A DNA stretch of 64,000 bases from Planctomycetales bacterium (GTDB lineage: Bacteria; Planctomycetota; Planctomycetia; Isosphaerales; Isosphaeraceae). Shown piece after piece: positions 1-64,000 of the stretch; position 1 is the first letter of the stretch; each line of letters opens with the position of its first letter. A model generated the notes under the pieces. The model saw only the letters and a list, made by a program, of their open reading frames with translations. It ran no database searches and had not been told where the DNA came from. Location of the stretch: positions 1 through 64,000 of the forward strand of contig DAIDKV010000052.1 in the NCBI GenBank assembly GCA_027449865.1. The letters are read 5' to 3'. A program made the translations under genes and the position numbers.

Positions 1-133
1 AGAAGGCAGTCGGAAAGCATGTTTGCACGCAGATCCAATGGGGTGTTCCACAGGGTCCCGTTCGATCTGCGCAGAAAGAGAAACAGGCATCCCCGCGAGA
101 AGAGCCAAAAACTGGTCTTGTGCTTTCTAGAAC

Positions 134-775
134 AGGAGCCAGCTCCCGCTGGCGACACGGACGTAGCCAAAACCGACGCGAAGATCGCCGGCTGGAGCCG
201 GCTCCTACAACGGTCATCGACCCGGACGAAGCCAAAGGTCACGCGAAGATCGCCGGCGAAAGCCCTCGGAAGTCAAACGATGGGACCATCGCGAAGGACC
301 AGGCCAATCGCCCGGTGTAGGAGCCAGCTCCAGCTGGCGACCCGGACGAAGCCAAAGGTGATGCGCCGATCGCCGGCTGGAGCCGGCTCCTACAAGGGTC
401 ATCGTCCCGGACGAAGCCAAAGGTCACGCGAAGATCGCCGGCTGGAGCCGGCTCCTACAACGGTCATCGACCCGGACGAAGCCAAAGGTGATGCGCCGAT
501 CGCCGGCTGGAGCCGGCTCCTACAAGGGTCATCGTCCCGGACGTAGCCAAAGGTCTCGCGAAGATCGCTGGCGAATGCCCTCGGAAGTCAAACGATTGGC
601 CGATCACGAAGGACCGGGTCAATCGCCCATGTAGGAGCCAGCTCCAGCTGGCGACACGGACGTAGCCAAAGGTCTCGCGAAGATCGCCTGCTGGAGCCGG
701 CTCTCCTACATCGGCCATCGTCCCGGACGTAGCCAAAGGTCTCGCGAAGATCGCCGGTCAGAGCCGGCTCCGACA
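134..775. repeat. Array of REP-like palindromic repeats
   Basis: Nine copies of the palindromic core GGAGCCRGCTCC start at about 135, 194, 320, 379, 444, 509, 634, 693 and 761 (the last two slightly degraded). Copies with the central G are perfect 12-bp palindromes. The cores sit in longer shared units containing cggacgaagccaaaggt and gcgaagatcgccggc. Start-to-start spacings are 59, 126, 59, 65, 65, 125, 59 and 68, so a 59/125 pattern flanks a 65-bp tandem, which is a higher-order duplication. No gene is visible in positions 1-872; open frames there only reflect the repeat. Confidence 0.85.
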
Positions 776-872
776 AGGGAACCGATCGGACAACATCAGC
801 GGACACGAAATCAGAAAATCTCGGTGGAGACAACAGCCATGGCACGCGGGAATTCCCCGGCGGAGGAACCCC

Positions 873-2837
873 TCAAGGAAGTGGTGGCGCGGGCGAGACC
901 GATCCGCCGATCCGCCCGCCGGGCGCCTCCTCGCCCGGAAGCGACTCGCCCAGGAGCCGTAGCCCGTTGAGGACCACCAGCAGCGTGCTCCCCTCGTGGC
1001 CGACGACGCCGAGCCAGAGCGGAAGCCCGAAAAACGAGGCCAGAACCAGCGTCCCAATCACCCCGAAGGCAAACGCCAGATTCTGCCGGACCCGCCAACG
1101 AGCCAGCCGGCTCAGGCGGACGGCAAGGGCCAGGGCGCGGAGATCGTCGCCCATCAGGACGACATCGGCAACCTCCAGCGCGACATCGGTGCCGGCGCCT
1201 CCCATCGCGATCCCGACGTCGGCGGCGGCCAGGGCGGGCGCGTCGTTGACGCCGTCGCCGACCATCGCCAGGCGCCGGCCCGCGTTCATCAGCCGGCGCA
1301 GCTCGACAACCTTCTCGGCGGGAAGGAGCCCGGCGCGGACCTCGTCGGCACCAACCCGGCCCGCGACGACCCGGGCCGCACGTTCGTGATCGCCGGTGAG
1401 AATCACCATCGAGGCAACCCCCGAACCTCGGAGCGAGGCAATCGCGGCGGGAGCCTCCGGACGCGGGAGATCGGCCAGGCCGATCACGCCGCCGGTCGTC
1501 GGACCGTCGCCCGCCACGACGACCAGCAGCGCCGTCTCTCCCCGATCGCGGAGCCGGGCGCCGGCAGAGGCGATCGCGGGCGGGATGGATCGATCGTGCG
1601 CGGCGAAAAGTCCCTCGCGGCCCACGCCCACCCAGAGGCCCCCAACCCTCGCATGAACCCCCTCGCCGGTGTGCGCCTCGAAGTCGTCGACCTCGATCCC
1701 GGACGGGTCAACCCCCCGCCGCGCTGCCTCGGCAACGACCGCCGCGGCCAGATGGTGCTCGCTCCGACCCTCGACCGCCGCGGCCAGGACCAGGAGCCGG
1801 TCGTGGGCCAGACCCTCCGTCGACCAGACCTCGGTGACCGCCGGACGGCCCTGCGTCAGCGTCCCGGTCTTGTCGAAGGCAATCGTGTCGACCTCCGCCA
1901 GCCGCTCCAGATGCGCGCCTCCCTTGAAGAGCACACCCTGTCTCGCCGCCCTCGCTATCGCCGAGAGCAGGACCGCCGGCGCTCCGACCACCACCGCGCA
2001 CGGCGAGGCGACCACCAGAATCACCATCGCGTGATAAAACGAGTCGGCAAACCCCTCGCGGTGCAGGAACCACGAGCCAACAAACGCGATCACCGAGGCG
2101 CCCATCACCCCCGCGACATACGGCCCACGCCACGATTCTACCAGACGCTGCGCATCGGTCTTTTCGGCCTGTGCCTCGCGAACCATCCGAACGATCCGCT
2201 CCAGGGTCGTATCGGCGACCGCCCGCGTCATCCGGACCAGCACACTTCCACGCCCGTTGATCGTCCCGGCGAAGACCGGGTCGCCGGCCCCCTTGCCCAC
2301 CGGCTCGCTCTCCCCGGTCAGCGTCGCCTCGTCGGCCCAGGTCTCTCCCTCGATCACCTCGCCGTCGACCGGGAACCGTTCACCCGGCCGAACCCGAAGC
2401 TGATCGCCGACGACCAGCTCCTCGATCGGAACACGAACCTCCTGGCCCTCGCGCACCCGGCATGCCTCGTGCGGACGGAGCTTGATGAGGGCATCGATCG
2501 ACCGGGTCGTCCGGTACATCGCGTACGCCTCGAGCGTCCCGCTGAGCGAGAAGAGAAAAAGCAGGACCGCGCCCTCGCCCCGGTCGCCGAGCGCGGCGGC
2601 TCCAGCGGCGGCCAGGATCATTAGCAGGTCGACGCTCAATCGCCCACGCCGTAGCTCGGTCATCGCGACGAGGGCCGCTCCCGCGCCTCCCGACGCGTAC
2701 GCGATCGCGTACAGGATCGTCGAGGCCACCCCCGGCCCTATCGCCCAGGCCGAGATCCCAGCCCCGGCACACAGAGCCGTCGCGATCGCCGATCGCATCG
2801 GCGGTGATTCACTGGAAGTCGATGGTCGCGTGTCCAT
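873..2837 (-). CDS. P1B-4 type heavy-metal translocating P-type ATPase
   Basis: Inner-membrane ATPase that exports a transition metal; the P1B-4 subgroup is known for cobalt, iron, zinc or cadmium export. The protein is about 654 residues and starts directly with membrane helices, with no N-terminal heavy-metal-binding domain. Visible landmarks are the membrane metal site SPC at residues 278-280 (SPC, not CPC), the phosphorylated aspartate D322 in DKTGT, the GDGVNDAPA hinge near the end of the P domain, and HEGST at 614-618 in the last membrane region. SPC plus HEG is the P1B-4 signature. The frame stays open to 2966, but I prefer the ATG at 2837 because GGACGGAGGA lies at 2851-2860 and the extra residues look non-membrane and unconserved. 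It diverges from the secreted-protein gene at 2983. The metal cannot be fixed from sequence. Confidence 0.9.
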   Translation of the reverse strand: MDTRPSTSSESPPMRSAIATALCAGAGISAWAIGPGVASTILYAIAYASGGAGAALVAMTELRRGRLSVDLLMILAAAGAAALGDRGEGAVLLFLFSLSGTLEAYAMYRTTRSIDALIKLRPHEACRVREGQEVRVPIEELVVGDQLRVRPGERFPVDGEVIEGETWADEATLTGESEPVGKGAGDPVFAGTINGRGSVLVRMTRAVADTTLERIVRMVREAQAEKTDAQRLVESWRGPYVAGVMGASVIAFVGSWFLHREGFADSFYHAMVILVVASPCAVVVGAPAVLLSAIARAARQGVLFKGGAHLERLAEVDTIAFDKTGTLTQGRPAVTEVWSTEGLAHDRLLVLAAAVEGRSEHHLAAAVVAEAARRGVDPSGIEVDDFEAHTGEGVHARVGGLWVGVGREGLFAAHDRSIPPAIASAGARLRDRGETALLVVVAGDGPTTGGVIGLADLPRPEAPAAIASLRGSGVASMVILTGDHERAARVVAGRVGADEVRAGLLPAEKVVELRRLMNAGRRLAMVGDGVNDAPALAAADVGIAMGGAGTDVALEVADVVLMGDDLRALALAVRLSRLARWRVRQNLAFAFGVIGTLVLASFFGLPLWLGVVGHEGSTLLVVLNGLRLLGESLPGEEAPGGRIGGSVSPAPPLP

Positions 2838-2982
2838 GAAATGCCTGGACTCCTCCGTCCGTTTTCGACGTCCGTCGAGCAGGAACGACGTTCCCACCGG
2901 CCAGTTGCGATGGGGTGCCGGCTCTTTTACCATCATCGACGTCGGATTCTCTCCCCATTCTCCCACCTGACGGACCGCGCCG

Positions 2983-4296
2983 ATGCCTCGTCTTCACCCG
3001 CTGCCGGCTCTTGTGCTCGCCTCGACGACCCTCCTGATCGCCCTCGGTCTCGCCCCGGCACGCGCTGAGCGGTTGAGCTTCCTCGACAACGGAAGCGTTC
3101 GAATCGGCGTCGACCTCGATCTCGGCGGGACGATCACCCACCTCTCGACCTCGAAGCGCGGCGAGAACCTGATCAACTCGCACGATCTCGGCCGACAGGT
3201 CCAGCAGTCGTATTACTCCGGCCCACGCCCGTTCGGCAAGGCCCATCCGGGCTGGAAGGGCTGGCCCTGGAATCCGATCGGCTCGGGCGACGTTTACAAA
3301 CACCCCAGCCGTGTCGTCGATCACTCCAACGACGGCAAGACCCTCTACACCCAGACCATCCCGATGCAGTGGGCGCTCAACAACGTTCCCGGGGAATGCA
3401 CATTCGAGACCTGGATCACTCTCGACGGTCGATCGGCGCGGGTACGATGCCGGCTGAACAACCATCGGCCCGACAAAACGCAGTACTCCGCGCACGATCA
3501 GGAGCTGCCCGCCGTTTACACGATCGGGAAGCTCCACCGCCTGTTTACCTACGACGGCGACCGCCCGTTTGAGGGGCGTCCGATCCGGCACGTCGAGAAC
3601 GCGGGCCCGCCCTGGGCAAGCTGGAAGGCCACCGAAAACTGGGCGGCGCTCGTCGACGACCGCGACTTCGGCGTCGGCGTGATCCACCCAGGCGCTTACA
3701 CATTCCTGGGCGGCTTTCACGGCAAGCCGAACGTCGGCGGGCCGAAGGACGAGTCCACCGGCTACATCGCGCCGGTTCGGAAGGAAATTCTCGATCACAA
3801 TATTGTGTACGAGTATCGCTATCTTTTGACGCTCGGGACGCTCGATCAGATTCGGGCCGTGGCCCAAGCGGAGCGCGTCGTCGATCCTCGCCCCGACGAC
3901 TCTTTCCACCACAATCGCCGCCACTGGATCTACCAGGGGATCCGCGACGCCGGCTTCCCACCCTCGGGCGGGTTGCGGCTCCGGCCAACCACTGGCGATC
4001 CCCAGATGATTGGACCCGAGACCTGGTGGAAGGCCGAAACGATGCCCAAACTCTCCATCCGAGGCGCCTTCCAGGGGCCCGGCGATCGGCTGGAGGTCTT
4101 CTGGTCGATCCCGGGCGCTGGCTTCTCGGGCGATCGGCTCGCATCGACGAAGATCCAGCCGGATGGAGTCTTGCGGACGTATTCGATCGACCTGTCGGCC
4201 TCGCCCGGCTACCGAGGGACGATCACCGGGCTTCGGATCGACCCACCTTCCGGCGCCGAGGCGCGGATCGTCTCGATCTCGTGGCGCGCGGAGTGA
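2983..4296 (+). CDS. Secreted protein of unknown function
   Basis: A 437-residue protein with a clear signal peptide (residues 1-28, hydrophobic core followed by ARA-E). The mature part is rich in beta strands, Gly, Trp and Tyr, and contains GGTITHLS and NLINSHDLGRQVQQSYY, a conserved-looking stretch that I associate with uncharacterised planctomycete exported proteins. The overall feel is of a carbohydrate-related beta-sandwich fold (galactose-mutarotase-like), but this is an impression from composition, not a domain identification. No catalytic motif is recognised. It is divergent from the metal ATPase and lies 116 bp before a double DUF1080 gene on the same strand, which makes a role in polysaccharide or glycoside handling possible. 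Confidence 0.75.
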   Translation: MPRLHPLPALVLASTTLLIALGLAPARAERLSFLDNGSVRIGVDLDLGGTITHLSTSKRGENLINSHDLGRQVQQSYYSGPRPFGKAHPGWKGWPWNPIGSGDVYKHPSRVVDHSNDGKTLYTQTIPMQWALNNVPGECTFETWITLDGRSARVRCRLNNHRPDKTQYSAHDQELPAVYTIGKLHRLFTYDGDRPFEGRPIRHVENAGPPWASWKATENWAALVDDRDFGVGVIHPGAYTFLGGFHGKPNVGGPKDESTGYIAPVRKEILDHNIVYEYRYLLTLGTLDQIRAVAQAERVVDPRPDDSFHHNRRHWIYQGIRDAGFPPSGGLRLRPTTGDPQMIGPETWWKAETMPKLSIRGAFQGPGDRLEVFWSIPGAGFSGDRLASTKIQPDGVLRTYSIDLSASPGYRGTITGLRIDPPSGAEARIVSISWRAE

Positions 4297-4412
4297 CCGA
4301 CGTGGGGAGTTGATTGAGGCGCCCGGCCCGCCGATGATGTTGTCCTTATCCCGGCCCGGCCTCGCCTGGCCCGGATCCCACACCCTGACCCACACCGAAG
4401 AATGGAGAGACC

Positions 4413-5759
4413 ATGCGAAGTCCGATGTTGACCTGGACCCTACTGGCGGCGTCGACGACAGCCGCAGCCGCCCTGGCCCTGGCAGGCGTCCCGACCGCGA
4501 AGGCCGCGGACGCGACGTCCCAGTCCGAGTTCGTCACCCTCTTCAACGGCAAGAACCTCTCCGGCTGGCACGGCGAGGACACGATGGATCCCCGCAAGCT
4601 CGACGCGATGAGCGAGGAGGCCAGGAAGAAAATCCTGGAAAAGGGAGCCGAGGATGTGAAGAAGCACTGGCACGTCGAGGACGGCGTGCTGATCAACGAC
4701 GGCCAGGGCGCCTATCTGACCACCGACAAGGATTACGGCGACATCGAGCTGAAGGTCGACTTCAAGATCGGGCCGAAAGGGGACAGCGGAGTGTATCTCC
4801 GGGCGACGCCGCAGGTCCAGATCTGGGACTTCACCGAGACCGACAAGACACCTCTCGGCGAGGACAAGCGAAAAGGCTCGGGCGGCCTCTGGAACAACGC
4901 TCCAGGGGCTCCCGGCAAGGACCCGCTCGTCGTCGCGGACAAGCCGATCGGCGAGTGGAACTCGTTCCGGATCGTCCAGGTCGGCGAGCGGACGACCGTT
5001 TACCTCAACGAGAAGCTGGTGGTCGACCACGCCCGGCTGGCGAACTACTGGAACCGGAAGGAGCCGCTGCCGGCTCGCGCTCCGATCCAGCTCCAGACCC
5101 ACAACCACCGGATCGAGTGGCGGAACATCGCCGTTCGCGAGCTCTCGGCCGAGGAGGCCAACAAGATCCTCGCCGAGCACGGCCATTCGGGATACCGCTC
5201 GATCTTCAACGGCGAGAACCTCGCGCAGTGGGCCGGCGCCGTCGAGAACTACGAGGCCGTCGCCGGAACGATCCGATGCAAGCCGCACAAGGGCGGCGTT
5301 CTGTACTACCCCGAGGAATTGAAGGACTTCTCCGCTCGGGTCGAGTTCAAGCTCCCGCCCGGCGGCAACAACGGCCTGGCGATCCGGTATCCCGGCCACG
5401 GCGACACCGCCTACGAAGGGATGACCGAGCTCCAGGTTCTCGACGATGGCGACAAGCGCTATGAGGGCAAGATCGACGCGCGCCAGGCCCATGGCTCGGC
5501 CTATGGAATGGTCGCCGCCAGGCGAGGATACCTCCGACCTGTTGGACATTGGAATTTTGAGGAAGTGACGGTCAAGGGGTCGAAGATCCAGGTCGAGCTC
5601 AACGGCACCCTGATCCTCGACGCCGACCTTTCCACGGTCAAGGAATACATGCACAAGTCGCCGCACCCCGGCAAAAACCGAACCTCCGGCTACTTCGGAT
5701 TCGCCGGACACAGCGACCCCGTCGAATTCCGCAACATCGCCATCAAGCCGATGAACTGA
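4413..5759 (+). CDS. Secreted protein with two DUF1080 domains (3-keto-glycoside hydrolase type)
   Basis: A 448-residue exported protein with signal peptide at about 1-30. Two DUF1080 (concanavalin-like beta-sandwich) domains follow, about 35-245 and 255-445. Each opens with a typical strand: LFNGKNLSGWHGED in the first and IFNGENLAQWAG in the second, and each contains the usual VYLNEKLVVDH or VELNGTLILDAD strand near its end. DUF1080 proteins are described as hydrolases of 3-keto-glycosides formed by Gfo/Idh/MocA-type oxidoreductases, acting in the periplasm. No oxidoreductase is adjacent here; one is found with the second DUF1080 gene at 54.3 kb. The ATG follows GGAGAG at a short spacing. 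A strong hairpin after the stop probably terminates the transcript. Confidence 0.9.
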   Translation: MRSPMLTWTLLAASTTAAAALALAGVPTAKAADATSQSEFVTLFNGKNLSGWHGEDTMDPRKLDAMSEEARKKILEKGAEDVKKHWHVEDGVLINDGQGAYLTTDKDYGDIELKVDFKIGPKGDSGVYLRATPQVQIWDFTETDKTPLGEDKRKGSGGLWNNAPGAPGKDPLVVADKPIGEWNSFRIVQVGERTTVYLNEKLVVDHARLANYWNRKEPLPARAPIQLQTHNHRIEWRNIAVRELSAEEANKILAEHGHSGYRSIFNGENLAQWAGAVENYEAVAGTIRCKPHKGGVLYYPEELKDFSARVEFKLPPGGNNGLAIRYPGHGDTAYEGMTELQVLDDGDKRYEGKIDARQAHGSAYGMVAARRGYLRPVGHWNFEEVTVKGSKIQVELNGTLILDADLSTVKEYMHKSPHPGKNRTSGYFGFAGHSDPVEFRNIAIKPMN

Positions 5760-5771
5760 CAGCCGGCGAAA

Positions 5772-5833
5772 AGATGGAAGATGGATAGAATTCTTTTCAG
5801 CACAATGAAAGAAAATCTTTTCATCTTCCATCT
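5772..5833 (+). terminator. Long stem-loop downstream of the DUF1080 gene
   Basis: A perfect 12-bp inverted repeat, agatggaagatg at 5772-5783 against catcttccatct at 5822-5833, encloses an inner imperfect pairing of attcttttca-like and tgaaagaaaa-like bases. It starts 13 bp after the stop codon at 5759. A run of A and T follows but there is no clean U-tract, so it may act as a terminator or as an mRNA 3-prime stabiliser. Confidence 0.55.
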
Positions 5834-6168
5834 GCCATTCAAAACAATACATATAATGTTGAAATAAATACAAACATTTTATTCTACGCATAATTGGCTC
5901 ATATTCTCTGAGCCCCCGCTCCCCCGAAAACCGGCCCCCTGATCCCTCTCCAGCGGCCGAGGTCTGTTTGTCACGCGGCGGCTTTGAGTCGTCGGAGGAT
6001 GGGTGGGCCTCCTCAATCTCTGGAGAGCGATCTCGTAAGTACAACCGTCGGATCGGTCTCATTGACATTTGGGCCAGAGGTGGTTCCAATATATTTTGAG
6101 GGAAGGGCCGGCGAGATCGCCGGCTCGAGGCCGACGCTCATCCAGGTCTTTGCGGCCAAGGGGGAGCC
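5834..6168. promoter_or_regulatory. AT-rich gap with a perfect -10 hexamer; no gene
   Basis: No coding region is seen. The first 70 bases are strongly AT-rich against the GC-rich background. TATAAT occurs at 5852-5857 on the plus strand, but the -35 position carries no good match, so a promoter for the downstream two-gene unit is only possible. The remainder is GC-rich and featureless to the GGGGGAG ribosome binding site before 6169. Confidence 0.3.
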
Positions 6169-6807
6169 ATGGCGTCCGGAACGCAGGAGCTCGAAGCCTT
6201 TGTGCGGGAAGCCCTCCTGCGCGGCCTTCCGCGGCCGGAGATCGAGCAGGCCCTCCTGCAGGCAGGTTGGACGATCGAGCAGGCGAGGGACGCCCTGGGC
6301 GCCTTCGCCGAGATCCCGTTTCCCGTCCCCGTGCCCAGACGTCGGCCTTCGCTCTCGGCGGCCGAAGCGTTCGAATATCTCTTGCTGTTTACAACCCTTT
6401 ATTTAAGTGCCTATCACCTCGGCAGCCTCCTCTTCGACTTCATCGACCGGGCCTTCCCGGACCCGACCTCTCGAATCAACGATCCGTGGACGACCGATGC
6501 CATGCGATGGTCGACGGCCTCGCTGGTGATCGCGTTTCCGATCTTCATGGTGCTCTCGCGGCACATCCACGCGGCGATCACGCGAGACCCGGTCAAGCGG
6601 CTCTCGCCGGTCCGGCGATGGCTCACCTATCTGACGCTCTTCCTCGCCGCGACCATCCTGATCGCCGACCTGACCACGCTCGTTTACAACGCGCTCGGAG
6701 GGGAGCTAACGAGCCGCTTCGTGCTGAAGGTGGCGACCGTCGGCGCGATTGCCGGCACCATCTTCGGCTTTTACCTGAGGAACGTCCGCCAGGAAGACCG
6801 GCGATGA
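6169..6807 (+). CDS. DUF5671-like integral membrane protein
   Basis: A 212-residue protein. Residues 1-60 are soluble and predicted helical, beginning with a segment that recalls short helix-turn motifs (LPRPEIEQALLQAGW). From about residue 65 there are four hydrophobic segments (FEYLLLFTTLYLSAYHLGSL, a segment near 120, ILIADLTTLVYNAL and the C-terminal helix), with the pattern of DUF5671 membrane proteins, including a FDFIDRAFPDP loop. The ATG is well placed behind GGGGGAG. The stop overlaps the ATG of the next gene by the sequence ATGA, so the two are translationally coupled. Function unknown. Confidence 0.8.
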   Translation: MASGTQELEAFVREALLRGLPRPEIEQALLQAGWTIEQARDALGAFAEIPFPVPVPRRRPSLSAAEAFEYLLLFTTLYLSAYHLGSLLFDFIDRAFPDPTSRINDPWTTDAMRWSTASLVIAFPIFMVLSRHIHAAITRDPVKRLSPVRRWLTYLTLFLAATILIADLTTLVYNALGGELTSRFVLKVATVGAIAGTIFGFYLRNVRQEDRR

Positions 6808-7247
6808 GATCGAGTCAAGGCGAGAAGATCCTGGCGGCGGTGGTCACGACGATCGTCGTCGGTGCGGTGATCACCGCGATCGTTCTCAACCCACCGGCCG
6901 TGCAGCGTCAGCGCAAGATGGACTCGCGGCGGGTCGAGGATCTGATGACGATCCAGAGGGTCGTCACCGAATACTGGTCGCGGCACAGGTCCCTCCCGCC
7001 CGACCTCGACACACTCGGCCGGGAGCCCGGGCTCCGAATCCCCGCCAACGACCCCGAGACCGGCGCGGCCTACCTCTACGAGACCACGGGCCCGAGGTCT
7101 TACCGCCTTTGCGCCGAGTTCGCACGCTCGACGTCGGAGCAGCCTACGCCCCCCATCTATCGGGAGAACTGGGCACATGGCGCGGGTCGGCATTGTTTCG
7201 AGCTGAAGATCCCGAGCTACGTCGACGACGGAAACCCCGGCCGTTAA
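6804..7247 (+). CDS. Small membrane-anchored protein coupled to the DUF5671-like gene
   Basis: A 147-residue protein with one N-terminal membrane helix (about 9-28, ILAAVVTTIVVGAVITAIVL) and a periplasmic or extracellular domain. The soluble part starts with a helix RRVEDLMTIQRVVTEYWSRH and a short LPPDLDTLG segment, an arrangement also seen in type II pseudopilin-like proteins and in small proteins encoded next to DUF5671 genes. The start codon overlaps the previous stop (ATGA). Function unknown; most likely acts with the partner membrane protein. Confidence 0.75.
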   Translation: MRSSQGEKILAAVVTTIVVGAVITAIVLNPPAVQRQRKMDSRRVEDLMTIQRVVTEYWSRHRSLPPDLDTLGREPGLRIPANDPETGAAYLYETTGPRSYRLCAEFARSTSEQPTPPIYRENWAHGAGRHCFELKIPSYVDDGNPGR

Positions 7248-7327
7248 CTCCAGATGCCGAGAATTCGGTTCGGCCGGAACGCCATTCGGAGAATTCGGAG
7301 CTGTGCGAAGCCCGCTTCCATCTTCGA

Positions 7328-8815
7328 TCAACTTCCGATGCTGCGCTCGAGGTCGGCAAGAAGGTCGGCCACGGTCTCGAAACCGGGGAGCAGTGAGCTC
7401 CGTTCCTCGTCGCGGAGCCAGCCGGCGACTTTTTTCTCGGCCGAGATCACGGTCGAGTGGTTCCGACCGCCGAAATACCGGCCGATCTCGCTGTAAGCCG
7501 CGCCGGTGTGCTTTCGGGCCAGGTACATTGCGAGCATCCGAGGGTAGGCGAGGGCCCGGGCTCGGCCGTCCGACTTGAGCGCCTCGGCCGTCACCTGGAA
7601 GAGGTCGCAGACGGCTCGCTCAACATCGCGGAGCCCGACCGACTGCGCCGTGTGGCGGATCGTCTCGCGGAGGGCGGCCTTCGCCAGGTTCAGATCGAGC
7701 CGTTTGCCGGTGAGCGTCGCCTGGGCGATCACCGTATGCAGAGCGCCTTCCAGCTCTCGAACGCTCGCGCGGAGATGCTCGGCGATGTAGCCGATCACCG
7801 CCTCGGGGACATCCACGCCCCTTGCGGCGGCGCGGGCCTGAAGAATCGAGCGCCGGGTCGGCTGGTCGGGGGGATCAAGCTTCACCACCATCCCGCCGAG
7901 GAACCGCGTGATCAGCTCGTCCGAAAGCCGATTCATCAGCCGGGGATGCTGGTCGGCCGAGAGAATGATGGGAGCGCCCTTATCCATCAGGGCATTAAAC
8001 GTGTGCAAGAACTCATCCTGAGTCGCCCGCTTCGCGGCAAGGAAGTGAATATCATCGACGATCAGGGCACCAGCGCCCCGGAACTTCCCTCGAAAGCTGG
8101 CGAGTCCGCCGGTGCGCATCGCTTCGAGGAAGCTATTTGTAAAGGATTCGGCGGTAAGCTGCACGACATTCAACCCTGGATGCGACCGCCGGAGCGCGTG
8201 CGCGATCCCTTCGAGCAGGTGCGTCTTGCCCAGGCCGACTCCGCCATGCACGACCATCGGGTTGAACGCACTCCCGGCGGAGGCCGCCATCTCCTGAGCC
8301 GCGGCGAGCGCCAGCCGGCTGCCGGGTCCGGGGACGAACTCCTCCAGCCGACGCATCGGCCGCCTCGACGCGGCCGATCCGGGTGCGGGTACGGGTGCGT
8401 TCGCCGGGGTTTCTTCCCTGGCCGAGGGGCGGGAAGATGGGGCGGCCTTCCGGGTCTTCGCGGCGGGTTCCGGCTCGGGTGGGGCTGCTGTCGCCGGCGC
8501 CTCGGCCACCTCGATCGAGAGCCGGAGCGGGCGGCCCGCGACCGCCTCGGCCGCCTCGATCAGGCTACTGGAATAGTGGCGGCGAATCCAGTCGCGGAAG
8601 AATTCGTCGGGAACGCGCACCTGGACCGCTTCACCGTCGCCGCTGAGATCAAGTTCAACGCCCTCGCCGAACCAGAGCCCAAACCGAGACTCGCCAACCC
8701 GCTCCGAGACCGCCGCTCGAAGAGCGCTCGAGTCGATCGATCCCGACGGCTCATCAACCACAACCTTCCGCCGGCGTGCCGATCCCTGGGGCTTGATCCG
8801 CGTCCGTCCCGCCAT
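7328..8815 (-). CDS. dnaA: Chromosomal replication initiator DnaA
   Basis: Initiator ATPase that binds DnaA boxes and opens the replication origin. The protein is about 495 residues from the ATG at 8815. Domain I (about 20-100) contains FGLWFGEGVEL and FFRDWIRRHY; domain II is a low-complexity Pro/Ala linker; the AAA+ domain has Walker A GGVGLGKTH, Walker B ALIVDDIHFL and an arginine-rich sensor stretch; domain IV ends with the DnaA signature YFGGRNHSTVISAEKKV. The frame is open to 8974, but GGGAAGGG just upstream of 8815 and the start of homologous-looking sequence favour 8815. No dnaN, recF or gyrB lies next to it, so the usual dnaA operon is broken up. It could be a second DnaA paralogue; the complete set of motifs argues for a functional initiator. 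Confidence 0.93.
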   Translation of the reverse strand: MAGRTRIKPQGSARRRKVVVDEPSGSIDSSALRAAVSERVGESRFGLWFGEGVELDLSGDGEAVQVRVPDEFFRDWIRRHYSSSLIEAAEAVAGRPLRLSIEVAEAPATAAPPEPEPAAKTRKAAPSSRPSAREETPANAPVPAPGSAASRRPMRRLEEFVPGPGSRLALAAAQEMAASAGSAFNPMVVHGGVGLGKTHLLEGIAHALRRSHPGLNVVQLTAESFTNSFLEAMRTGGLASFRGKFRGAGALIVDDIHFLAAKRATQDEFLHTFNALMDKGAPIILSADQHPRLMNRLSDELITRFLGGMVVKLDPPDQPTRRSILQARAAARGVDVPEAVIGYIAEHLRASVRELEGALHTVIAQATLTGKRLDLNLAKAALRETIRHTAQSVGLRDVERAVCDLFQVTAEALKSDGRARALAYPRMLAMYLARKHTGAAYSEIGRYFGGRNHSTVISAEKKVAGWLRDEERSSLLPGFETVADLLADLERSIGS

Positions 8816-8870
8816 GGCTATCCCTTCCCTTCGCGACTCGCGACGGCCGGGGCAGCCCCCCGACCAGGAA

Positions 8871-8899
8871 GATATGCGCCCCGCGAGCGAGGTTGTCAA
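8871..8899 (-). promoter_or_regulatory. Candidate dnaA promoter
   Basis: On the minus strand TTGACA (8899-8894) is a perfect -35 hexamer, followed after 17 bp by CATATC (8876-8871), a half-match to -10. Transcription would start about 50 bp before the dnaA ATG. Confidence 0.35.
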
Positions 8900-8938
8900 A
8901 AGCGAAGAGACAGCCGGCACTGGCAAGTTGAGCGGGTA

Positions 8939-8947
8939 TGCGGATAA
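8939..8947 (-). promoter_or_regulatory. DnaA-box-like nonamer upstream of dnaA
   Basis: The minus strand reads TTATCCGCA, one mismatch from the consensus DnaA box TTATCCACA. It lies 40 bp upstream of the candidate promoter, where an autoregulatory site would be expected. I found no cluster of further boxes, so this is not evidence for an origin. Confidence 0.3.
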
Positions 8948-8973
8948 TGGCGAATGGCGCACCCCGGAATGCA

Positions 8974-9072
8974 ATCAAACCACAGTGACACCGAGAAATC
9001 CAATACCGAAAAAGCCCCGGACTTTTTCTATTCCCTCGCCGTGTCTCTGTGTCTGTGTCTCCGTGGTTTGAT
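8974..9072. repeat. Imperfect inverted repeat, accacag/ctgtggt family
   Basis: Arms at 8974-8991 and 9055-9072 match in inverted orientation over 18 bases with two mismatches. The right arm continues as tgtctctgtgtctgtgtct, the same sequence type as the perfect hairpins at 12788-13017. It lies between the fetB and dnaA genes. Confidence 0.6.
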
Positions 9073-9081
9073 GACACCCCT

Positions 9082-9885
9082 TTAACGATCCAGGAGGGAA
9101 TCCAAAAACTGGTGATCGTCGTTGAACAATCGGCGATAGCTGAGCAGTACAACGGACACCGTGCCGAGAGCGGTCCCGGAGGCGACCAGGAACATGATGA
9201 CGACCTGATACTTCACGGCCTCGACCGGGCTGGTGCCAGCGAGGAGCTGGCCGGTCATCATCCCGGGGAGGCTCACGATACCGACGACCATCATGGCGTT
9301 GATCGTGGGGATGAGCCCGGTTTTGACGGCCTCGCGAACAGGCTCGCGCGCGGCCTCCCACCGCGAGGCTCCCAGCGCGAGGAGGGCTTCCACCCGATCT
9401 CGCCGCGCGGCCAACTCGCCGCCCAGGCGGTCCAGTCCGAGCGAGACGCCGTTGAGCGTGTTGCCGAGGATCATTCCCAGCAGTGGAATCGCGTACTGCG
9501 GTGTGTACCACGGACGCACCCGGACAATCGCCCCAAGAGCAATGGCGGCAACGACCCACGAGCTGCCCCAGGTCGCCAGCAGGCTCCGCGACCGCATCCC
9601 TGGGTATCGAAACCGAGTCCGCTGTGTCGCCGCAATACCCGCCACAACCGTCATGACCGTCATCATTCCCAGAACGACGTACCAGCGATCAACCCGGAAA
9701 ACCCACTCCAGCACCAGGCCGATCAGCAAAAGCTGCACGACCGTGCAAGTCGCCGCGATCAGTAGCCGACGCTCCAGATCCAGCCGGAGCATCACCGAAA
9801 TAGCGCCGTTGATGAGGACCAGTCCCGCGGCCATGGCGACCTGAGCATACGAGAGCTCGATATAGGGCTTCATCGCTTCAAACAT
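9082..9885 (-). CDS. fetB: FetB-like ABC exporter permease (UPF0014)
   Basis: Membrane component of an ABC exporter; FetAB in Escherichia coli exports iron and raises resistance to oxidative stress. The protein has 267 residues and about seven hydrophobic segments. It shows UPF0014 features: LGNTLNGVSLGLDRL in the centre, the cytoplasmic ALLALGASRWEAAREPVREAV coupling region, and PGMMTGQLLAGTSPVEAVKYQ near the end. Its start overlaps the end of the ATPase gene by 8 bp, so the two subunits are made together. Metal specificity is inferred from the family only. Confidence 0.9.
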   Translation of the reverse strand: MFEAMKPYIELSYAQVAMAAGLVLINGAISVMLRLDLERRLLIAATCTVVQLLLIGLVLEWVFRVDRWYVVLGMMTVMTVVAGIAATQRTRFRYPGMRSRSLLATWGSSWVVAAIALGAIVRVRPWYTPQYAIPLLGMILGNTLNGVSLGLDRLGGELAARRDRVEALLALGASRWEAAREPVREAVKTGLIPTINAMMVVGIVSLPGMMTGQLLAGTSPVEAVKYQVVIMFLVASGTALGTVSVVLLSYRRLFNDDHQFLDSLLDR

Positions 9886-10570
9886 TCTCCTCGGGCGCGA
9901 CCCCGCCAGCGCGGAGGAAGACGCGGCGATCGGTCATCCGGCGGGCCTGGTCGGCGTCGTGGCTGACCCAGACAAGCGCCCGCTCGTCGGGTCGATCGGC
10001 GAGCCAGTCGCCGAGCAATCCCTCGACGGCCTCGGTCGCGACCGGATCGAGCGAGGCGGTCGGCTCGTCGAGCAGCAGGACGCGCGGATCAAGTTGCAAG
10101 GCGCGCACCAACCCGACCAGTTGCGACTCGCCGCCGGAGAGATCGCGGGCGTTCTTCGCGAGGAATCCGGCCTCGCGACCAAGCCGATGGAGTATCGCCT
10201 CCACACGCGCCAGGTCAAACGTCCGACCGCGATGCGCCCGCAATGTGAACGGGTATTGCAGATTTTCCTCGACGGTCCCCTCCATCAGTGCCGGCCGCTG
10301 GTGAAGGTAAATCACCTGCCGACGATACGCCGGGACACCGTCACCGAGCACCTCTCGTCCCTGCCAGTGAATCGATCCCTCATCAATCGGATCGAGCCGG
10401 GCCACCGCCCGAAGCAACACCGACTTCCCCGCTCCCGAAGGCCCGAGCACACCGAGCCGGTCACCGGGATGGACGACCAGGTCAACGCCTCGGATCAGCC
10501 AGCCATCGGCACCTCGTCTGGGGTCGCGCCGGCCGATCCCAACGGCCTCGATCGCAGGTCCATTTGCCAT
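9878..10570 (-). CDS. fetA: FetA-like ABC exporter ATP-binding protein
   Basis: ATPase partner of the FetB-like permease. About 230 residues from the ATG at 10570. Motifs in order: Walker A GPSGAGKS, Q-loop LHQRPAL, ABC signature LSGGESQ, Walker B VLLLDEPTASLDP and the switch histidine in VWVSHD. The frame is open to 10714, but the usual family length of about 225 and the position of the first beta strand favour the ATG at 10570; the ribosome binding site there (GGTGGCGA) is only fair, so the start is less certain. It ends inside the first codons of the permease gene, an 8-bp overlap. Confidence 0.88.
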   Translation of the reverse strand: MANGPAIEAVGIGRRDPRRGADGWLIRGVDLVVHPGDRLGVLGPSGAGKSVLLRAVARLDPIDEGSIHWQGREVLGDGVPAYRRQVIYLHQRPALMEGTVEENLQYPFTLRAHRGRTFDLARVEAILHRLGREAGFLAKNARDLSGGESQLVGLVRALQLDPRVLLLDEPTASLDPVATEAVEGLLGDWLADRPDERALVWVSHDADQARRMTDRRVFLRAGGVAPEENV

Positions 10571-11077
10571 CGCTTCGCCACCCCGAGGGCTTGCCTGGGT
10601 CACAAGGTTCGCCCCCGGCCCGTCGGGAAGAGTTCGGAAGGTAGGTGATCCCAATTTCAAAACGTCCAGGTCAACATGATGGATGATCGAAGTATGGTGT
10701 TTCCCGGGTTGCATCTCGTGTGCCAGAAGCCGAGCGGAAGAGGATCACCGCGTATCATCTTATCACACGAGGCTCGCCAGCGGGCTCTTGACTTCGAGGC
10801 TTCCGGGCCATCGACGTCGGTCGTGGCCTTGTGTTTCGAGGGAGAGAAGCGTAAGGCGTTCTCGGTCCCCGAAACCCGGGCGCCCGCCATCGTCTGGCCA
10901 TCCTCTCCTGCCCCGCACCGTCGCGGTCGTCACAACGACCTCCGTGAACAGGCAGACCGGGAAGATCCCCGCGCGTCCGATCTCCCTCATGATCGCGGCC
11001 CTCTGACGAGATCCGTGCGAATATCGGAAAACGCAAAAGCACGAACCCTGTTCGCATACGTCAACACGAACGGCTCT
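10571..11077. other. Gap without a recognisable gene
   Basis: Several short frames are open on both strands, but their translations are Arg/Ser/Pro-rich, lack ribosome binding sites and look like shadows or noise. The part to 10714 could encode an N-terminal extension of the ABC ATPase. Nothing else stands out; the promoter for the ABC operon is probably here but I see no convincing hexamer pair. Confidence 0.4.
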
Positions 11078-11518
11078 TCACCACAAGAGCCTATGCACAA
11101 GAACGACAGCCAAAGCCATTACACCACATATGAGTATTAAATAGATGGGGATCAGGAACATCAGCGCGACGCACCGGGCGATGCGTTCGATCATCGGCAT
11201 GGGATCGCCGATGGCCGCCCGCCGCCTGGCCTTCGCCGCGGTGAGGAGCATTGCCGGCAGTGCCAGAATGATCAAAACCATCGCCATGCCCGGCGAATCG
11301 CGGAACAGGGCGATTGTCCCGGCGATGGCCGCGATCGTGATCATTCCCGAGGCGATGGTCGGGCGTCGACGCGGAGGCGAGGGGCGACGATACCCAATCG
11401 GGTATCGATTCCAGTCGGCTCGCTGACAGAGCCAGCATTCCGACGACCCCATCGCGTTCGGCGCCCCGCATTTCCAGCAGAGCGGCTCCGGACCGGGGTT
11501 CGGCGATCGCGCGGTCAT
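11078..11518 (-). CDS. Zinc-ribbon membrane protein, function unknown
   Basis: A 146-residue protein. Residues 14-31 form a short zinc ribbon of the double CxxC type (CWKCGAPN then CWLC). A Pro/Arg-rich linker follows, then hydrophobic segments at about 57-90 (two helices, MITIAAIAGTIALF and MAMVLIILALPAMLL) and a C-terminal helix at about 115-143. The start has AGGA seven bases upstream. Such ribbon-plus-helices proteins are common in planctomycetes and have no known role. Downstream, the gene faces the gap before the ABC operon. Confidence 0.75.
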   Translation of the reverse strand: MTARSPNPGPEPLCWKCGAPNAMGSSECWLCQRADWNRYPIGYRRPSPPRRRPTIASGMITIAAIAGTIALFRDSPGMAMVLIILALPAMLLTAAKARRRAAIGDPMPMIERIARCVALMFLIPIYLILICGVMALAVVLVHRLLW

Positions 11519-11849
11519 CGGCCGTCCTCACGCCATTGGAACGCGGTCCGGCCGAGGCGGCGGATCGCCTCGAAGCAGAGACAGGTCCGATCGGCCATTG
11601 GAAATTCTCCCGCGGCGGCGTGGGCCCTCGGATACGAGAGAGATGGTCAAAGGGCCGCCTCGCGGGCCATCCGGAAGCCAGGCTTTCCGAAACAGGGACG
11701 CTTTGCCTATCCTTTCATCCTAGAGTTGTTCGAGAAGGGACGTCAATCGGCGGATGTCGCGGCTCGCGGGGCGATTTCGAGGAAATCCGGACGGGGCCAG
11801 GCGCATCGGAGGCGCAGCCCGATCGATCCGGCCGAGCGGGAGGCGAGGC
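11519..11849. other. Gap without a recognisable gene
   Basis: Intergenic region between divergent genes. A frame on the plus strand is open through most of it but has no ribosome binding site and no family resemblance that I can support. Promoters for both flanking genes are expected here, but none is clear. Confidence 0.35.
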
Positions 11850-12674
11850 GTGTTGAATCGTCGCAAGTGGCTGAAACGGGCGGGACTCTCAGCGCTCGGC
11901 GCGATGACCATGGGTACGGCCTACCCGTTCCTGGAAGCGAAATGGTGCCGCCTGGCACGCCAGACGATCGCCGTGCCGAACCTCCCGCCCGCCTTCCAGG
12001 GGACGACCGTGGCGCTCCTGGCCGACGTCCACCACGGGCCGTTCGTGCCGCTGGGTTACGTCCGATCGATCGTCGCAATGACAAACTCGCTGAAGCCCGA
12101 CATCGTCGCGCTGGCCGGCGATTACGTGCATCGGTCGTCAGACTACATCGGGCCTGGAATCGAGGCGTTGGGAAAGCTCCGGGCCCGGATCGGACGGTTC
12201 GCGGTCCGGGGCAATCACGACAATCGGAGTTTCACACCGATCACCCGAGCCGCGCTGGCCGACGCGAGGCTCCCCGACCTGAACAACGCGGGAATCTGGA
12301 TCGAGCGAGGCGCTTCACGGCTTCGGATCGGCGGGGTGGGCGATTTATGGACGGACGGCCAGAACCTTTCCTCCGCCCTCGGCGACGCCCGACCCGACGA
12401 CGCCTCGATCGTGCTTTCGCACAACCCAGACTTCGTCGAGACCATTCGAGACCCGAGGGTCGGCCTGGTGCTGAGCGGCCACACCCACGGCGGACAGGTG
12501 GTCGTGCCGGGGTATGGTGCCCCGATCGTGCCGTCAGCATACGGCCAGAAATACCTGCACGGACTGGTGAAGGGACCGGTGGCCCAGGTCTTCGTCACCC
12601 GGGGCGTCGGCACCGTCACACCTCCCGTCCGGTTCCTCTGCCGACCGGAAGTGGTGCTCATCACGCTGGCATGA
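11850..12674 (+). CDS. Tat-exported metallophosphoesterase (YaeI-like)
   Basis: Calcineurin-like phosphoesterase, probably acting on a phospholipid or nucleotide-sugar substrate outside the cytoplasm. About 274 residues from the GTG at 11850, which has GGGAGGCGAGG just upstream; upstream in-frame codons give a low-complexity Arg/Gly stretch and are unlikely. A twin-arginine signal RRKWLKRAGLSALGAM starts the protein. The metal-binding motifs are in order: ADVHHG, AGDYVH, GNHDN, then a His in VLSHNPD and the final SGHTHGGQ. The pattern and the membrane-proximal N terminus resemble YaeI, which cleaves UDP-diacylglucosamine in some bacteria; substrate here is inferred only. Confidence 0.88.
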   Translation: MLNRRKWLKRAGLSALGAMTMGTAYPFLEAKWCRLARQTIAVPNLPPAFQGTTVALLADVHHGPFVPLGYVRSIVAMTNSLKPDIVALAGDYVHRSSDYIGPGIEALGKLRARIGRFAVRGNHDNRSFTPITRAALADARLPDLNNAGIWIERGASRLRIGGVGDLWTDGQNLSSALGDARPDDASIVLSHNPDFVETIRDPRVGLVLSGHTHGGQVVVPGYGAPIVPSAYGQKYLHGLVKGPVAQVFVTRGVGTVTPPVRFLCRPEVVLITLA

Positions 12675-12787
12675 GACAGATGATTCTGATAGAATTTGGA
12701 GCCGCGAGTAGGCTCAGAAATCTTCTCTACAGAGATACAGAGGAATGCACGGAAGAAAGTAGGGGCTTCAGCAAATCAATTAATTCT

Positions 12788-13017
12788 ATTCACCACAGAG
12801 ACACAGAGACACAGAGGAATGCACGGAAGAAAGCACGGTCTTTCTCCGTACAGGGTCTTCTCTGTGTCTCTGTGTCTCTGTGGTGAATTCCCGTACCTCA
12901 GCGAATCGATGAATTCTATTCACCACAGAGACACAGAGACACAGAGAGGAGACAGATGAAGACAGGGTCTTTCTCCGTACAGGGTCTACTCTGTGTCTCT
13001 GTGTCTCTGTGGTGAAT
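12788..13017. repeat. Tandem pair of perfect 29-bp inverted repeats
   Basis: Two hairpin units lie 130 bp apart. Unit 1 has arms 12788-12816 and 12860-12888; unit 2 has arms 12918-12946 and 12989-13017. In each, the 29-bp arms are exact reverse complements, and all four arms share one sequence, built on caccacagagacacagagac. Part of a further, degraded copy precedes unit 1 (about 12725-12765). The loops share cggtctttctccgtacaggg-like sequence. The element fills the space between the phosphoesterase stop and the GT9 start. Confidence 0.9.
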
Positions 13018-13043
13018 TCCCGTACCTCATACAGGATGACGCC

Positions 13044-14015
13044 ATGCCGATGCAGTCCAACCCGAGTCGATCCGGCCGAGTCTTCCTGGCGGTACGCTCT
13101 TTCAAAAGATTTGCCCTGCGCCGACTGGTCGACGCGACCTGTCTGGACTACTACGGGGGGATCGGCGACCACCTCTTGCTCGCGACCATCGCTCGCGAGC
13201 TGAAGCGGCGGGGCGGCCGTCATGTGTTCATCATCAGCGATTATCCCGAGCTTTTCCGGGGCAACGCCGACATCGACCGCGCGGCTCGTCCCGGATCGAG
13301 GCTCGCCTGGGCGTTCATGAAGATAGCCGGCGAGCGCGTGATCCACCCCTCCTACCTGATCAACCAGGACACCGTCGCCGATACGCGCGATCAGCCACCC
13401 GACCCCGCCGTGGCCTACATGTGCCGGATGGCCGGGATCACCGGTTCGGTCGACCTGCGGCCGTATATTTACCTGTCGGAGGACGAGCTCGCCTGGGGCG
13501 CACGCTTTCAGGGGTGCATCGCCGTGCAGAGCACTGGCCTTTCCGCACGATTTCCCGCGCTGAACAAGGAGTGGTATCCCGAGCGGGTTGCCGAGGTGGC
13601 GGGGCACCTGATCCGCTCGCACCCGGTCGTCCAGATCGGCAGCCCCTCCGACCCCTCCGTCCCCACGACGTACGACCTCCGCGGCAAGACCTCGCTGCGT
13701 CAGCTCGCCGCTGCACTGGCTCACTGCCGCATGCTCGTCGGTCTGGAGGGGATGCCGATGCACATGGCCCGAGCCGTCGAGTGCCCGTCGGTCATTGTCT
13801 ACGGCGGCCGGCTGCGCCCCGACCAGATCGGCTACATCTGCAACGAGAACCTCTATACCCCCATGCACTGTGCACCTTGCTGGAGGGACAGCCACTGCGA
13901 CTTCGGGCGGGCGTGCCTCGACAAGATCACGGCGCGAGACGTGATCGAGGCCGCCGAGCGGCTGCTCTCCCGACCGCGCGAGGGGCTCGCGGTCGAGTCG
14001 TATGAGATTGTTTAG
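13044..14015 (+). CDS. Glycosyltransferase family 9-like protein (heptosyltransferase fold)
   Basis: A 323-residue cytosolic or membrane-associated protein with the two-Rossmann GT-B plan of GT9. The N-terminal half has YYGGIGDHLLLATIARELKRR, the usual GT9 start (glycine-rich loop and helix). The C-terminal half has IQIGSP-like and DLRGKTSLRQLAAALAHCRMLVGLEGMPMHMARAV, the GT9 nucleotide-sugar region where the family normally reads D-S-G-x-x-H; here it is LEGMPMH. A Cys-rich tail (CAPCWRDSHCDFGRAC) follows, as in other GT9-like proteins of this group. The ATG at 13044 has AGGA seven bases upstream; the frame opens earlier inside the repeat. It may act in lipopolysaccharide or other surface glycan assembly. 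Confidence 0.85.
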   Translation: MPMQSNPSRSGRVFLAVRSFKRFALRRLVDATCLDYYGGIGDHLLLATIARELKRRGGRHVFIISDYPELFRGNADIDRAARPGSRLAWAFMKIAGERVIHPSYLINQDTVADTRDQPPDPAVAYMCRMAGITGSVDLRPYIYLSEDELAWGARFQGCIAVQSTGLSARFPALNKEWYPERVAEVAGHLIRSHPVVQIGSPSDPSVPTTYDLRGKTSLRQLAAALAHCRMLVGLEGMPMHMARAVECPSVIVYGGRLRPDQIGYICNENLYTPMHCAPCWRDSHCDFGRACLDKITARDVIEAAERLLSRPREGLAVESYEIV

Positions 14016-14213
14016 GATCGATCAGAGGTCGTCAGGCTCGCTTCGGGGGCGAATAATAACCGGGACAGAGCGCAGCCGAAAACCGCTTGAAAGAGGAGCC
14101 GAAATCCGAGACATACCTGAAAAAACCGGGTATGCGAGGCGTTCCGTCAGGCTGACGGCGAACCGCTCTTCCCTGGTCGTTCGACCTCTTCAACCGACTT
14201 GAGGTATCTCCCA

Positions 14214-15035
14214 ATGAGCGAATCCGAATCGTCTCCTGTGTTCCTGTTCGACGGCGGCGATCCTGAGATGCAACGGGCTCATGAGCGTGCCCGTGCCTCC
14301 TTTCGTTATTTCTGGCGCGAGGTCGCCTGGGAGCGGCGGCGGATCATCCCAGCCCTCGAAGTGGCCTGCGTCAAGGCCCCCTTCTCCGACAGCGAACCGG
14401 CCGGGCGCCCCGAGGGGACTCCCGACGTCGAGCACATGTGGCTCTCCGACGTCGATTTTGATGGCGAGTTTGTCAGCGGAACATTGCTGAACGAGCCGAA
14501 CTGGCTGAAGTCGGTCAAGGTCGGCGACCCCGCTCGCGTCTCGCTGGGTGAGATCAGCGACTGGATGTACGTCATCAGCGGCGAGGTCTTTGGTGCCTAC
14601 ACGGTCAACCTCCTCCGCTCGCGAATGGGACGGCGGGAACGCCAGGAGCACGACAACGCCTGGGGCCTGAACTTCGGCGATCCGACCAGAATCCAAGTCG
14701 CTCCAGAACCAAAGAAGGGCGGCGGATTACTGAAAAACTGGTTCGGAGGCCCGAAGGCAGATGCGCGGGAGCATCCCATGAGTGAATCCATGGCCCCCGC
14801 GCTGAAGGACCAACTGGCCGAGAACCCATCGCTCATCTCGGTCAAGAACGAGAGAGGATGGACGCTCCTGCACCAGGAGGCCCTGGCGGGCAGTGCGCCC
14901 ACGGTGAAGGTCCTGCTGGAGGCTGGCGCGGATCCAAACGCAACAACTCATGACGGGAAAACACCACGGCAACTCGCCGAGTCGCTCGGCTGGGATCACG
15001 TGGTCGCGGTCTTGAATGCAGAAAAAAGGTCCTAA
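14214..15035 (+). CDS. DUF2314 domain protein with ankyrin repeats
   Basis: A 273-residue soluble protein. Residues about 20-155 form a DUF2314 domain, recognised by VSGTLLNEPNWLKSVKVGD and by DWMYVISGEVFGAYTVN and the following RSRM segment. After a Gly/Lys linker, two ankyrin repeats occupy about 205-270: NERGWTLLHQEALAGSAPTV and the next repeat beginning VLLEAGADPNATTHDGKTP. The start ATG has GAGG nine bases upstream. DUF2314 proteins have no assigned reaction; the ankyrin part implies a protein partner. Confidence 0.88.
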   Translation: MSESESSPVFLFDGGDPEMQRAHERARASFRYFWREVAWERRRIIPALEVACVKAPFSDSEPAGRPEGTPDVEHMWLSDVDFDGEFVSGTLLNEPNWLKSVKVGDPARVSLGEISDWMYVISGEVFGAYTVNLLRSRMGRRERQEHDNAWGLNFGDPTRIQVAPEPKKGGGLLKNWFGGPKADAREHPMSESMAPALKDQLAENPSLISVKNERGWTLLHQEALAGSAPTVKVLLEAGADPNATTHDGKTPRQLAESLGWDHVVAVLNAEKRS

Positions 15036-15288
15036 GTCCTCGGGAATAAATCGGATGGATTCACAATCCCGGATCCGCGCGGACGACGGCCGTCCGATCC
15101 GCGTCAAGGCGGTGCCGAGGGGCTGGACGGGCTACTGGTCGGACGCGGAGGAGTTGACGACGGTGGATCGGCTGATCAGGCCGCTGACATCGGCGTGGGC
15201 CCGGCCCCGATCCGGCCGCCCCTAAGACGCGAGCGGCTCGATCCGACCCGCGATCCCGCGATCCCGCGATGCGCCAGCCCGTAAAAGC

Positions 15289-17223
15289 TTACCGCGGACT
15301 CTCGGTCTTCTCGCTCCGGCCGCCCTTTGGTTCGGGCGCCGGCGGTAGACCAGGCGCGACGGAGAGCGGACTCACCTCGGGTCCAGCACCGGCCGCCTTC
15401 GTCGCGGCGCGCAGGTGCTCCAGCTCCTCGATCCGCCGCTCCAGGTGCTCGATCCGATCGACCACGGCGCGCGGCAGTGAGAGCTTCAACTCGTTGAGCG
15501 ACCCGGCCGGGCGATCCGGTCGCGATCGGGTCGGCGCCTTCGGCGCGGGGAGTGCCGACGAGGTGGGCTCGACCCGAGAGGCCGTCGGCGTCACCGGGAC
15601 ACTGGCATCATCGCGGCGCGTTGTCGCCGAGGCCGGCGCTGGCGCGCCCGGGTTCGGCTGGCTCGACCGGCTGCCAGTCCGGAGCGCCACCTGAAACTGA
15701 GACCGCTTCGGATCGCCGTCGCGCACGACCATGAGCACGATCGCCTTCCGCGCGGGGATCCGGTTGAGGCGGTCGATCAGGTCGTTCCGCGACCGGATCG
15801 ACTGGCCGTCAAGCGCCACGATCCGATCTCCCGGCCGCAGTCCGGCCCGGGAGGCGGGCGTCCCGTCAACCACCTCACGAATCCGGGCGCCGGCGACCGG
15901 CACCGGCTCGGGGTCGATCTCGGGATCCATCGGCGAGGGTGTCAGGGCGTCGGGCTCACTCGGCGAGGCGCCGCGCCAGGCCCCGGTCGGCGATCCGGGC
16001 GCCGCGGGCGACGACGAGGCGGTCGTCGAGGAGGAAGAGGCCAGTGGTGGCTCCTCGGCCGGCGTTGGGCTCTCGTCGACCGGCATCGGTTCGAGCCCGA
16101 CCCCAAGATAGGCCCGATCCACTCGTCCCTGGCTCCGAAGCTGCTGGGCGATCCAGAGGGCGTCGGTCGTCGGGATCGCGAAGCCGAACTCGGTGTTGGG
16201 CTCACCGCCAGATCCGTCGGCGGTCAGATCGCCGCGCCCTTCGGTTGGCGTGGAGACCGCACCCTCGGGCTCGCCCGGATCGGCCGGGGGCGCCAGCCCG
16301 CCCCGAATCACGCCGAGCAGACTCCCACGGACGTCAACCACCGCCGCGCCGCTGTCGCCGGGGAAAAGCGGAGCCTGAACCTGGATCAGCCCGCCGAGCT
16401 GGCGCGAGCCCAGTTCCAAAACACGGTCAAGTCCGGCGACGTGCCCGCGGTTCACCGAGTGGCCAAGTCCAAACGGGCTCCCCAGCACGAAGACCTGGCT
16501 CCCGAGCTTCGGCCCCTCGCTGGCCCTTCGAATGGGCCGGACCGCCCGAGGCGCGATTCGGAGCAATGTCAGCCCCGTCTGGGGATCGGCGGCCACCCAT
16601 CGGGCGGCGTGCCGGCGCCCCAGAAAGTCACGCGCCACGATCGGAGACGCGGAAGCCGACGACGACCGACCCGCATCCGACTTCGAGCCCGAGCCCGCTC
16701 CGGCACGCGGCGGATCGATCCGAACCGAAAGGATGTCGCCGTGCGAGTTGATGGCGATCCCCGAGGCGATCCGACGACGGCCCGAAACGCCGCTCTCGCC
16801 TCCGCCGGTGTACTCCAGCGCCACGACCGATTCCCGAGCCCGGGCCATCGCCGCGTCAATCTGCCGCTCATACTCATCGAGAAAGGCGAGCATCTTCTCG
16901 GCGCGTCGGCCGTGGTCGACATCCTCGGCCGGATCGGCCTCATCCGACCCGCTCGACGTCCCGACGGCCGGGCGGAGCCCGGTCTCGGCCCGGCGGTCAT
17001 TCCGACCGCCCTCGGGCGCGAGAGGAGCCCGCAAGAGCATCCCCGAGGTCTGGGGTCCGCCAACATCGCGGCTACGCAGAACCAGCCACGCCCCGATCGC
17101 CGAGACCACCATCGCCACCGCGACCGCAACCCCCAGCGTGGGCGCAACCCGAATGGCCGGGCTCGCCGGCCGACCCGGGGAACCAACGCCGCGGGGCTGA
17201 GGTGGTGGGGTGGAAATCGTCAT
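15289..17223 (-). CDS. HtrA-like protein with PDZ domain; catalytic His and Asp missing
   Basis: A 644-residue membrane-anchored protein. One helix lies at about 30-50. A trypsin-like (S1C) fold spans about 105-330 and a PDZ domain about 440-520 (GTPASRAGLRPGDRIVALDG); a C-terminal predicted coiled coil (residues about 585-620, RIEHLERRIEELEHL) ends it. The serine is present (S291 in PGDSGAAV), but where HtrA proteins have T-N-x-H the sequence reads GDILSVRIDP, and where they have the S-D-hydrophobic aspartate it reads DPQTGLTLLRI. Two of three catalytic residues are therefore absent. A disordered Ser/Pro linker separates protease and PDZ. It follows the ECF sigma and anti-sigma genes on the same strand, so it may sense or scaffold rather than cleave. 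Confidence 0.85.
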   Translation of the reverse strand: MTISTPPPQPRGVGSPGRPASPAIRVAPTLGVAVAVAMVVSAIGAWLVLRSRDVGGPQTSGMLLRAPLAPEGGRNDRRAETGLRPAVGTSSGSDEADPAEDVDHGRRAEKMLAFLDEYERQIDAAMARARESVVALEYTGGGESGVSGRRRIASGIAINSHGDILSVRIDPPRAGAGSGSKSDAGRSSSASASPIVARDFLGRRHAARWVAADPQTGLTLLRIAPRAVRPIRRASEGPKLGSQVFVLGSPFGLGHSVNRGHVAGLDRVLELGSRQLGGLIQVQAPLFPGDSGAAVVDVRGSLLGVIRGGLAPPADPGEPEGAVSTPTEGRGDLTADGSGGEPNTEFGFAIPTTDALWIAQQLRSQGRVDRAYLGVGLEPMPVDESPTPAEEPPLASSSSTTASSSPAAPGSPTGAWRGASPSEPDALTPSPMDPEIDPEPVPVAGARIREVVDGTPASRAGLRPGDRIVALDGQSIRSRNDLIDRLNRIPARKAIVLMVVRDGDPKRSQFQVALRTGSRSSQPNPGAPAPASATTRRDDASVPVTPTASRVEPTSSALPAPKAPTRSRPDRPAGSLNELKLSLPRAVVDRIEHLERRIEELEHLRAATKAAGAGPEVSPLSVAPGLPPAPEPKGGRSEKTESPR

Positions 17224-17470
17224 CGGCCCTCACTGTTCGCTTCATCCCTCGCTCGATTTCGAGGGAGAGATCACCCTCGACGGAACAACGGCCGCCCGCC
17301 GCGGCGACCACCACCCCAGACGAGCGTGAATCGGGTCATGGGTTGTGAAGGAATGGAATGGATGATCCTGTAGGGAAGATGACAAAACCCATGGTCGTTG
17401 TCCCACAACAACGATCGTCCCTTGTTCTCACCGGGAATTTGTCATTTTCCATCGATTCTTTCACAAACTT

Positions 17471-18397
17471 TCAGTAAATCGGCCGGGAATCGCGACCGTC
17501 GGGCGGCATGGGCGTGCCGAGTTCCACCGGGTCGAAGCCGAAGTGGGCCGGGCCGCCTCTCGGTTTGGCTTCGGGGGTTTTCGCCGGTGCAATCACTGCC
17601 GGAGGCCGGATCGACTCGGCACGGGCAATCTGTTGCGCGTCCACCTCCAGGCGACCGCGAGCGTCCTCGATCGCGCTCCGATCCTCGGGGCTTCCGCGAG
17701 AGGAACTCGGTTCCGGGGCGGACTGATGAACGAGAAGATCCTCAGCCGAAACAACGGGGTCGAGCTCGGCAATCGGCTCGTCGCCCCCGATCTCGCCAGA
17801 CGAGGAATCGGCCTCGATCGGGTCGTGTACGGGGAACCCGACAAGCGGCGAAACCGGCCCGGCGAGGGCCAGCTCGCGTGCCTCGGCCGCCACTCGCCAT
17901 TGCCAGGCCACCGGCAGGACAACCGAGAGCATCAGGATCGAGGCCGCCAGGCTCGCCAGGGCCACCCGGCGAACCGCCGATGGCAACGGCCGGAATCTCC
18001 AGTCGGTCGACTCACGCCATCCAACCGACTCGATCGCCTCGCGAAGGGTGTCCTGCACCCAGGCCGCGTGCATCGGCCGATCGTCGTCGAGCCCCGACCA
18101 GGCGGTGACGATCGCCGTCGCCGAGCCGGACGGCCCAGCCTCACTCGCCGCGATCCGACGTTCCAGCGCCGGCCAGAGCGAGAGTGTGAGTCCCGCCTCG
18201 TCCTCGTCCTCGGGCGCGATCGCGGCGACGGCCGCCAGCGCCCCCATCGCCGATCCGAGACCAGCCCGGTCGCGCCGGCAGCCCGGGCACCGCGCCAGAT
18301 GCCGCGCGATGGCCCGACGCTCCCTGTCGCCCAGATCGTCCGCCCCCGCATACAGGGGAAGGCGACCACGGACCCATTCGCAGGAGGGATTATCCAT
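17471..18397 (-). CDS. Zinc-finger anti-sigma factor
   Basis: Membrane-bound inhibitor of the adjacent ECF sigma factor. About 308 residues. The N-terminal cytoplasmic domain carries the ZAS/zf-HC2 motif HLARCPGC (H-x3-C-x2-C) at about residues 33-40. A single membrane helix is at about 150-175 (LASLAASILMLSVVLPVAW). The C-terminal part is acidic, Pro/Ser-rich and low in complexity. The ATG at 18397 overlaps the end of the sigma gene by 8 bp (ATGGATAA), so synthesis of the pair is coupled. The longer frame extends through the sigma gene and is not real. Confidence 0.9.
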   Translation of the reverse strand: MDNPSCEWVRGRLPLYAGADDLGDRERRAIARHLARCPGCRRDRAGLGSAMGALAAVAAIAPEDEDEAGLTLSLWPALERRIAASEAGPSGSATAIVTAWSGLDDDRPMHAAWVQDTLREAIESVGWRESTDWRFRPLPSAVRRVALASLAASILMLSVVLPVAWQWRVAAEARELALAGPVSPLVGFPVHDPIEADSSSGEIGGDEPIAELDPVVSAEDLLVHQSAPEPSSSRGSPEDRSAIEDARGRLEVDAQQIARAESIRPPAVIAPAKTPEAKPRGGPAHFGFDPVELGTPMPPDGRDSRPIY

Positions 18398-19136
18398 CGT
18401 CGCGCCCCTCATCCGGCTCGGCCTCCGTCTGCCCGACCGACGCCCCATCCTGGCGGCGTCCCCAGATCTCGCGGAACTTCTCCCGGGCCTTCGCCAGCCG
18501 CCATCGGACCGTCGCCTCCCGGCGACCGACGATCGCCGCAACCTCCGAGGACGAAAAGCCCTCCAGATCGCGGAGCACCAGAATCGTCCGATAGCTCACC
18601 GGCATCATCCCCAGAACATGATGAACTTCCTGTGCCAGTTCGGCCCGGCCGCGAGGATCCGGGTCGGATAGCTCCAGTATCGCCTGACCGTCGCCATCGG
18701 TTCGATCGATCGACGCGGCCGTCGTCGTGTTCCGGGCGCTCCGAAGCCAGTCGAGCGCCAGGTTGACCCCAATCCGAAACAGCCAGGGGCCAAACCGTCG
18801 AGCCGTGTCAAATCGATCAAGCCGGGTATAAACCCGCCAGAACGTCTCCTGCGCCAGGTCTCGCGCCTGCTCCGGGTCGTGAACCAGCCGGAGCAGCACG
18901 CGAATCAACTTCCGCTCGTAACGCCGGACGAGCACGGCAAACGCCGGGTGATCGCCCCGTCGTGCCAGCTCGACCAGCATCGCGTCGTGGAGGTGCGATT
19001 CGTCACCCATTCGAGCCGAATCGGGGGCCGCGGTTCGTCCCGCGCGTGCCGGGGCCCGCACGGGAGGGGCCAGCCCATCCGATTCAACCTGCAAACGGGC
19101 ATCCATTGTGATCCCGGGCTTCGCCGGCTTCTCCAT
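18390..19136 (-). CDS. ECF-type RNA polymerase sigma factor
   Basis: A 248-residue group 4 sigma factor. Region 2 spans about 55-125, with FAVLVRRYERKLIRVLLRLV and DLAQETFWRVYTRLDRF; region 4 spans about 165-225, with the helix-turn-helix LRDLEGFSSSEVAAIVGRR. An extended basic and Pro-rich N terminus of about 45 residues precedes region 2. The start at 19136 is strongly supported by GAGGAGGT six bases upstream. It is followed by its coupled anti-sigma gene and an HtrA-like gene, an arrangement typical of envelope-stress regulation. Confidence 0.93.
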   Translation of the reverse strand: MEKPAKPGITMDARLQVESDGLAPPVRAPARAGRTAAPDSARMGDESHLHDAMLVELARRGDHPAFAVLVRRYERKLIRVLLRLVHDPEQARDLAQETFWRVYTRLDRFDTARRFGPWLFRIGVNLALDWLRSARNTTTAASIDRTDGDGQAILELSDPDPRGRAELAQEVHHVLGMMPVSYRTILVLRDLEGFSSSEVAAIVGRREATVRWRLAKAREKFREIWGRRQDGASVGQTEAEPDEGRDDG

Positions 19137-19368
19137 CGCGTGACCTCCTCACGCTGTTTATGATACGATGAAGCCTTCCCCGAGCGCTGGATCTTTTTTC
19201 CCATTTCCTGGAGGATCGCCGCAAGGCCACCGTGGGGCCAGGGGACCGGTCGAAGCACGCAAATCCTTGGCAGCTCACTGTCTCGGACCATCGCCGGCCG
19301 GTGATTCCGGCGGGCGCCGAGGAACCTGGCGAACCGCTGGTGCCGGAGGATCGGGGAGGAGGGCGGAG

Positions 19369-19683
19369 ATGCTGACCAGCATGACGATCCCGGGGATCTA
19401 TCGCGACGGCAAGGTGGAGCTGGCCGAACGACCGGAGGGGCTGGTCGAATCAGCCCCGGTGCTGGTGACGTTCGTGCCTGAGGGGACGCGGGTCGAACCC
19501 GAACCGATGGCCTCCGGTCTCCCGGCCGACGAGGCCGAGGCGGCCCGGCGTCGGGCCGGAGATCAACTCATCAAAATGCTCCGTGAGGGTCTCGATCTCG
19601 GAGGCCCCCCCTATCCAGGTCGGAAGGAACTTTATGATCGCGACCAACGGTTCGCAGGGGGCTCCGAGCCGGGAGAGGATTGA
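19369..19683 (+). CDS. Putative antitoxin of a PIN-domain toxin
   Basis: A 104-residue protein. Residues 6-45 (IPGIYRDGKVELAERPEGL) form a short beta-rich segment like the DNA-binding or dimerisation part of AF2212/DUF104-type antitoxins. The C-terminal half is charged and helical and would bind the toxin. The ATG follows GGAGGAGGGCGGAG. The 3-prime end overlaps the PIN gene by 50 bp in another frame, the usual order antitoxin then toxin. Identification rests mainly on context and the N-terminal motif. Confidence 0.7.
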   Translation: MLTSMTIPGIYRDGKVELAERPEGLVESAPVLVTFVPEGTRVEPEPMASGLPADEAEAARRRAGDQLIKMLREGLDLGGPPYPGRKELYDRDQRFAGGSEPGED

Positions 19684-20089
19684 CACGAACGTCCTCGTGT
19701 ACGCCGTCGACCGTTCCTCGGGCCTCAAACATCGGATCGCGTCGGACCTTCTGGACGATCTGGTCGCCCGGGACGTCCTGACGGTTAGCGCCCAGGTACT
19801 GAACGAATTCTACTCGGTGGTCACACGGAAGAAAGGTCTGATGCTCCATGAGGATGCGGTGCGCTACATTCGGGCGACGGCCGCAGCCTCGGTCGTCCTG
19901 CCCTTGACCCTCTCCGGGACCTTGCTCGCCCTGGAAGCCGTGGCGCGCCACGGCTTCTCCTTCTGGGACGCCCTGATCTGGTCGGCCGCGCGCGAGGGCG
20001 GGATCTCGACCCTCTACACCGAGGACTTCCAGCACGGTCGAGAGATCGAGGGCGTTCGGATCGTCGCCCCGTTCGCTCTCGCCTCCTGA
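19634..20089 (+). CDS. PIN-domain toxin (VapC-like ribonuclease)
   Basis: Predicted Mg-dependent RNase. From the ATG at 19634 (AGGA six bases upstream) it has 151 residues. The four conserved acidic positions are visible: D17 in IDTNVLVYA, the Glu in VLNEFYSVV, the Asp in SFWDALIWSAA and the Asp in LYTEDFQHG. The sequence fits PIN-domain family members annotated as twitching-motility or VapC-like. It overlaps the antitoxin gene, so the two form an operon. The earlier in-frame start inside the antitoxin gene is unlikely. Confidence 0.88.
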   Translation: MIATNGSQGAPSRERIDTNVLVYAVDRSSGLKHRIASDLLDDLVARDVLTVSAQVLNEFYSVVTRKKGLMLHEDAVRYIRATAAASVVLPLTLSGTLLALEAVARHGFSFWDALIWSAAREGGISTLYTEDFQHGREIEGVRIVAPFALAS

Positions 20090-20193
20090 CGGACCGACCA
20101 CTCGCCGACGATCCGGTGGCGGGCCATGGCTCCCGGTCAAATCCTGCCGTATGATAAAAACCGGCTGTCGGACGGCGGCCACGGGGGAGCGTC

Positions 20194-21177
20194 ATGGGGT
20201 CGGGCGGGGCGGGGTCGTCGATGAAGGTCTTCGGCGCCGAGATCGTGCTCTGCCCGGTGGAGGCTCGCGCCGAGGCGCTCGAGGTCCTGTACCGCCGGAT
20301 GCCCCGGGCGTTCCGAAAGCACCTGGTCGCCGAGGTGCTCGCCGATGAGCGGCGCGGCGAGGTGGACCTGGCCGGGCTCTGGGTGGCCCGAATCCGGTCG
20401 GGGCGGATCGTCGGCGCGATGATGACGCAGGCCATGCCTGGCCGGAGCGCTGCGCTCTGGCCGCCGGAGGTCGGCCCGTCCTGGCGTCGCAACGCCATCG
20501 CCTCGGCGATGGTCCGGCAGGCCATCGACGACCTGGCGAGCCGGGGCTTTCGACTGGTCCAGGCGGCGCTCGACGAGTCGGCCGGCGATCAGGCCGGGCG
20601 CGACCTGGCGCGTGGCGGACTGCCGAGAGTCACCGATCTGCTCTACCTCTCGCGAGAGACGTCGCCCCCGCTCCCGCAACCCGACCGGCCACTGGCCTGT
20701 GATTTCGAGTGGCGGCCGTTCGAGGCGTCGATCGAGGACCGGTTTCGCGCGGCGATGCAGGCATCCTACGAGGGGAGCCTCGACATGCCCGAGCTGGAGG
20801 GCGCCCGGGGGCTCGACGAGATTATCGAGGGACACCAGGCCGCCGGGCTCTTCGTCGCCGATCGATGGCGCCTCGGCCGGCTTCCCGACGAGCCGACGGC
20901 CCAGGCCGTCCTGCTGATGACCGCGGTTCCCGCTCGCGATGCCTGGGAAGTGGTCTACCTCGGGCTCAGTCCCTCGGCGAGGGGCCGAGGCCTCGGCCGC
21001 GCCGCGATGGATTACGCGCTGCGGTTCGCACGCGAACACACCCCGGTCCTGGAACTGGCCGTTGACCTTCGAAACACGCCAGCGGTCCGCCTCTACCAAT
21101 CGACCGGTTTCGTCCCCTGCCACCGACGCACCGTCCACCTGACCCTGCTGGGGACAAATCCCTCGAAATTACCGTAA
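20194..21177 (+). CDS. GNAT acetyltransferase with two GNAT folds
   Basis: A 327-residue protein arranged like mycothiol-synthase-type double GNAT proteins. The N-terminal fold (about 10-150) is degenerate. The C-terminal fold (about 170-315) has the acetyl-CoA loop LGLSPSARGRGLGRAAMDYA (motif A, R/Q-x-x-G-x-G/A) and a terminal VRLYQSTGFVPC. The ATG at 20194 has GGGGGAG upstream; MKVFGAE at 20221 is an alternative. Substrate unknown. It stands alone between the PIN toxin and an intergenic repeat. Confidence 0.85.
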   Translation: MGSGGAGSSMKVFGAEIVLCPVEARAEALEVLYRRMPRAFRKHLVAEVLADERRGEVDLAGLWVARIRSGRIVGAMMTQAMPGRSAALWPPEVGPSWRRNAIASAMVRQAIDDLASRGFRLVQAALDESAGDQAGRDLARGGLPRVTDLLYLSRETSPPLPQPDRPLACDFEWRPFEASIEDRFRAAMQASYEGSLDMPELEGARGLDEIIEGHQAAGLFVADRWRLGRLPDEPTAQAVLLMTAVPARDAWEVVYLGLSPSARGRGLGRAAMDYALRFAREHTPVLELAVDLRNTPAVRLYQSTGFVPCHRRTVHLTLLGTNPSKLP

Positions 21178-21205
21178 CCACCAAAATCAATACTTCGGAA
21201 ATGCC

Positions 21206-21460
21206 GCAACCACGAAAAACACGAAATTACACGAAAAGTCGAGGAATTCCCGAATCTCCTGGCCTTCCGGAAAGTGGCCCTGATGGATTTTCCAGGTAGA
21301 CTCTGCTTTTATGCCGTTTCCGGCATGGTAGCCCATCGAGGAGATCGATCAGCGGGATGATATTTTCGCATTCGGCGAGCATTACTCGGTGGGCCGAGGC
21401 CACTCGACGAGATTGAAATCCTTCCTCTTTCCGTGTTCTTCCGTGTGATTTCGTGGTTGC
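21206..21460. repeat. Imperfect inverted repeat, accacgaa/ttcgtggt family
   Basis: The gap 21178-21507 holds no gene. Its left side (21206-21238) begins gcaaccacgaaaaacacgaa and its right side (21428-21460) ends with gtgtgatttcgtggttgc; the arms pair with several mismatches. A second partial right arm, ttcgtggttgctccgg, follows at about 21480-21498. The same motif forms a perfect inverted pair at 54192-54293. Confidence 0.7.
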
Positions 21461-21507
21461 TCCGGATTTTCCCGATTCCTTCGTGGTTGCTCCGGTTTCG
21501 CGGTCTC

Positions 21508-22224
21508 TCAACGAGCGGCGGCCCGGAATCGGGAGGAATCGCCCTGTTCGAGATAGATGACGGCCTCGGCGATCTTGACGGCGTGGTCGGCGATCCGTTC
21601 GAGATTTCGGGCGGTGTTGACCAGGCGGAGCAGCGACTCGGCTCGTTGCGGGGCCAGGACGATCTCCTGCTTGAGCTGCTTTTGCACGGCCCGATAATCG
21701 CGGTCGACGCGGTGGTCGGCGTCGATCACGGCGCGGGCCAGGGCGACATCGGCGCGGGTGAGGGCGTCGAGGCTATCGTGAACCTGATCGAGGGCCTCCA
21801 GGCCGAGGTCTTCCAGCGCCTGGGGAATGGGTGCCGGCTGGGGTCCGGCGGCCATCTTCTTGACTCGCTTGGCGATGTGGCGGGCGAGCCCGCAGAGTCG
21901 GTGCAAATCGCCGTTGATCTTCAACGCCGAGGCGACGCGACGAAGATCGGAGGCGACCGGCTGGTGCAGGGCGAGCACGCGGATACATTCCTGCTCGATC
22001 TGCATTTCCCAGCGGTCGGCCAGGCGTCGCTGGCGCTTGACCTCGCGGGCCTGGTCGATCCGCCCGTCGCGCAGAGCCTGGACCGAGCGATCCAGCGCCT
22101 CTTCCACGACGGCGGCGAATTTCAGGAGCTCGGCCCAGAGCCCCTCCATGTCTCGGACGAAGCACCGGCTGACCGAGGTCCGACCGTCGCGCCAGTCGCG
22201 CTCGATCTCCTGTTCCAACGCCAT
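21508..22224 (-). CDS. phoU: PhoU family phosphate-signalling regulator
   Basis: A 238-residue all-helical protein built of two PhoU three-helix bundles. Recognisable segments are QALRDGRIDQAREVKRQRR with the metal-binding acidic surroundings of the first bundle, ALHQPVASDLRRVASALKI, and NTARNLERIADHAVKIAEAV near the end of the second bundle. PhoU links the phosphate transporter Pst to the PhoR sensor kinase. No pst or phoR gene is nearby, so it is isolated from its usual partners. The start has GAGGGGCGACTG just upstream. Confidence 0.9.
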   Translation of the reverse strand: MALEQEIERDWRDGRTSVSRCFVRDMEGLWAELLKFAAVVEEALDRSVQALRDGRIDQAREVKRQRRLADRWEMQIEQECIRVLALHQPVASDLRRVASALKINGDLHRLCGLARHIAKRVKKMAAGPQPAPIPQALEDLGLEALDQVHDSLDALTRADVALARAVIDADHRVDRDYRAVQKQLKQEIVLAPQRAESLLRLVNTARNLERIADHAVKIAEAVIYLEQGDSSRFRAAAR

Positions 22225-22495
22225 CAGTCGCCCCTCGTTGCGAGGCCCCGGCCGGGCCGCCCATGTCCCGACGCGAGACCGCCCCTTCTCTCGCGCCCCC
22301 TGGAACCCAATCGCCGCGTCCCGCCGGTTCCGGACGGCGGGACGTCAGCGCCCCGCGCGGTCGGCTCCGGGCCGGACACCGCCGAGGCCCCTTTCCAGAT
22401 TAGGAAATCGGGACGCCTTCGGACAACATCAACCCCATCAAATACACGAGAATTTCACGAAAGATGACACGATTTCTCGGTTCACGCGGGCCGGC

Positions 22496-24079
22496 TCAGC
22501 GGGCCGAGACCGGTTGGGGCGCCCGTCGCGGCGGGATCCGGGCGCCCGAGGCCTCGGCCGGCGGGCGCTCGGGCACCTTCAATTCCGTCCGCAGCCGCGC
22601 CAGATCGGCCTTCAGTTCGGCCATCACCTTCGCGTAGGCCGGGTCGTCGTGGACGTCCTTCAACTCGCGCGGGTCTTTTTGCAGGTCAAAGAGTTCCCAG
22701 GCGTCGAGGTCCGGTCCGTCGAACCGAACGAGCTTGTAGCGGTCGGTCACCACTCCGTGATGCGGCCGGACGTGGTGCGGTTGGGGGTATTCGTAATATT
22801 CGTAATAGAACGACTTCCGCCAGTCGGAGGGCGTCTGGCCCTTCAGAACCGGGACCAGGCTCCGACCCTGCATTTCCGCCGGAACCGGTACTCCGGCGGC
22901 CTCCAGGAACGTCTCGGCGAAGTCGAGGTTGGAAACCAGGTCTCGGTTCACGCTCCCCGGCTTCACGACCCCCGGCCATCGAACCAGCAGCGGGGTTCGG
23001 AGCGATTCCTCGAAAATCCAACGCTTGTCGAACCAGCCGTGCTCGCCCAGGTAGAAGCCCTGATCGGCGGTGTAAACCACGATCGTATTCTCGGCGAGCC
23101 CCTCGTCGTCGAGGAACTTCAACACCTTTCCGACCCCTTCGTCCACGGCCTTGATGCAACCGAGATAATCGTGCATGTATCGATTATACTTCCACCGAAC
23201 GAGATCGCGGCCCTTCAGGTTCGCCTTGCGGAACGCCTCGTTCCGGGGCCTGTAGTAGGCGTTCCACTCCCTGACCTGTTCGGGCGTCATGCCTTTCGGC
23301 GCGTCGAGTTTCAGGTCGTGGTCGTTCATCGTCTTCTCGATGGTCATGTCCTGGTCGTGCTCGGCGAGGCCGCGGCCCGAGTAATCGTCGAAGAGGGTCT
23401 CGGGCTCGGGATACTTGCGGTCGCCGTCGTGGCCGAGGTGCCGAAGGGCCGGCGACCACTCGCGATGGGGCGCCTTGTTCTGGTACATCAGCATGAACGG
23501 CTTCGACCGGTCGCGGCCCTTCAGCCAGTCGACGCTCAAATCGGTGATGATGTCGGTCGCATAGCCCTGATGCTTGACCCGCTCGCCATTGTGAATCATC
23601 GGCGGGTTATAGTAGACCCCCTGCCCCGGCAGGATATTCCACTCGTCGAAGCCGGTGGGGGCACTCACCAGGTGCCATTTTCCCATGATCGCCGTCTGAT
23701 AGCCGGCCGACCTCAGCAGCTTGGCGAATGTCGTCTGCGAGCTGTCAAACCGGCTGTTGCTGTTGTTATAGAATCCGTTCGCATGCGAATATTTTCCGGT
23801 CAGGACGGTCGCCCGGCTCGGTCCGCAGATGGAGTTCGGCACGATGCAGCGATCGAACCGCATCCCCTCGCGGCCAATCCGGTCGATGTTCGGCGTCTCG
23901 ATCAGCTTGCGGGGGTCTCCGTAGGCGGAGATCGCCTGGTAGGCGTGGTCGTCGCTGAAAATGAAGACAATGTTCGGTCGGCCGTCGGCCTTCGGCCGCG
24001 CCTCCACGATCGCCGGCGCGAGCGACAGGGCCAGCGCGGCGACCAGAATCGAGAACGTCAAACTCCGAGAAATTCGCAC
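22496..24079 (-). CDS. Secreted sulfatase (arylsulfatase type)
   Basis: Exported sulfuric ester hydrolase, likely acting on sulfated polysaccharides. From the GTG at 24079 it has 527 residues; GGAGG lies eight bases upstream, better than the in-frame TTG at 24094. The signal peptide ends with VEA. The metal-binding start IVFIFSDDH is followed by the formylglycine site C85 in CGPSR, GKWHL, a [10 protein letters not shown] segment with the second metal ligands, and a C-terminal subdomain ending in LRTELKVPE. The active-site Cys would be converted by a formylglycine-generating enzyme encoded elsewhere. Sulfatases are numerous in planctomycetes. Confidence 0.93.
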
Positions 24080-25071
24080 GGGACGAGCCTCCAATCCGGG
24101 TTCGGGATGAAGTCGACCGTCCGATTGTAGAGGGTGCCGCCGCCCCGCGAAATGGGCCGGTCCCGGCCGTTCCCAGATCGCGGATCCGCACGATCACGAC
24201 GGCCGACCCTACGCGGACCGAAAGATATCGGAGTTGATTTCATGGAATATTCATTTGAAGTTTTCCAGAATCGGACCATTCCATGGATGGTCGTGATCCG
24301 GGTTTGACGGCTCGTATCGCGTGATTCCCGCCCTCACGGAGCGACCCTGTGTCTGCCCTGGGATCGAGAGTTCTCCTCAGTTTGCTCCTGATCCGGATGC
24401 TCGCGATACCGATCATCCTGAGCCCCTCGGGTTCGACCCCTGGCGCGAGCCAGGGCCTCGGGATTCGCGTTCGCGCCTGGCCCTCGGTGGTGAATCCGGT
24501 GATGGCGAGCCGTCGAATGGAGGACTCTAACGGGGCAGGTTCAAGGCCCCGGGCGTTGGCCTGGACTCCGCGCCAACCCGGCCTCGTCTGCCGGCTGGCC
24601 ATCGTCGATAGCGGCCGGGGCGATCGAACGGACCTCGATCTCCCGCACAGCTAGCCCGGATATCCATCGCCCTCGCCGGCCCGCTACCCCGGTCGCGGTC
24701 TCCGGGCGGCTTTCCGCCTTGATCCTCGTCGGATATAGATCCGCCCGGGCGCCCCTGCTCCCGGCTGGGGGTATCTCCCAGGCTGGATCCACCTCGCCAG
24801 CGCGAGAGAACGGTTCGGCGAGGGCTCTCGAGTTTTCCTCATCCATGTGTTCGCCTCGTCGTTTTGACAGGGAGAAAGCTCTACGACCTCAACGGCCGCG
24901 AGATCGCCTTTCACAAGCCGACCGCGACCGGCCTGGCGCTCGTCAAGGACAGGGAGCTCAACAAGCTCCGCCGGAAGCACACCGTGGTCCTCCTCGCGCC
25001 CTGAAGAAAATCACCCGGGTCGAGGCTCGCCGGACAATCCCGACGCGCCTCGACCCAGCCTCTCATCCGGC
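24080..25071. other. Nearly 1 kb without an intact gene
   Basis: The upstream half contains only short, compositionally poor frames on both strands. The downstream half holds a coding-like remnant described separately (24864-25004). Part of the region between 24,540 and 24,830 has no feature that I can name. The promoter of the sulfatase gene should lie at 24,080-24,250, but no clear hexamers are visible. Confidence 0.4.
24864..25004 (+). pseudogene. Short coding-like remnant (C-terminal fragment?)
   Basis: The plus-strand frame ending in TGA at 25002-25004 reads KLYDLNGREIAFHKP and then LALVKDRELNKLRRK, ending HTVVLLAP. Third codon positions are almost all G or C, as in the real genes of the window, which is unlike the flanking noise. 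A TTG at 24864 could start a 46-residue protein, but there is no good ribosome binding site and the frame stays open upstream without a plausible protein. I read it as the surviving 3-prime end of a lost gene; a genuine small protein is the alternative. Family not recognised. Confidence 0.35.
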
Positions 25072-27474
25072 TCAGACATATCCGGTATACGCCTCGAAGA
25101 TGTCCGAAAACGCGAACGGCGACTGGACGATCGAGCTCGCATTGTCGACCGCGTAACTGAGCGCTCCACCGGGCGCCTGCTGGTCGCGGCCCAGCGACCA
25201 CATCGAGATCTCGGCCAGCCCCACCGACTCGGCGAACGCCAGAAGCTGGCTCGCGTCGGAGAGGCCGAAAACCTCGTCCGAGGCGTCATTTACACCAATC
25301 ATCGGCGTGACTCCAATCGTCCCCCAAAGCTCGCTGCTCGTTCGCGTCCCACCGTAAAGCGTCGCGAGCTGGGTGTGCAGGCTCGTCGCCGCATCAATCG
25401 CGTAGGTCCCCATCTGACCCTGCGGATTGGGAGCCGCCGAGTCGCCGTAGTCCATCGCCATGACGTTGACCGTCGAAATCTTCACCCCATACTTCAGCGC
25501 CGACTCAAGAACGTACAACCCGTTCGCCGTCAGACCGCTCGGCAGAACCGGAAGCGTGAACGAAACGTCGAGCGTCTTGCCGGCCGCCGAGGCACTGGCC
25601 TGAAGCGCGGCGATCGCCTGCGATCGTCGGTCGATCGAGGCCGGATCAGCCGCCGCGGCGCCCTCGATGTCGAAGTCGATATGCGTCAGATGATAAGCGT
25701 TGATCACCTGCTGATAGGCGGCCGTCAACGCTCCCACATTGGTGATCGCCTGCGCGAGTTCGGTGCCGGCCTCGCCGCCGAACGAGACGCTCACGTGGCC
25801 GCCCGCCGCCCGAACCTGCGCCACCTGCGCCTGGATCGCCTGGTCAAACGTCCCGCCGTTGACCTCGTACGCCGAATAGCCGCCCCAGGCCGGGGCGTTG
25901 TTCGCGTCGGCCGTGATGAACGCCAGGGTAAAATCCTTCAGCCCGGCCGACTGCATCGCCGTGGAGAGGTTATAGGTCGGATACAGGGTCATGTCGACAT
26001 AAGGCGCGAAGAAGTGTCCCCAGCTATTCGCCTGGAACGGCGAGACAACCGTGAGCGCCACCGTCGCGGTCGCCGATCCGCCGTGCCCGTCGCTCACCGT
26101 GTACGTGAACGCGTCGGCGCCGAGGTAGCCGGCGGCCGGCGTGTAGACGACCGCCCCGCCCGTCCCCGCCGCGACCGTCCCGTGCGCCGGCTGCGTGAAG
26201 CCCGAGACCGAGAGCGGATACCCGCTCGGATCCGTCGTCGAGGCCAGCACATCGATCGACTGCGCGACGCTCCCGGTAACGACCGTGGTTATCCCACTCG
26301 CCGTCGGCGGCGCGGTGATCGTGTCGACGATCGTCGCCATCGCCGACGACGTTCCGAGCGCCGCGCCCGAGGGCGCCGAGAGCTCCACCTGGAACGTTAG
26401 GTTGGGCTTCACCGAGGTCTCCGGCAGGATCGGAACCGCGAACGTCTCGCTGGTCACTCCGGCCGGGAACGTGAGCGTCCCGGTGGTCGCCGCGTAGTCG
26501 GTCCCCGCGCGGGCCGTCCCGTCGACCGTCGTGTAGCCAACCGTCACCGCCTGCGTCGCCGCCTGCGAAAGCGTCGCCGTGAAGATAGCCTGAGCGCCCG
26601 CCGCCCCGGCATTCACCGAGACATTACTCAGGTTGATCTGCGGAACCGCCGGCCCCAGCGGCGTCCCGTTCAATACGTAGTTCGAGGGCACGTCCGTTCC
26701 CACGTTCCCCGGCGACCCGTTGAAGCCAAACGAGACCGAACCCCCCACCGGAATCGTCCCATTCCAGCCATCATTGTTGATCGTATATTGATTCCCCGAC
26801 TGCACACTGGTCGCATTCCAGATGCTGCCGATCGACCGATCCCAGGTGAAGCCGAGCGTCCAGTTGCTGATCGGCGATGATCCGTCGTTGACCACGGTGA
26901 TCTGCCCGCCGAATCCCGTCCCCCAGTCGCTCGTCACCGCGAACGAAACCGAGGCATCCGTGGGGCTCGGCGTCGGCGTGGGAACCGGGGTGGGTGTCGG
27001 CGTGGGAACCGGCGTGGGCGTGGGCGTGGGTGCCGGCGTGGAACTGATCGCGAGGCCATCCAGCGCGTAATTCGAGGGGAAATCCGAGCCCACGTTGCCC
27101 GAGGCTCCATTGAATCCAAACGAGACCGAACCGCCCGCGGGGATGGTCGCATTCCATCCCGCGTTGTCGATGGTGTAGGTGTTTCCCGAGTGGCTGGCGA
27201 CGGTGGCGTCCCAGATGCTGGAGATCGATCGATCCCACTGGAAGCTGAGGGACCAGTTGCTCACGGCCACGGACTGGGTGTTGGTAATCGTGATCTGGCC
27301 GCCGAATCCGGTCCCCCAGTCACTGGTGACGGCAAAAGCCGCGGAGGTGAGCAAGGCCCGGGTTTCCAGTGATTCGAGCCGGGCCAGGCCAACCGCCGAC
27401 CGTCGGGGCCTGCGCGCGCGGCGCCTCACTCCCGGGCCGGGCCGCCAGCGCCCGCCCGCCATTCGGATCTGCAT
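25072..27474 (-). CDS. Secreted GH18 chitinase with two CBM2 domains
   Basis: Modular exported protein of about 800 residues from the ATG at 27474 (AGGAG seven bases upstream). Order: Arg-rich N terminus with RLESLETRALLT, the L-E-x-L-E-x-R motif found at the start of many large planctomycete surface proteins; CBM2 (about 42-140, AFAVTSDWGTGFGGQITI); a PTPTP linker; second CBM2 (about 178-275); Calx-beta domain (about 285-390); cadherin or Ig-like domain (about 395-490, AGYLGADAFTYTVSDGHGG); GH18 catalytic domain (about 495-800). The catalytic motif is DFDIE with acid E604. CBM2 binds cellulose or chitin, so degradation of crystalline polysaccharide is likely. There is no standard signal peptide core, so export may depend on the N-terminal motif. 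Confidence 0.9.
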   Translation of the reverse strand: MQIRMAGGRWRPGPGVRRRARRPRRSAVGLARLESLETRALLTSAAFAVTSDWGTGFGGQITITNTQSVAVSNWSLSFQWDRSISSIWDATVASHSGNTYTIDNAGWNATIPAGGSVSFGFNGASGNVGSDFPSNYALDGLAISSTPAPTPTPTPVPTPTPTPVPTPTPSPTDASVSFAVTSDWGTGFGGQITVVNDGSSPISNWTLGFTWDRSIGSIWNATSVQSGNQYTINNDGWNGTIPVGGSVSFGFNGSPGNVGTDVPSNYVLNGTPLGPAVPQINLSNVSVNAGAAGAQAIFTATLSQAATQAVTVGYTTVDGTARAGTDYAATTGTLTFPAGVTSETFAVPILPETSVKPNLTFQVELSAPSGAALGTSSAMATIVDTITAPPTASGITTVVTGSVAQSIDVLASTTDPSGYPLSVSGFTQPAHGTVAAGTGGAVVYTPAAGYLGADAFTYTVSDGHGGSATATVALTVVSPFQANSWGHFFAPYVDMTLYPTYNLSTAMQSAGLKDFTLAFITADANNAPAWGGYSAYEVNGGTFDQAIQAQVAQVRAAGGHVSVSFGGEAGTELAQAITNVGALTAAYQQVINAYHLTHIDFDIEGAAAADPASIDRRSQAIAALQASASAAGKTLDVSFTLPVLPSGLTANGLYVLESALKYGVKISTVNVMAMDYGDSAAPNPQGQMGTYAIDAATSLHTQLATLYGGTRTSSELWGTIGVTPMIGVNDASDEVFGLSDASQLLAFAESVGLAEISMWSLGRDQQAPGGALSYAVDNASSIVQSPFAFSDIFEAYTGYV

Positions 27475-27645
27475 GGGCGTTCTCCTGGATGTGTGGACCC
27501 GAACGAGGTAGGCTTCCCGCGCGGCCTTCTCGCGGCGGGATGCGTCGCGGGTCCGTCTCAAGCGACGTTATCATCCTAGAATATGCGCGGGGCGTCGAGG
27601 GGCCGCTGATGCCGATGGCGGACGCTGAGGTCTTCCGGCAACACT

Positions 27646-28500
27646 TCAATGGTAGAGGAACATCGGGATGGGGCACTCGGCGAGCAATGTGCGGGTGGCC
27701 GAACCGAGGAAGAACTCACGGAGGACGGGCTTTCCATAAGCCCCCATCACCAGGAGCCCCGCGCCGAGGCGGCGGGCCTCGGCCAGCACGACGGACGCGG
27801 GCGAGCCGCTGGAGGCGATGGCGTGGGCCATCGCGGCCAGGCCGTGCAGGTCGAGGAAGTGTCGGGCGTGCTCGGCGTGGCGGGTGGCCTCGTCGGGGCC
27901 CTCGGCGACGCTGACGATGTGAACGCGCCCCGTCGCGCCCAGTCCGGTCGCCTCGAATGCCGAGATCGCCCGATCGGCCTGGAGGCTCCCATCATAGGCG
28001 ACGACAACCGGCCCCTCGGGCGCGGACGTCTCTGGAACGACAACGATGGGCCGGGGCGTATCCTTGAGGACCCGGCGCACGAGTCCTTCATCGGGCAGAT
28101 CCTCGCGGGCCGTGAACTCGAAGTGCGACCGCCGCGGGAGCAAAACCAGGTCGTGCGAGCGGGCCCGACGCGCGATCACCTCGTCAGGCTCGCCCTCGTC
28201 GATGACTTCCTCATGCTCGATCCCGGCCGAGGCACATCGAGCGACGAACTCGGCCGCAAGTCGATCCGCGCGCCGGCGAGCCTCGTCCATCCGGTTCTCG
28301 TAGCCGAGGTAATACACCGGGTTGACCCCCGGCCGACCCCCGACCGGCCCCAGCGGCTCAATCGCCCGGATGCCCGGTTCGTCGACAATCGCCAAACCCG
28401 TCAGCGAGGCCCCAAATCGGCGTGCCCACCGAATCGCCAGACCGGCCAGCACCTCGCCGTGCTCGGTCGTGTCCAACCCGACCAGGATGCCTCGCAGCAT
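27646..28500 (-). CDS. Universal stress protein with two UspA domains
   Basis: A 284-residue cytosolic protein. The first UspA domain (about 1-150) starts MLRGILVGLDTTEHGE; the second (about 155-284) starts GPVVVAYDGSLQADRA and ends with the nucleotide-binding pattern MGAYGKPVLREFFLGSAT (G-x2-G-x9-G-S/T) and LLAECPIPMFLYH. The first domain lacks the complete glycine motif, so ATP binding probably resides in the second. The start is the ATG at 28500 with GGGGGA upstream; the open frame continues to 28773 without coding character. Divergent from the deacetylase gene. Confidence 0.88.
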   Translation of the reverse strand: MLRGILVGLDTTEHGEVLAGLAIRWARRFGASLTGLAIVDEPGIRAIEPLGPVGGRPGVNPVYYLGYENRMDEARRRADRLAAEFVARCASAGIEHEEVIDEGEPDEVIARRARSHDLVLLPRRSHFEFTAREDLPDEGLVRRVLKDTPRPIVVVPETSAPEGPVVVAYDGSLQADRAISAFEATGLGATGRVHIVSVAEGPDEATRHAEHARHFLDLHGLAAMAHAIASSGSPASVVLAEARRLGAGLLVMGAYGKPVLREFFLGSATRTLLAECPIPMFLYH

Positions 28501-28791
28501 ATCGCCATCCCCCGAACGCTCCACCCCTCGCCAGCCCGCCTCGCTTGCGACTATACTACCGCGGGTGTGGGTCTCCGTCGCGAGCGATCCCGGCGAATCG
28601 TATCCGAGCGTATCGAGTGGACTTCGCTTAGCGAGCGTACCCCCGTCGACGCATGCCCCAGCCATCCGCGCGCAAGTTTCGATTCCAGAGGCCAGATTCG
28701 GGTGGCCAAGGACTCGATCAGAAATCGAAAGATTCGCACGGCAAATTCCAGAATACCAATTAGCAATTACCAATTAACAATTACCAAAATA

Positions 28792-29829
28792 GTGCAAGCC
28801 AAACGCGAACGCCTGGCGAGGTTGTCGAGTGGTCTGGGGGTCTTATCGCTCCTGGATCGAATGGCCGGATCGAGGCCGGGGTTAACGGTTTTCACGTATC
28901 ACCGGATCGCGGATCCGGCGTCGGATCCGTATTACGATCCGGTGATTTCCGCGACGGCCGAGGGCTTTCGGGCACAGGTCCAGGAGATTGCCCGGCGATT
29001 CCGGGTTCTCACGCTCGACGAGGCGATTGAGCGTCTTCGATCCGGCGACCACCCCGACCGCTCGGCCCTGATCACCTTCGACGACGGATACCGCGACAAC
29101 TTCGAGACCGCCGCGCCGATTCTGCGGGAGCTGGGCCTACCGGCGGCGTTCTTTCTGCCGACCGATTTCCTCGACGAGCCTGGGCTTCCCTGGTGGGACG
29201 AGGTGGCCTGGATTCTCAAACATGCGCCGGCGCGTCGATGGGAACTGCCTCGTTCCGGCGGCCTGCCTCCGCTTGCGATCGACCTGATCGACGGCCCGCG
29301 CTCCGAGGCGATCCGCGCCCTCATCGCCGCGATTCTGTCGGAGTCGGTCGAGGACGTGAACGGCTTCGTAAAAACGCTCGCCGACCGCTCCGGCGTTGCG
29401 CCCGATTCCGCCGCGATGGGCCAGGCGCTCTTCACCGACTGGGACCAGGTGCGCGCCCTGACTGGCCCCGCGACGGGCCTCGCCATCGGCTCGCACGGCC
29501 AGACGCACCGAAAGCTCGCCACGCTCGACGACGAGACCCAGTTTGCCGAGCTGGCCGGCTCGAAAACCGTGCTTCAAAACCGGCTCGACCGCCAGGTGGA
29601 GGCGATCGCCTATCCATACGGATGGCCGGGCGCCTTCAACGCGTCGACGATGGCCCTGGCCGCCCGCGCGGGGTATCGTGTCGGGTTCGCGGCGATCGAG
29701 GGGATCAACCGGCCCGGCTCGACCGACCCGTTCGCCGTCCGAAGGCTGAACGTCGGCTCGGGCGACTCGCCAACGCTGCTCCGCGCCCGATCGGCCCTCC
29801 ACGCGACACTTGGCCGTTCGGTTTTGTAG
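28792..29829 (+). CDS. Polysaccharide deacetylase (NodB / CE4 family)
   Basis: Predicted metal-dependent deacetylase or related glycan-modifying enzyme. The NodB core shows TVFTYHRI, the metal-binding TFDDGYRDN (Asp-Asp), FFLPTDFLD, and IGSHGQTHRKLATLD carrying the two metal His residues (S-H-G-x-T-H); AIAYPYGWP is the usual later motif. The start is uncertain. I take the GTG at 28792, giving 345 residues beginning with a basic helix like that of relatives, but it has no good ribosome binding site. ATG at 28861 is the alternative. Upstream, 28735-28790 contains AT-rich caattaccaattaacaatta repeats. The domain placement suggests an O-antigen or exopolysaccharide-type family. Confidence 0.85.
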   Translation: MQAKRERLARLSSGLGVLSLLDRMAGSRPGLTVFTYHRIADPASDPYYDPVISATAEGFRAQVQEIARRFRVLTLDEAIERLRSGDHPDRSALITFDDGYRDNFETAAPILRELGLPAAFFLPTDFLDEPGLPWWDEVAWILKHAPARRWELPRSGGLPPLAIDLIDGPRSEAIRALIAAILSESVEDVNGFVKTLADRSGVAPDSAAMGQALFTDWDQVRALTGPATGLAIGSHGQTHRKLATLDDETQFAELAGSKTVLQNRLDRQVEAIAYPYGWPGAFNASTMALAARAGYRVGFAAIEGINRPGSTDPFAVRRLNVGSGDSPTLLRARSALHATLGRSVL

Positions 29830-29893
29830 ACGGATCACCGGCCACGTCGCCCGGACGAAGCTCACCGGCGCTTCCGCGGCCGTGTCCCAAGGA

Positions 29894-30247
29894 TCACGCT
29901 TTCGAGAGCTGCCAGAGTCCGTTTTGAATCCCGCCGTGGAAGTAGATGGCGAAGATGCCGTGCTCGGGGATCTCCATCGCCGGATGGGCCACCACGCCGC
30001 CCCGCGCCACCGCCTCGGCGAGGGCCGCCTCGATGTCGTCCACGAGCCAGTAAGGTCGCGTCACCGGCTCCTCGGCCTCATGCAGCGGGGCCCGTACTCC
30101 CACCAGCCCGCCACCATGAAGCTCGGCCGTCCGGGCCTGGCCCAGACGCGCGTCGGGCGGACCAAATTCCACGCCATTCGCCGCGGAATAGGCCGCGCAG
30201 ACCGCCTCGACCTCTCTGGTCACGATTTCAAGGTAATGGATTCGCAC
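29894..30247 (-). CDS. VOC superfamily (glyoxalase-like) protein
   Basis: A 117-residue single-domain protein with the beta-alpha-beta-beta-beta plan of the vicinal oxygen chelate fold: IHYLEIVTREVEAVCAAYS at the start, a central AELHGGGLVGVRAP strand, and WLVDDIEAALAEAVARGG leading to GIFAIYFHGGIQNGLWQ at the end. It starts with GTG at 30247 behind GAGGAGGT. Metal ligands are not obvious (one His in IHYLE and Glu in AELHG are candidates). Substrate unknown. Confidence 0.82.
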   Translation of the reverse strand: MRIHYLEIVTREVEAVCAAYSAANGVEFGPPDARLGQARTAELHGGGLVGVRAPLHEAEEPVTRPYWLVDDIEAALAEAVARGGVVAHPAMEIPEHGIFAIYFHGGIQNGLWQLSKA

Positions 30248-30398
30248 GACGGTTCGACCTCCTCATTGTCGAGGAAACTCCTGGCTGGCCCGCCACCGGG
30301 TCCTGGCTTCGCGTCGCCAATTCAAAGACGAGGGCTGGGGCCGGCGATCCCCTCCCAAACCAGCAGCAAACCGGCCCAGCCCAGCCCTTCCATCCTTC

Positions 30399-30830
30399 TC
30401 AGCAGCGAGCCCGGAGCCACCGTTGCCATCCCAGACCCGCCACACCGACCATCCCGAGACCCAGCAAGACCAGGCCCGTCGGCTCCGGCACCGCCGCCGC
30501 CGACACCGAGAAATTCGTGTAAGTGGCCTGGATCGCGTCATTCCCCGAAAAATTTTGCAACACAAACCCGATGGACGTCAATGCCCCCGTCTCTGTCTCG
30601 GAATCGATGAGGTTGCCGTCAAAATAGCCGGAAACCGTCGATCCAACCCGCGCGATTTCAAAGGTCCCCGAGGTCGCCGCCGTCAGCGTGTATCCCTCGA
30701 GCGCACCCGATCCATTCCAGACATGATAATTCTGTGCGATCACCCCTCCGTTATTCGCATTGTGATCCGTTCCTAGCCTGTTGTCAGAATACCACGCGAG
30801 ACTGGATCTCGCGAACCGCGGCGTCCCCAC
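30399..30830 (-). pseudogene. PEP-CTERM protein, probably lacking its N-terminal half
   Basis: The C terminus is a textbook PEP-CTERM sorting tail: VPEPTGLVLLGLGMVG followed by more hydrophobic residues and a basic end, recognised by an exosortase system. The preceding 110 residues are a beta-rich extracellular segment (GGVIAQNYHVWNGSGALEGY, FGYFDGNLIDSE-like strands) of the lectin or LamG-like kind. The frame is closed by a stop at 30858-30860 and offers no signal peptide; GTG at 30830 is the first possible start and has no ribosome binding site. PEP-CTERM proteins need a signal peptide, so this is most likely a 5-prime truncated copy. Confidence 0.65.
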
Positions 30831-31397
30831 CTCGCTCGGCTCCTCAGCCGAAATGGATTAATCTGGCAATCATCGAATACTTAGTTTGGCCGGGGCCATG
30901 TTGAAAATTGGCATCGCAATCCCTTGCTTTTGCGAGAATCGCATCGTCTCTGTATTGACCTGCCCACAGGGGGATTGATAATGTCGGACGGGATCGATCA
31001 GACATCGATGAGCTGATCAGTACCGATCTGGAAGATCAAGTCCATCCGGGATTCTGAGCAGCAGGCCAGACATCCCTTGCTCGCGAAGTTCGCCGGGTCC
31101 ATGCCCGTCCAGGCGAATGACGTGATTCCGGGTTCAGAAGCCGTAGAGATCACGGTGAATGCCCGGCGACGATGATTACGGAGCCCCACTCAGGCCAGGG
31201 CCTGGTTGATCCTTGATGGGTCGACCGTCGATGGTTGCGCCCTGGCCGGAAGCGAGCGAACGCCGATCTCGTCGGATGGTCGTTCGAGGCCCGACCACAG
31301 GCCGGGCTGGCCGATCGAGTGTCCCGCCGCGCGCCGCGATGGGCGCCTGGACCGATCGTGTTTTCGGCATATATGCGAATTTGCTGAGGACCCTGGT
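30831..31397. other. Gap before the biosynthetic cluster; short palindrome near its end
   Basis: No gene that I can support. A 63-codon frame on the minus strand (30998-31189) looks slightly protein-like but has no ribosome binding site. A 10-bp palindrome GCATATATGC lies at 31367-31376, 20 bp upstream of the P450 start; it could be an operator or contribute a -10 element. No clear -35 is found. Confidence 0.3.
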
Positions 31398-32729
31398 ATG
31401 GAGACACTCCTTTGCGAGAGCGCGACGGTCGCGCTGCCGCCCGGGCCTGACTTGCCGGCCGAGCAGCAGGCCCGGCTCTGGATCGAGCGCCCGCTGGAGC
31501 TGCTCGACGCCTGCGCGGCCCGATTTGGCGACGTCTTCACGCTCGATCTGGGAGCCAACGGACCGACCGTCATGTTCGGCGATCCGGCGGCCATTCGTGA
31601 AATCTTCCGGGCGCCCGCCTCGTCGTACGAATGCCGTCCGTTCAACGAGGGCTATCGGATCGCCATGGGGGATCATGCCCTGTTCCTCCAGGATGGCGAC
31701 GAACACCGCCGGATCAAGTGCGCCGTGGCCTCGGCGCTCGACCATGCAGAAAGGGATGCGCACGCCATCGCCATCGCCCGAACCGCTTCCGAGATGCTCG
31801 ACGCGGCTCTGGGAGATAGACCACAAGCGACGGTCGCTCTCCGGCCGCTCTTCCACGAAATGGCTGTCCGGATGCTCTCGGCGCTGATCTTTGGCGAGCG
31901 CCGCGAGGCCGCCGACCGGATGGTCGCCTGGTTCCGCGAGGAGGTCTGGCGCGACACCCGGGCGTGGAAGCCGTGGGTCGGCCTGCACCGGCTTCGCCCC
32001 CGGCTCGCCGGCTGGATCACCGAAGAGCTGGAGCTTCGACGATCGTCGTCCCGCGGCGATCGCGCCCTCGACCTGCTCGACCGCCTGCTGGCCGCCCGAG
32101 ACTCCGAGGGCCAGCCACTCTCCGACGCCGAGAGCGTCGACCAGGTCCGCACGCTGACGATCACCGCCGTCGACCCGATTGCCTTCGCCCTGACCTGGCT
32201 GCTGGCGCACGTCGCCGCGGCGCCCGGCGTGCAAAACGCCGCCCGTGCCGAGGTCGAATTGGCCCTCGGCGACGCCAGAACCGCCGATCCGACCGAAATC
32301 GTCCGCCTCCCGTACCTCTCCGCGACCTGCCAGGAATTGCTCCGAATGCACCCGGTCTTGCCGACGGCCTCGGGTCGTCGGCTGACCGAGGCGAGGCAAT
32401 TCGGCAGCCACAAACTGCCCGTCGGCGCGACCGCGGCGCCTTGTGCTTACCTGGTCCACCGCCGCCCAGACCTCTACCCCGAGCCGATGACCTTCCGCCC
32501 CGAGCGGTTCCTGGAACATCGGTTCGGACTCCACGAGTACCTGCCGTTCGGCGGTGGGGCTCGGCGCTGCCTGGGCACGACGCTCGCGCCCATGTCGATG
32601 CAGATCGTTCTCGCCCTGGTCGTCTCTCGATGGAAGCTCGCCCCCGGCGCGCCGGGCGGCGCTGAGATCCGATACGGCACCCTGGTCGGCCCGCCCGAGG
32701 GGCTTACCATCCATTTCGCCCCCCGATGA
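31398..32729 (+). CDS. Cytochrome P450
   Basis: Heme monooxygenase, 443 residues, soluble bacterial type. The heme-binding loop FGGGARRCLG is at 384-393 with the cysteine ligand C391; the K-helix ExxR is E313-R316 (ELLR), followed by the FRPERF meander. The I-helix, where P450s usually have A/G-G-x-D/E-T, reads TAVDPIA: the acidic residue is kept, but the threonine that helps protonate the oxygen is replaced. It is the first gene of the lipid-type cluster and its stop lies just ahead of the acyl-AMP ligase gene, so an oxidation of the fatty chain or of the product is likely. The ATG at 31398 has GAGGA upstream. Redox partners are not encoded nearby. Confidence 0.92.
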   Translation: METLLCESATVALPPGPDLPAEQQARLWIERPLELLDACAARFGDVFTLDLGANGPTVMFGDPAAIREIFRAPASSYECRPFNEGYRIAMGDHALFLQDGDEHRRIKCAVASALDHAERDAHAIAIARTASEMLDAALGDRPQATVALRPLFHEMAVRMLSALIFGERREAADRMVAWFREEVWRDTRAWKPWVGLHRLRPRLAGWITEELELRRSSSRGDRALDLLDRLLAARDSEGQPLSDAESVDQVRTLTITAVDPIAFALTWLLAHVAAAPGVQNAARAEVELALGDARTADPTEIVRLPYLSATCQELLRMHPVLPTASGRRLTEARQFGSHKLPVGATAAPCAYLVHRRPDLYPEPMTFRPERFLEHRFGLHEYLPFGGGARRCLGTTLAPMSMQIVLALVVSRWKLAPGAPGGAEIRYGTLVGPPEGLTIHFAPR

Positions 32730-32746
32730 TCGAGGAGAATTCCATC

Positions 32747-34561
32747 ATGTTCCTCAAGGCATTTTTGGAAATCGAGCCGACGATGGCATGGACTTCCCGC
32801 TCGGCGCCGAGAACGCTGGTGGAATTGCTCCGCGGGCTGGCCGAAGATCGTCCTGATGCCCTCGCGTTCGCCGAGCTCGACGACGCCGGGCAGGTCCGCC
32901 GGCAGCTTACGTATGCCGAGCTCGACCGGCTTGCCCGTCGACTCGCGGGCCGGCTTCGGGGGTCGGCCGAGCTGGGAGCGCGGGTGCTCCTGCTATTCCC
33001 GGCCGGGCTCGACGTGTTGGCCGCATTCTTCGGCTGCCTTTACGCCGGCGCCGTCGCGATCCCCGCCCCGCCGCCCGAGGCCAGCCGGCTGAAACGCACG
33101 CTCCCCCGACTCCGCGCGATCGCCGCCAACGCCGGCGCCTCGATCGCGATCGTCGGGCCCACCATCCGCCGGCTACTCGACGGCACCCGCGACATCCCCG
33201 GCCTCGATTCGGTCCACTTCCTCTTCCTGGCGGACCTCGACGAGGGAGATGAGGACGCCTGGTTTGGGTCGGATGCCCAGCCCGAAGACCTGGCCTACCT
33301 GCAATACACCTCCGGATCGACGAACACGCCCCGGGGCGTCATGATCAGCCATCGAAACGTGATCCACCATTGTGAGTACCTTCGTCGGTGCGGCGAGTAT
33401 GACCCCCAGAGTGCCACCGTCACCTGGCTGCCGTACTTCCACGACTACGGCCTGATCGAGGGCTTGCTGGTTCCGCTCTCCAACGGAACGCCCGCCTATA
33501 TGATGTCGCCTTTTGCGTTCCTCAAGCGCCCCTCGCAGTGGCTCGAAGCCATCACCCGGCTCCGCGCGACCCACACCCAGGCACCAAACTTCGCCTACGA
33601 ACATTGCGTTCGACGAATCCGCCCCGATCAGCTCGACCGAATCGACCTGTCCTCGCTCCGATCAGCCGGCAACGGCGCCGAGCCGATCAATCCGAAGGTG
33701 CTGGAAGCGTTCCACCGAACGTTTGCCCCTCTCGGCCTGAAATGGAAGGCATGCTGCCCGGCCTACGGACTGGCCGAGGCGACGTTGATGGTCTCGTGCT
33801 CCTCGCCCTCGATCGAGCCGAAAATCGGCCGATTTCAGGCCGAGGCCCTGGCCGAGGGGCGGGTTGTCGAGGCCCCTCCGAACGCGGAAAACGTGCGCGA
33901 GGTCACAAGCTGCGGCCCGGTGGTCGGCCGGTTCGACGTCGCGATCGTCGACCCCGTGACGCGAGTCCGCCGCGGCCCCGACGAGATCGGCGAGATCTGG
34001 CTCCGCGACCCCAGCGTCGCCCTGGGCTACTGGCGTCATCACCGGGCGACCGACGAGACCTTCCGCGCCACGATCGAGGGAACCGGCGAGGGCCCCTATC
34101 TTCGCACCGGCGACCTGGGATTCCTCCGCAACGGCGAGCTTTATTTGACGGGCCGGATCAAGGACCTCATCATCGTCGCGGGAGCCAACCACGCGCCCCA
34201 GGACATCGAGTGGACGGTCGAACGGTGCGACCCCGACATCCGCCCCTCGGGCGTCGCGGCGTTCCCGATCTCGATCGATGGCGAGGAACGCCTCGCCCTC
34301 GCCGCCGAGGTCGAGCGAGGCGCCCTTCCAACCCACGCCGACACCGCCCGTCTGCTCGAAGCCATCCGACACGCCGTCGCCGAGGAACACGAGGTCTCCA
34401 TCCACGCCGCGGCCCTGCTGGCCCGTGGGAGCCTGCCGAAGACCGCCAGTGGCAAAATCCGCCGCCACGACTGCGCCCGTTTGCTCGATCCCCATTCTCC
34501 CGAAGTCCTCGCAAGCTGGGTCGCCGGCGTCACCCGCATTCAGAACATCCGCATGCCCTGA
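32747..34561 (+). CDS. Fatty-acyl-AMP ligase (FAAL)
   Basis: Activates a fatty acid as acyl-AMP and passes it to a carrier protein instead of CoA. 604 residues from the ATG at 32747, which has CGAGGAG nine bases upstream; the ATG at 32726 that overlaps the P450 stop is an alternative. The adenylation core is clear: phosphate loop YTSGSTNTPRGV from residue 187, then WLPYFHDYGLIEGLLVP from about 227 and MSPFAFLKRPSQWLEAI, two segments characteristic of FAALs. The hinge YLRTGDLGFL and a C-terminal lysine in PKTASGKIRR (the catalytic lysine of the superfamily) are present. No carrier domain is fused, fitting the separate ACP gene at 36742. Confidence 0.92.
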   Translation: MFLKAFLEIEPTMAWTSRSAPRTLVELLRGLAEDRPDALAFAELDDAGQVRRQLTYAELDRLARRLAGRLRGSAELGARVLLLFPAGLDVLAAFFGCLYAGAVAIPAPPPEASRLKRTLPRLRAIAANAGASIAIVGPTIRRLLDGTRDIPGLDSVHFLFLADLDEGDEDAWFGSDAQPEDLAYLQYTSGSTNTPRGVMISHRNVIHHCEYLRRCGEYDPQSATVTWLPYFHDYGLIEGLLVPLSNGTPAYMMSPFAFLKRPSQWLEAITRLRATHTQAPNFAYEHCVRRIRPDQLDRIDLSSLRSAGNGAEPINPKVLEAFHRTFAPLGLKWKACCPAYGLAEATLMVSCSSPSIEPKIGRFQAEALAEGRVVEAPPNAENVREVTSCGPVVGRFDVAIVDPVTRVRRGPDEIGEIWLRDPSVALGYWRHHRATDETFRATIEGTGEGPYLRTGDLGFLRNGELYLTGRIKDLIIVAGANHAPQDIEWTVERCDPDIRPSGVAAFPISIDGEERLALAAEVERGALPTHADTARLLEAIRHAVAEEHEVSIHAAALLARGSLPKTASGKIRRHDCARLLDPHSPEVLASWVAGVTRIQNIRMP

Positions 34562-34599
34562 CCCCCCCCTTATCCCACTCGCGGCAATGTGTCCTTGAA

Positions 34600-34750
34600 A
34601 CCGAAACCAATAGGTTTACGGAAAGACCTGGTTTGAGAGGCTCATAAGCTAACTTCATTGATTCAGTTAATAGACTATTTATTAATGTAAAATATTTAAA
34701 TTTTAAGTTTACAGTGATTATTATATTATTTGTTGTTATCTGAGTTAAAG
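34600..34750. promoter_or_regulatory. AT-rich island before the acyl-CoA dehydrogenase gene
   Basis: About 130 bases between 34620 and 34750 are mostly A and T (for example attaatgtaaaatatttaaa) in a GC-rich window. It splits the cluster between the acyl-AMP ligase and the dehydrogenase genes. It carries several TATA-like words but no spaced -35/-10 pair that I would name. It may be an internal promoter or a silencer-binding region. Confidence 0.4.
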
Positions 34751-34845
34751 GTTCCCCCACAAGGACGGCACGGAATGGTATCCGAAGGGCCATCGGCCCT
34801 CGGCATCAAACCAAACCTCAGCGCACCCAACGGAGGCATTCCCCC

Positions 34846-36669
34846 ATGAAACCGATTCACGCACCCGCGCCGGCGGCGGCCGAGGTAAGCCGGCGACGGG
34901 CGGACGAGTTGATCGACTGGCTAAGGGCCTACGCAGAAGCTCGGATCGACTCGCGGCTGTTCGACGAGCGACGATGTGTTCCGCCTTACGTGATCCTCGA
35001 CCTGGGCAACCAGGGTTTGCTGGGGATGCAGATCCCCGAGGCATTCGGAGGGTTAGCGCTTCGCTTCGTCGACTTCTTCCGGGTTCTGGAGCAGCTATCG
35101 GCGATCGACCTGAGCCTGGCCTCGCTGATCTTCATCCACAACGCCAATGGAATCCGGCCGATCATGGGGTATGCGACCCTGTCGAAGCGGGCCGAGTTGC
35201 TCCCGATTCTGGCGAGTGGACGCGCGCTTTCGGCGTTCTGTCTGACGGAGCCCGTGGCGGGCTCGAACCTGCCGAACCTGGAAACGACGGCCACTCCCGA
35301 CGGCCGGGGCGGCTGGCGAATCCGGGGGGCGAAGCGGTGGAATGCCTCGGGCTGGGCGGGGATCGTCAGCGTCTTCGCGCGAACGGTGGGCGAGGGAGAG
35401 CGGCTGGGACAGGTCTCCGGTTTCGTCGTTCGGCAGGGGATGCCGGGCCTTCGCGTCGGGCCGGAGAGCCTGACCATGGGCGTCCGGAGCATCATGCAAA
35501 ACGGGCTCTTTTTTGAGGATGTCGAGGTCGGTCCCGAGCACCTGCTGGGCGAGGTCGGCAAGGGAATGGAGGTCGCCGACGAGGCTCTCCTGATCGCCCG
35601 GCTCTGCATGGGCGCGATGAGCCTCGGCGGGATGAAGCGATGCGCCTCGATGATGGCCCGCTTCGCCGGCCGCCGATGGGTCTCGACCGGCCGGCTGATT
35701 GATAGCCCGATCGCCCGGGAATGGGTCGGCCGGGCGACGATCCGGATCGCGATGGTCGAGGCGCTCATGGCCCCGCTGGTCGAAACTCTCGACGCCGGCG
35801 ACTATCCGGCCGAGGAAGCCTGCATGATCGCCAAGATCGTCGCCTCGGATGCTCTCTGGGAAACCTCGGATGATCTGGTCGAGATTCTCGGCGGACGGGG
35901 ATACATGGAGAACAACCCGGCGGCGCAGATCCTCCGGGATTGCCGGATGCTCCGGATCGGAGAGGGGGCCAACGAGCTGATGACCCTCTCGGTCGGTCGA
36001 CGGGTGGATCACTCCTCCGCGCTGCACCGGCTTCTCTCGGATCGACTGGGCTCGCCCGAAATCTCGGCGGGTCTGCGCGAGGCGGCTCTCCGGGCGCGCG
36101 ATCGCTGCCTCTCGGAGACCACGATGAAGGCGCTGGGAGACCGGTCGTCAGCGCTTTCGTGGGCTTATACGTTGGCCGGCCGGGTGGCGATCCAGGGCCT
36201 GGTGCTGGCCTCGGCGCGGGCGGCGGCGGCAACGGCGAAACGGACGTGGTCGGGGCCGATGGACCTCGTCGTGGCGATGGCCGAGCGGCAGTATGCGTCG
36301 GCCTTTGAGGAGGCGGTGATGGGCCCGGCCTCCGAGCGGCTGATCATGCCGGCGCGTGCGATCCTCGAGGCGGTCGCCGGCTATTCGGCGGCCATCGGCG
36401 ACGTCGAGCAGGCTCCTCCAGGTATTGAGGAGGCGATCGACCCGCTGCTCCGCCGCGACCCGACCGGCGGCGGCTTCCCATCGATGGGCCACCTGCCCGG
36501 AAATGTCGATCCGGCCGAGGTACCGCGCGATCCGATCGCGACCGCCGGCGCGGTTGTCGAGATCGAGTCACTCACGACCGAACAGCGAAAGCGGCTGGCC
36601 GACCGGCTCCTCCGTCGCCGGGAGGGTGTCGTCACCGGCAAGGGCCCCTCGGAAACCTCTCTCCATTGA
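34846..36669 (+). CDS. Acyl-CoA dehydrogenase family protein
   Basis: FAD-dependent dehydrogenase or oxidase of 607 residues, longer than usual (about 380-400) through a C-terminal extension of about 200 residues rich in helices. The FAD-contact motif FCLTEPVAGSN starts at residue 131. The base region LGGRGYMENNPAAQILRDCR precedes E373 in IGEGANE, which matches the catalytic glutamate of acyl-CoA dehydrogenases. GGAGG precedes the start. In this setting the substrate is probably an acyl chain carried on the neighbouring ACP, giving an alpha,beta-double bond. The long tail resembles very-long-chain members that act as dimers at membranes. Confidence 0.92.
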   Translation: MKPIHAPAPAAAEVSRRRADELIDWLRAYAEARIDSRLFDERRCVPPYVILDLGNQGLLGMQIPEAFGGLALRFVDFFRVLEQLSAIDLSLASLIFIHNANGIRPIMGYATLSKRAELLPILASGRALSAFCLTEPVAGSNLPNLETTATPDGRGGWRIRGAKRWNASGWAGIVSVFARTVGEGERLGQVSGFVVRQGMPGLRVGPESLTMGVRSIMQNGLFFEDVEVGPEHLLGEVGKGMEVADEALLIARLCMGAMSLGGMKRCASMMARFAGRRWVSTGRLIDSPIAREWVGRATIRIAMVEALMAPLVETLDAGDYPAEEACMIAKIVASDALWETSDDLVEILGGRGYMENNPAAQILRDCRMLRIGEGANELMTLSVGRRVDHSSALHRLLSDRLGSPEISAGLREAALRARDRCLSETTMKALGDRSSALSWAYTLAGRVAIQGLVLASARAAAATAKRTWSGPMDLVVAMAERQYASAFEEAVMGPASERLIMPARAILEAVAGYSAAIGDVEQAPPGIEEAIDPLLRRDPTGGGFPSMGHLPGNVDPAEVPRDPIATAGAVVEIESLTTEQRKRLADRLLRRREGVVTGKGPSETSLH

Positions 36670-36741
36670 TCGAAACGCATCGATCCGGCCATTCGGAATC
36701 GCATCGAGGATCGGGCCGGACAACTCTACAGGAGACGCATC

Positions 36742-37140
36742 ATGAGCATCGAAACACAACCGCAGGCGCCGACCCGCGAGGCGATCGAGACCTGGCTGAT
36801 CGACTGGATCGCTCGCGAGATCGGCATGCCTCGGGCCGAGGTCGATACCGGAAAGTCGCTGCTGAACTACAGCCTGAGCTCCGTCACGGCGATGATGCTC
36901 GTCGGCGACCTGGAGGAGTGGCTCGGATTGACCCTCCCGCCAACCCTGGCCTGGGACTATCCCTCGATCGCCGAGATCGCCGGATTCCTCGTCGGCCAGC
37001 TTGCCGCCGGTGCCAGCGGCACGGTCTCCATCGACGGCGACGGATGGGTCGACGGCCTTTCCGACGCCGAGGTCGACGCCCTCCTCGGTCGGATGGGCGG
37101 GGCCGTTCCGATTCCAGGCGCGTCCGCTCCCATGGCATGA
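36742..37140 (+). CDS. Stand-alone acyl carrier protein
   Basis: A 132-residue carrier protein. The four-helix ACP core covers about 12-90. The phosphopantetheine site is S47 in NYSLSSVTAMML; the aspartate normally preceding it (D-S-L/V) is S46 here. A tail of about 40 residues includes DGLSDAEVDALLGRM, a helix typical of carriers that work with FAALs and polyketide or nonribosomal enzymes. It lies between the dehydrogenase and the condensation protein on the same strand and should hold the acyl chain for both. Confidence 0.9.
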   Translation: MSIETQPQAPTREAIETWLIDWIAREIGMPRAEVDTGKSLLNYSLSSVTAMMLVGDLEEWLGLTLPPTLAWDYPSIAEIAGFLVGQLAAGASGTVSIDGDGWVDGLSDAEVDALLGRMGGAVPIPGASAPMA

Positions 37141-37313
37141 CCGGCCCGGCAGGCCCGGCAGGATCGAGATGCCCTCTTTCGGAACTGATCACGGATCCTC
37201 AACGCACAGGAATTTCCTGGGCCGTTGAGGATCCATGAATTGCTCGAAAAATCAGGCAAAATTCCGGCCCTTCCGCACGCCGATCGATCCGCGCGTTTTC
37301 TCCCGGAGATCCC

Positions 37314-39818
37314 ATGAGTCGCACCATTATGACCCTTCCCGCGTTGTCGGCGCCGTTCGACCAGCGTCGTTCGGGCCTCGCCTGGATCTCGCCGACGGAC
37401 GCTGGCCGCGCGGACGTCCGACCGCTTTCGACCGGCCAGGAGCGGCTCTGGCTGCTTTCCCGGCTGGACCTGGCGGGCTCGGTCTACAATATCGCCGTGG
37501 CTTACCGGCTCCGCGGCCCGCTTGATATCGATGCGCTGGAGGAGGCCGTCGTCGGCTCGGCGAGACGGCACGAAACCCTCCGCGCCGCGTTTCCGGAAGG
37601 AGGCGACGGACCGATCGCGGTGATCGCCGAGACGGTGCCGGAGTCGGCCTTCGAGGTCGTCGATGTCCGCGACTCCGAGGGGCAAGAAGGCAGGGCAATC
37701 GCCCGAGCCGAGAAAGTGGCGAGCGAGGCGGCCTCGCGCCCGTTTGAGGTGGCCCGCGGCCCGCTCTGGCGGGTGGTCCTCATCCGATGGGCCGACGAGG
37801 GGCATGACCTGGCAATCGTGATGCATCACCTGGTCTCCGACGCCTGGTCGTTCGCGGTTCTGGGCCGCGAGCTGGCTGAGGGTTATGCGTCGGCCCTCCA
37901 GGGACGCGCGCCGAGGTTCCCCGAGCAGCCGGTCACCTATTCCGAGGCGGGGCTCCGGCATCGCCGATGGCTAGCCTCTCCGGCCGCGGAGACCGCCCGG
38001 CGATACTGGCACGACCGGCTGGCCGTCTCGCCACCGCCGCCGCTGCGGCTGCCGGCCGATCGCCGGGCTCCGTCGGCCGTCGACCGCCGGGGCGCTTCCC
38101 GGCTCTGGACGATCCCCGCGCCGACGGCGTCGGCCGTCGCCGAGATCGCCCGGCGCGAGGGTGCGACGCCGTTCATGGTCCTGCTCGCCGCGTTCGCCGC
38201 GATGCTCCACCGCCAGTGCGGCCAGGATGATCTGGTGATCGTGACCCCAACCTCGGGACGGCATCGGTCCGGCACCCGAGACCTCATCGGCTACTTCAAC
38301 AACCTGCTGCCGATCCGCCTGGACCTCTCGGGCGATCCGTCCTTCGCCACGCTCGTGGCCCAGGCCCGTCGCGAGGCGCTGGCGGCCTTTCGCCACCAGG
38401 ATCTGCCGTTCCAGTCGATCAGCGAGGCACCCTCGCTGCGGTCGGTCCCGCTCGGCCGCTGTCTCTTCTCGCTCGACATCGGATGGCCGCCGCCCCTGGA
38501 GCTCTTCGGTCTCGACTCCAAGCCCCGGGCGATCCGCAATCCAACCTCCGACTTCGACCTGTTCGTCTCGATCTGGGAGGAGGCTGGCGGTCTTCGCGGG
38601 GCGTTCGTCTACCGGACCGCCCTGTTCGACGACCCGACCATCACCGCGACAATCGGCGACTATCTCTTGGTGCTGGAGACAATCGCCCACGATCCCAATC
38701 GCCCGCTATCGACGCTCCCAGTCGCCCCCAGGCCCGACCGATCCTCGCCAGCGCCGACACCCATCGTCGCCGGCCGTTCCACCGACCAGGCACCCGAGCG
38801 GCCGACCGAGGCTCGCGTCCTTCGCGAATGGGAAGAGGCGCTCGGAACCGGGCCGATCGGGCCCGAAGACGATCTTTTTGACCACGGTGCGACGTCGATG
38901 GTGGTCGCCCGGCTGGCCGTCCGGCTCCAACGAGTGTTTGGGGTCGAGCTGCCTCTCTCGGTGCTCTATCGCGAGCGCACCGCCCGGAAAATCGCCAGGC
39001 GAATCCTCGGCCACCGAGAGGCACGCGCCTCGTCGCTGGCTCCGCTTCGGGCCGAGGGGTCGCGGCCTCCGTTATTCCTTTGCGAGGCGGTCGGGCTGTA
39101 CCAGCCGCTGGCGCGCCGGCTGGGTCCCGATCAGCCGGTTTACGCGCTCTTCCGCGAGGTCCGGCGCGACTACCCGAGGGTGGAGGAACTGGCGGCCTCT
39201 TACATCGAGGAGGTACGATCCCTCTGGCCCGATGGTCCCTATCACCTCGGTGGTCTCTCGTTCGGCGGGGTCGTCGCGTTCGAGATGGCCCGGCAACTCG
39301 CGGCCGAGGGCCAGAATGTCGGCGTGCTCGCCCTCTTCGACTCGCCGACGCCCTGGGCCGCGACCCTTCGATCGCCGATCGGCCGGCTCGCCGGTCATGC
39401 GGCCAACCTGTTCCGGTTCGGACCGAAATATCTCCGGCACAAGCTCGGGGTCCGGCTGACGAAACTCCGCCGGGCCCTCCGTGGGGACGAGATTTCCCCC
39501 TCGGTCGATCAGAATCCCGACGGACTCCGCGCAATCTTCGCCCGCGCAGCAAGCCAGTACGTTCCCGGTCCTTATCCGGGCGAGATCGACCTGTTCATCC
39601 TCGCGAATCGCCACGCGATGGGTGATTCGCTGTACGACCCGGCCGTTCAGGTGGTCGACCCAATGCTCGGCTGGGGACGCGTGGCCCCGGGCCGTGTCTC
39701 GGTCCACGAGGTCCCCGGCGATCATATCGGGCTGCTCCAGGAACCGCACGTCGGCCCGATGGCCGAAATCCTGCGCGCTCGCCTCGAATCGACCCGCCCC
39801 CACTCGCAATTTCCCTGA
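37314..39818 (+). CDS. Condensation-carrier-thioesterase protein (NRPS-like, no adenylation domain)
   Basis: An 834-residue assembly-line protein. The condensation domain (about 30-460) has the active-site motif HHLVSDAW with H171-H172 and D176; the glycine after Asp is Ala. A carrier domain (about 480-555) has S528 in HGATSMV as phosphopantetheine site. The thioesterase (about 575-830) has GLSFGG with S649 and the His in GDHIGLL, H804. With no adenylation domain the carrier must be loaded in trans, or the condensation domain uses a free amine or alcohol. Likely role: join the ACP-bound acyl chain to an acceptor and release it. The ATG at 37314 follows GGAG. Confidence 0.9.
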   Translation: MSRTIMTLPALSAPFDQRRSGLAWISPTDAGRADVRPLSTGQERLWLLSRLDLAGSVYNIAVAYRLRGPLDIDALEEAVVGSARRHETLRAAFPEGGDGPIAVIAETVPESAFEVVDVRDSEGQEGRAIARAEKVASEAASRPFEVARGPLWRVVLIRWADEGHDLAIVMHHLVSDAWSFAVLGRELAEGYASALQGRAPRFPEQPVTYSEAGLRHRRWLASPAAETARRYWHDRLAVSPPPPLRLPADRRAPSAVDRRGASRLWTIPAPTASAVAEIARREGATPFMVLLAAFAAMLHRQCGQDDLVIVTPTSGRHRSGTRDLIGYFNNLLPIRLDLSGDPSFATLVAQARREALAAFRHQDLPFQSISEAPSLRSVPLGRCLFSLDIGWPPPLELFGLDSKPRAIRNPTSDFDLFVSIWEEAGGLRGAFVYRTALFDDPTITATIGDYLLVLETIAHDPNRPLSTLPVAPRPDRSSPAPTPIVAGRSTDQAPERPTEARVLREWEEALGTGPIGPEDDLFDHGATSMVVARLAVRLQRVFGVELPLSVLYRERTARKIARRILGHREARASSLAPLRAEGSRPPLFLCEAVGLYQPLARRLGPDQPVYALFREVRRDYPRVEELAASYIEEVRSLWPDGPYHLGGLSFGGVVAFEMARQLAAEGQNVGVLALFDSPTPWAATLRSPIGRLAGHAANLFRFGPKYLRHKLGVRLTKLRRALRGDEISPSVDQNPDGLRAIFARAASQYVPGPYPGEIDLFILANRHAMGDSLYDPAVQVVDPMLGWGRVAPGRVSVHEVPGDHIGLLQEPHVGPMAEILRARLESTRPHSQFP

Positions 39819-40019
39819 TTCTCTATTTAACGAAAGACACATTCCTTTTCCAGGAAAAACATGTGGGGCCTTGTCTCCTCTGTCCGCGTTCGGTACGAGC
39901 ATCCGCACCTTTTGCGACCATGCCCCGATTATCGGGACATGGCGCGGTGAGGCCACGCCCTCGGAAAGTGCCGACCTGCTCGGGAAATTGCGAGCGATTG
40001 ACGCTTTAAAAAAATCGTC

Positions 40020-40049
40020 TTGACAATGGCGTCCCGCCTTGGAAACACT
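40020..40049 (+). promoter_or_regulatory. Candidate promoter of the DUF1573/Cys-rich locus
   Basis: TTGACA at 40020-40025 is a perfect -35. At 18 bp a weak AACACT (40044-40049) is the best -10. It sits 45 bp before the start at 40094, just after an A7 run at 40009-40015. Confidence 0.25.
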
Positions 40050-40093
40050 TGGATCGCAAGTCGCTCATAGCCGATCGAACGGGAGGATCTCCG

Positions 40094-40611
40094 ATGCCGT
40101 TTCTGTTCGGTGGATCTCGTCGCGGTTGGATCTCATGGACCGCCCTGTCCGCGGGCGGTACCTTGAGCGTGATCCTATCGTTGACCTTGCGATCCTTTTC
40201 CACCGATCGGCATTCCGCCCCCCCCTCTCCTCTTTTTCGTTAGAGCCAACAAAATCCACGCCGCCGGCCCTCCCACTGGCGATCGACCCTGGTTCGGCGG
40301 ATTTGGGAATCCTAGGGCCCAGGCAACCCGCGAAAGTCGAATTCACGATCCGCAATCCGAGTTCGCGGCCGGTTGTGATTGAGCGAATCGAAACAACCTG
40401 CCCCTGCATCCAGGCGGTTCCCGCCTCCTGTTCCCTCGGGGCCGATGAGTGCAGGCCCATGACGGTCAGTTTCGATCCAGCGCACGATCCCGATTTCCGG
40501 GGTTCCCTCTCGGTTGCGATCACGGGGATCGGGGACAATGATCGGACTCTCTTCCGCTTCCGTGTGATGCTCGAAGTCCGCGACGGGAATCCTCTTCAGG
40601 AGCATCCCTGA
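40094..40611 (+). pseudogene. DUF1573 protein, split by a frameshift at a C8 run
   Basis: The ATG at 40094 follows GGGAGG and opens a frame with a membrane segment (WTALSAGGTLSVILSLTL) that stops at 40241-40243. The next frame continues without a start as a good DUF1573 domain: LGILGPRQPAKVEFTIRN, then ERIETTCPCIQAVP and FRGSLSVAI. The change falls at or close to a run of eight C at 40218-40225. One more C (or two fewer) would fuse anchor and domain into one protein of about 170 residues. DUF1573 domains are Ig-like and usually exported; the CPC motif may bind metal or partner cysteines. Either a true frameshift, a phase-variable tract or a base-count error. Confidence 0.7.
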
Positions 40612-40701
40612 CTTGCCGCCTTTCTCGGCGGTCGACAATGCAAGCAAGACTGAGGCAAAAAAGCGTTTCCACCCGATCCGCACTCACAAAGGAGTTTGAC
40701 G

Positions 40702-41235
40702 ATGCAAGCTCGCGCGATCGACCTTTCCTGGCGCCACGTGACCTCATTCAGTTTGCTGATCCTCGCCGCTATCGTCCTGATCGGCGGACACGCTTCCGGC
40801 AACCACCTGCTCACGATCCAGGAGAAGAGGAGCATCCTGGCGGCCGGGGGAAATCCTCCCGCTACATGTTATTACATCAACAAATATTATTGAAATGCAT
40901 TGAGCGATGCGTCGACCGCGACGGCCTGCGGATCTTCGTCCTATCCCAATTGCAGTGGCGACTGTACAAATTCATGTTCAGCAATTGGTACAATGTCCTG
41001 GGGCTGCTGGGCCAGCGCCAGCGGAGCCTACAACGCTTGCCCGGCCTTCACCCAAACTCAGACAGGTATAACCTGTGGATTTCAAACGACCGGCGCAACT
41101 TGCGCGGGAGTAAATCAGCAAGGCAATGGATTTGCTTGTGCTTGTATAAATGGAGAAATGGGAACAACATCTTGCGGTTCATATAATGTTCAGCCGACTC
41201 GATTACCCAGGGCCTGTCCGGCTCAGCCTCAATAA
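40702..41235 (+). CDS. Cys-rich secreted protein with an in-frame TGA
   Basis: The ATG at 40702 has AAAGGAG seven bases upstream. Residues 13-33 are a hydrophobic export segment. A second segment, TIQEKRSILAAGG, ends in Gly49-Gly50, resembling a double-glycine cleavage site. The frame then meets TGA at 40891-40893 (codon 64) after CYYINKYY and continues uninterrupted to 41235. The downstream part is clearly protein-like, small-residue-rich and Cys-rich (12 Cys; 13 in total; 14 if TGA encodes Cys or Sec). Codon use is more A/T-ending than in the neighbours. Alternatives: nonsense mutation, selenocysteine, readthrough, or a base error. A separate TTG start at 40900 lacks a ribosome binding site. 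Confidence 0.6.
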
Positions 41236-41298
41236 TAGATCTTGTAGGTCCCGGACGCGGTTGGGGAAGCGATAGTACGGCAGCCATGAGGTCTCGGT

Positions 41299-41321
41299 AA
41301 GGCTTTCCAGCCCGACCCGCT
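41299..41321. repeat. Copy of a short dispersed repeat
   Basis: The sequence aggctttccagcccgaccc and the bases after it recur with one mismatch at 58329-58350, also downstream of a gene. The region 41236-41418 contains nothing else that I can name. Confidence 0.5.
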
Positions 41322-41418
41322 CGAGAAGGTCAGGCTGGTACGCCGGATTGACTTGAGCTTCTTCCTTGCAGGGTCAAAACATCTCGATCGATGTCACGCT
41401 GGCTTGGGGGCGGTTCCA

Positions 41419-42546
41419 ATGTCTACCTCGATGTGTTCCTTGGTCCTGGCATTGGCGTTCGTTTCGCAAGGGCAACGAGTACCTCCGCCCGCATCGGATC
41501 GTCTCTCCGCCCGAGAGCTTCTGGATCGCTGGGCCGCCGGCGCGGACCTCATCGAATCCTATAGCCTGTCCCTGGAGCTTACCTCGAATCCCCTCGTCGA
41601 CAACAAGGACGGGAAGTGGCGGCTGCTTCCTGAACGTGAGGCGATCAAGTTCCCCGCCCGGTATTCACGGATTTATCGTAAGGGAGGCAAGCGTCGAGGA
41701 GAGTTCCAAAGGGACGAGCATGGCCATTACTCTCCGCCGATGATCTGGAACGGTAATACGGGATACCTATTCCAGCCCGACGGGACGAGCGTCCACTTCA
41801 CTCCGTTCATCATGTGGTTCGGCTCTGAACAGTACGAAGACTACGAGGCGACGTACCGGATGTTCGGCGGCTCCATCGATCGCATCCAGCTCTCGCGAGA
41901 GAGGAACACCAAATCCCTCCCGAGGGAGGGAAAGCTCCATGTTCTCGATGTTCCGGCGACCCCGAAACCGACCTCTTATAACAACTTGCACTGGAGAGTC
42001 TGGCTCGATCCGGACCGCAACTTCATGCCGGTGCGGAGAATGGAATGGTTCCAGAAGACCGTGGGCGAGGCCCTCAGCCTGGACGTGCGGAACGATCTCC
42101 GCGAGGTCGCGGCGGGGGTCTGGGCGCCGATTCGGACGGTGACCCGAGTCTACCATTCGGGCGAGACGTCGCCGCTCTACGGCAAGCATATCGGAACGAA
42201 CGAATTGAGGGTCATCGAGGATCAATCCCGCTTCAATGTCGACGTTCCCGATTCGTTGTTCGAGGTCAAGATCCCCGATGGCATGACCGTCACGGACGCG
42301 GCTCGCAACGCCGTTTACACCCAGGGCAGCGCGGATCCCGATAAGTACCTGGCCCAACTCGCGAAGGACGAGAACAGGAAGCTCGACTCGCTATCACCGG
42401 CCGACAGGTCTCCCCCCGCGATGGTTTTCATCCCGCCCGATGAGAAACCTCGCTGGTTCTGGCCTCTTTTGATTGGTATTGCCGTGGCGAGCGCGGCCGG
42501 CGCGATCTACGCCGCGCGGCGTCGGTGGGCCGTGAAGGGAGCGTAG
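41419..42546 (+). CDS. Exported LolA-like protein with C-terminal membrane helix
   Basis: About 375 residues from the ATG at 41419 (GGGGG upstream). It starts with a signal peptide (SLVLALAFVSQG). The body is an antiparallel beta-rich domain of the outer-membrane lipoprotein carrier (LolA/LolB) kind, seen in the pattern DLIESYSLSLELTSN near the start, KFPARYSRIYRKGGKRRGEF, and DLREVAAGVWAPIRTVTRVY later. A membrane helix at about 352-370 (WFWPLLIGIAVASAAGAIY) with basic end anchors it. Five bases separate it from the C39-like gene, so they form an operon. The fold call is from strand pattern only. Confidence 0.7.
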   Translation: MSTSMCSLVLALAFVSQGQRVPPPASDRLSARELLDRWAAGADLIESYSLSLELTSNPLVDNKDGKWRLLPEREAIKFPARYSRIYRKGGKRRGEFQRDEHGHYSPPMIWNGNTGYLFQPDGTSVHFTPFIMWFGSEQYEDYEATYRMFGGSIDRIQLSRERNTKSLPREGKLHVLDVPATPKPTSYNNLHWRVWLDPDRNFMPVRRMEWFQKTVGEALSLDVRNDLREVAAGVWAPIRTVTRVYHSGETSPLYGKHIGTNELRVIEDQSRFNVDVPDSLFEVKIPDGMTVTDAARNAVYTQGSADPDKYLAQLAKDENRKLDSLSPADRSPPAMVFIPPDEKPRWFWPLLIGIAVASAAGAIYAARRRWAVKGA

Positions 42547-42550
42547 AAGC

Positions 42551-43315
42551 ATGGCCCGGATACCTTTCGATCCCGTGATGACCTCTCCGACGAAGCGCGT
42601 CCCCTGGTTTGAATCCCTCGTGCCGTGCCTGGGTCTACTGGCATGGCTCGGCGCGTCATCGTTGGCGAGTTCCGCACTCGCCGCCGATCCATCGGACGTG
42701 ACCCGGCGAGATCCCTATCGAAGTTGCGGACTGAACTGCCTGGCCATCCTGGCTCATCTCCAGAATGTTCATGTCCCGCTCGGTTCGATCGAGGAACAAC
42801 TCAACCCCCGAGACAATGGCGAGTGCTCCGTGGCCGATCTCGAGCGTGCCTCTCGTACGATCGGCCTCGATCCGGTTGGAGCGCGCCTCGATTGGGACCA
42901 GTTGCCCGCGGTTCCCTTGCCCTGCATCGTTCAGCTTCGCAGCGAGACCCGCTACGCGACGGGAAGCCACTACGCGATCCTGATGGGGCTTCATCGCACC
43001 GGCGTGATCCTGCTGGATGCGCCCAGCCCCTCGATGCTCCATCCTTACGAGGAATTCCGAAGAGACTTCACGGGCGTTGTCGTTGCCTTCCCGAGCGAGG
43101 CCGAACAGAAGCGGGCATTCCTGGCGAGAGTCGGCGAGCCGCCGGCCTGGTCGGGATGGGCGGCGCGCGTCCTAATGGTTGTCGCGATTGGGGCACTCGC
43201 GTGGTGGGTCCGTCCCCGGCGTCCATCGGGAGAGGCGAGGAGGCCCGACATGGACCCGGTCGTCGAGGCGTCGCCCAGGAGTCCCGATAACGAACGCATG
43301 GAGAAAACCGGATGA
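42551..43315 (+). CDS. C39-like cysteine peptidase, membrane-anchored
   Basis: A 254-residue protein with an N-terminal hydrophobic segment (about 20-45) and a helix at about 203-222 with basic end. Between them lies a papain-like domain of the C39 (bacteriocin-processing) family: C59 in RSCGLNCLAIL, H140 in GSHYAIL and D156 in VILLDAPSP give the complete Cys-His-Asp triad. C39 peptidases usually cleave after a double glycine and are usually fused to ABC exporters; this one is free and would act outside the cytoplasm. The Cys-rich gene upstream has such a Gly-Gly site. Its stop overlaps the next ATG (ATGA). Confidence 0.88.
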   Translation: MARIPFDPVMTSPTKRVPWFESLVPCLGLLAWLGASSLASSALAADPSDVTRRDPYRSCGLNCLAILAHLQNVHVPLGSIEEQLNPRDNGECSVADLERASRTIGLDPVGARLDWDQLPAVPLPCIVQLRSETRYATGSHYAILMGLHRTGVILLDAPSPSMLHPYEEFRRDFTGVVVAFPSEAEQKRAFLARVGEPPAWSGWAARVLMVVAIGALAWWVRPRRPSGEARRPDMDPVVEASPRSPDNERMEKTG

Positions 43316-44373
43316 TGCGTCGAGGTCGCGAACGGTCCCGAGGCGTCCTTCTGTCGATCGCGATGATATCGCCCCTGGGGATCGGGGGCTGTCGAGATCA
43401 TGTCGCCGCGCCGAGGCTTCACGTCGTGTCGACTCAGCTTGACCTCGGTGTTGTCGACCCCGGTCAGCAGGCGATCTCCATCGACGTGGAGAATCGAGGC
43501 GGGATGCCGCTCCACTTCGAGAAGGTCGCCAGTAGCTGCTCATGCACGGTCGCCAATGCTCCCCGCGACCTGGCGCCCGGCGAGAAGGGCTCGATCCAGG
43601 GGACGGTTAAGGCCGGCGCGGGGCCGGGCTCCGCTCAGCTTTTCATCGGGAGCAATGATCCGAGGAAGGAGCAGGTGATCCACCTCGCCTGGTTCGGGAA
43701 GTCGACGCCTCGACTCATCCCGTCCTCGCTGGAGGTCTCGCGGCGCGCGGGCGAAATCGCGGTCCGAGAGATCGAGATCAGCTATCCCGGCGGTGCGTCC
43801 GGGGGTCATCTGGAATTCCTCGGTGCCTCGGGTCTGCCCGACTGCGTGACGGTCGAGCTGGTTTCCGAAGATCCTTATGCCATTCGAGCGATTCCCGGCC
43901 TGGGCGTCTCGCCGCGGGAGGCCCCCTCGCTCGTCGTGGGCAAGGCCCTGCTTCGCCTGACGTGCCGGATGCCCCGCGAGTCCGTACCGACGGCGACCGG
44001 GACCTTCGAGGTCCGGCAGCGGGGCGTCACCTATCCGCTCCCGTTCTCGATCGCCATCGACTCTCATGAGGGGCTGCGAGCGATGCCTCGAAGCCTTCTT
44101 TTCGCGGCGAGCAGCCCCGATCAGATGGCCAAACTCAGGCGAAGGGCGACCGTCACCGCCGACTCCTCCGAGAGCGGTCAACTCGATCTCGTTCGAAAGC
44201 CGTCTTTCCTCGATGTCCGGCTCGAGCGACTCGGCTCGTCCGATCTCCAGACGGTCGTCACGGTGCATCCTTGCGACTCCATCCCGGCCGGGTTGCGGGA
44301 GACCGAGATCGTCCTGAAGGATACGAAAGGCGCCCTGGTTCGTCTCCCGGTTTACCTGGCCTGCGATCCCTGA
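43312..44373 (+). CDS. DUF1573 lipoprotein
   Basis: A 353-residue lipoprotein: signal peptide ending in IGGC, with lipidated C27. The first 110 mature residues are a DUF1573 Ig-like domain with LDLGVVDPGQQAISIDVEN and the cysteine motif SSCSCTV. The remainder (about 140-350) shows two further beta-rich segments of the same style (PRLIPSSLEVSRRAGE, and FVLKDTKGALVRLPVYL-like strands). Start overlaps the peptidase stop by ATGA. It may present or fold secreted partners by binding exposed cysteines; that role is inferred from the Cys motif and the neighbouring Cys-rich gene. Confidence 0.85.
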   Translation: MMRRGRERSRGVLLSIAMISPLGIGGCRDHVAAPRLHVVSTQLDLGVVDPGQQAISIDVENRGGMPLHFEKVASSCSCTVANAPRDLAPGEKGSIQGTVKAGAGPGSAQLFIGSNDPRKEQVIHLAWFGKSTPRLIPSSLEVSRRAGEIAVREIEISYPGGASGGHLEFLGASGLPDCVTVELVSEDPYAIRAIPGLGVSPREAPSLVVGKALLRLTCRMPRESVPTATGTFEVRQRGVTYPLPFSIAIDSHEGLRAMPRSLLFAASSPDQMAKLRRRATVTADSSESGQLDLVRKPSFLDVRLERLGSSDLQTVVTVHPCDSIPAGLRETEIVLKDTKGALVRLPVYLACDP

Positions 44374-44412
44374 TGGCGAGGCCGGATCGTCCGCCCCTCG
44401 GAGGCTGGCCCG

Positions 44413-45468
44413 ATGCGTTTCCATCCCGGACCTGAACGTCGTCGCACCGCGATGACCTTGATCGAGCTCCTCGTCGTTCTTGGGGTGATCGCCCTGCTGG
44501 TCGCGATCCTGCTGCCCGCCGTCCAGGCGGCTCGCGAGGCGGCGCGGAGGGGGCAATGCCTGAACAACCTGCGGCAGATCGGCCTCGCTCTCCACGGCTA
44601 CGATCAGGTTGCCGGTTCGCTCCCGCCGGGGCGGTACAAGCTCTATGATCCACGCTTCGCCGGCCCGAACCCTCCCTGCTCCGCCCGGTCGATCGACAAG
44701 AGCTTCCTCGTGGCGATCCTCCCCGAGATCGAGGGTGGGGCGCTCTTCAACGCGATCAATCAAAACCTGGCGATCCTCGGTCCGGAGAACACGACCGCGT
44801 GGTCGTTCTCGGTCTCGGCCTACGCCTGCCCGAGCGACATCGGGGCCGGCCGACCACGCCGCCTCAACCCCGACCGGTTGCCGACCCATGGCATCCCCGT
44901 CCTGACGGGGGATGCGTACTTCATGGTCTTCTCCAGCTATTCGGGATGCTTCGGCTCGCTCAACACCAGCGCGCTTCCCACCGAGGCGCGCGATTGTTTC
45001 GTCTCCCCGCGGAAGATCGAACAAAACAACGGATGTTTCAACGATCGATCGCCAATCCGCCTGTCGGACATCACCGATGGTTTGAGCAACACCCTCCTCG
45101 TCGCCGAGCAGACGAATGTGATCGGCCCCTACGATGGCTACGGCTGGTACGTGACCGGAAACCTGGGCGACACGCTCTTCACGGCCCTCTTTCCCCCGAA
45201 CCTCCGCAATGCCGGCGAAAGTTTTCAACCGATTCCGTCCTCGGCCTGGAGCCTTCATCCCGGGGGCCTCAACGCTCTGATGGCCGACGGGTCCACGCGG
45301 TTCGTCAAGGAGACCATCGAATCCTGGACCTTCGACCCAAAGCGGTTACGGCCCACGGGCGCCTCCATCAACCCCGGCGGCTGGTGGGAGAATTTGCCGC
45401 CTTCCGGTGTTTGGCAAAAGCTGGCCACGCGCGCCGGAGACGAGGTGAGCTCCTCGGGAACCTACTGA
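44413..45468 (+). CDS. DUF1559 pseudopilin-like protein
   Basis: A 351-residue protein with a type IV pilin-like N terminus (AMTLIELLVVLGVIALLVAIL), the N-terminal methylation motif that prepilin peptidase would process. The DUF1559 body follows, with the family hallmark H-x9-DG in HPGGLNALMADGSTRF near the C terminus. Members occur in large numbers only in planctomycetes and relatives; their function is unknown. It lies 40 bp after the DUF1573 lipoprotein gene on the same strand; GGAGG precedes the start. Confidence 0.93.
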   Translation: MRFHPGPERRRTAMTLIELLVVLGVIALLVAILLPAVQAAREAARRGQCLNNLRQIGLALHGYDQVAGSLPPGRYKLYDPRFAGPNPPCSARSIDKSFLVAILPEIEGGALFNAINQNLAILGPENTTAWSFSVSAYACPSDIGAGRPRRLNPDRLPTHGIPVLTGDAYFMVFSSYSGCFGSLNTSALPTEARDCFVSPRKIEQNNGCFNDRSPIRLSDITDGLSNTLLVAEQTNVIGPYDGYGWYVTGNLGDTLFTALFPPNLRNAGESFQPIPSSAWSLHPGGLNALMADGSTRFVKETIESWTFDPKRLRPTGASINPGGWWENLPPSGVWQKLATRAGDEVSSSGTY

Positions 45469-45489
45469 GCAAGGCCGCTCGCCAGCCAT

Positions 45490-46896
45490 TCATCCGATGG
45501 CCGCCCCAGTCGCTGCAACCGCCGGCGACCGGATCGGCTGGGGGCGCCAGTACGTGAGCGATCGCCAGAGCCATTCCGCCGGCCCGTATCGGAAATGCCG
45601 GAGCCAGATCGGGCTGACCGTGAGCTGCACCGCCCAGATCGCCACCACGATCGCGGCCAGACCGGTCCGCGGGATGGTGCCGAACAGGCCGAAGCCGTAG
45701 CCGTAAAACAGCGTCGTGCCGACGATCGATTGCGTCAGGTAGTTCGTCAGCGCCATCCGCCCAACAGCCGAGAGCCTTCGAATCGCAACGCTCCACACAC
45801 CCGACTTCACCAGCAGCATCATCGCGCCGACGTGCCCCAGCGCCACGATCACGCTCCCAAACGCATTGTAAAGATACCCGCCTCGCATCATATATTCCGA
45901 CGAGAATCCATGCATGATCAAACGCTCGGCGTCGAGCACCATCATCGGCAGGCCGATTCCGTATCCGAGGACGGCCAGGGTGGTGTAAAAGCGGATCGAC
46001 CGCGCGGCCGAGAACACGCCGAGCTTCATCAGCCCCATCCCCAGCAGCATCCGCCCTCCGGCGAACGAGAGGACGCCGAAGATCAGTCCCAGGATGTGAA
46101 CAAAAGGAAGCTCCCCGGCGCGTCGACGGACAATTCCCGCATACCCGCCGCGATGGATCGCCAGGCTTTTGTCCCACTCCGCGCGCTTCTGCTCGGGTGT
46201 TGGATCGACGTGCTTTTGAACATCCCTGGTCCAGATGTCGTGCAGGCGGAGATCGCGCGGGCGAGGGGTTTCGCCGGCCAGCCGCTGGGCCTCGACCCGG
46301 GCCGCGGCGGCCTTCATGTAGTCGAGACCGGCCGTGAGCCCCGTGACCAGCGGAACGATCAGCAATAAAAGGATGGTCCCGGTCGCGATCAGGGCGCGGG
46401 GCGAGAGGTTGCGGAAGAAGTAGAGAAAGAGTCCGCACTCGGCGTACAGAACCAGGATGTCGCCGCTCCAGACAAGATAGGCGTGGGCCATCCCGATCAC
46501 CAGCAACCAGAGCACCCGACGGTAATACACCCCCCGGATCGAGGCCCCGCGTCCGGCCGCCCTTTGGTCCATCAGAACCAGCCCCGCGCCGAAGAGCATC
46601 GAAAAGAGCGTCATCATCTTCGCCTCGAAGAAAAGATGATTGACGTACCAGACGACGCGATCGCTCCCGGTGAATCCGCCGCCGGCAAGCGGGTTGGAGT
46701 AGGCGGCGTCGGGCCAGGCGAAGTCGACGATGTTCATCGCCAGGATGCCCAGCAGCGCGAAGCCGCGAAGAGCGTCGACCGCGAGGATCCGCTCGTCGGC
46801 CTCCACGGGCGCTGGCCTCGGACGATCGATCGAAACGGGCTCGGGAGGAGCCGGCAAGTTCTCAGGCGACTCGATCTCAATCGGCTCGATCGACAT
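45490..46896 (-). CDS. DUF418 integral membrane protein
   Basis: A 468-residue protein with about ten hydrophobic segments. The family is recognised by DALRGFALLGILAMNIVDF near the N terminus and by the C-terminal YGPAEWLWRSLTYW. Between helices, a 60-residue soluble loop (about 225-290) is basic and helical. DUF418 proteins resemble acyltransferase-3 membrane enzymes but have no assigned reaction. The start at 46896 has GAGGG seven bases upstream; the frame is open to 46950. It converges on the DUF1559 gene with only 21 bp between stops. Confidence 0.9.
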   Translation of the reverse strand: MSIEPIEIESPENLPAPPEPVSIDRPRPAPVEADERILAVDALRGFALLGILAMNIVDFAWPDAAYSNPLAGGGFTGSDRVVWYVNHLFFEAKMMTLFSMLFGAGLVLMDQRAAGRGASIRGVYYRRVLWLLVIGMAHAYLVWSGDILVLYAECGLFLYFFRNLSPRALIATGTILLLLIVPLVTGLTAGLDYMKAAAARVEAQRLAGETPRPRDLRLHDIWTRDVQKHVDPTPEQKRAEWDKSLAIHRGGYAGIVRRRAGELPFVHILGLIFGVLSFAGGRMLLGMGLMKLGVFSAARSIRFYTTLAVLGYGIGLPMMVLDAERLIMHGFSSEYMMRGGYLYNAFGSVIVALGHVGAMMLLVKSGVWSVAIRRLSAVGRMALTNYLTQSIVGTTLFYGYGFGLFGTIPRTGLAAIVVAIWAVQLTVSPIWLRHFRYGPAEWLWRSLTYWRPQPIRSPAVAATGAAIG

Positions 46897-47066
46897 GACC
46901 AATCCCTCGGAAACCCCGCGCTTCGACGTCGGAATGTTGACGCCCGGCACATCATGTTTTCGTGAGATCGTCCGGATTATTCCGGCCGGCGATCCGGGCG
47001 GGTTGTCATGGGCACGCTCTCATTGTAAATTCGCCCGGGGACCGGACACATGACGGAGGACCATCG

Positions 47067-47564
47067 ATGCAACGGCGAGACGCGCGACCTGGGCCCCTCG
47101 GGCGACGATCGGCCGCCGGGGTGCTACTGATCGGAATGATGGCGGCGGGGCTCAGCCTCGCCTGGCAACCCTCCGGCCCGCCCGAGGCCCGGGGGCAAGA
47201 CCCGCCAGCCCGGCCGCTTCGGGTTGTTGTTCATGTGAACTTTGCTCAGACCACACGCGAGCGCACCGGGCTCTCCAACGTCGACAACATGCTCAAGGCC
47301 GCCGCCGAGGAGGGTGTTCCGATCGAGATCGAGGTCGTCTGCCATGCCGAGGGAATCCGCCTCGTCGAGAAGGCCCGGACCGAGCTGGCCGACGAGGTCG
47401 CCGACCTGATCGGCCGGGGCGTCCGGTTCGCCGCCTGCCGCAACACCATGCGACAGCGTTCGATCACGCCCGAAGGTCTTCTCCCCGGCGTCGTTATCGT
47501 TCCCTCGGGCGCGTATGAGGTCGTCCGCCGCCAGCAAGACGGCTTTGCCTACTTCAAGCCCTGA
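47067..47564 (+). CDS. Exported DsrE/DsrF-like protein
   Basis: A 165-residue protein: basic N terminus, hydrophobic export segment at about 16-32, then a DsrE-like domain starting LRVVVHVNFAQTTRERTGL. The fold includes IEIEVVCHAEGIRLVEKA and RFAACRNTMRQR; the cysteine in AACRNT matches the position of the conserved Cys of DsrE-like sulfur carriers. The end is VPSGAYEVVRRQQDGFAY. ATG at 47067 has GGAGGA upstream. An exported variant is common in this phylum; substrate unknown. Confidence 0.85.
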   Translation: MQRRDARPGPLGRRSAAGVLLIGMMAAGLSLAWQPSGPPEARGQDPPARPLRVVVHVNFAQTTRERTGLSNVDNMLKAAAEEGVPIEIEVVCHAEGIRLVEKARTELADEVADLIGRGVRFAACRNTMRQRSITPEGLLPGVVIVPSGAYEVVRRQQDGFAYFKP

Positions 47565-47588
47565 GATCGATCATCGCTCATGCCATGG

Positions 47589-48230
47589 TCATCGAATGTG
47601 CCATGGAGCGCCAGGAGCGGCCAGAGGATTCGCCCGCGGGGCTCGTCCATCGGGAACGCGAAGGCCCTCTCCGGGAACCTGCACGGGGGTGATTCGGTGG
47701 ACCTTCCAGGTTCCCGGGGCCGTCTCGCGAAGGCCCAGCGACCAGATGGAATTCGTCGAGCCGAAGGCGGCCGAGGCCGTGGAGGTGTCGATGGTCCCCT
47801 TGAAGAAGGCGCTGAATTCGGCCGACCCCTGGCGTGATTGCCGTCCGGCGTTGACCTTCATGTTGCTAACCCGGACCAGGTCGAAGCGAACGCGTTCCAG
47901 ATTGTCTCGGATCAGGGCGCGGGTGGCCTCGCCTTCGAGGGCGAGCTCCCCCTTGACGTACATCACGTCGGGGGTCAAATACTCGAGAACGGCATCGGCG
48001 TCGGAGCTGGCAACCGCCGTTCGGAGGCCGTAGACGACGTTCTCGATCCGCTCGTTGTCGGTCACCCAGAGCCATTCCACGGCGACCACGACCAGCGCCA
48101 ACCCGGCGGCGGTCAGGGCCCAGACGAGGTATTTCCCCTGCTGCGTGGCCCGGAGCGCGACGACGAAGGCGCCGGCCAGCAGCAAAAGGCCGCCGGCCAG
48201 GATCGTCGGGTCTTCCGAAAGATACTCCAT
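47589..48230 (-). CDS. Two-helix membrane protein with NTF2-like domain
   Basis: A 213-residue protein. Two helices at about 10-30 and 34-55 (TILAGGLLLLAGAFVVAL and VWALTAAGLALVVVAVEWL) are followed by a soluble domain of about 130 residues whose pattern (IENVVYGLRTAVASSDADAV, LEYLTPDVMYVKGE, then beta strands ending TWKVHRITPV) suggests an NTF2/SnoaL-like cone fold. The Pro-rich C terminus is disordered. Encoded 85 bp after the alpha/beta hydrolase gene on the same strand. Function unknown. Confidence 0.78.
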   Translation of the reverse strand: MEYLSEDPTILAGGLLLLAGAFVVALRATQQGKYLVWALTAAGLALVVVAVEWLWVTDNERIENVVYGLRTAVASSDADAVLEYLTPDVMYVKGELALEGEATRALIRDNLERVRFDLVRVSNMKVNAGRQSRQGSAEFSAFFKGTIDTSTASAAFGSTNSIWSLGLRETAPGTWKVHRITPVQVPGEGLRVPDGRAPRANPLAAPGAPWHIR

Positions 48231-48314
48231 CGTCGTCCGCTCCCCAGCCTGAGCCCGGCCCCATGCCGTGCTCGCACACTCGTTCGCTCGTTCTCAACTC
48301 GCCGGATGGCCGCG

Positions 48315-49451
48315 TCAGTCGCGTTTTCGTTCGGGCTTCGGGGCCTCGGCGGCAGGGGCGGGGGCGGGAACGTTTCGGTCGGCCTTCTTGTCGTGGCGCA
48401 CCGCCTGGATATCGCTTACGGCGACCGGCAGAAGATTGTACTGCGGCTCCCAGGCGACCGCTCGATTCTTGAGCGAGTTCTCCAGAAAGTGCATCAGTGC
48501 CGAGGTAACCTTCGGTTCAAGGCGAAGGAACTTGTAGCCGTGGAGGTTCGACGGGTACATCTCGATCTTGTTCAGCCGGCCGCGCTCGATCGCCTGACGA
48601 ACGGTCTGGATGGCGTCCTTGCTGGGGTTATCTCGTTCGCCGGCCATGAGGAGCATCGGCACCCGGCTTGACAGCTCGGGGGCGATGCTTTTGAGCAGGT
48701 AGCCGGTTCCCTCGGGCATGGGCGAGATCAGAACCATCCCGCTGAGGTCGCTGGGGTGTCCCTCGGTACTGACCGCGGCGCCCGGCTGATGGGCCCAGGC
48801 CGCGGCGAGGTTGGCGCCGTCGCCGAGGCCGATGATCCCCAGCTTCGAGACGTTCAGCTCGCCCCGGTTGTGGCGATCGAGCAGAAAGAAGTACGCGGCC
48901 TGCAAATCCAGGACGATCCGGGACCGGTCGCCCCTGGCCAGGACGCGGCGGGGATTCTGGCCCTGGCCGCGAAGGTCGAGGCTGAGCACGGCGTAATCCT
49001 GCGATTGCAGGTACTCGGCCAGACCCTTCCCCTTGAGTTCCAGCACGGACTCCTCGAAATCCTTCCGCGACCGCCCCGACTCATGCACCAGGATCACCAC
49101 GGGTGCCATCGTGCCGAGCTTCGATCGATAATACGAGGCGGCGAGCGGAGCGCCGTCGAAGGCGTGGAGTCGGAAGGTGAAGTGCGAGGTGCTGGGCCCC
49201 AGCGCTCCGGCGCCGGCACCGGCGTTGAGGTTATCGGCCGGGCCCGCGGCCTTGCCGAGTGGGTCGGCGGCGTTTGGCCGGGCCTTTTCCTTCGGGAGTG
49301 GTTGGCCGCCCTGATCGCGGATCACCCCCCTGGCCTTCCGCGGCGGCGGCTCCTGCTGCGCGTGGACCGTTGCGATCCCGATCAGTCCGATCGCCATCAC
49401 CGCGGCGCCGATCGCCCGCGACGCCCATCTGCCCGGCCGGTCATTGGTCAT
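48315..49451 (-). CDS. Exported alpha/beta hydrolase-fold protein without the nucleophile serine
   Basis: A 378-residue protein with a signal peptide at about 1-32. A Pro/Lys-rich linker leads to an alpha/beta hydrolase fold at about 90-330. The oxyanion strand is VVILVHESGRSRKDF; the nucleophile elbow, which should be G-x-S-x-G, reads GLGDG at 208-212 with G210 in the serine position. An acid (LMAGERDNPSKD) and a histidine (NLHGYKF) remain in the usual places. The tail (about 340-378) is Pro/Ala/Lys-rich. Either the enzyme uses another chemistry or it has become a binding protein. Upstream of the small membrane-protein gene; the two may be co-transcribed. Confidence 0.83.
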   Translation of the reverse strand: MTNDRPGRWASRAIGAAVMAIGLIGIATVHAQQEPPPRKARGVIRDQGGQPLPKEKARPNAADPLGKAAGPADNLNAGAGAGALGPSTSHFTFRLHAFDGAPLAASYYRSKLGTMAPVVILVHESGRSRKDFEESVLELKGKGLAEYLQSQDYAVLSLDLRGQGQNPRRVLARGDRSRIVLDLQAAYFFLLDRHNRGELNVSKLGIIGLGDGANLAAAWAHQPGAAVSTEGHPSDLSGMVLISPMPEGTGYLLKSIAPELSSRVPMLLMAGERDNPSKDAIQTVRQAIERGRLNKIEMYPSNLHGYKFLRLEPKVTSALMHFLENSLKNRAVAWEPQYNLLPVAVSDIQAVRHDKKADRNVPAPAPAAEAPKPERKRD

Positions 49452-49623
49452 GGGTCACTGGTTTCGGGTTAGGCGGTGTCGGCCGCGACTCCGAGATCTC
49501 ATCGCACACTTCCTTCCATCGTAAAGCCGCCGTCCGCCATCGACAAGCGTCCGTGCGGCATGCTCGAATTCCGGGAACAAATCAGGGCGTTCGGGGCCAC
49601 CAATCTCGGGAGGCGATGAAACG

Positions 49624-52600
49624 ATGTCGAGGACGCCGGAGGTGGGGACGGGGATGGGCGGCTGGTCGGGATCGTTGCGATCGCTCTTCGGCGCTGGGAC
49701 GCTTGCAGGGCTCTCCGACGGCCAGCTCGTGGAGCGTTATCTCCTCAGCCGGGACGGCGGCGAGTCGTCCGCAATCGAGGCCGAGGCCGCCTTCGCGGCG
49801 ATCGTCGATCGACACGGGTCGATGGTGCTGAACGTCTGCCGGACGATCCTCGGCGATCGCCACGACGCCGAGGACGCCTGCCAGGCCACGTTCCTGGTCC
49901 TGGCGAGTCGGGCCGGGTCGATCCGGCGGGGGGAATCGGTGGCGAGCTGGCTCCACGGCGTCGCGAGGCGGATCGCCTCTCGGGCGCGTCGCGACCTCGC
50001 GAGGCGTCGCGAGCAGGAACGTCGTCGCCTCGAACGGATCGGCCCGCCCGACGAGCCGACCGCCCCGCCGCCTTCCGATCTGTTCCCCGAGCTGTACGAA
50101 GAGCTGGACCGATTGCCCGAGCCCTTCCGCGCCGCGGTGGTTCTCTGCGACCTGGAAGGACATCCCTACGACCGAGCCGCCGGGCTTCTGGGCTGTCCGA
50201 TCGGGACCTTGCAGAGCCGCCTGGCGCGGGGCCGCGATCGACTCCGGAAACGGCTCGAACGCCGCGGCCTCGGCCCGGCGATGCTGGCGATCGGATCGGC
50301 GCCGCCTCCGATCCCGAGGGCGCTGGCGTCGGCGCTTGTCCGCGGAGCGCTTTCGATCGGCGGGAGTGGAGCGACCGCCGCGGCCCCGGCGGTGGTCGCG
50401 GCGATGGCCGGGGCCGAGTTGCGGAGGCAAATCATGCGGCGAATCGCGACGGTCGGGATGATGTTCCTCACGGCCGGGCTGACCACGGCCGCGGTCGGGC
50501 TGGGATCGATCGGAGGCGGTGAGGAGGTCGGGCAAGCCACCCGGAAATCGTCGCCTACGCCTCGGAATGATCCCGCCGGGGTCCGCATCCTGGTGGTCGA
50601 TCTTGATGGGAAGCCGGTCGCGGGGATCGCGGTCGAGGTCCACCAGGGCGACCGGCCGGGCTCGTTCGCGACCGACGCCGACGGCCACGCGACGATCCCT
50701 CGGGCGGTCGTCGGCGAGCATGGTTTCCTGATCGCACGACGCGGTAACTCGCTCGCCTGGGCCTGGCCCCAGCATCGCGGCAAGGTGGACCCTTTGCCCA
50801 TGCAGCTCATGCCGATCGACCGGCGTCTGGAAGGCGAGATCTTCGATTGGGCAAAGCGGCCATTGGCCGGGATTCGCGTTCGTGCCTACGCCTTCTCTCA
50901 CCGGGACAACGGCACGCTCCCCGACGCTCCCGAGCTGTTCGAAGCGATCTTGCCGCCTGCCGTCACCGACGCCGACGGGCATTATTCGATGAGGGCCCCG
51001 CGCGATTCGTTCGTCACGTATCGGGCTCTGCATCCGAGGTACGTCGGGCCCTGGATCGTCGCAAGGCCCGATTCGCGAGACCTCGCAACGACGACGCTCG
51101 AGCCCGCCGGCGGGATCGCCGGTCGCGTGACCGACGCGGCGACCGGCCGCCCGATCGCTGGTGCTTCCGTGGGCGCTGGGCTGATTGAGCATCACCCTCG
51201 CTTCTTCGGTTGCAATGGCGAGGCGACCACCAACGATCAGGGCCGGTTTTTCGTCGGAGGGCTGCCGCCAGGGGTGTATAACGTGATGCTCCGCCAGGTC
51301 CCCGGCCGACCGCACGCCGCAGCGGCGGCTGTCGAGTGTCTGCGCGTTCGCCCTGGGGCCGACACAGAGGCCGACCTCGTCGCCATCGAGGGCCGACCGA
51401 TCCGCGGCGTCGTCCTCGACCGCGACACAGGCAAGCCCGTCCCCGGCACGCTGGTCGGCTGCTACGGGCCGGCCCGGCCGCTGTCGTCGGGTGAGGTTGG
51501 GGAGCAGCGAACGGACGACCAGGGCCAGTTCGCGTTTTACGTCCCGCCTGGAGAACAGCATATCTATTGCATGTACGGCTACGGCAACTCACGACTGGAC
51601 CATAAAGTCATCCTCGTCCCCGAGCAAGGCAAGGTCGAGCCGATCCGGCTCCTGTTGCGGCCACAGGGTCCCATGACGCCACAACCACCGGCCGCTGTGG
51701 CAAAGGCGGCTGTGCCTCAGCCGGCTCCCGCACCGGCACCACCTGTCGCCCCAAAGGCTGAGGTCGCCCCGAACCCGAATCCGGCACCTGAGACGCGGAC
51801 CGTGACCGGACACGTCCGCGACCCACATGGGCGGCCGCTTGGCGGCATCCACCTGTGGGTCCCGCCCGAGAATCCCGGGCCGATCGCCGAGCGCCTCCAG
51901 GGCGTCACAGCGTCGACCGACCGCGACGGGCTCTTTATCTTCCCGGGGCTGCCGCGCGAGCCGATCGAGATCAGGATGGGCCACGCCTCAGACCGCAACA
52001 TGCCCGTGAACCTGCCCGCCGATCGCGAGTCAGTGGAGTGGACCTTCACCCCCATCCCCGACCCAAGCAACAGCGGCCCGCCGAAGGCCGTCGATGAGCC
52101 GATCCCGCCCACGCTTCGCAATCGCTTGACTTTCGTCGACCTTGATCCGCTCGGCAACGATTTCCTGGCCGACGGACCCGGCGGCAACGGCAACGATCTC
52201 AATTGCCTCCCGCGCGGGATTCACAAGATGGGCGACACCTTCTTCCGGATCGGCGAAAAGATGGTCCACCTGAAGGGGCGCGAGCGGCCCGAACTGCCGG
52301 CCTCCGTCAAGGGAATCACGGTCGGCGCCCGGGGCCGGGTGCTGCACTTTCTCCACTCGACGCAGGGCGGGACCGAGGACGGGAAGATCGTCGCCGTCTA
52401 CGTGATCCATTACGCCGACGGCACGCACGAGCAGGCCCCGGTCGTCTACGCTCGCGACGTTACCAACTGGATGCACCGCGACCCGGGCCGGCCGATCTCC
52501 CGCGCCATACCCGCCTGGACCGGCCCGACCGACATGACCGAGCGACAATCCCGCCCCGGCCTGATGGTCCGCCTCTTCGAGATGTCGTGGACCAATCCCC

Positions 52601-52692
52601 ACCCCGAAAAGGCGATCGCGAGCCTGGACTTCCTCTCGAAAGGCAACGAGTGCGACCCGTTCCTCGTCGCCCTGACGCTGGAGCAAGATTGA
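49624..52692 (+). CDS. ECF sigma factor fused to a transmembrane helix and extracytoplasmic beta-domains
   Basis: A 1022-residue protein. Sigma region 2 (about 55-125: [36 protein letters not shown]) and region 4 (about 165-225: [20 protein letters not shown]) are complete. One membrane helix lies at about 275-300 ([19 protein letters not shown]). Outside are carboxypeptidase-regulatory-like (Ig-type) domains (about 320-420, 500-580, 610-680), a Pro/Ala linker, another such domain (about 715-790), and a final beta-sandwich of about 180 residues ([18 protein letters not shown] onward). The architecture is known among planctomycete ECF factors. A membrane sensor that releases its own sigma part is the usual inference; cleavage site unknown. 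Confidence 0.9.
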
Positions 52693-52807
52693 CCGATCGA
52701 TCGCCTCCAGAGCCACCGCCCTCTTGCATCGGCCCGTCCGAGGCCCGATCCTGAACCGCTGGGTCACAGGATCGAGGATTCAGAGGCGAAAGCCGGGAGG
52801 GACGATC

Positions 52808-54169
52808 ATGGACCGGGGTGAGAACTCCTCGAAGTCGGGCCAGGCGACGCGTCGGCAGTTCGGGCGATCGGTGGCCGCGGCGGCGGTCGGCGCCATCGCG
52901 GCGCCAGGTTTCGTCCGGGGGCGAAACCTCAATGAGAAGCTGAACATCGCCCTGATCGGCGTCCACCGTCGCGGCGAGCACAACATGAAGCAGTTCCCCG
53001 ATGAGAACATCGCGGCAATCTGCGACGTCGTCGAGCCGTTCCTCAACCGGGCCGCCGAGATCCACCCCGCGGCGAAAACCTACCGCGACTTCCGCAAGAT
53101 GTTCGACCGCGCCGCCGACTTCGACGCGGTCGTCGTCAGCACGACCGAGTTTACCCACGCCTTCGCGACGCTCCCGGCGCTTCAACTCGGCAAGCACGTC
53201 TACTGCGAGAAGCCGCTCACTTACAACGTCGCCGAATGCCGGATCATCCGCGAGGCCGCCGCGAAGGCGAAGGTCGCCACCCAGATGGGGACCCAGGTCC
53301 ACGCCGGAGACAACTACCGGCGGGTCGTCGAACTGGTGCAGTCAGGCGCCATCGGTCCGGTTCACGAAGCGCACGTCTGGGTCGATCGCGCCTGGGGCCG
53401 ACAGTCGGAGGAGGCCGCGAAGAGGCTCCACGATCCGCTCTTCGTCCTCGAACGGCCGACCAAGGCCGACCCGCTCCCGCAGGGGCTCGACTGGGACCTC
53501 TGGATTGGGCCAGCGCCTTATCGCGAGTTCAGCAACGTCTATTATCCCGGGCCGAAATGGTACCGATGGTGGGACTTCGGCAACGGGACGATGAGCGACC
53601 TCGGCAGCCACTGGAACGACCTGGCTTTCTGGGCGCTGAAGCTCGATGCGCCGCGGACGATCGAGGCGTTCGGTCCGCCGCCGCACCCTGAGATCGCCCC
53701 GGCCTCGATGCGCGCCGTCTACGAGTACGGCCCGCGCGGCGAGATGCCGCCCGTCAAGCTGCACTGGTATCAGGGCGAGGAAAAGCCGAAGCCCTGGCAC
53801 GACGGCACCATCCCGAAGTGGAAGTACGGCGTCCTCTTCATCGGCTCGAAGGGGATGCTGCTCTCCGACTACGGCAAGCATGTCCTGCTGCCCGAGAAGG
53901 ATTTCGAGGGCTTCCAGCCGCCGAAGCCCTGGATTCCGAAGTCGCTCGGCCACTGGGCCGAGTGGGTCCACGCCTGCAAGACCGGCGCACCGACGACCTG
54001 CAACTTCGAGTATTCCGGCCGCCTCACCGAGGCGAACCACCTGGGGAACGTCGCCTACCGAACCGGCAAGAAGATCGAGTGGGACGCAGCAAAGATGCGG
54101 GTCACGAACGCCCCCGAGGCCGAGCGCTTCATCCGCCGCGACTACCGCAAGGGCTGGTCGCTCGCCTGA
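52808..54169 (+). CDS. Tat-exported Gfo/Idh/MocA-family oxidoreductase
   Basis: A 453-residue NAD(P)-dependent sugar oxidoreductase with twin-arginine signal [16 protein letters not shown]. The Rossmann part has [14 protein letters not shown]; the family motif [12 protein letters not shown] carries the catalytic Lys of E-K-P. The C-terminal alpha/beta domain has [17 protein letters not shown] and [16 protein letters not shown], typical of planctomycete members. Followed at 156 bp by a DUF1080 gene; such pairs are described as oxidising a glycoside at C3 and then cleaving the 3-keto product. The ATG at 52808 follows GGGAGGG. An earlier in-frame start is not needed. Confidence 0.92.
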
Positions 54170-54191
54170 CCACCAAAGGAATTCCCAGAGC

Positions 54192-54293
54192 AACCACGAA
54201 AAACACGAAAGGAAAAAGGAAGAATCAAATTCCCTGTAACGACCTGGGATTTTGGCCTCTGTTTTTTTCGTGCTCTTCGTGTTTTTCGTGGTT
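54192..54293. repeat. Perfect 18-bp inverted repeat, accacgaa/ttcgtggt family
   Basis: Arms aaccacgaaaaacacgaa at 54192-54209 and its exact reverse complement at 54276-54293 frame an 66-bp loop. It lies between the oxidoreductase and DUF1080 genes. The same arm sequence occurs, imperfectly paired, at 21206-21460. Confidence 0.85.
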
Positions 54294-54325
54294 CCTGCCT
54301 TTTCCCCCATTCTGGATACGCTTCC

Positions 54326-55636
54326 ATGAGATGCGCCGTACTGCTTCTTTCGCTAACCTTCGTGGTTCCTTGCTGGGCCGACGATGCGGACGGCTTCCGC
54401 CCGCTCTTCAACGGCCGCGATCTCTCGGGCTGGGTCCCGGTGAACGTCGCGCCCGAGACCTTCACCGCCCGCGACGGGATGATCGTCTCCACCGGCAAGC
54501 CGACCGGCGTGATGCGGACCGATCGGCAATACGAAAACTATGTCCTCGAACTGGAATGGCGGCACATGAGGCCGGGCGGTAACGCCGGACTCTTCGTCTG
54601 GAGCGATGCCCTGCCCGATATCGGTGTGCCGTTCACCCGGTCGTTCGAGGTCCAAATTCTCGACGGTCAAAACACCGCCAATTACACCAGCCACGGCGAC
54701 ATCTTCGGCATCTGGGGCGCCACGATGGTCCCCAACCAGCCTCACCCCGCCGGCTGGATGCGATGCCTGCCGAGCGAGCGCAGGGCGAAGCCGTCGCCCG
54801 AGTGGAACCATTACCGGGTGACGTGCAAGGATGGGACGATCAAGCTGGAAGTCAACGGCAAGGAGGTCTCAGGCGCTCACGATTGCGTCCCGCGCAAGGG
54901 GTATATTTGCCTCGAAGCCGAGGGCTCCGAGTGCCATTTCCGAGGGCTCCGAATCAAGGAACTTCCCGGCTCGGGCGCGACCCCCGCGCAGACGGCGGCT
55001 CTCGACGAGGGCTTCGTTTCGCTCTATTCCGGGCTGGATCTCCGCGGGTGGAAGTCCGACCCGGGCCATGTCGGCCACTGGCAGGCGCGCAACTCGATTC
55101 TCTCCTACGACGGCAAGAGCGAGGCGAAGGACAGGGACCTCTGGACGGAGAAGGAATACAAGAACTTTATTCTGATGGCCGACTGGCGACTCCCCGGCAA
55201 GCCCGCGCCCCGGGCGCGGCCAGTGGTTCAGCCGAGCGGAGACGAGGCCAGGGATGCGGCCGGAAAGATCGTCACGAAGGCGATCCCCTATGCCGGCGAC
55301 AGCGGCATCCTGCTCCGCGGCTGGGAGAAGGCTCAGGTCAACATCACCTGCAACACGATCGGCTCGGGCGAGTTGTACGGCTTTCGGGTCGATCCGGCGA
55401 TGCCCCCCGCGACCCGATCCGGCTCGATCCCGAAGGAGATCGCCGACGCCCCGCTCGGCAAGTGGAACCGGTTTATCATCACGATGAAGGGGAACCGGGT
55501 CTCGGTCGTGCTCAACGGCAAGACGGTGATCTCGGAGACCGAACTGCCCGGCGTGCCCGCCCGAGGCCCGATCGGCCTGCAACACCACGGCGACCCGGTG
55601 CAGTTCACAAATCTGTTCATCAAGGAGCTGGAGTAA
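54326..55636 (+). CDS. Secreted protein with two DUF1080 domains
   Basis: A 436-residue exported protein. Signal peptide at about 1-18. First domain, about 22-220: FRPLFNGRDLSGWVPVNV, GGNAGLFVWSD and NYTSHGDIFGIWGA; second, about 232-436: FVSLYSGLDLRGWKSD, IPYAGDSGILLRG and GLQHHGDPVQFTNLFIKELE. Both have the expected glycine-rich and Trp-rich strands of the family. Paired with the upstream oxidoreductase, it would hydrolyse a 3-keto-glycoside in the periplasm. The ribosome binding site before the ATG is weak. It is a distant paralogue of the 4.4-kb gene. Confidence 0.92.
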   Translation: MRCAVLLLSLTFVVPCWADDADGFRPLFNGRDLSGWVPVNVAPETFTARDGMIVSTGKPTGVMRTDRQYENYVLELEWRHMRPGGNAGLFVWSDALPDIGVPFTRSFEVQILDGQNTANYTSHGDIFGIWGATMVPNQPHPAGWMRCLPSERRAKPSPEWNHYRVTCKDGTIKLEVNGKEVSGAHDCVPRKGYICLEAEGSECHFRGLRIKELPGSGATPAQTAALDEGFVSLYSGLDLRGWKSDPGHVGHWQARNSILSYDGKSEAKDRDLWTEKEYKNFILMADWRLPGKPAPRARPVVQPSGDEARDAAGKIVTKAIPYAGDSGILLRGWEKAQVNITCNTIGSGELYGFRVDPAMPPATRSGSIPKEIADAPLGKWNRFIITMKGNRVSVVLNGKTVISETELPGVPARGPIGLQHHGDPVQFTNLFIKELE

Positions 55637-55655
55637 ACCGATACCGAGCAGGCTC

Positions 55656-56014
55656 TCAACGCCAGCGATTCAGGACGTGCATGCCGTCCGCAATCGGGAC
55701 GCCCGCGGCCTCGAGCTTGCTGATCGCCACGGCGATCGCCCGGTCGCTCATGCTCTGCCCAGGGTCGCGTGGCGGAGGATGAGCACGCCCGGATGATGTC
55801 CTCCGGAGGTCATGATAAGGTCGTGAAGGTCCTGGAAATCGTCGTAATCCGCGGTCAGGACCGGCACGCCTCGTCCGATGGCCCAGATCAGCACTCGGGG
55901 ATCGGGACGGGAGAGCAACCCGGCGTCTCCCGCCAGGACCGGATCGTGTCCCTCGGCTCGGAGCCGGGACACCAGGCGTCGATCGCAAAGGTTCTCGTCG
56001 ACCAGGAACCTCAT
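55656..56014 (-). pseudogene. DUF5615 (PIN-like) toxin gene with a C-terminal frameshift
   Basis: The ATG at 56014 starts MRFLVDENLCDRR, followed by LTADYDDFQDLHDLI and GVLILRH, the DUF5615 PIN-like fold with its early and central acidic residues. In that frame the protein ends after 88 residues (HATLGRA) at 55748. One frame over, the DNA continues MSDRAIAVAISKLEAAGVPI to 55656, which is how DUF5615 proteins of this group normally end (a helix and I-x-x-L-N-x-W). The two frames meet near 55750 with ATGA overlap. So either a 1-base change has cut off the last 30 residues or a very short coupled gene follows. The partner antitoxin is directly upstream. Confidence 0.72.
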
Positions 56015-56307
56015 GCCGACGGACCATTCAGAAGGCCCCGGGCGCGGAGGCTGGCCTCCTCTCGCTCCCAATCCGTCCGGAGGACTTCCGGATTCCGTTC
56101 CGCGAACTCCACCGCCTCCCGGACCGCTTCCACGGGAACGTCGTAATCCCGAGCGACTTCCTCCGGCGTTCGCGGCTCCGCTTTCTCGTGGACGGCGTGA
56201 TACATCACCGCAATCCGAATCCGCCGCCCCTTCAGGAACGGCTGTCGGTAAGCCGAGCCGGGCCGGTACTCCAGGTGCGGATACGACTTCTCTGTGTCGG
56301 TGACCAT
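56011..56307 (-). CDS. DUF433 antitoxin-type protein
   Basis: A 98-residue protein with the DUF433 winged or HTH-like core: LEYRPGSAYRQPFLKGRRIR, then MYHAVHEKAEPRTPEEVARDYDV with helices EAVREAVEFAERN. DUF433 genes commonly precede DUF5615 toxin genes. Its stop overlaps the toxin ATG by ATGA. The sequence before 56307 contains GAGGGAAAGT as a ribosome binding site. It would bind the toxin and its own promoter. Confidence 0.85.
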   Translation of the reverse strand: MVTDTEKSYPHLEYRPGSAYRQPFLKGRRIRIAVMYHAVHEKAEPRTPEEVARDYDVPVEAVREAVEFAERNPEVLRTDWEREEASLRARGLLNGPSA

Positions 56308-56471
56308 AACTTTCCCTCCTGGTCTCGATCGACATTATACGCCGCAGACGATCCTCCAAACACACCGGGTTGAACCCCCGGTTCCGCAACGCCGGCCGTT
56401 TTGCTATCGTTTCACTCGACCGACTCGGGGTCATACGGCCGGGGATCGCACGCGAAAGAGGAGCACGCGCC

Positions 56472-58325
56472 ATGTCGTCGGATTCGGTCGTTCGGCTCGA
56501 TCGTCGTGGATTCCTCCGGGGGACGATGGCCGCGGCATCGGCTGGAATTTTCGGCTCCGCGGGAGCCCTTGCCTCGGCAACGCCCCAGCAGGAGGCCGAC
56601 GCCTTCCTCGCCCGATTCGTCGAGGGTTGGCTGCCAAGGCTGACCGCCTCGGATGAGGCCGACTGGGCCGCTTCCACCGACGTCAGCGAGGCTCATACCA
56701 CCGCGAAGGTCGCGAAGTCGATCGAGCTCGGCCAGTACGTCGGCTCGCCCGAGGTGATCGAGACCGTCCGCCGGCTCCTCGATCAGAAGGCGATGCTGAA
56801 CGACCTGACCATCCGCCAGCTCGAAAAGATCCGGCTCCACGCCGCCGAGGCCCCCGGAACCATCCCCGAGGTCGTCAAGGCCCGCGCTGAGGCCGAGGCA
56901 AACCAGACCGCCACACAGGACGGATTCACCTTCCACATTCCGCGTCCCGAGGGCGCCCGCGAGGTTTCCGCCAACGAGATCGACCGCATCCTGCTCGAAT
57001 CACGAGACCTCGACGAGCGACGCGCCGCCTGGGAAGCCTCCAAGGAGATCGGCCGGCCGCTCCGCGAGGGTTTGCTGAAGCTCCGCGACCTGCGGAACAA
57101 GGTCGCTCGCGAGATGGGCTTCGACAACTTCTTCGCGCTCCAGGTCGCCGATTACGGGATGTCGGTCGACGAGATGCTGACGCTCTGCGACCGGCTGATC
57201 GACCAGATGCGCCCCCTGCACCGCCAGCTCCACGCCTGGGCCCGCCGGACGCTCGCCGAGCGATACAAGACGAAGGCTCCAGGCGACGGACGTATCCCCG
57301 CGCACTGGCTCTCCAATCGATGGGGTCAGGACTGGCCGGGCCTCGTTGAGGGGATCGACATGGACGAGCCCTTCCGCGGCAAGCCCCGGGAGTTCATCAC
57401 CGAGCAGGCCGAGCGGTTCTACGCCTCGCTCGATTTCCCCCGGCTGCCATCCTCGTTCTGGGCCAGGTCCGACCTCTATCCCGCCGACCCCAAATCGGGC
57501 CGAAAGAAGAACAGCCACGCCAGCGCCTGGCACATCGACCTCGACCGCGACGTCCGAAGCCTGATGTCCATCGAGGCGAACAGCCAGTGGTTTACCACCG
57601 CTCATCACGAGCTGGGACACATCTACTACTACATCAGCTACTCGACGCCGATCGTGCCATACCCGCTACGCGCGGGAGCGAACCGAGCCTTCCACGAGGC
57701 CATCGGAGACCTGATCGGGCTGGCCGCCGGACAGCGGCCGTACCTGAAGCAGGTCGGCCTGCTCAGCCCCGGCGCCGCCAGGGCCGACGCCACCACGTTC
57801 CTGCTCGACCAGGCCCTCGACGGATCCTCGGTCGTTTTCCTGCCGTGGTCGGCCGGTGTGATGACACGGTTCGAGCACGCTTTCTATTCGGGCCAGATCG
57901 GCGACGGCGAACAGAACGCCGCCTGGTGGAAGCTCGTCGGCCAGTACCAGGGAATCGCGCCGCCCGGCCCGCGCCCGGAGACGCTCTGCGATCCCGCCAC
58001 CAAGACCCACATCAACGACGATCCCGCGCAATACTACGACTACGCCATTGCCACGGCGATCAAGTATCAGCTCCACGACCACATCGCCCGGGAGATCCTG
58101 AAGCAGGACCCGCGCGACTGCAACTATTACGGAAACAAGAAGGTTGGGGCGTTCCTCCGAGGCATTCTCTCGCTGGGCGCGACCCGCGACTGGAACGCCG
58201 TGCTTCGCGAGGCGACCGGCGAGGGGCTCTCGGCACGGGCGATGGCGGCCTACTTCCAGCCGCTCGGCGATTGGCTCGCGAAGGAAAACCACGGCCATCA
58301 GGTCGGCTGGGGATCGCCCGAGTAG
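56472..58325 (+). CDS. M2 family metallopeptidase (angiotensin-converting-enzyme-like)
   Basis: Zinc peptidyl-dipeptidase of 617 residues with a twin-arginine signal (RRGFLRGTMAAASAG). The M2 zinc site is complete: H379-E380-L-G-H383 in TTAHHELGHIYYY and the third ligand E409 in FHEAIGD. Further M2 features are the long helical N-terminal half (EEADAFLARFVEGWLPRL-like start) and GEQNAAWWKLVGQYQG. The ATG at 56472 has AGAGGAG upstream; earlier in-frame codons are not needed. It would remove dipeptides from the C terminus of peptides outside the cytoplasm. Not linked to neighbours. Confidence 0.94.
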   Translation: MSSDSVVRLDRRGFLRGTMAAASAGIFGSAGALASATPQQEADAFLARFVEGWLPRLTASDEADWAASTDVSEAHTTAKVAKSIELGQYVGSPEVIETVRRLLDQKAMLNDLTIRQLEKIRLHAAEAPGTIPEVVKARAEAEANQTATQDGFTFHIPRPEGAREVSANEIDRILLESRDLDERRAAWEASKEIGRPLREGLLKLRDLRNKVAREMGFDNFFALQVADYGMSVDEMLTLCDRLIDQMRPLHRQLHAWARRTLAERYKTKAPGDGRIPAHWLSNRWGQDWPGLVEGIDMDEPFRGKPREFITEQAERFYASLDFPRLPSSFWARSDLYPADPKSGRKKNSHASAWHIDLDRDVRSLMSIEANSQWFTTAHHELGHIYYYISYSTPIVPYPLRAGANRAFHEAIGDLIGLAAGQRPYLKQVGLLSPGAARADATTFLLDQALDGSSVVFLPWSAGVMTRFEHAFYSGQIGDGEQNAAWWKLVGQYQGIAPPGPRPETLCDPATKTHINDDPAQYYDYAIATAIKYQLHDHIAREILKQDPRDCNYYGNKKVGAFLRGILSLGATRDWNAVLREATGEGLSARAMAAYFQPLGDWLAKENHGHQVGWGSPE

Positions 58326-58328
58326 GTC

Positions 58329-58350
58329 AGGCTTTCCAGCCGGACCCGCT
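58329..58350. repeat. Second copy of the short dispersed repeat
   Basis: Matches 41299-41321 with one mismatch (aggctttccagccggaccc). It begins four bases after the peptidase stop, so it may belong to a family found just after genes. Confidence 0.5.
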
Positions 58351-58474
58351 TCCCGCGATCCAGCCCGGAGGGCTATTCGATCCTAAACCGGGTCGGGCCG
58401 AAGAGCATGTCGATCCGTATCCGGGGGTCAGGCGGTGACGCCGAACCTACTTCTTCGGAGGGGCCGAGACGCGA

Positions 58475-58891
58475 TCACCAACCGGTCGGCGCCGAGTACG
58501 GGGGCCAGGGGACCATCGCCCCTCTCGGGTCGGCGTAGGGGTCAGCGCAGTAGGGACGCAGGTTCTCCCGCCCGAGCACGTAGCCAAACCAGTTCCCGCC
58601 CGACGGGTTCTTGTCCACGCCGTACCGATGGATGGTCCAGTGGCGATCGCCGAAGCCGTATTCGAGGCCGAAACCGTGGTATCCCGGGTAGAACCGGCCG
58701 TAATCCAGACCGTAGGGAACCGGAGCGGCGACCTCGTAGCCATAGGTCACCCCACCATAAGGCGACGGCACCGCGGGCGCTGGGGCCATCCCCTGCGCCC
58801 GTGCGGATCCGCCGCAAAGACTCCAGATCCCGAACGTCATCGCGACCACCGCCAGGCGAACGGCGACGACGCCCCGCAACTGAGAAGACAT
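58475..58891 (-). CDS. Small secreted protein, function unknown
   Basis: A 138-residue protein with a signal peptide (about 1-32, AVVAMTFGIWSLCGGSARA). The mature part is Pro-, Gly- and Tyr-rich (VTYGYEVAAPVPYGLDYGRF, PGYHGFGLEYGFG) and ends with a Pro/Trp-rich tail (AMVPWPPYSAPTGW). No domain is recognised. GAGGG lies upstream of the ATG. Tyr/Gly-rich secreted proteins of this kind are common in planctomycetes and may be structural. Confidence 0.7.
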   Translation of the reverse strand: MSSQLRGVVAVRLAVVAMTFGIWSLCGGSARAQGMAPAPAVPSPYGGVTYGYEVAAPVPYGLDYGRFYPGYHGFGLEYGFGDRHWTIHRYGVDKNPSGGNWFGYVLGRENLRPYCADPYADPRGAMVPWPPYSAPTGW

Positions 58892-59054
58892 GGATGTTGC
58901 CCTCGTAAGAAACCCGGCGGATCGCGGTCCGAAAAAGCGACCGCCCCTCGTTTCTCCTTCGAGTATACAACAGGTTTACGAGCCCCTCCGCGATGGTCGC
59001 CCCATTGCACGTCCAAGACCCGGGAACGAGCGCGAAGGTCCGGCGGTCAAAACG

Positions 59055-61262
59055 TCAATACTTGGGCACAAACTGCTCGCGCTCGTGATACTTGGGATTG
59101 TGGTGCCACTCGTTGAGCGTCACGGAGAGGCCGCGGTTGAGGACGTCCTGGGCGAGGTCGCTCCAGGGCGTGTTCGGGTGCTTCTTGATGACGTCCTTGA
59201 GAAGCTGTTCGGCCTCGGCATACTTCTTGGCGGTCTCGCTGTGGGGAGCGAGCGGCTTGGTTGAGTGGTCGACGACCCAGGTGATCTTCAGGTCGGCGCG
59301 ACGGAGGGGCTTCGGGACCGGAGGGTTCTTCGCGATCGAGGCCATCAGCGCCCGATATTCGTAAGCCTTTACCTGAAAGGCGACGGTCTGCGCCAGCATC
59401 AGGTCGTAGTGAGCCTGCCATCGCTTGTCGCCCTCGCGGTCGCGCGCCAGCTTGAGCGACTCCAGCCGCTTCTGAATCTTCAGAAGTTCCTGGAGCTTCG
59501 GAGTGGCCCTGGTCCCTTCTTCCATCGCCCCCTGCACCAGCGCGGGATGCTCGATCGGGAACTCGCGGCGATAGAGAAACGCCGTCCCCTCATTGACGAT
59601 CGCGTGCAGGGTGTGGCGGAGCGACGAGGCTTCCCGGTGCTCGATGTAGGTCATCCGGTTGTCGTACTCGGGCAGATACTCCCTCAGCGCGACGCTCGAA
59701 TAGGCTTTCTCGCGATGATGGATGGCCCGCATGAATTCCTCGGTTGGGAGGAGGAAGTAGATCCCGCCGGATTCCTTGGTGAGCCGGGCCAGCTCATAGG
59801 GCGCGAATCCGGAGGGTTGCTCGTCCCATCGCCTGTAGAGGCCATCCCACTGGTAGACTTCCAGGTCGGCGGTCTCTGGCCCCCGACGGATCAGCGGGTG
59901 GTAGATGTCGTGGGTGACCGGGTCCTCGTAGCGATGGTGGGCGAACGGATAGCCGAAGAGCGACTGCCGGCCGATCACGTAGAGCGGAATCTTGTGCTTC
60001 TTGAGAGCCTGGCGCGCTTCCTCGACATCCGCGCCGTCGTCGCCCGACTCGTCGGTCACCAGGACGATCAGAACCTTGCGGTCGCGGCGGACCATCTGCG
60101 CGTAGTGCTCGGCGACCTCGCGGACGGCGTGCATCGTGTTCTCGACGCCGGTGCTGTCGATCGGAAGCTTCTCGATCGCCTGACCGATCTGCTCCATCTC
60201 CGCGCGGGGCTTCTCCAGCACGTACTTGAGCTCCATGCCGAACCCGACAATCGCGTGGTTCAAAACACCGGCGTTCTTGCTCCTGGGATCCTGGGCGATG
60301 TACTTCTTCAATTCGTTGGAGACCCGGTCGAACTTCCCCTTGATGGATTTCTTGTCATCCTCCATCGAGACCGACTCGTCGAAGAGCCAGACGACCGTGA
60401 CCTTGTGCTCGCGCAGGTGGCGGACGATCTCGTGGGCGAGCTGGTCCATGGCGGCGCCGATATCCTTGGCGACCCAGATCGTGTCGCCAGCGATCTGGCC
60501 GCCACCGGCGAGGTCCACGGTCGGAGCCATGGGAAGCAGGTTCATCGGCGAATGCGTGAGGCTCGCGATCTTGACTCCGGGAAGACTGGTTCCCTCGTTG
60601 ATCCGACCTCGACCGGCGCCCCGAACCCTCGGGGTGGCCGAGGGACGTCCGGTGCCGACCCCGGCGACGATCACGCCGCCGCCGTCCTCGCCGTCGCCGC
60701 CGCCCTCGGTCATGGTGACCATCTGCGGCTCGCCGGGGGTCTCGGAGTGCTCGTCGCCAACGGTCTTGTCGCGGGGGATGTTGGCGGGGTCGGCGTAGAT
60801 CGGTGTTAGCTCCTGCTCGCCGTTCCGGTAGCTGGCCAGGGCCGAATCAAACGAGAGAACCTTCTCGGCCGACTCCGACGTGGCGAACGTCGCGAACGCC
60901 AGCGCGGAGAGAAGCGCGGCGTGGACAACCAGCGAGAAGCTCCACGCCTGAAGCAAGTGCGGCAGCCGAACCCGGGCCCGACGTTTCGGCCGAAGCTTCC
61001 CACTCACGGGCTTCGTCCGTGAACCGCCCGGAGCCCTGGAACTCGCCTCCGTGGCGGAACTCTCACTCGCCGCGGCCTCGGGCGTTGCTGGCTCGATCGG
61101 CGGCTGGGCACCCCCCACGACGACCGGCTCCGTCTCGATCGTCGCCTGCGAACGCCCGCTCATCGTATCTTCCGGATGCGAGCCGGCCCCATCGCCCACC
61201 GGGCCAGGCGTGGCGAACTGGTAAACATCATCCATCGACGGATCAGCGGGATGCAGTTCCAT
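59055..61262 (-). CDS. Membrane-anchored vWA-domain protein
   Basis: About 735 residues from the ATG at 61262 (GGAGG 11 bases upstream; the frame stays open to a GTG at 61400). An acidic and Ser-rich cytoplasmic part of about 90 residues precedes one helix (about 100-120, LVVHAALLSALAFATFAT). After a Gly-rich linker comes a von Willebrand factor A domain at about 285-470 with MIDAS D295-E-S-V-S and a later TDESGDDGAD loop. The C-terminal 250 residues are helical with a repeated KRWQAHYDLMLAQ type helix. It shares order and several motifs with the gene at 61495, so the two are paralogues in one operon. Role unknown; likely a surface adhesion or complex-assembly module. Confidence 0.88.
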   Translation of the reverse strand: MELHPADPSMDDVYQFATPGPVGDGAGSHPEDTMSGRSQATIETEPVVVGGAQPPIEPATPEAAASESSATEASSRAPGGSRTKPVSGKLRPKRRARVRLPHLLQAWSFSLVVHAALLSALAFATFATSESAEKVLSFDSALASYRNGEQELTPIYADPANIPRDKTVGDEHSETPGEPQMVTMTEGGGDGEDGGGVIVAGVGTGRPSATPRVRGAGRGRINEGTSLPGVKIASLTHSPMNLLPMAPTVDLAGGGQIAGDTIWVAKDIGAAMDQLAHEIVRHLREHKVTVVWLFDESVSMEDDKKSIKGKFDRVSNELKKYIAQDPRSKNAGVLNHAIVGFGMELKYVLEKPRAEMEQIGQAIEKLPIDSTGVENTMHAVREVAEHYAQMVRRDRKVLIVLVTDESGDDGADVEEARQALKKHKIPLYVIGRQSLFGYPFAHHRYEDPVTHDIYHPLIRRGPETADLEVYQWDGLYRRWDEQPSGFAPYELARLTKESGGIYFLLPTEEFMRAIHHREKAYSSVALREYLPEYDNRMTYIEHREASSLRHTLHAIVNEGTAFLYRREFPIEHPALVQGAMEEGTRATPKLQELLKIQKRLESLKLARDREGDKRWQAHYDLMLAQTVAFQVKAYEYRALMASIAKNPPVPKPLRRADLKITWVVDHSTKPLAPHSETAKKYAEAEQLLKDVIKKHPNTPWSDLAQDVLNRGLSVTLNEWHHNPKYHEREQFVPKY

Positions 61263-61494
61263 ATCTGGGCTCGCCTCCGGATGGCTGGCTGGGACCACCG
61301 ATGATCGAGAGGAAGAGGATCGATGCCCGATCTCCGATCCTGGTCCAGCTTCGGCCTTCGGAAGGGCGAAGCCCGACGATTCCAGGCGCGGGTCGTGCAC
61401 AACAATCCGGGAACTGGGTACGGGGACCTGGGATGCTCAGACCGACTCCTCGGGGCTTTCCCGCTACAGATTACCGAAAACCAGGAAGGGATCG

Positions 61495-63429
61495 CTACAG
61501 TTTCGGCATCTCCAGCGGCTTGGCCGGCTTCGGCTGCATCTTCTTTTTCTTGGCCTCGGCGGCGTTGTCGCGACGCGGGGCGGGCGGGACATAGGTCTCA
61601 ACCCACTTGAAACCGAGGGGATCCTTGAGCTCTCGCTCGGCGAGCAGGGCCCAGGGAGTCGCGGGGTGCTCGTCGACCACCCGACGGAGCAGCGTCTCGG
61701 CTTCCTTCGCCGCGGCGGCGGCGTTCTTGCTGTACTGGATGGCGGTGTCGGGGACGAGCCGCCAGGCGTTGGACTTCGGATTGCTGAACTTCGGCGTATC
61801 CTTCTTCATCCGGGCACAGGCCCAGTTGTACTCGTAGCAGCGAACCTTCATGGCGAGAAGCCGGCCGCGGATGAGGTCGAAGTGAGCCTGCCAGCGCCGG
61901 GAGGGCTCGCGATCCCGAAGCTTGGCGGCGGCGTTGATCGGACCGAGGGCCTCGTCGACCGTGTAAACGGTCCGCTCGGCGACGGCCTGGCTGCGGGCCA
62001 TGATCTCCTTGAATTCGGGCGAGTCGGCCGGGGGGAAGTTCAGGCCGGGCATGCCGGGGAGATTCTGCTGGGTGATCTGCGCCGCGGTTAAAACGGCCTG
62101 GCGAAGCGGTGAGTGCTGGATCCGCTTTTCGTACTCGCCGCGAGGAATCCAGTCGGGCCGATACTCGCGCATCCGGGCCGGGTCGAAGCCGAGGCGCCGG
62201 GTGTCGAACCGGGTGACGAAGTAGATCCCGCCGGTCTCGGCGGCGAGCCGGCTGAGGGCATACGGGCCGAAGCCCGACTCGACGATCTCGAACTGCGGCC
62301 CGTTGTACCAGAACGGCAGGCGAATCTGCTCGAGCATCACGCTTTCGGGCCCCTGTCGGACCGGGACGCCGTGGAAGACGTGCTTTGTTTTCGGGTCGAC
62401 ATAGGTCACATAGTTCTCGGTTCGGCCGAAGATGGCCTGCGAGCCGAGGACGTAGACCGGGATCTTCGCCTTCCGGCAGGCGGTGATGGCGTCTTCGAGG
62501 CGGGTCTCATCGTCGCCGACCTCGTCGGTGACGACGATCGTCATGGTCCGGTAGGCGTGGGTCTGGGCCTCTTTCCCCTTGTAACGGCCCCACTTGGCGG
62601 CGATCTCGCCGACCGTGGTGAACGTGGTCTCGACGCCGCTCTCGTCCTGGGGAACCTCGTGGATGGCGTTGAGAATCTCGGAAAGGTCGGCGGAGGGGTG
62701 CGCCAGCATCGCCTTTCGCGTCTGGCCGAAGGCGATCACCATCGTCAGAAGTCCGCTATCGGCTGAGAGGTGCGACTCGTCAAGCTGCTGGATGTGGGAA
62801 TACACGGCCTCGATATGCTTGGCGAGCCGCTGCCGCTCGGCGACGAGGCTCCCGGAGGCGTCGAACGCCCAGACGACCAGCGTCGGACCTTTCTCCAGGT
62901 GGCGGATGATCTCGGTGGCGATCCGGTCGACGGCCCCCTCGACCCCGCCGACGGTCTCCGCTCCGTTGCCCCGGATCGAGACGTTCTGCGCCAGCAGATT
63001 GGCGGTGGGAACAACAACCTCCGTCGCTCGTTTCAGATCCAGAGGCGCCATCTCGGCGGTGATCGACCGCTCCTCCATCGCCGCGACCGGCACGGTCGAG
63101 GCCGAACTGGGCGCCGAGGTGATCGTCGCGGCGAGATTCGGGGCGAATGTTCCGGCGGCCGGAACCTCCGCGGGCGGTTCCTTCGACTGGTCGAGATCCT
63201 GGAAGACCGAATCGGCCGACTCGATCCGGGTATCGGTCAGCTCCGAGCGAAACGCACGTTGCGACTCGCGATGGACCGTGTAACCCGCGAACGCCAGCCC
63301 GGTGAGCAACAGACCGTGGACCAGCAGACTCACGCTGATCGCCGGCAGCTCCAGGTCCAGCCGTCCCCCGGTCCACCCCGAGAGCCAGGGATATCGAGCC
63401 TCCAGCTTCCGCAGCATCTCGACGAACAC
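61495..63429 (-). CDS. Membrane-anchored vWA-domain protein, paralogue of the neighbour
   Basis: A 644-residue protein starting with GTG at 63429 behind GAGGAG. Helix at about 30-50 (SVSLLVHGLLLTGLAFAGY). The vWA domain (about 180-350) has MIDAS D190-A-S-G-S and the loop TDEVGDDETRLED. The C-terminal half is helical with RRWQAHFDLIRGRLLAMKVRCYEY, which matches RWQAHYDLM-like in the paralogue, and ends in a Lys-rich tail (AEAKKKKMQPKPAKPLE). Same order of elements as the 59-61 kb gene, but no acidic N-terminal part. First gene of the pair by direction of reading. Confidence 0.88.
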   Translation of the reverse strand: MFVEMLRKLEARYPWLSGWTGGRLDLELPAISVSLLVHGLLLTGLAFAGYTVHRESQRAFRSELTDTRIESADSVFQDLDQSKEPPAEVPAAGTFAPNLAATITSAPSSASTVPVAAMEERSITAEMAPLDLKRATEVVVPTANLLAQNVSIRGNGAETVGGVEGAVDRIATEIIRHLEKGPTLVVWAFDASGSLVAERQRLAKHIEAVYSHIQQLDESHLSADSGLLTMVIAFGQTRKAMLAHPSADLSEILNAIHEVPQDESGVETTFTTVGEIAAKWGRYKGKEAQTHAYRTMTIVVTDEVGDDETRLEDAITACRKAKIPVYVLGSQAIFGRTENYVTYVDPKTKHVFHGVPVRQGPESVMLEQIRLPFWYNGPQFEIVESGFGPYALSRLAAETGGIYFVTRFDTRRLGFDPARMREYRPDWIPRGEYEKRIQHSPLRQAVLTAAQITQQNLPGMPGLNFPPADSPEFKEIMARSQAVAERTVYTVDEALGPINAAAKLRDREPSRRWQAHFDLIRGRLLAMKVRCYEYNWACARMKKDTPKFSNPKSNAWRLVPDTAIQYSKNAAAAAKEAETLLRRVVDEHPATPWALLAERELKDPLGFKWVETYVPPAPRRDNAAEAKKKKMQPKPAKPLEMPKL

Positions 63430-63707
63430 GATCGAGACTCCTCTTCGTTATCGAACTCCCTCGGATCTCCTCCGACCCCACCGGCCGCGCGGGCCGATCT
63501 CTCCCTAATCCCTATCTACGACACGAACGCCCATTCGTGACGGCCCGACTCGTCCGATGCGTCCAACCAGCCATTCCGCCGCTCTCTCCTGCCCCAACGA
63601 TTCAATAGTACGGCGTCGACGCACGCGAGGCATCCCCGTCGGTCGTTTTTCCGCGTCTGCCCATCGCGCCGATGGCCCGAGGATGCCCGCCGGAAACCAC
63701 CGAAATC

Positions 63708-64000
63708 TCAGTAGGCATCCTCGGAGAGAGTTTCGCCGCCGGCCCGGGTCGCCAGGGCCCGGTAGATCGGCGCCGGAAGCCGCGAGGGCAGAAAATGCAC
63801 GCTCCCGTCGACGTAGAGAAACAGCGCGCCGCCGGGATGCCCCGACCCGAAGTCGTCCGGCCGGCGCGGGACGGCATTCGGCCCCTCACGGTCGCCCGCC
63901 CGGCCGACGACCAGCGCCGGCCCGCCGGCCGAGCCGGTGATGGCACCGGTCCAGGTGACGGGCGAGATCGAGTCGTCCCGCTCGCCGACGGCGATCGTCT
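63708..64000 (-). CDS. DUF1559 protein, C-terminal part (cut by the window edge)
   Basis: Only the last 97 residues are inside. They include TIAVGERDDSISPVTWTGAI and GHPGGALFLYVDGSVHF, the H-x9-DG hallmark of DUF1559, and end with GGETLSEDAY and a TGA. The frame matches the window end without a stop, so the N terminus (pilin-like helix) lies beyond position 64000. The gap 63430-63707 after it holds nothing recognisable. Confidence 0.85.
   Translation of the reverse strand, partial: TIAVGERDDSISPVTWTGAITGSAGGPALVVGRAGDREGPNAVPRRPDDFGSGHPGGALFLYVDGSVHFLPSRLPAPIYRALATRAGGETLSEDAY

Follow-up and report, generated by a model that had tools for sequence, protein, structure and literature searches.

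The TGA at codon 64 of a cysteine-rich exported protein gene in the window (the whole stretch of DNA that was analysed, 64,000 nucleotides long) is probably a nonsense mutation that arose recently in the codon of a conserved cysteine. A nonsense event at this place, if real, must be recent because the cysteines and the reading frame behind it are intact. As a nonsense allele, it would be ordinary. What speaks against this reading is that one of 14 conserved cysteines has been hit in a genome that decodes UGA as selenocysteine (Sec), which is the classical signature of a Cys/Sec pair. Three options had been put forward in the first-pass annotation, namely Sec, readthrough and a nonsense mutation. 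The nonsense mutation is now the best supported of them, while the tests of Sec were mixed, being positive for the decoding machinery and the cysteine column and no better than chance for the SECIS element. In order of likelihood, the nonsense change comes first, an assembly error or strain variant second, and Sec inserted through an atypical SECIS element third. The weights given to these readings are judgements and were not computed.

A cysteine-rich gene with an in-frame TGA

The gene begins with an ATG at 40702, preceded by an AAGGAG-like ribosome site, and its frame is closed by a TAA at 41233–41235, 113 sense codons past the TGA. Its features are as follows:

40702–41235, forward strand: gene for a cysteine-rich exported protein, 177 codons if codon 64 is read through, with a signal peptide, a leader-like segment and a cysteine-rich mature domain
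40702–40893, forward strand: product expected with UGA as a stop, 63 amino acids, consisting of the signal peptide and about 30 residues with one cysteine
40810–40842, forward strand: leader-like motif LTIQEKRSILA (codons 37–47), kept in the homologues and resembling double-glycine leaders
40891–40893, forward strand: in-frame TGA, codon 64, TGT (Cys) in both homologues; the next base is A (TGAA)
40894–40953, forward strand: stretch expected to hold a bacterial SECIS element, with no stable G[G/U] loop and GC-rich hairpins of ordinary quality only

The TGA and the 113 further codons with coding character, as described in the first-pass annotation, were confirmed at these positions. When the frame past the TGA was searched against 99 related genomes, two homologues were found (E-values of 1e-13 and 3e-12) in a single genome belonging to the same family, and nearly all of the cysteines are shared. 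Judged from this alignment, the segment past the TGA is genuinely coding. Over their full length, the three sequences are 38–40% identical and have 13 invariant cysteine columns, with the TGA column counted as Cys. That column lies eight positions past the first cysteine and is occupied by Cys (TGT) in two of two homologues, so that the alignment suggested earlier as a check came out in favour of a cysteine site. The protein has no match in Pfam or NCBIfam, and its structure prediction from the three sequences reached a mean pLDDT of 34.5, too low to be informative.

Only C56 precedes the TGA, and twelve cysteines follow it. This count agrees with the first-pass annotation, which had also taken the even total as support for Cys or Sec at codon 64. 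The total adds nothing, because it follows from the same fact as the cysteine column, a random TGA often hitting Cys codons. Past the TGA, the frame is free of further stops and of frameshifts and has kept all its cysteines, which counts against a nonsense change. The intact operon genes that adjoin the cysteine-rich gene fit a recent event.

If UGA is read normally, ribosomes would halt at codon 64 and release the signal peptide with about 30 residues. The cysteine-rich domain would be lost or present only in traces, and a gene that had otherwise been maintained would probably be inactive in this strain. UGA is the commonest terminator of the genome (95 of 151 long frames sampled), and genome-wide reassignment of UGA was ruled out for this reason. 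Reinitiation past the TGA, at a TTG at 40900, was also ruled out, since a ribosome site could not be seen there and a protein started at this point would have no signal peptide. It is very improbable that the stop is leaky, with a near-cognate tRNA such as tRNA-Trp rarely reading UGA-A and traces of full-length protein being made, which perhaps would be tolerated or regulatory. The TGAA context favours readthrough in E. coli, and the downstream frame is preserved. Nevertheless, readthrough would put Trp or a different residue in place of the family's Cys and make the number of cysteines odd, a dedicated element was not seen, and UGA is a normal stop in this genome. When about 400 kb of the genome was scanned for other coding frames broken by a TGA, two cases came up, both resembling neighbouring genes in one frame; the filter was too strict to recover a case like codon 64.

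Selenocysteine decoding and the search for a SECIS element

The host genome decodes UGA as selenocysteine. SelA (421.6 bits), SelB (369.5) and SelD (382.9) all scored above their cut-offs, as did a tRNA-Sec with a UCA anticodon (73.2 bits); the Sec-decoding trait is by convention recognised from selB together with selC (PMC1273633). A search of 44 genomes, the host genome counted, recovered SelB in 27. In addition, two formate-dehydrogenase-type (FDH-type) genes of the host contain a TGA in frame where the U-H site is expected:

G000:C27:25367-26284, minus strand: FDH-type Sec gene L085, in-frame TGA, GGUCU-loop hairpin 18 nt downstream
G000:C22:24472-24909: FDH-type Sec gene L087, in-frame TGA, GGUCU-loop hairpin 18 nt downstream

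The GGUCU loop of both genes begins 18 nt beyond the UGA. E. coli fdhF, the sequence of which was confirmed, has the same arrangement. The G[G/U]-loop hairpins of the two host genes reach −13.0 and −24.6 kcal/mol. It had been proposed in the first-pass annotation that a genome without Sec machinery would refute selenocysteine at codon 64. This argument is inapplicable, because SelA, SelB, SelD, tRNA-Sec and real Sec genes are all present.

The picture is different immediately past codon 64, where the SECIS signal is no better than chance. No G[G/U]-loop hairpin with a contiguous stem occurs at 40894–40953, and with bulges allowed the best one after the TGA has −3.5 kcal/mol. The loosest published rule for bacterial SECIS elements (bSECIS) asks for a loop of 3–9 nt with a G in its first two positions, a spacing of 16–37 nt and an energy of −7.5 kcal/mol or lower (PMC13188914). 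Under this rule, the best hairpin with a contiguous stem has −5.9 kcal/mol, short of the threshold, and the best with bulges allowed has −9.9 kcal/mol, with an 8-nt loop, GACGGCCU, that starts with G at 26 nt. Among 400 Cys codons of the genome that served as background, 51% are followed by a hairpin that equals or beats this one, and 68% reach −7.5 kcal/mol. GC-rich DNA therefore meets loose SECIS rules after most Cys codons. One of the Cys homologues, which needs no SECIS element, scores −13.6 on the loose measure, better than the TGA gene. For the two FDH-type genes, the Cys codons that are as good amount to 2.5% and 0.5% (loose) and to 17% and 0.2% (strict), although these two genomic controls are related enzymes and do not sample all SECIS types accepted by the host SelB.

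The hairpin CGTCG-ACCG-CGACG, described in the first-pass annotation with its loop 22–25 bases past the TGA, does exist. As a SECIS element it did not hold up: it is an ordinary GC-rich hairpin and a by-product of GC-rich coding sequence, since 51% of Cys codons are followed by structures no less stable than the best element past the TGA. The search of the 60 bases past the TGA gave no match beyond chance, and the genome's own element, GGUCU at 18 nt, is missing there.

It is quite unlikely, on this evidence, that SelB and tRNA-Sec decode UGA 64 through an atypical SECIS element and produce an exported cysteine-rich selenoprotein of a new family, in which Sec replaces a disulfide or redox cysteine. 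This reading draws on the machinery, on the FDH-type genes with in-frame TGA in the same genome, on Cys at the TGA column in both homologues and on the formal agreement with the loosest rule when bulges are allowed; some bacterial SECIS elements are known to deviate from the consensus (PMC13188914). It is opposed by the missing G[G/U] loop of useful stability and by a loose match that lies at background level and below that of a Cys homologue. The gene is like the Sec/Cys pairs of formate dehydrogenase (FdhA/FdhF) in its in-frame TGA, in the presence of SelA, SelB, SelC and SelD in the genome and in the Cys of its homologues. It is unlike them in that a GGU-type apical loop at 18 nt is absent, only a single sequence bears the TGA, and the product is a structural-looking cysteine-rich exported protein and not a redox enzyme. 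Redox enzymes with UxxC/CxxU-type motifs make up most of the known Sec families (PMC13188914); here, by contrast, seven residues separate C56 from position 64. A new selenoprotein family of this kind, in which a disulfide-rich protein exported by planctomycetes would have exchanged one structural or redox Cys for Sec and would use a SECIS element without the FDH-type GGU loop, is likewise improbable. If it were true, Sec would extend to disulfide-rich exported proteins and to non-GGU SECIS elements.

Weight of the conserved cysteine column

The coincidence of the TGA with a conserved cysteine is less telling than it appears. Among the one-base routes to TGA, 32–44% start at Cys codons in the TGA gene and 37–58% in the homologues, the range being set by the assumed transition rate. 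Cys codons thus make up one third to one half of the TGA routes, a random TGA nonsense change lands on Cys equally often, and such a landing is expected under the nonsense reading. For this reason, the cysteine column raises the odds of Sec only two- to threefold, which is weak support. Where a gene is rich in Cys, a TGA that falls on a Cys column should be treated with caution and weighs little, even in a Sec-decoding genome. In its single in-frame stop, the frame kept intact in relatives and the intact neighbours, the gene resembles bacterial pseudogenes and nonsense alleles. It differs from ordinary nonsense alleles in that the stop falls on a conserved Cys, though this is expected in one third to one half of TGA-creating changes here.

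No second TGA-bearing member of the family was found in 99 relatives, 45 genomes of the order, 392 genomes of the phylum and the genome, viral and plasmid collections; the sets of 99, 45 and 392 genomes overlap, so that some genomes were searched more than once. In the Sargasso Sea study, a new selenoprotein was named only if two or more different sequences shared the TGA, as a guard against sequencing errors (PMC1088965). Here the window sequence alone bears the TGA, and by that standard the gene is a candidate only. The TGA might also be a consensus error or a minor strain variant in the assembly, with the population sequence coding for Cys. The genome is a draft of 278 contigs with an estimated contamination of 3.3%, one substitution suffices, and the rest of the gene is intact. 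Consensus substitution errors are, however, rare at normal coverage, and this origin is unlikely.

Third-position GC content (GC3), a feature absent from the first-pass annotation, was considered as a way of dating the stop. It is 0.71 before the TGA and 0.45 after it, compared with 0.72–0.75 in the homologues. GC3 begins to drop near codon 51, ahead of the TGA, and for this reason the drop cannot be taken as decay behind the stop and was rejected as evidence of its age. The GC3 of the mature cysteine-rich domain (40894–41232) is patchy and as low as 0.15, while that of the homologues is near 0.7. The low values are possibly due to recombination or low expression.

Gene neighbourhood and leader motif

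The gene order DUF1573, cysteine-rich gene, 397-aa gene, C39 peptidase, DUF1573 is common to the three loci. In the window, the neighbours are:

40132–40611, forward strand: upstream gene for a DUF1573 protein; same arrangement at both homologous loci
41353–42546, forward strand: downstream gene encoding 397 aa, unmatched in Pfam and NCBIfam, with conserved synteny at the homologous loci
42551–43315, forward strand: peptidase C39 domain protein, exported or membrane-bound
43312–44373, forward strand: second DUF1573 protein, a Cys form; other members of the family are selenoproteins

The DUF1573 (OS_HP2) family is known to include selenoproteins, which have a UGC motif (PMC13188914). Its members flank the TGA gene, but the host matches are all Cys forms, and the TGA gene is unrelated to DUF1573. 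The OS_HP2 selenoprotein model has 11 matches in the genome, all uninterrupted.

A syntenic search with the 397-aa downstream gene gave two more loci (G007 and G034). The cysteine-rich gene was seen at neither: one contig stops short of it, and the other shows none. At G034:C11:1421-2338 (L035), the homologue of the 397-aa gene has an internal TAA, and no cysteine-rich gene was seen upstream; this locus may possibly be another copy of the gene cluster in decay.

A double-glycine-like leader, [LVI][ST]xx[ED]xxx[IVL]x[GA], lies directly behind the signal peptide in six planctomycete cysteine-rich exported proteins, among them those at 40810–40842 of the window and at L014, L011, L036 and L050. 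The motif was chosen after the sequences had been seen; random stretches of 40 aa contain it in 0.36% of cases. In the window, a gene for a C39-type peptidase lies close by (42551–43315), and the L014 and L050 loci apparently have one as well. The closeness of such peptidase genes to leader-bearing genes suggests that these proteins may be exported by the Sec secretion pathway and that the leader may then be cleaved outside the cytoplasm.
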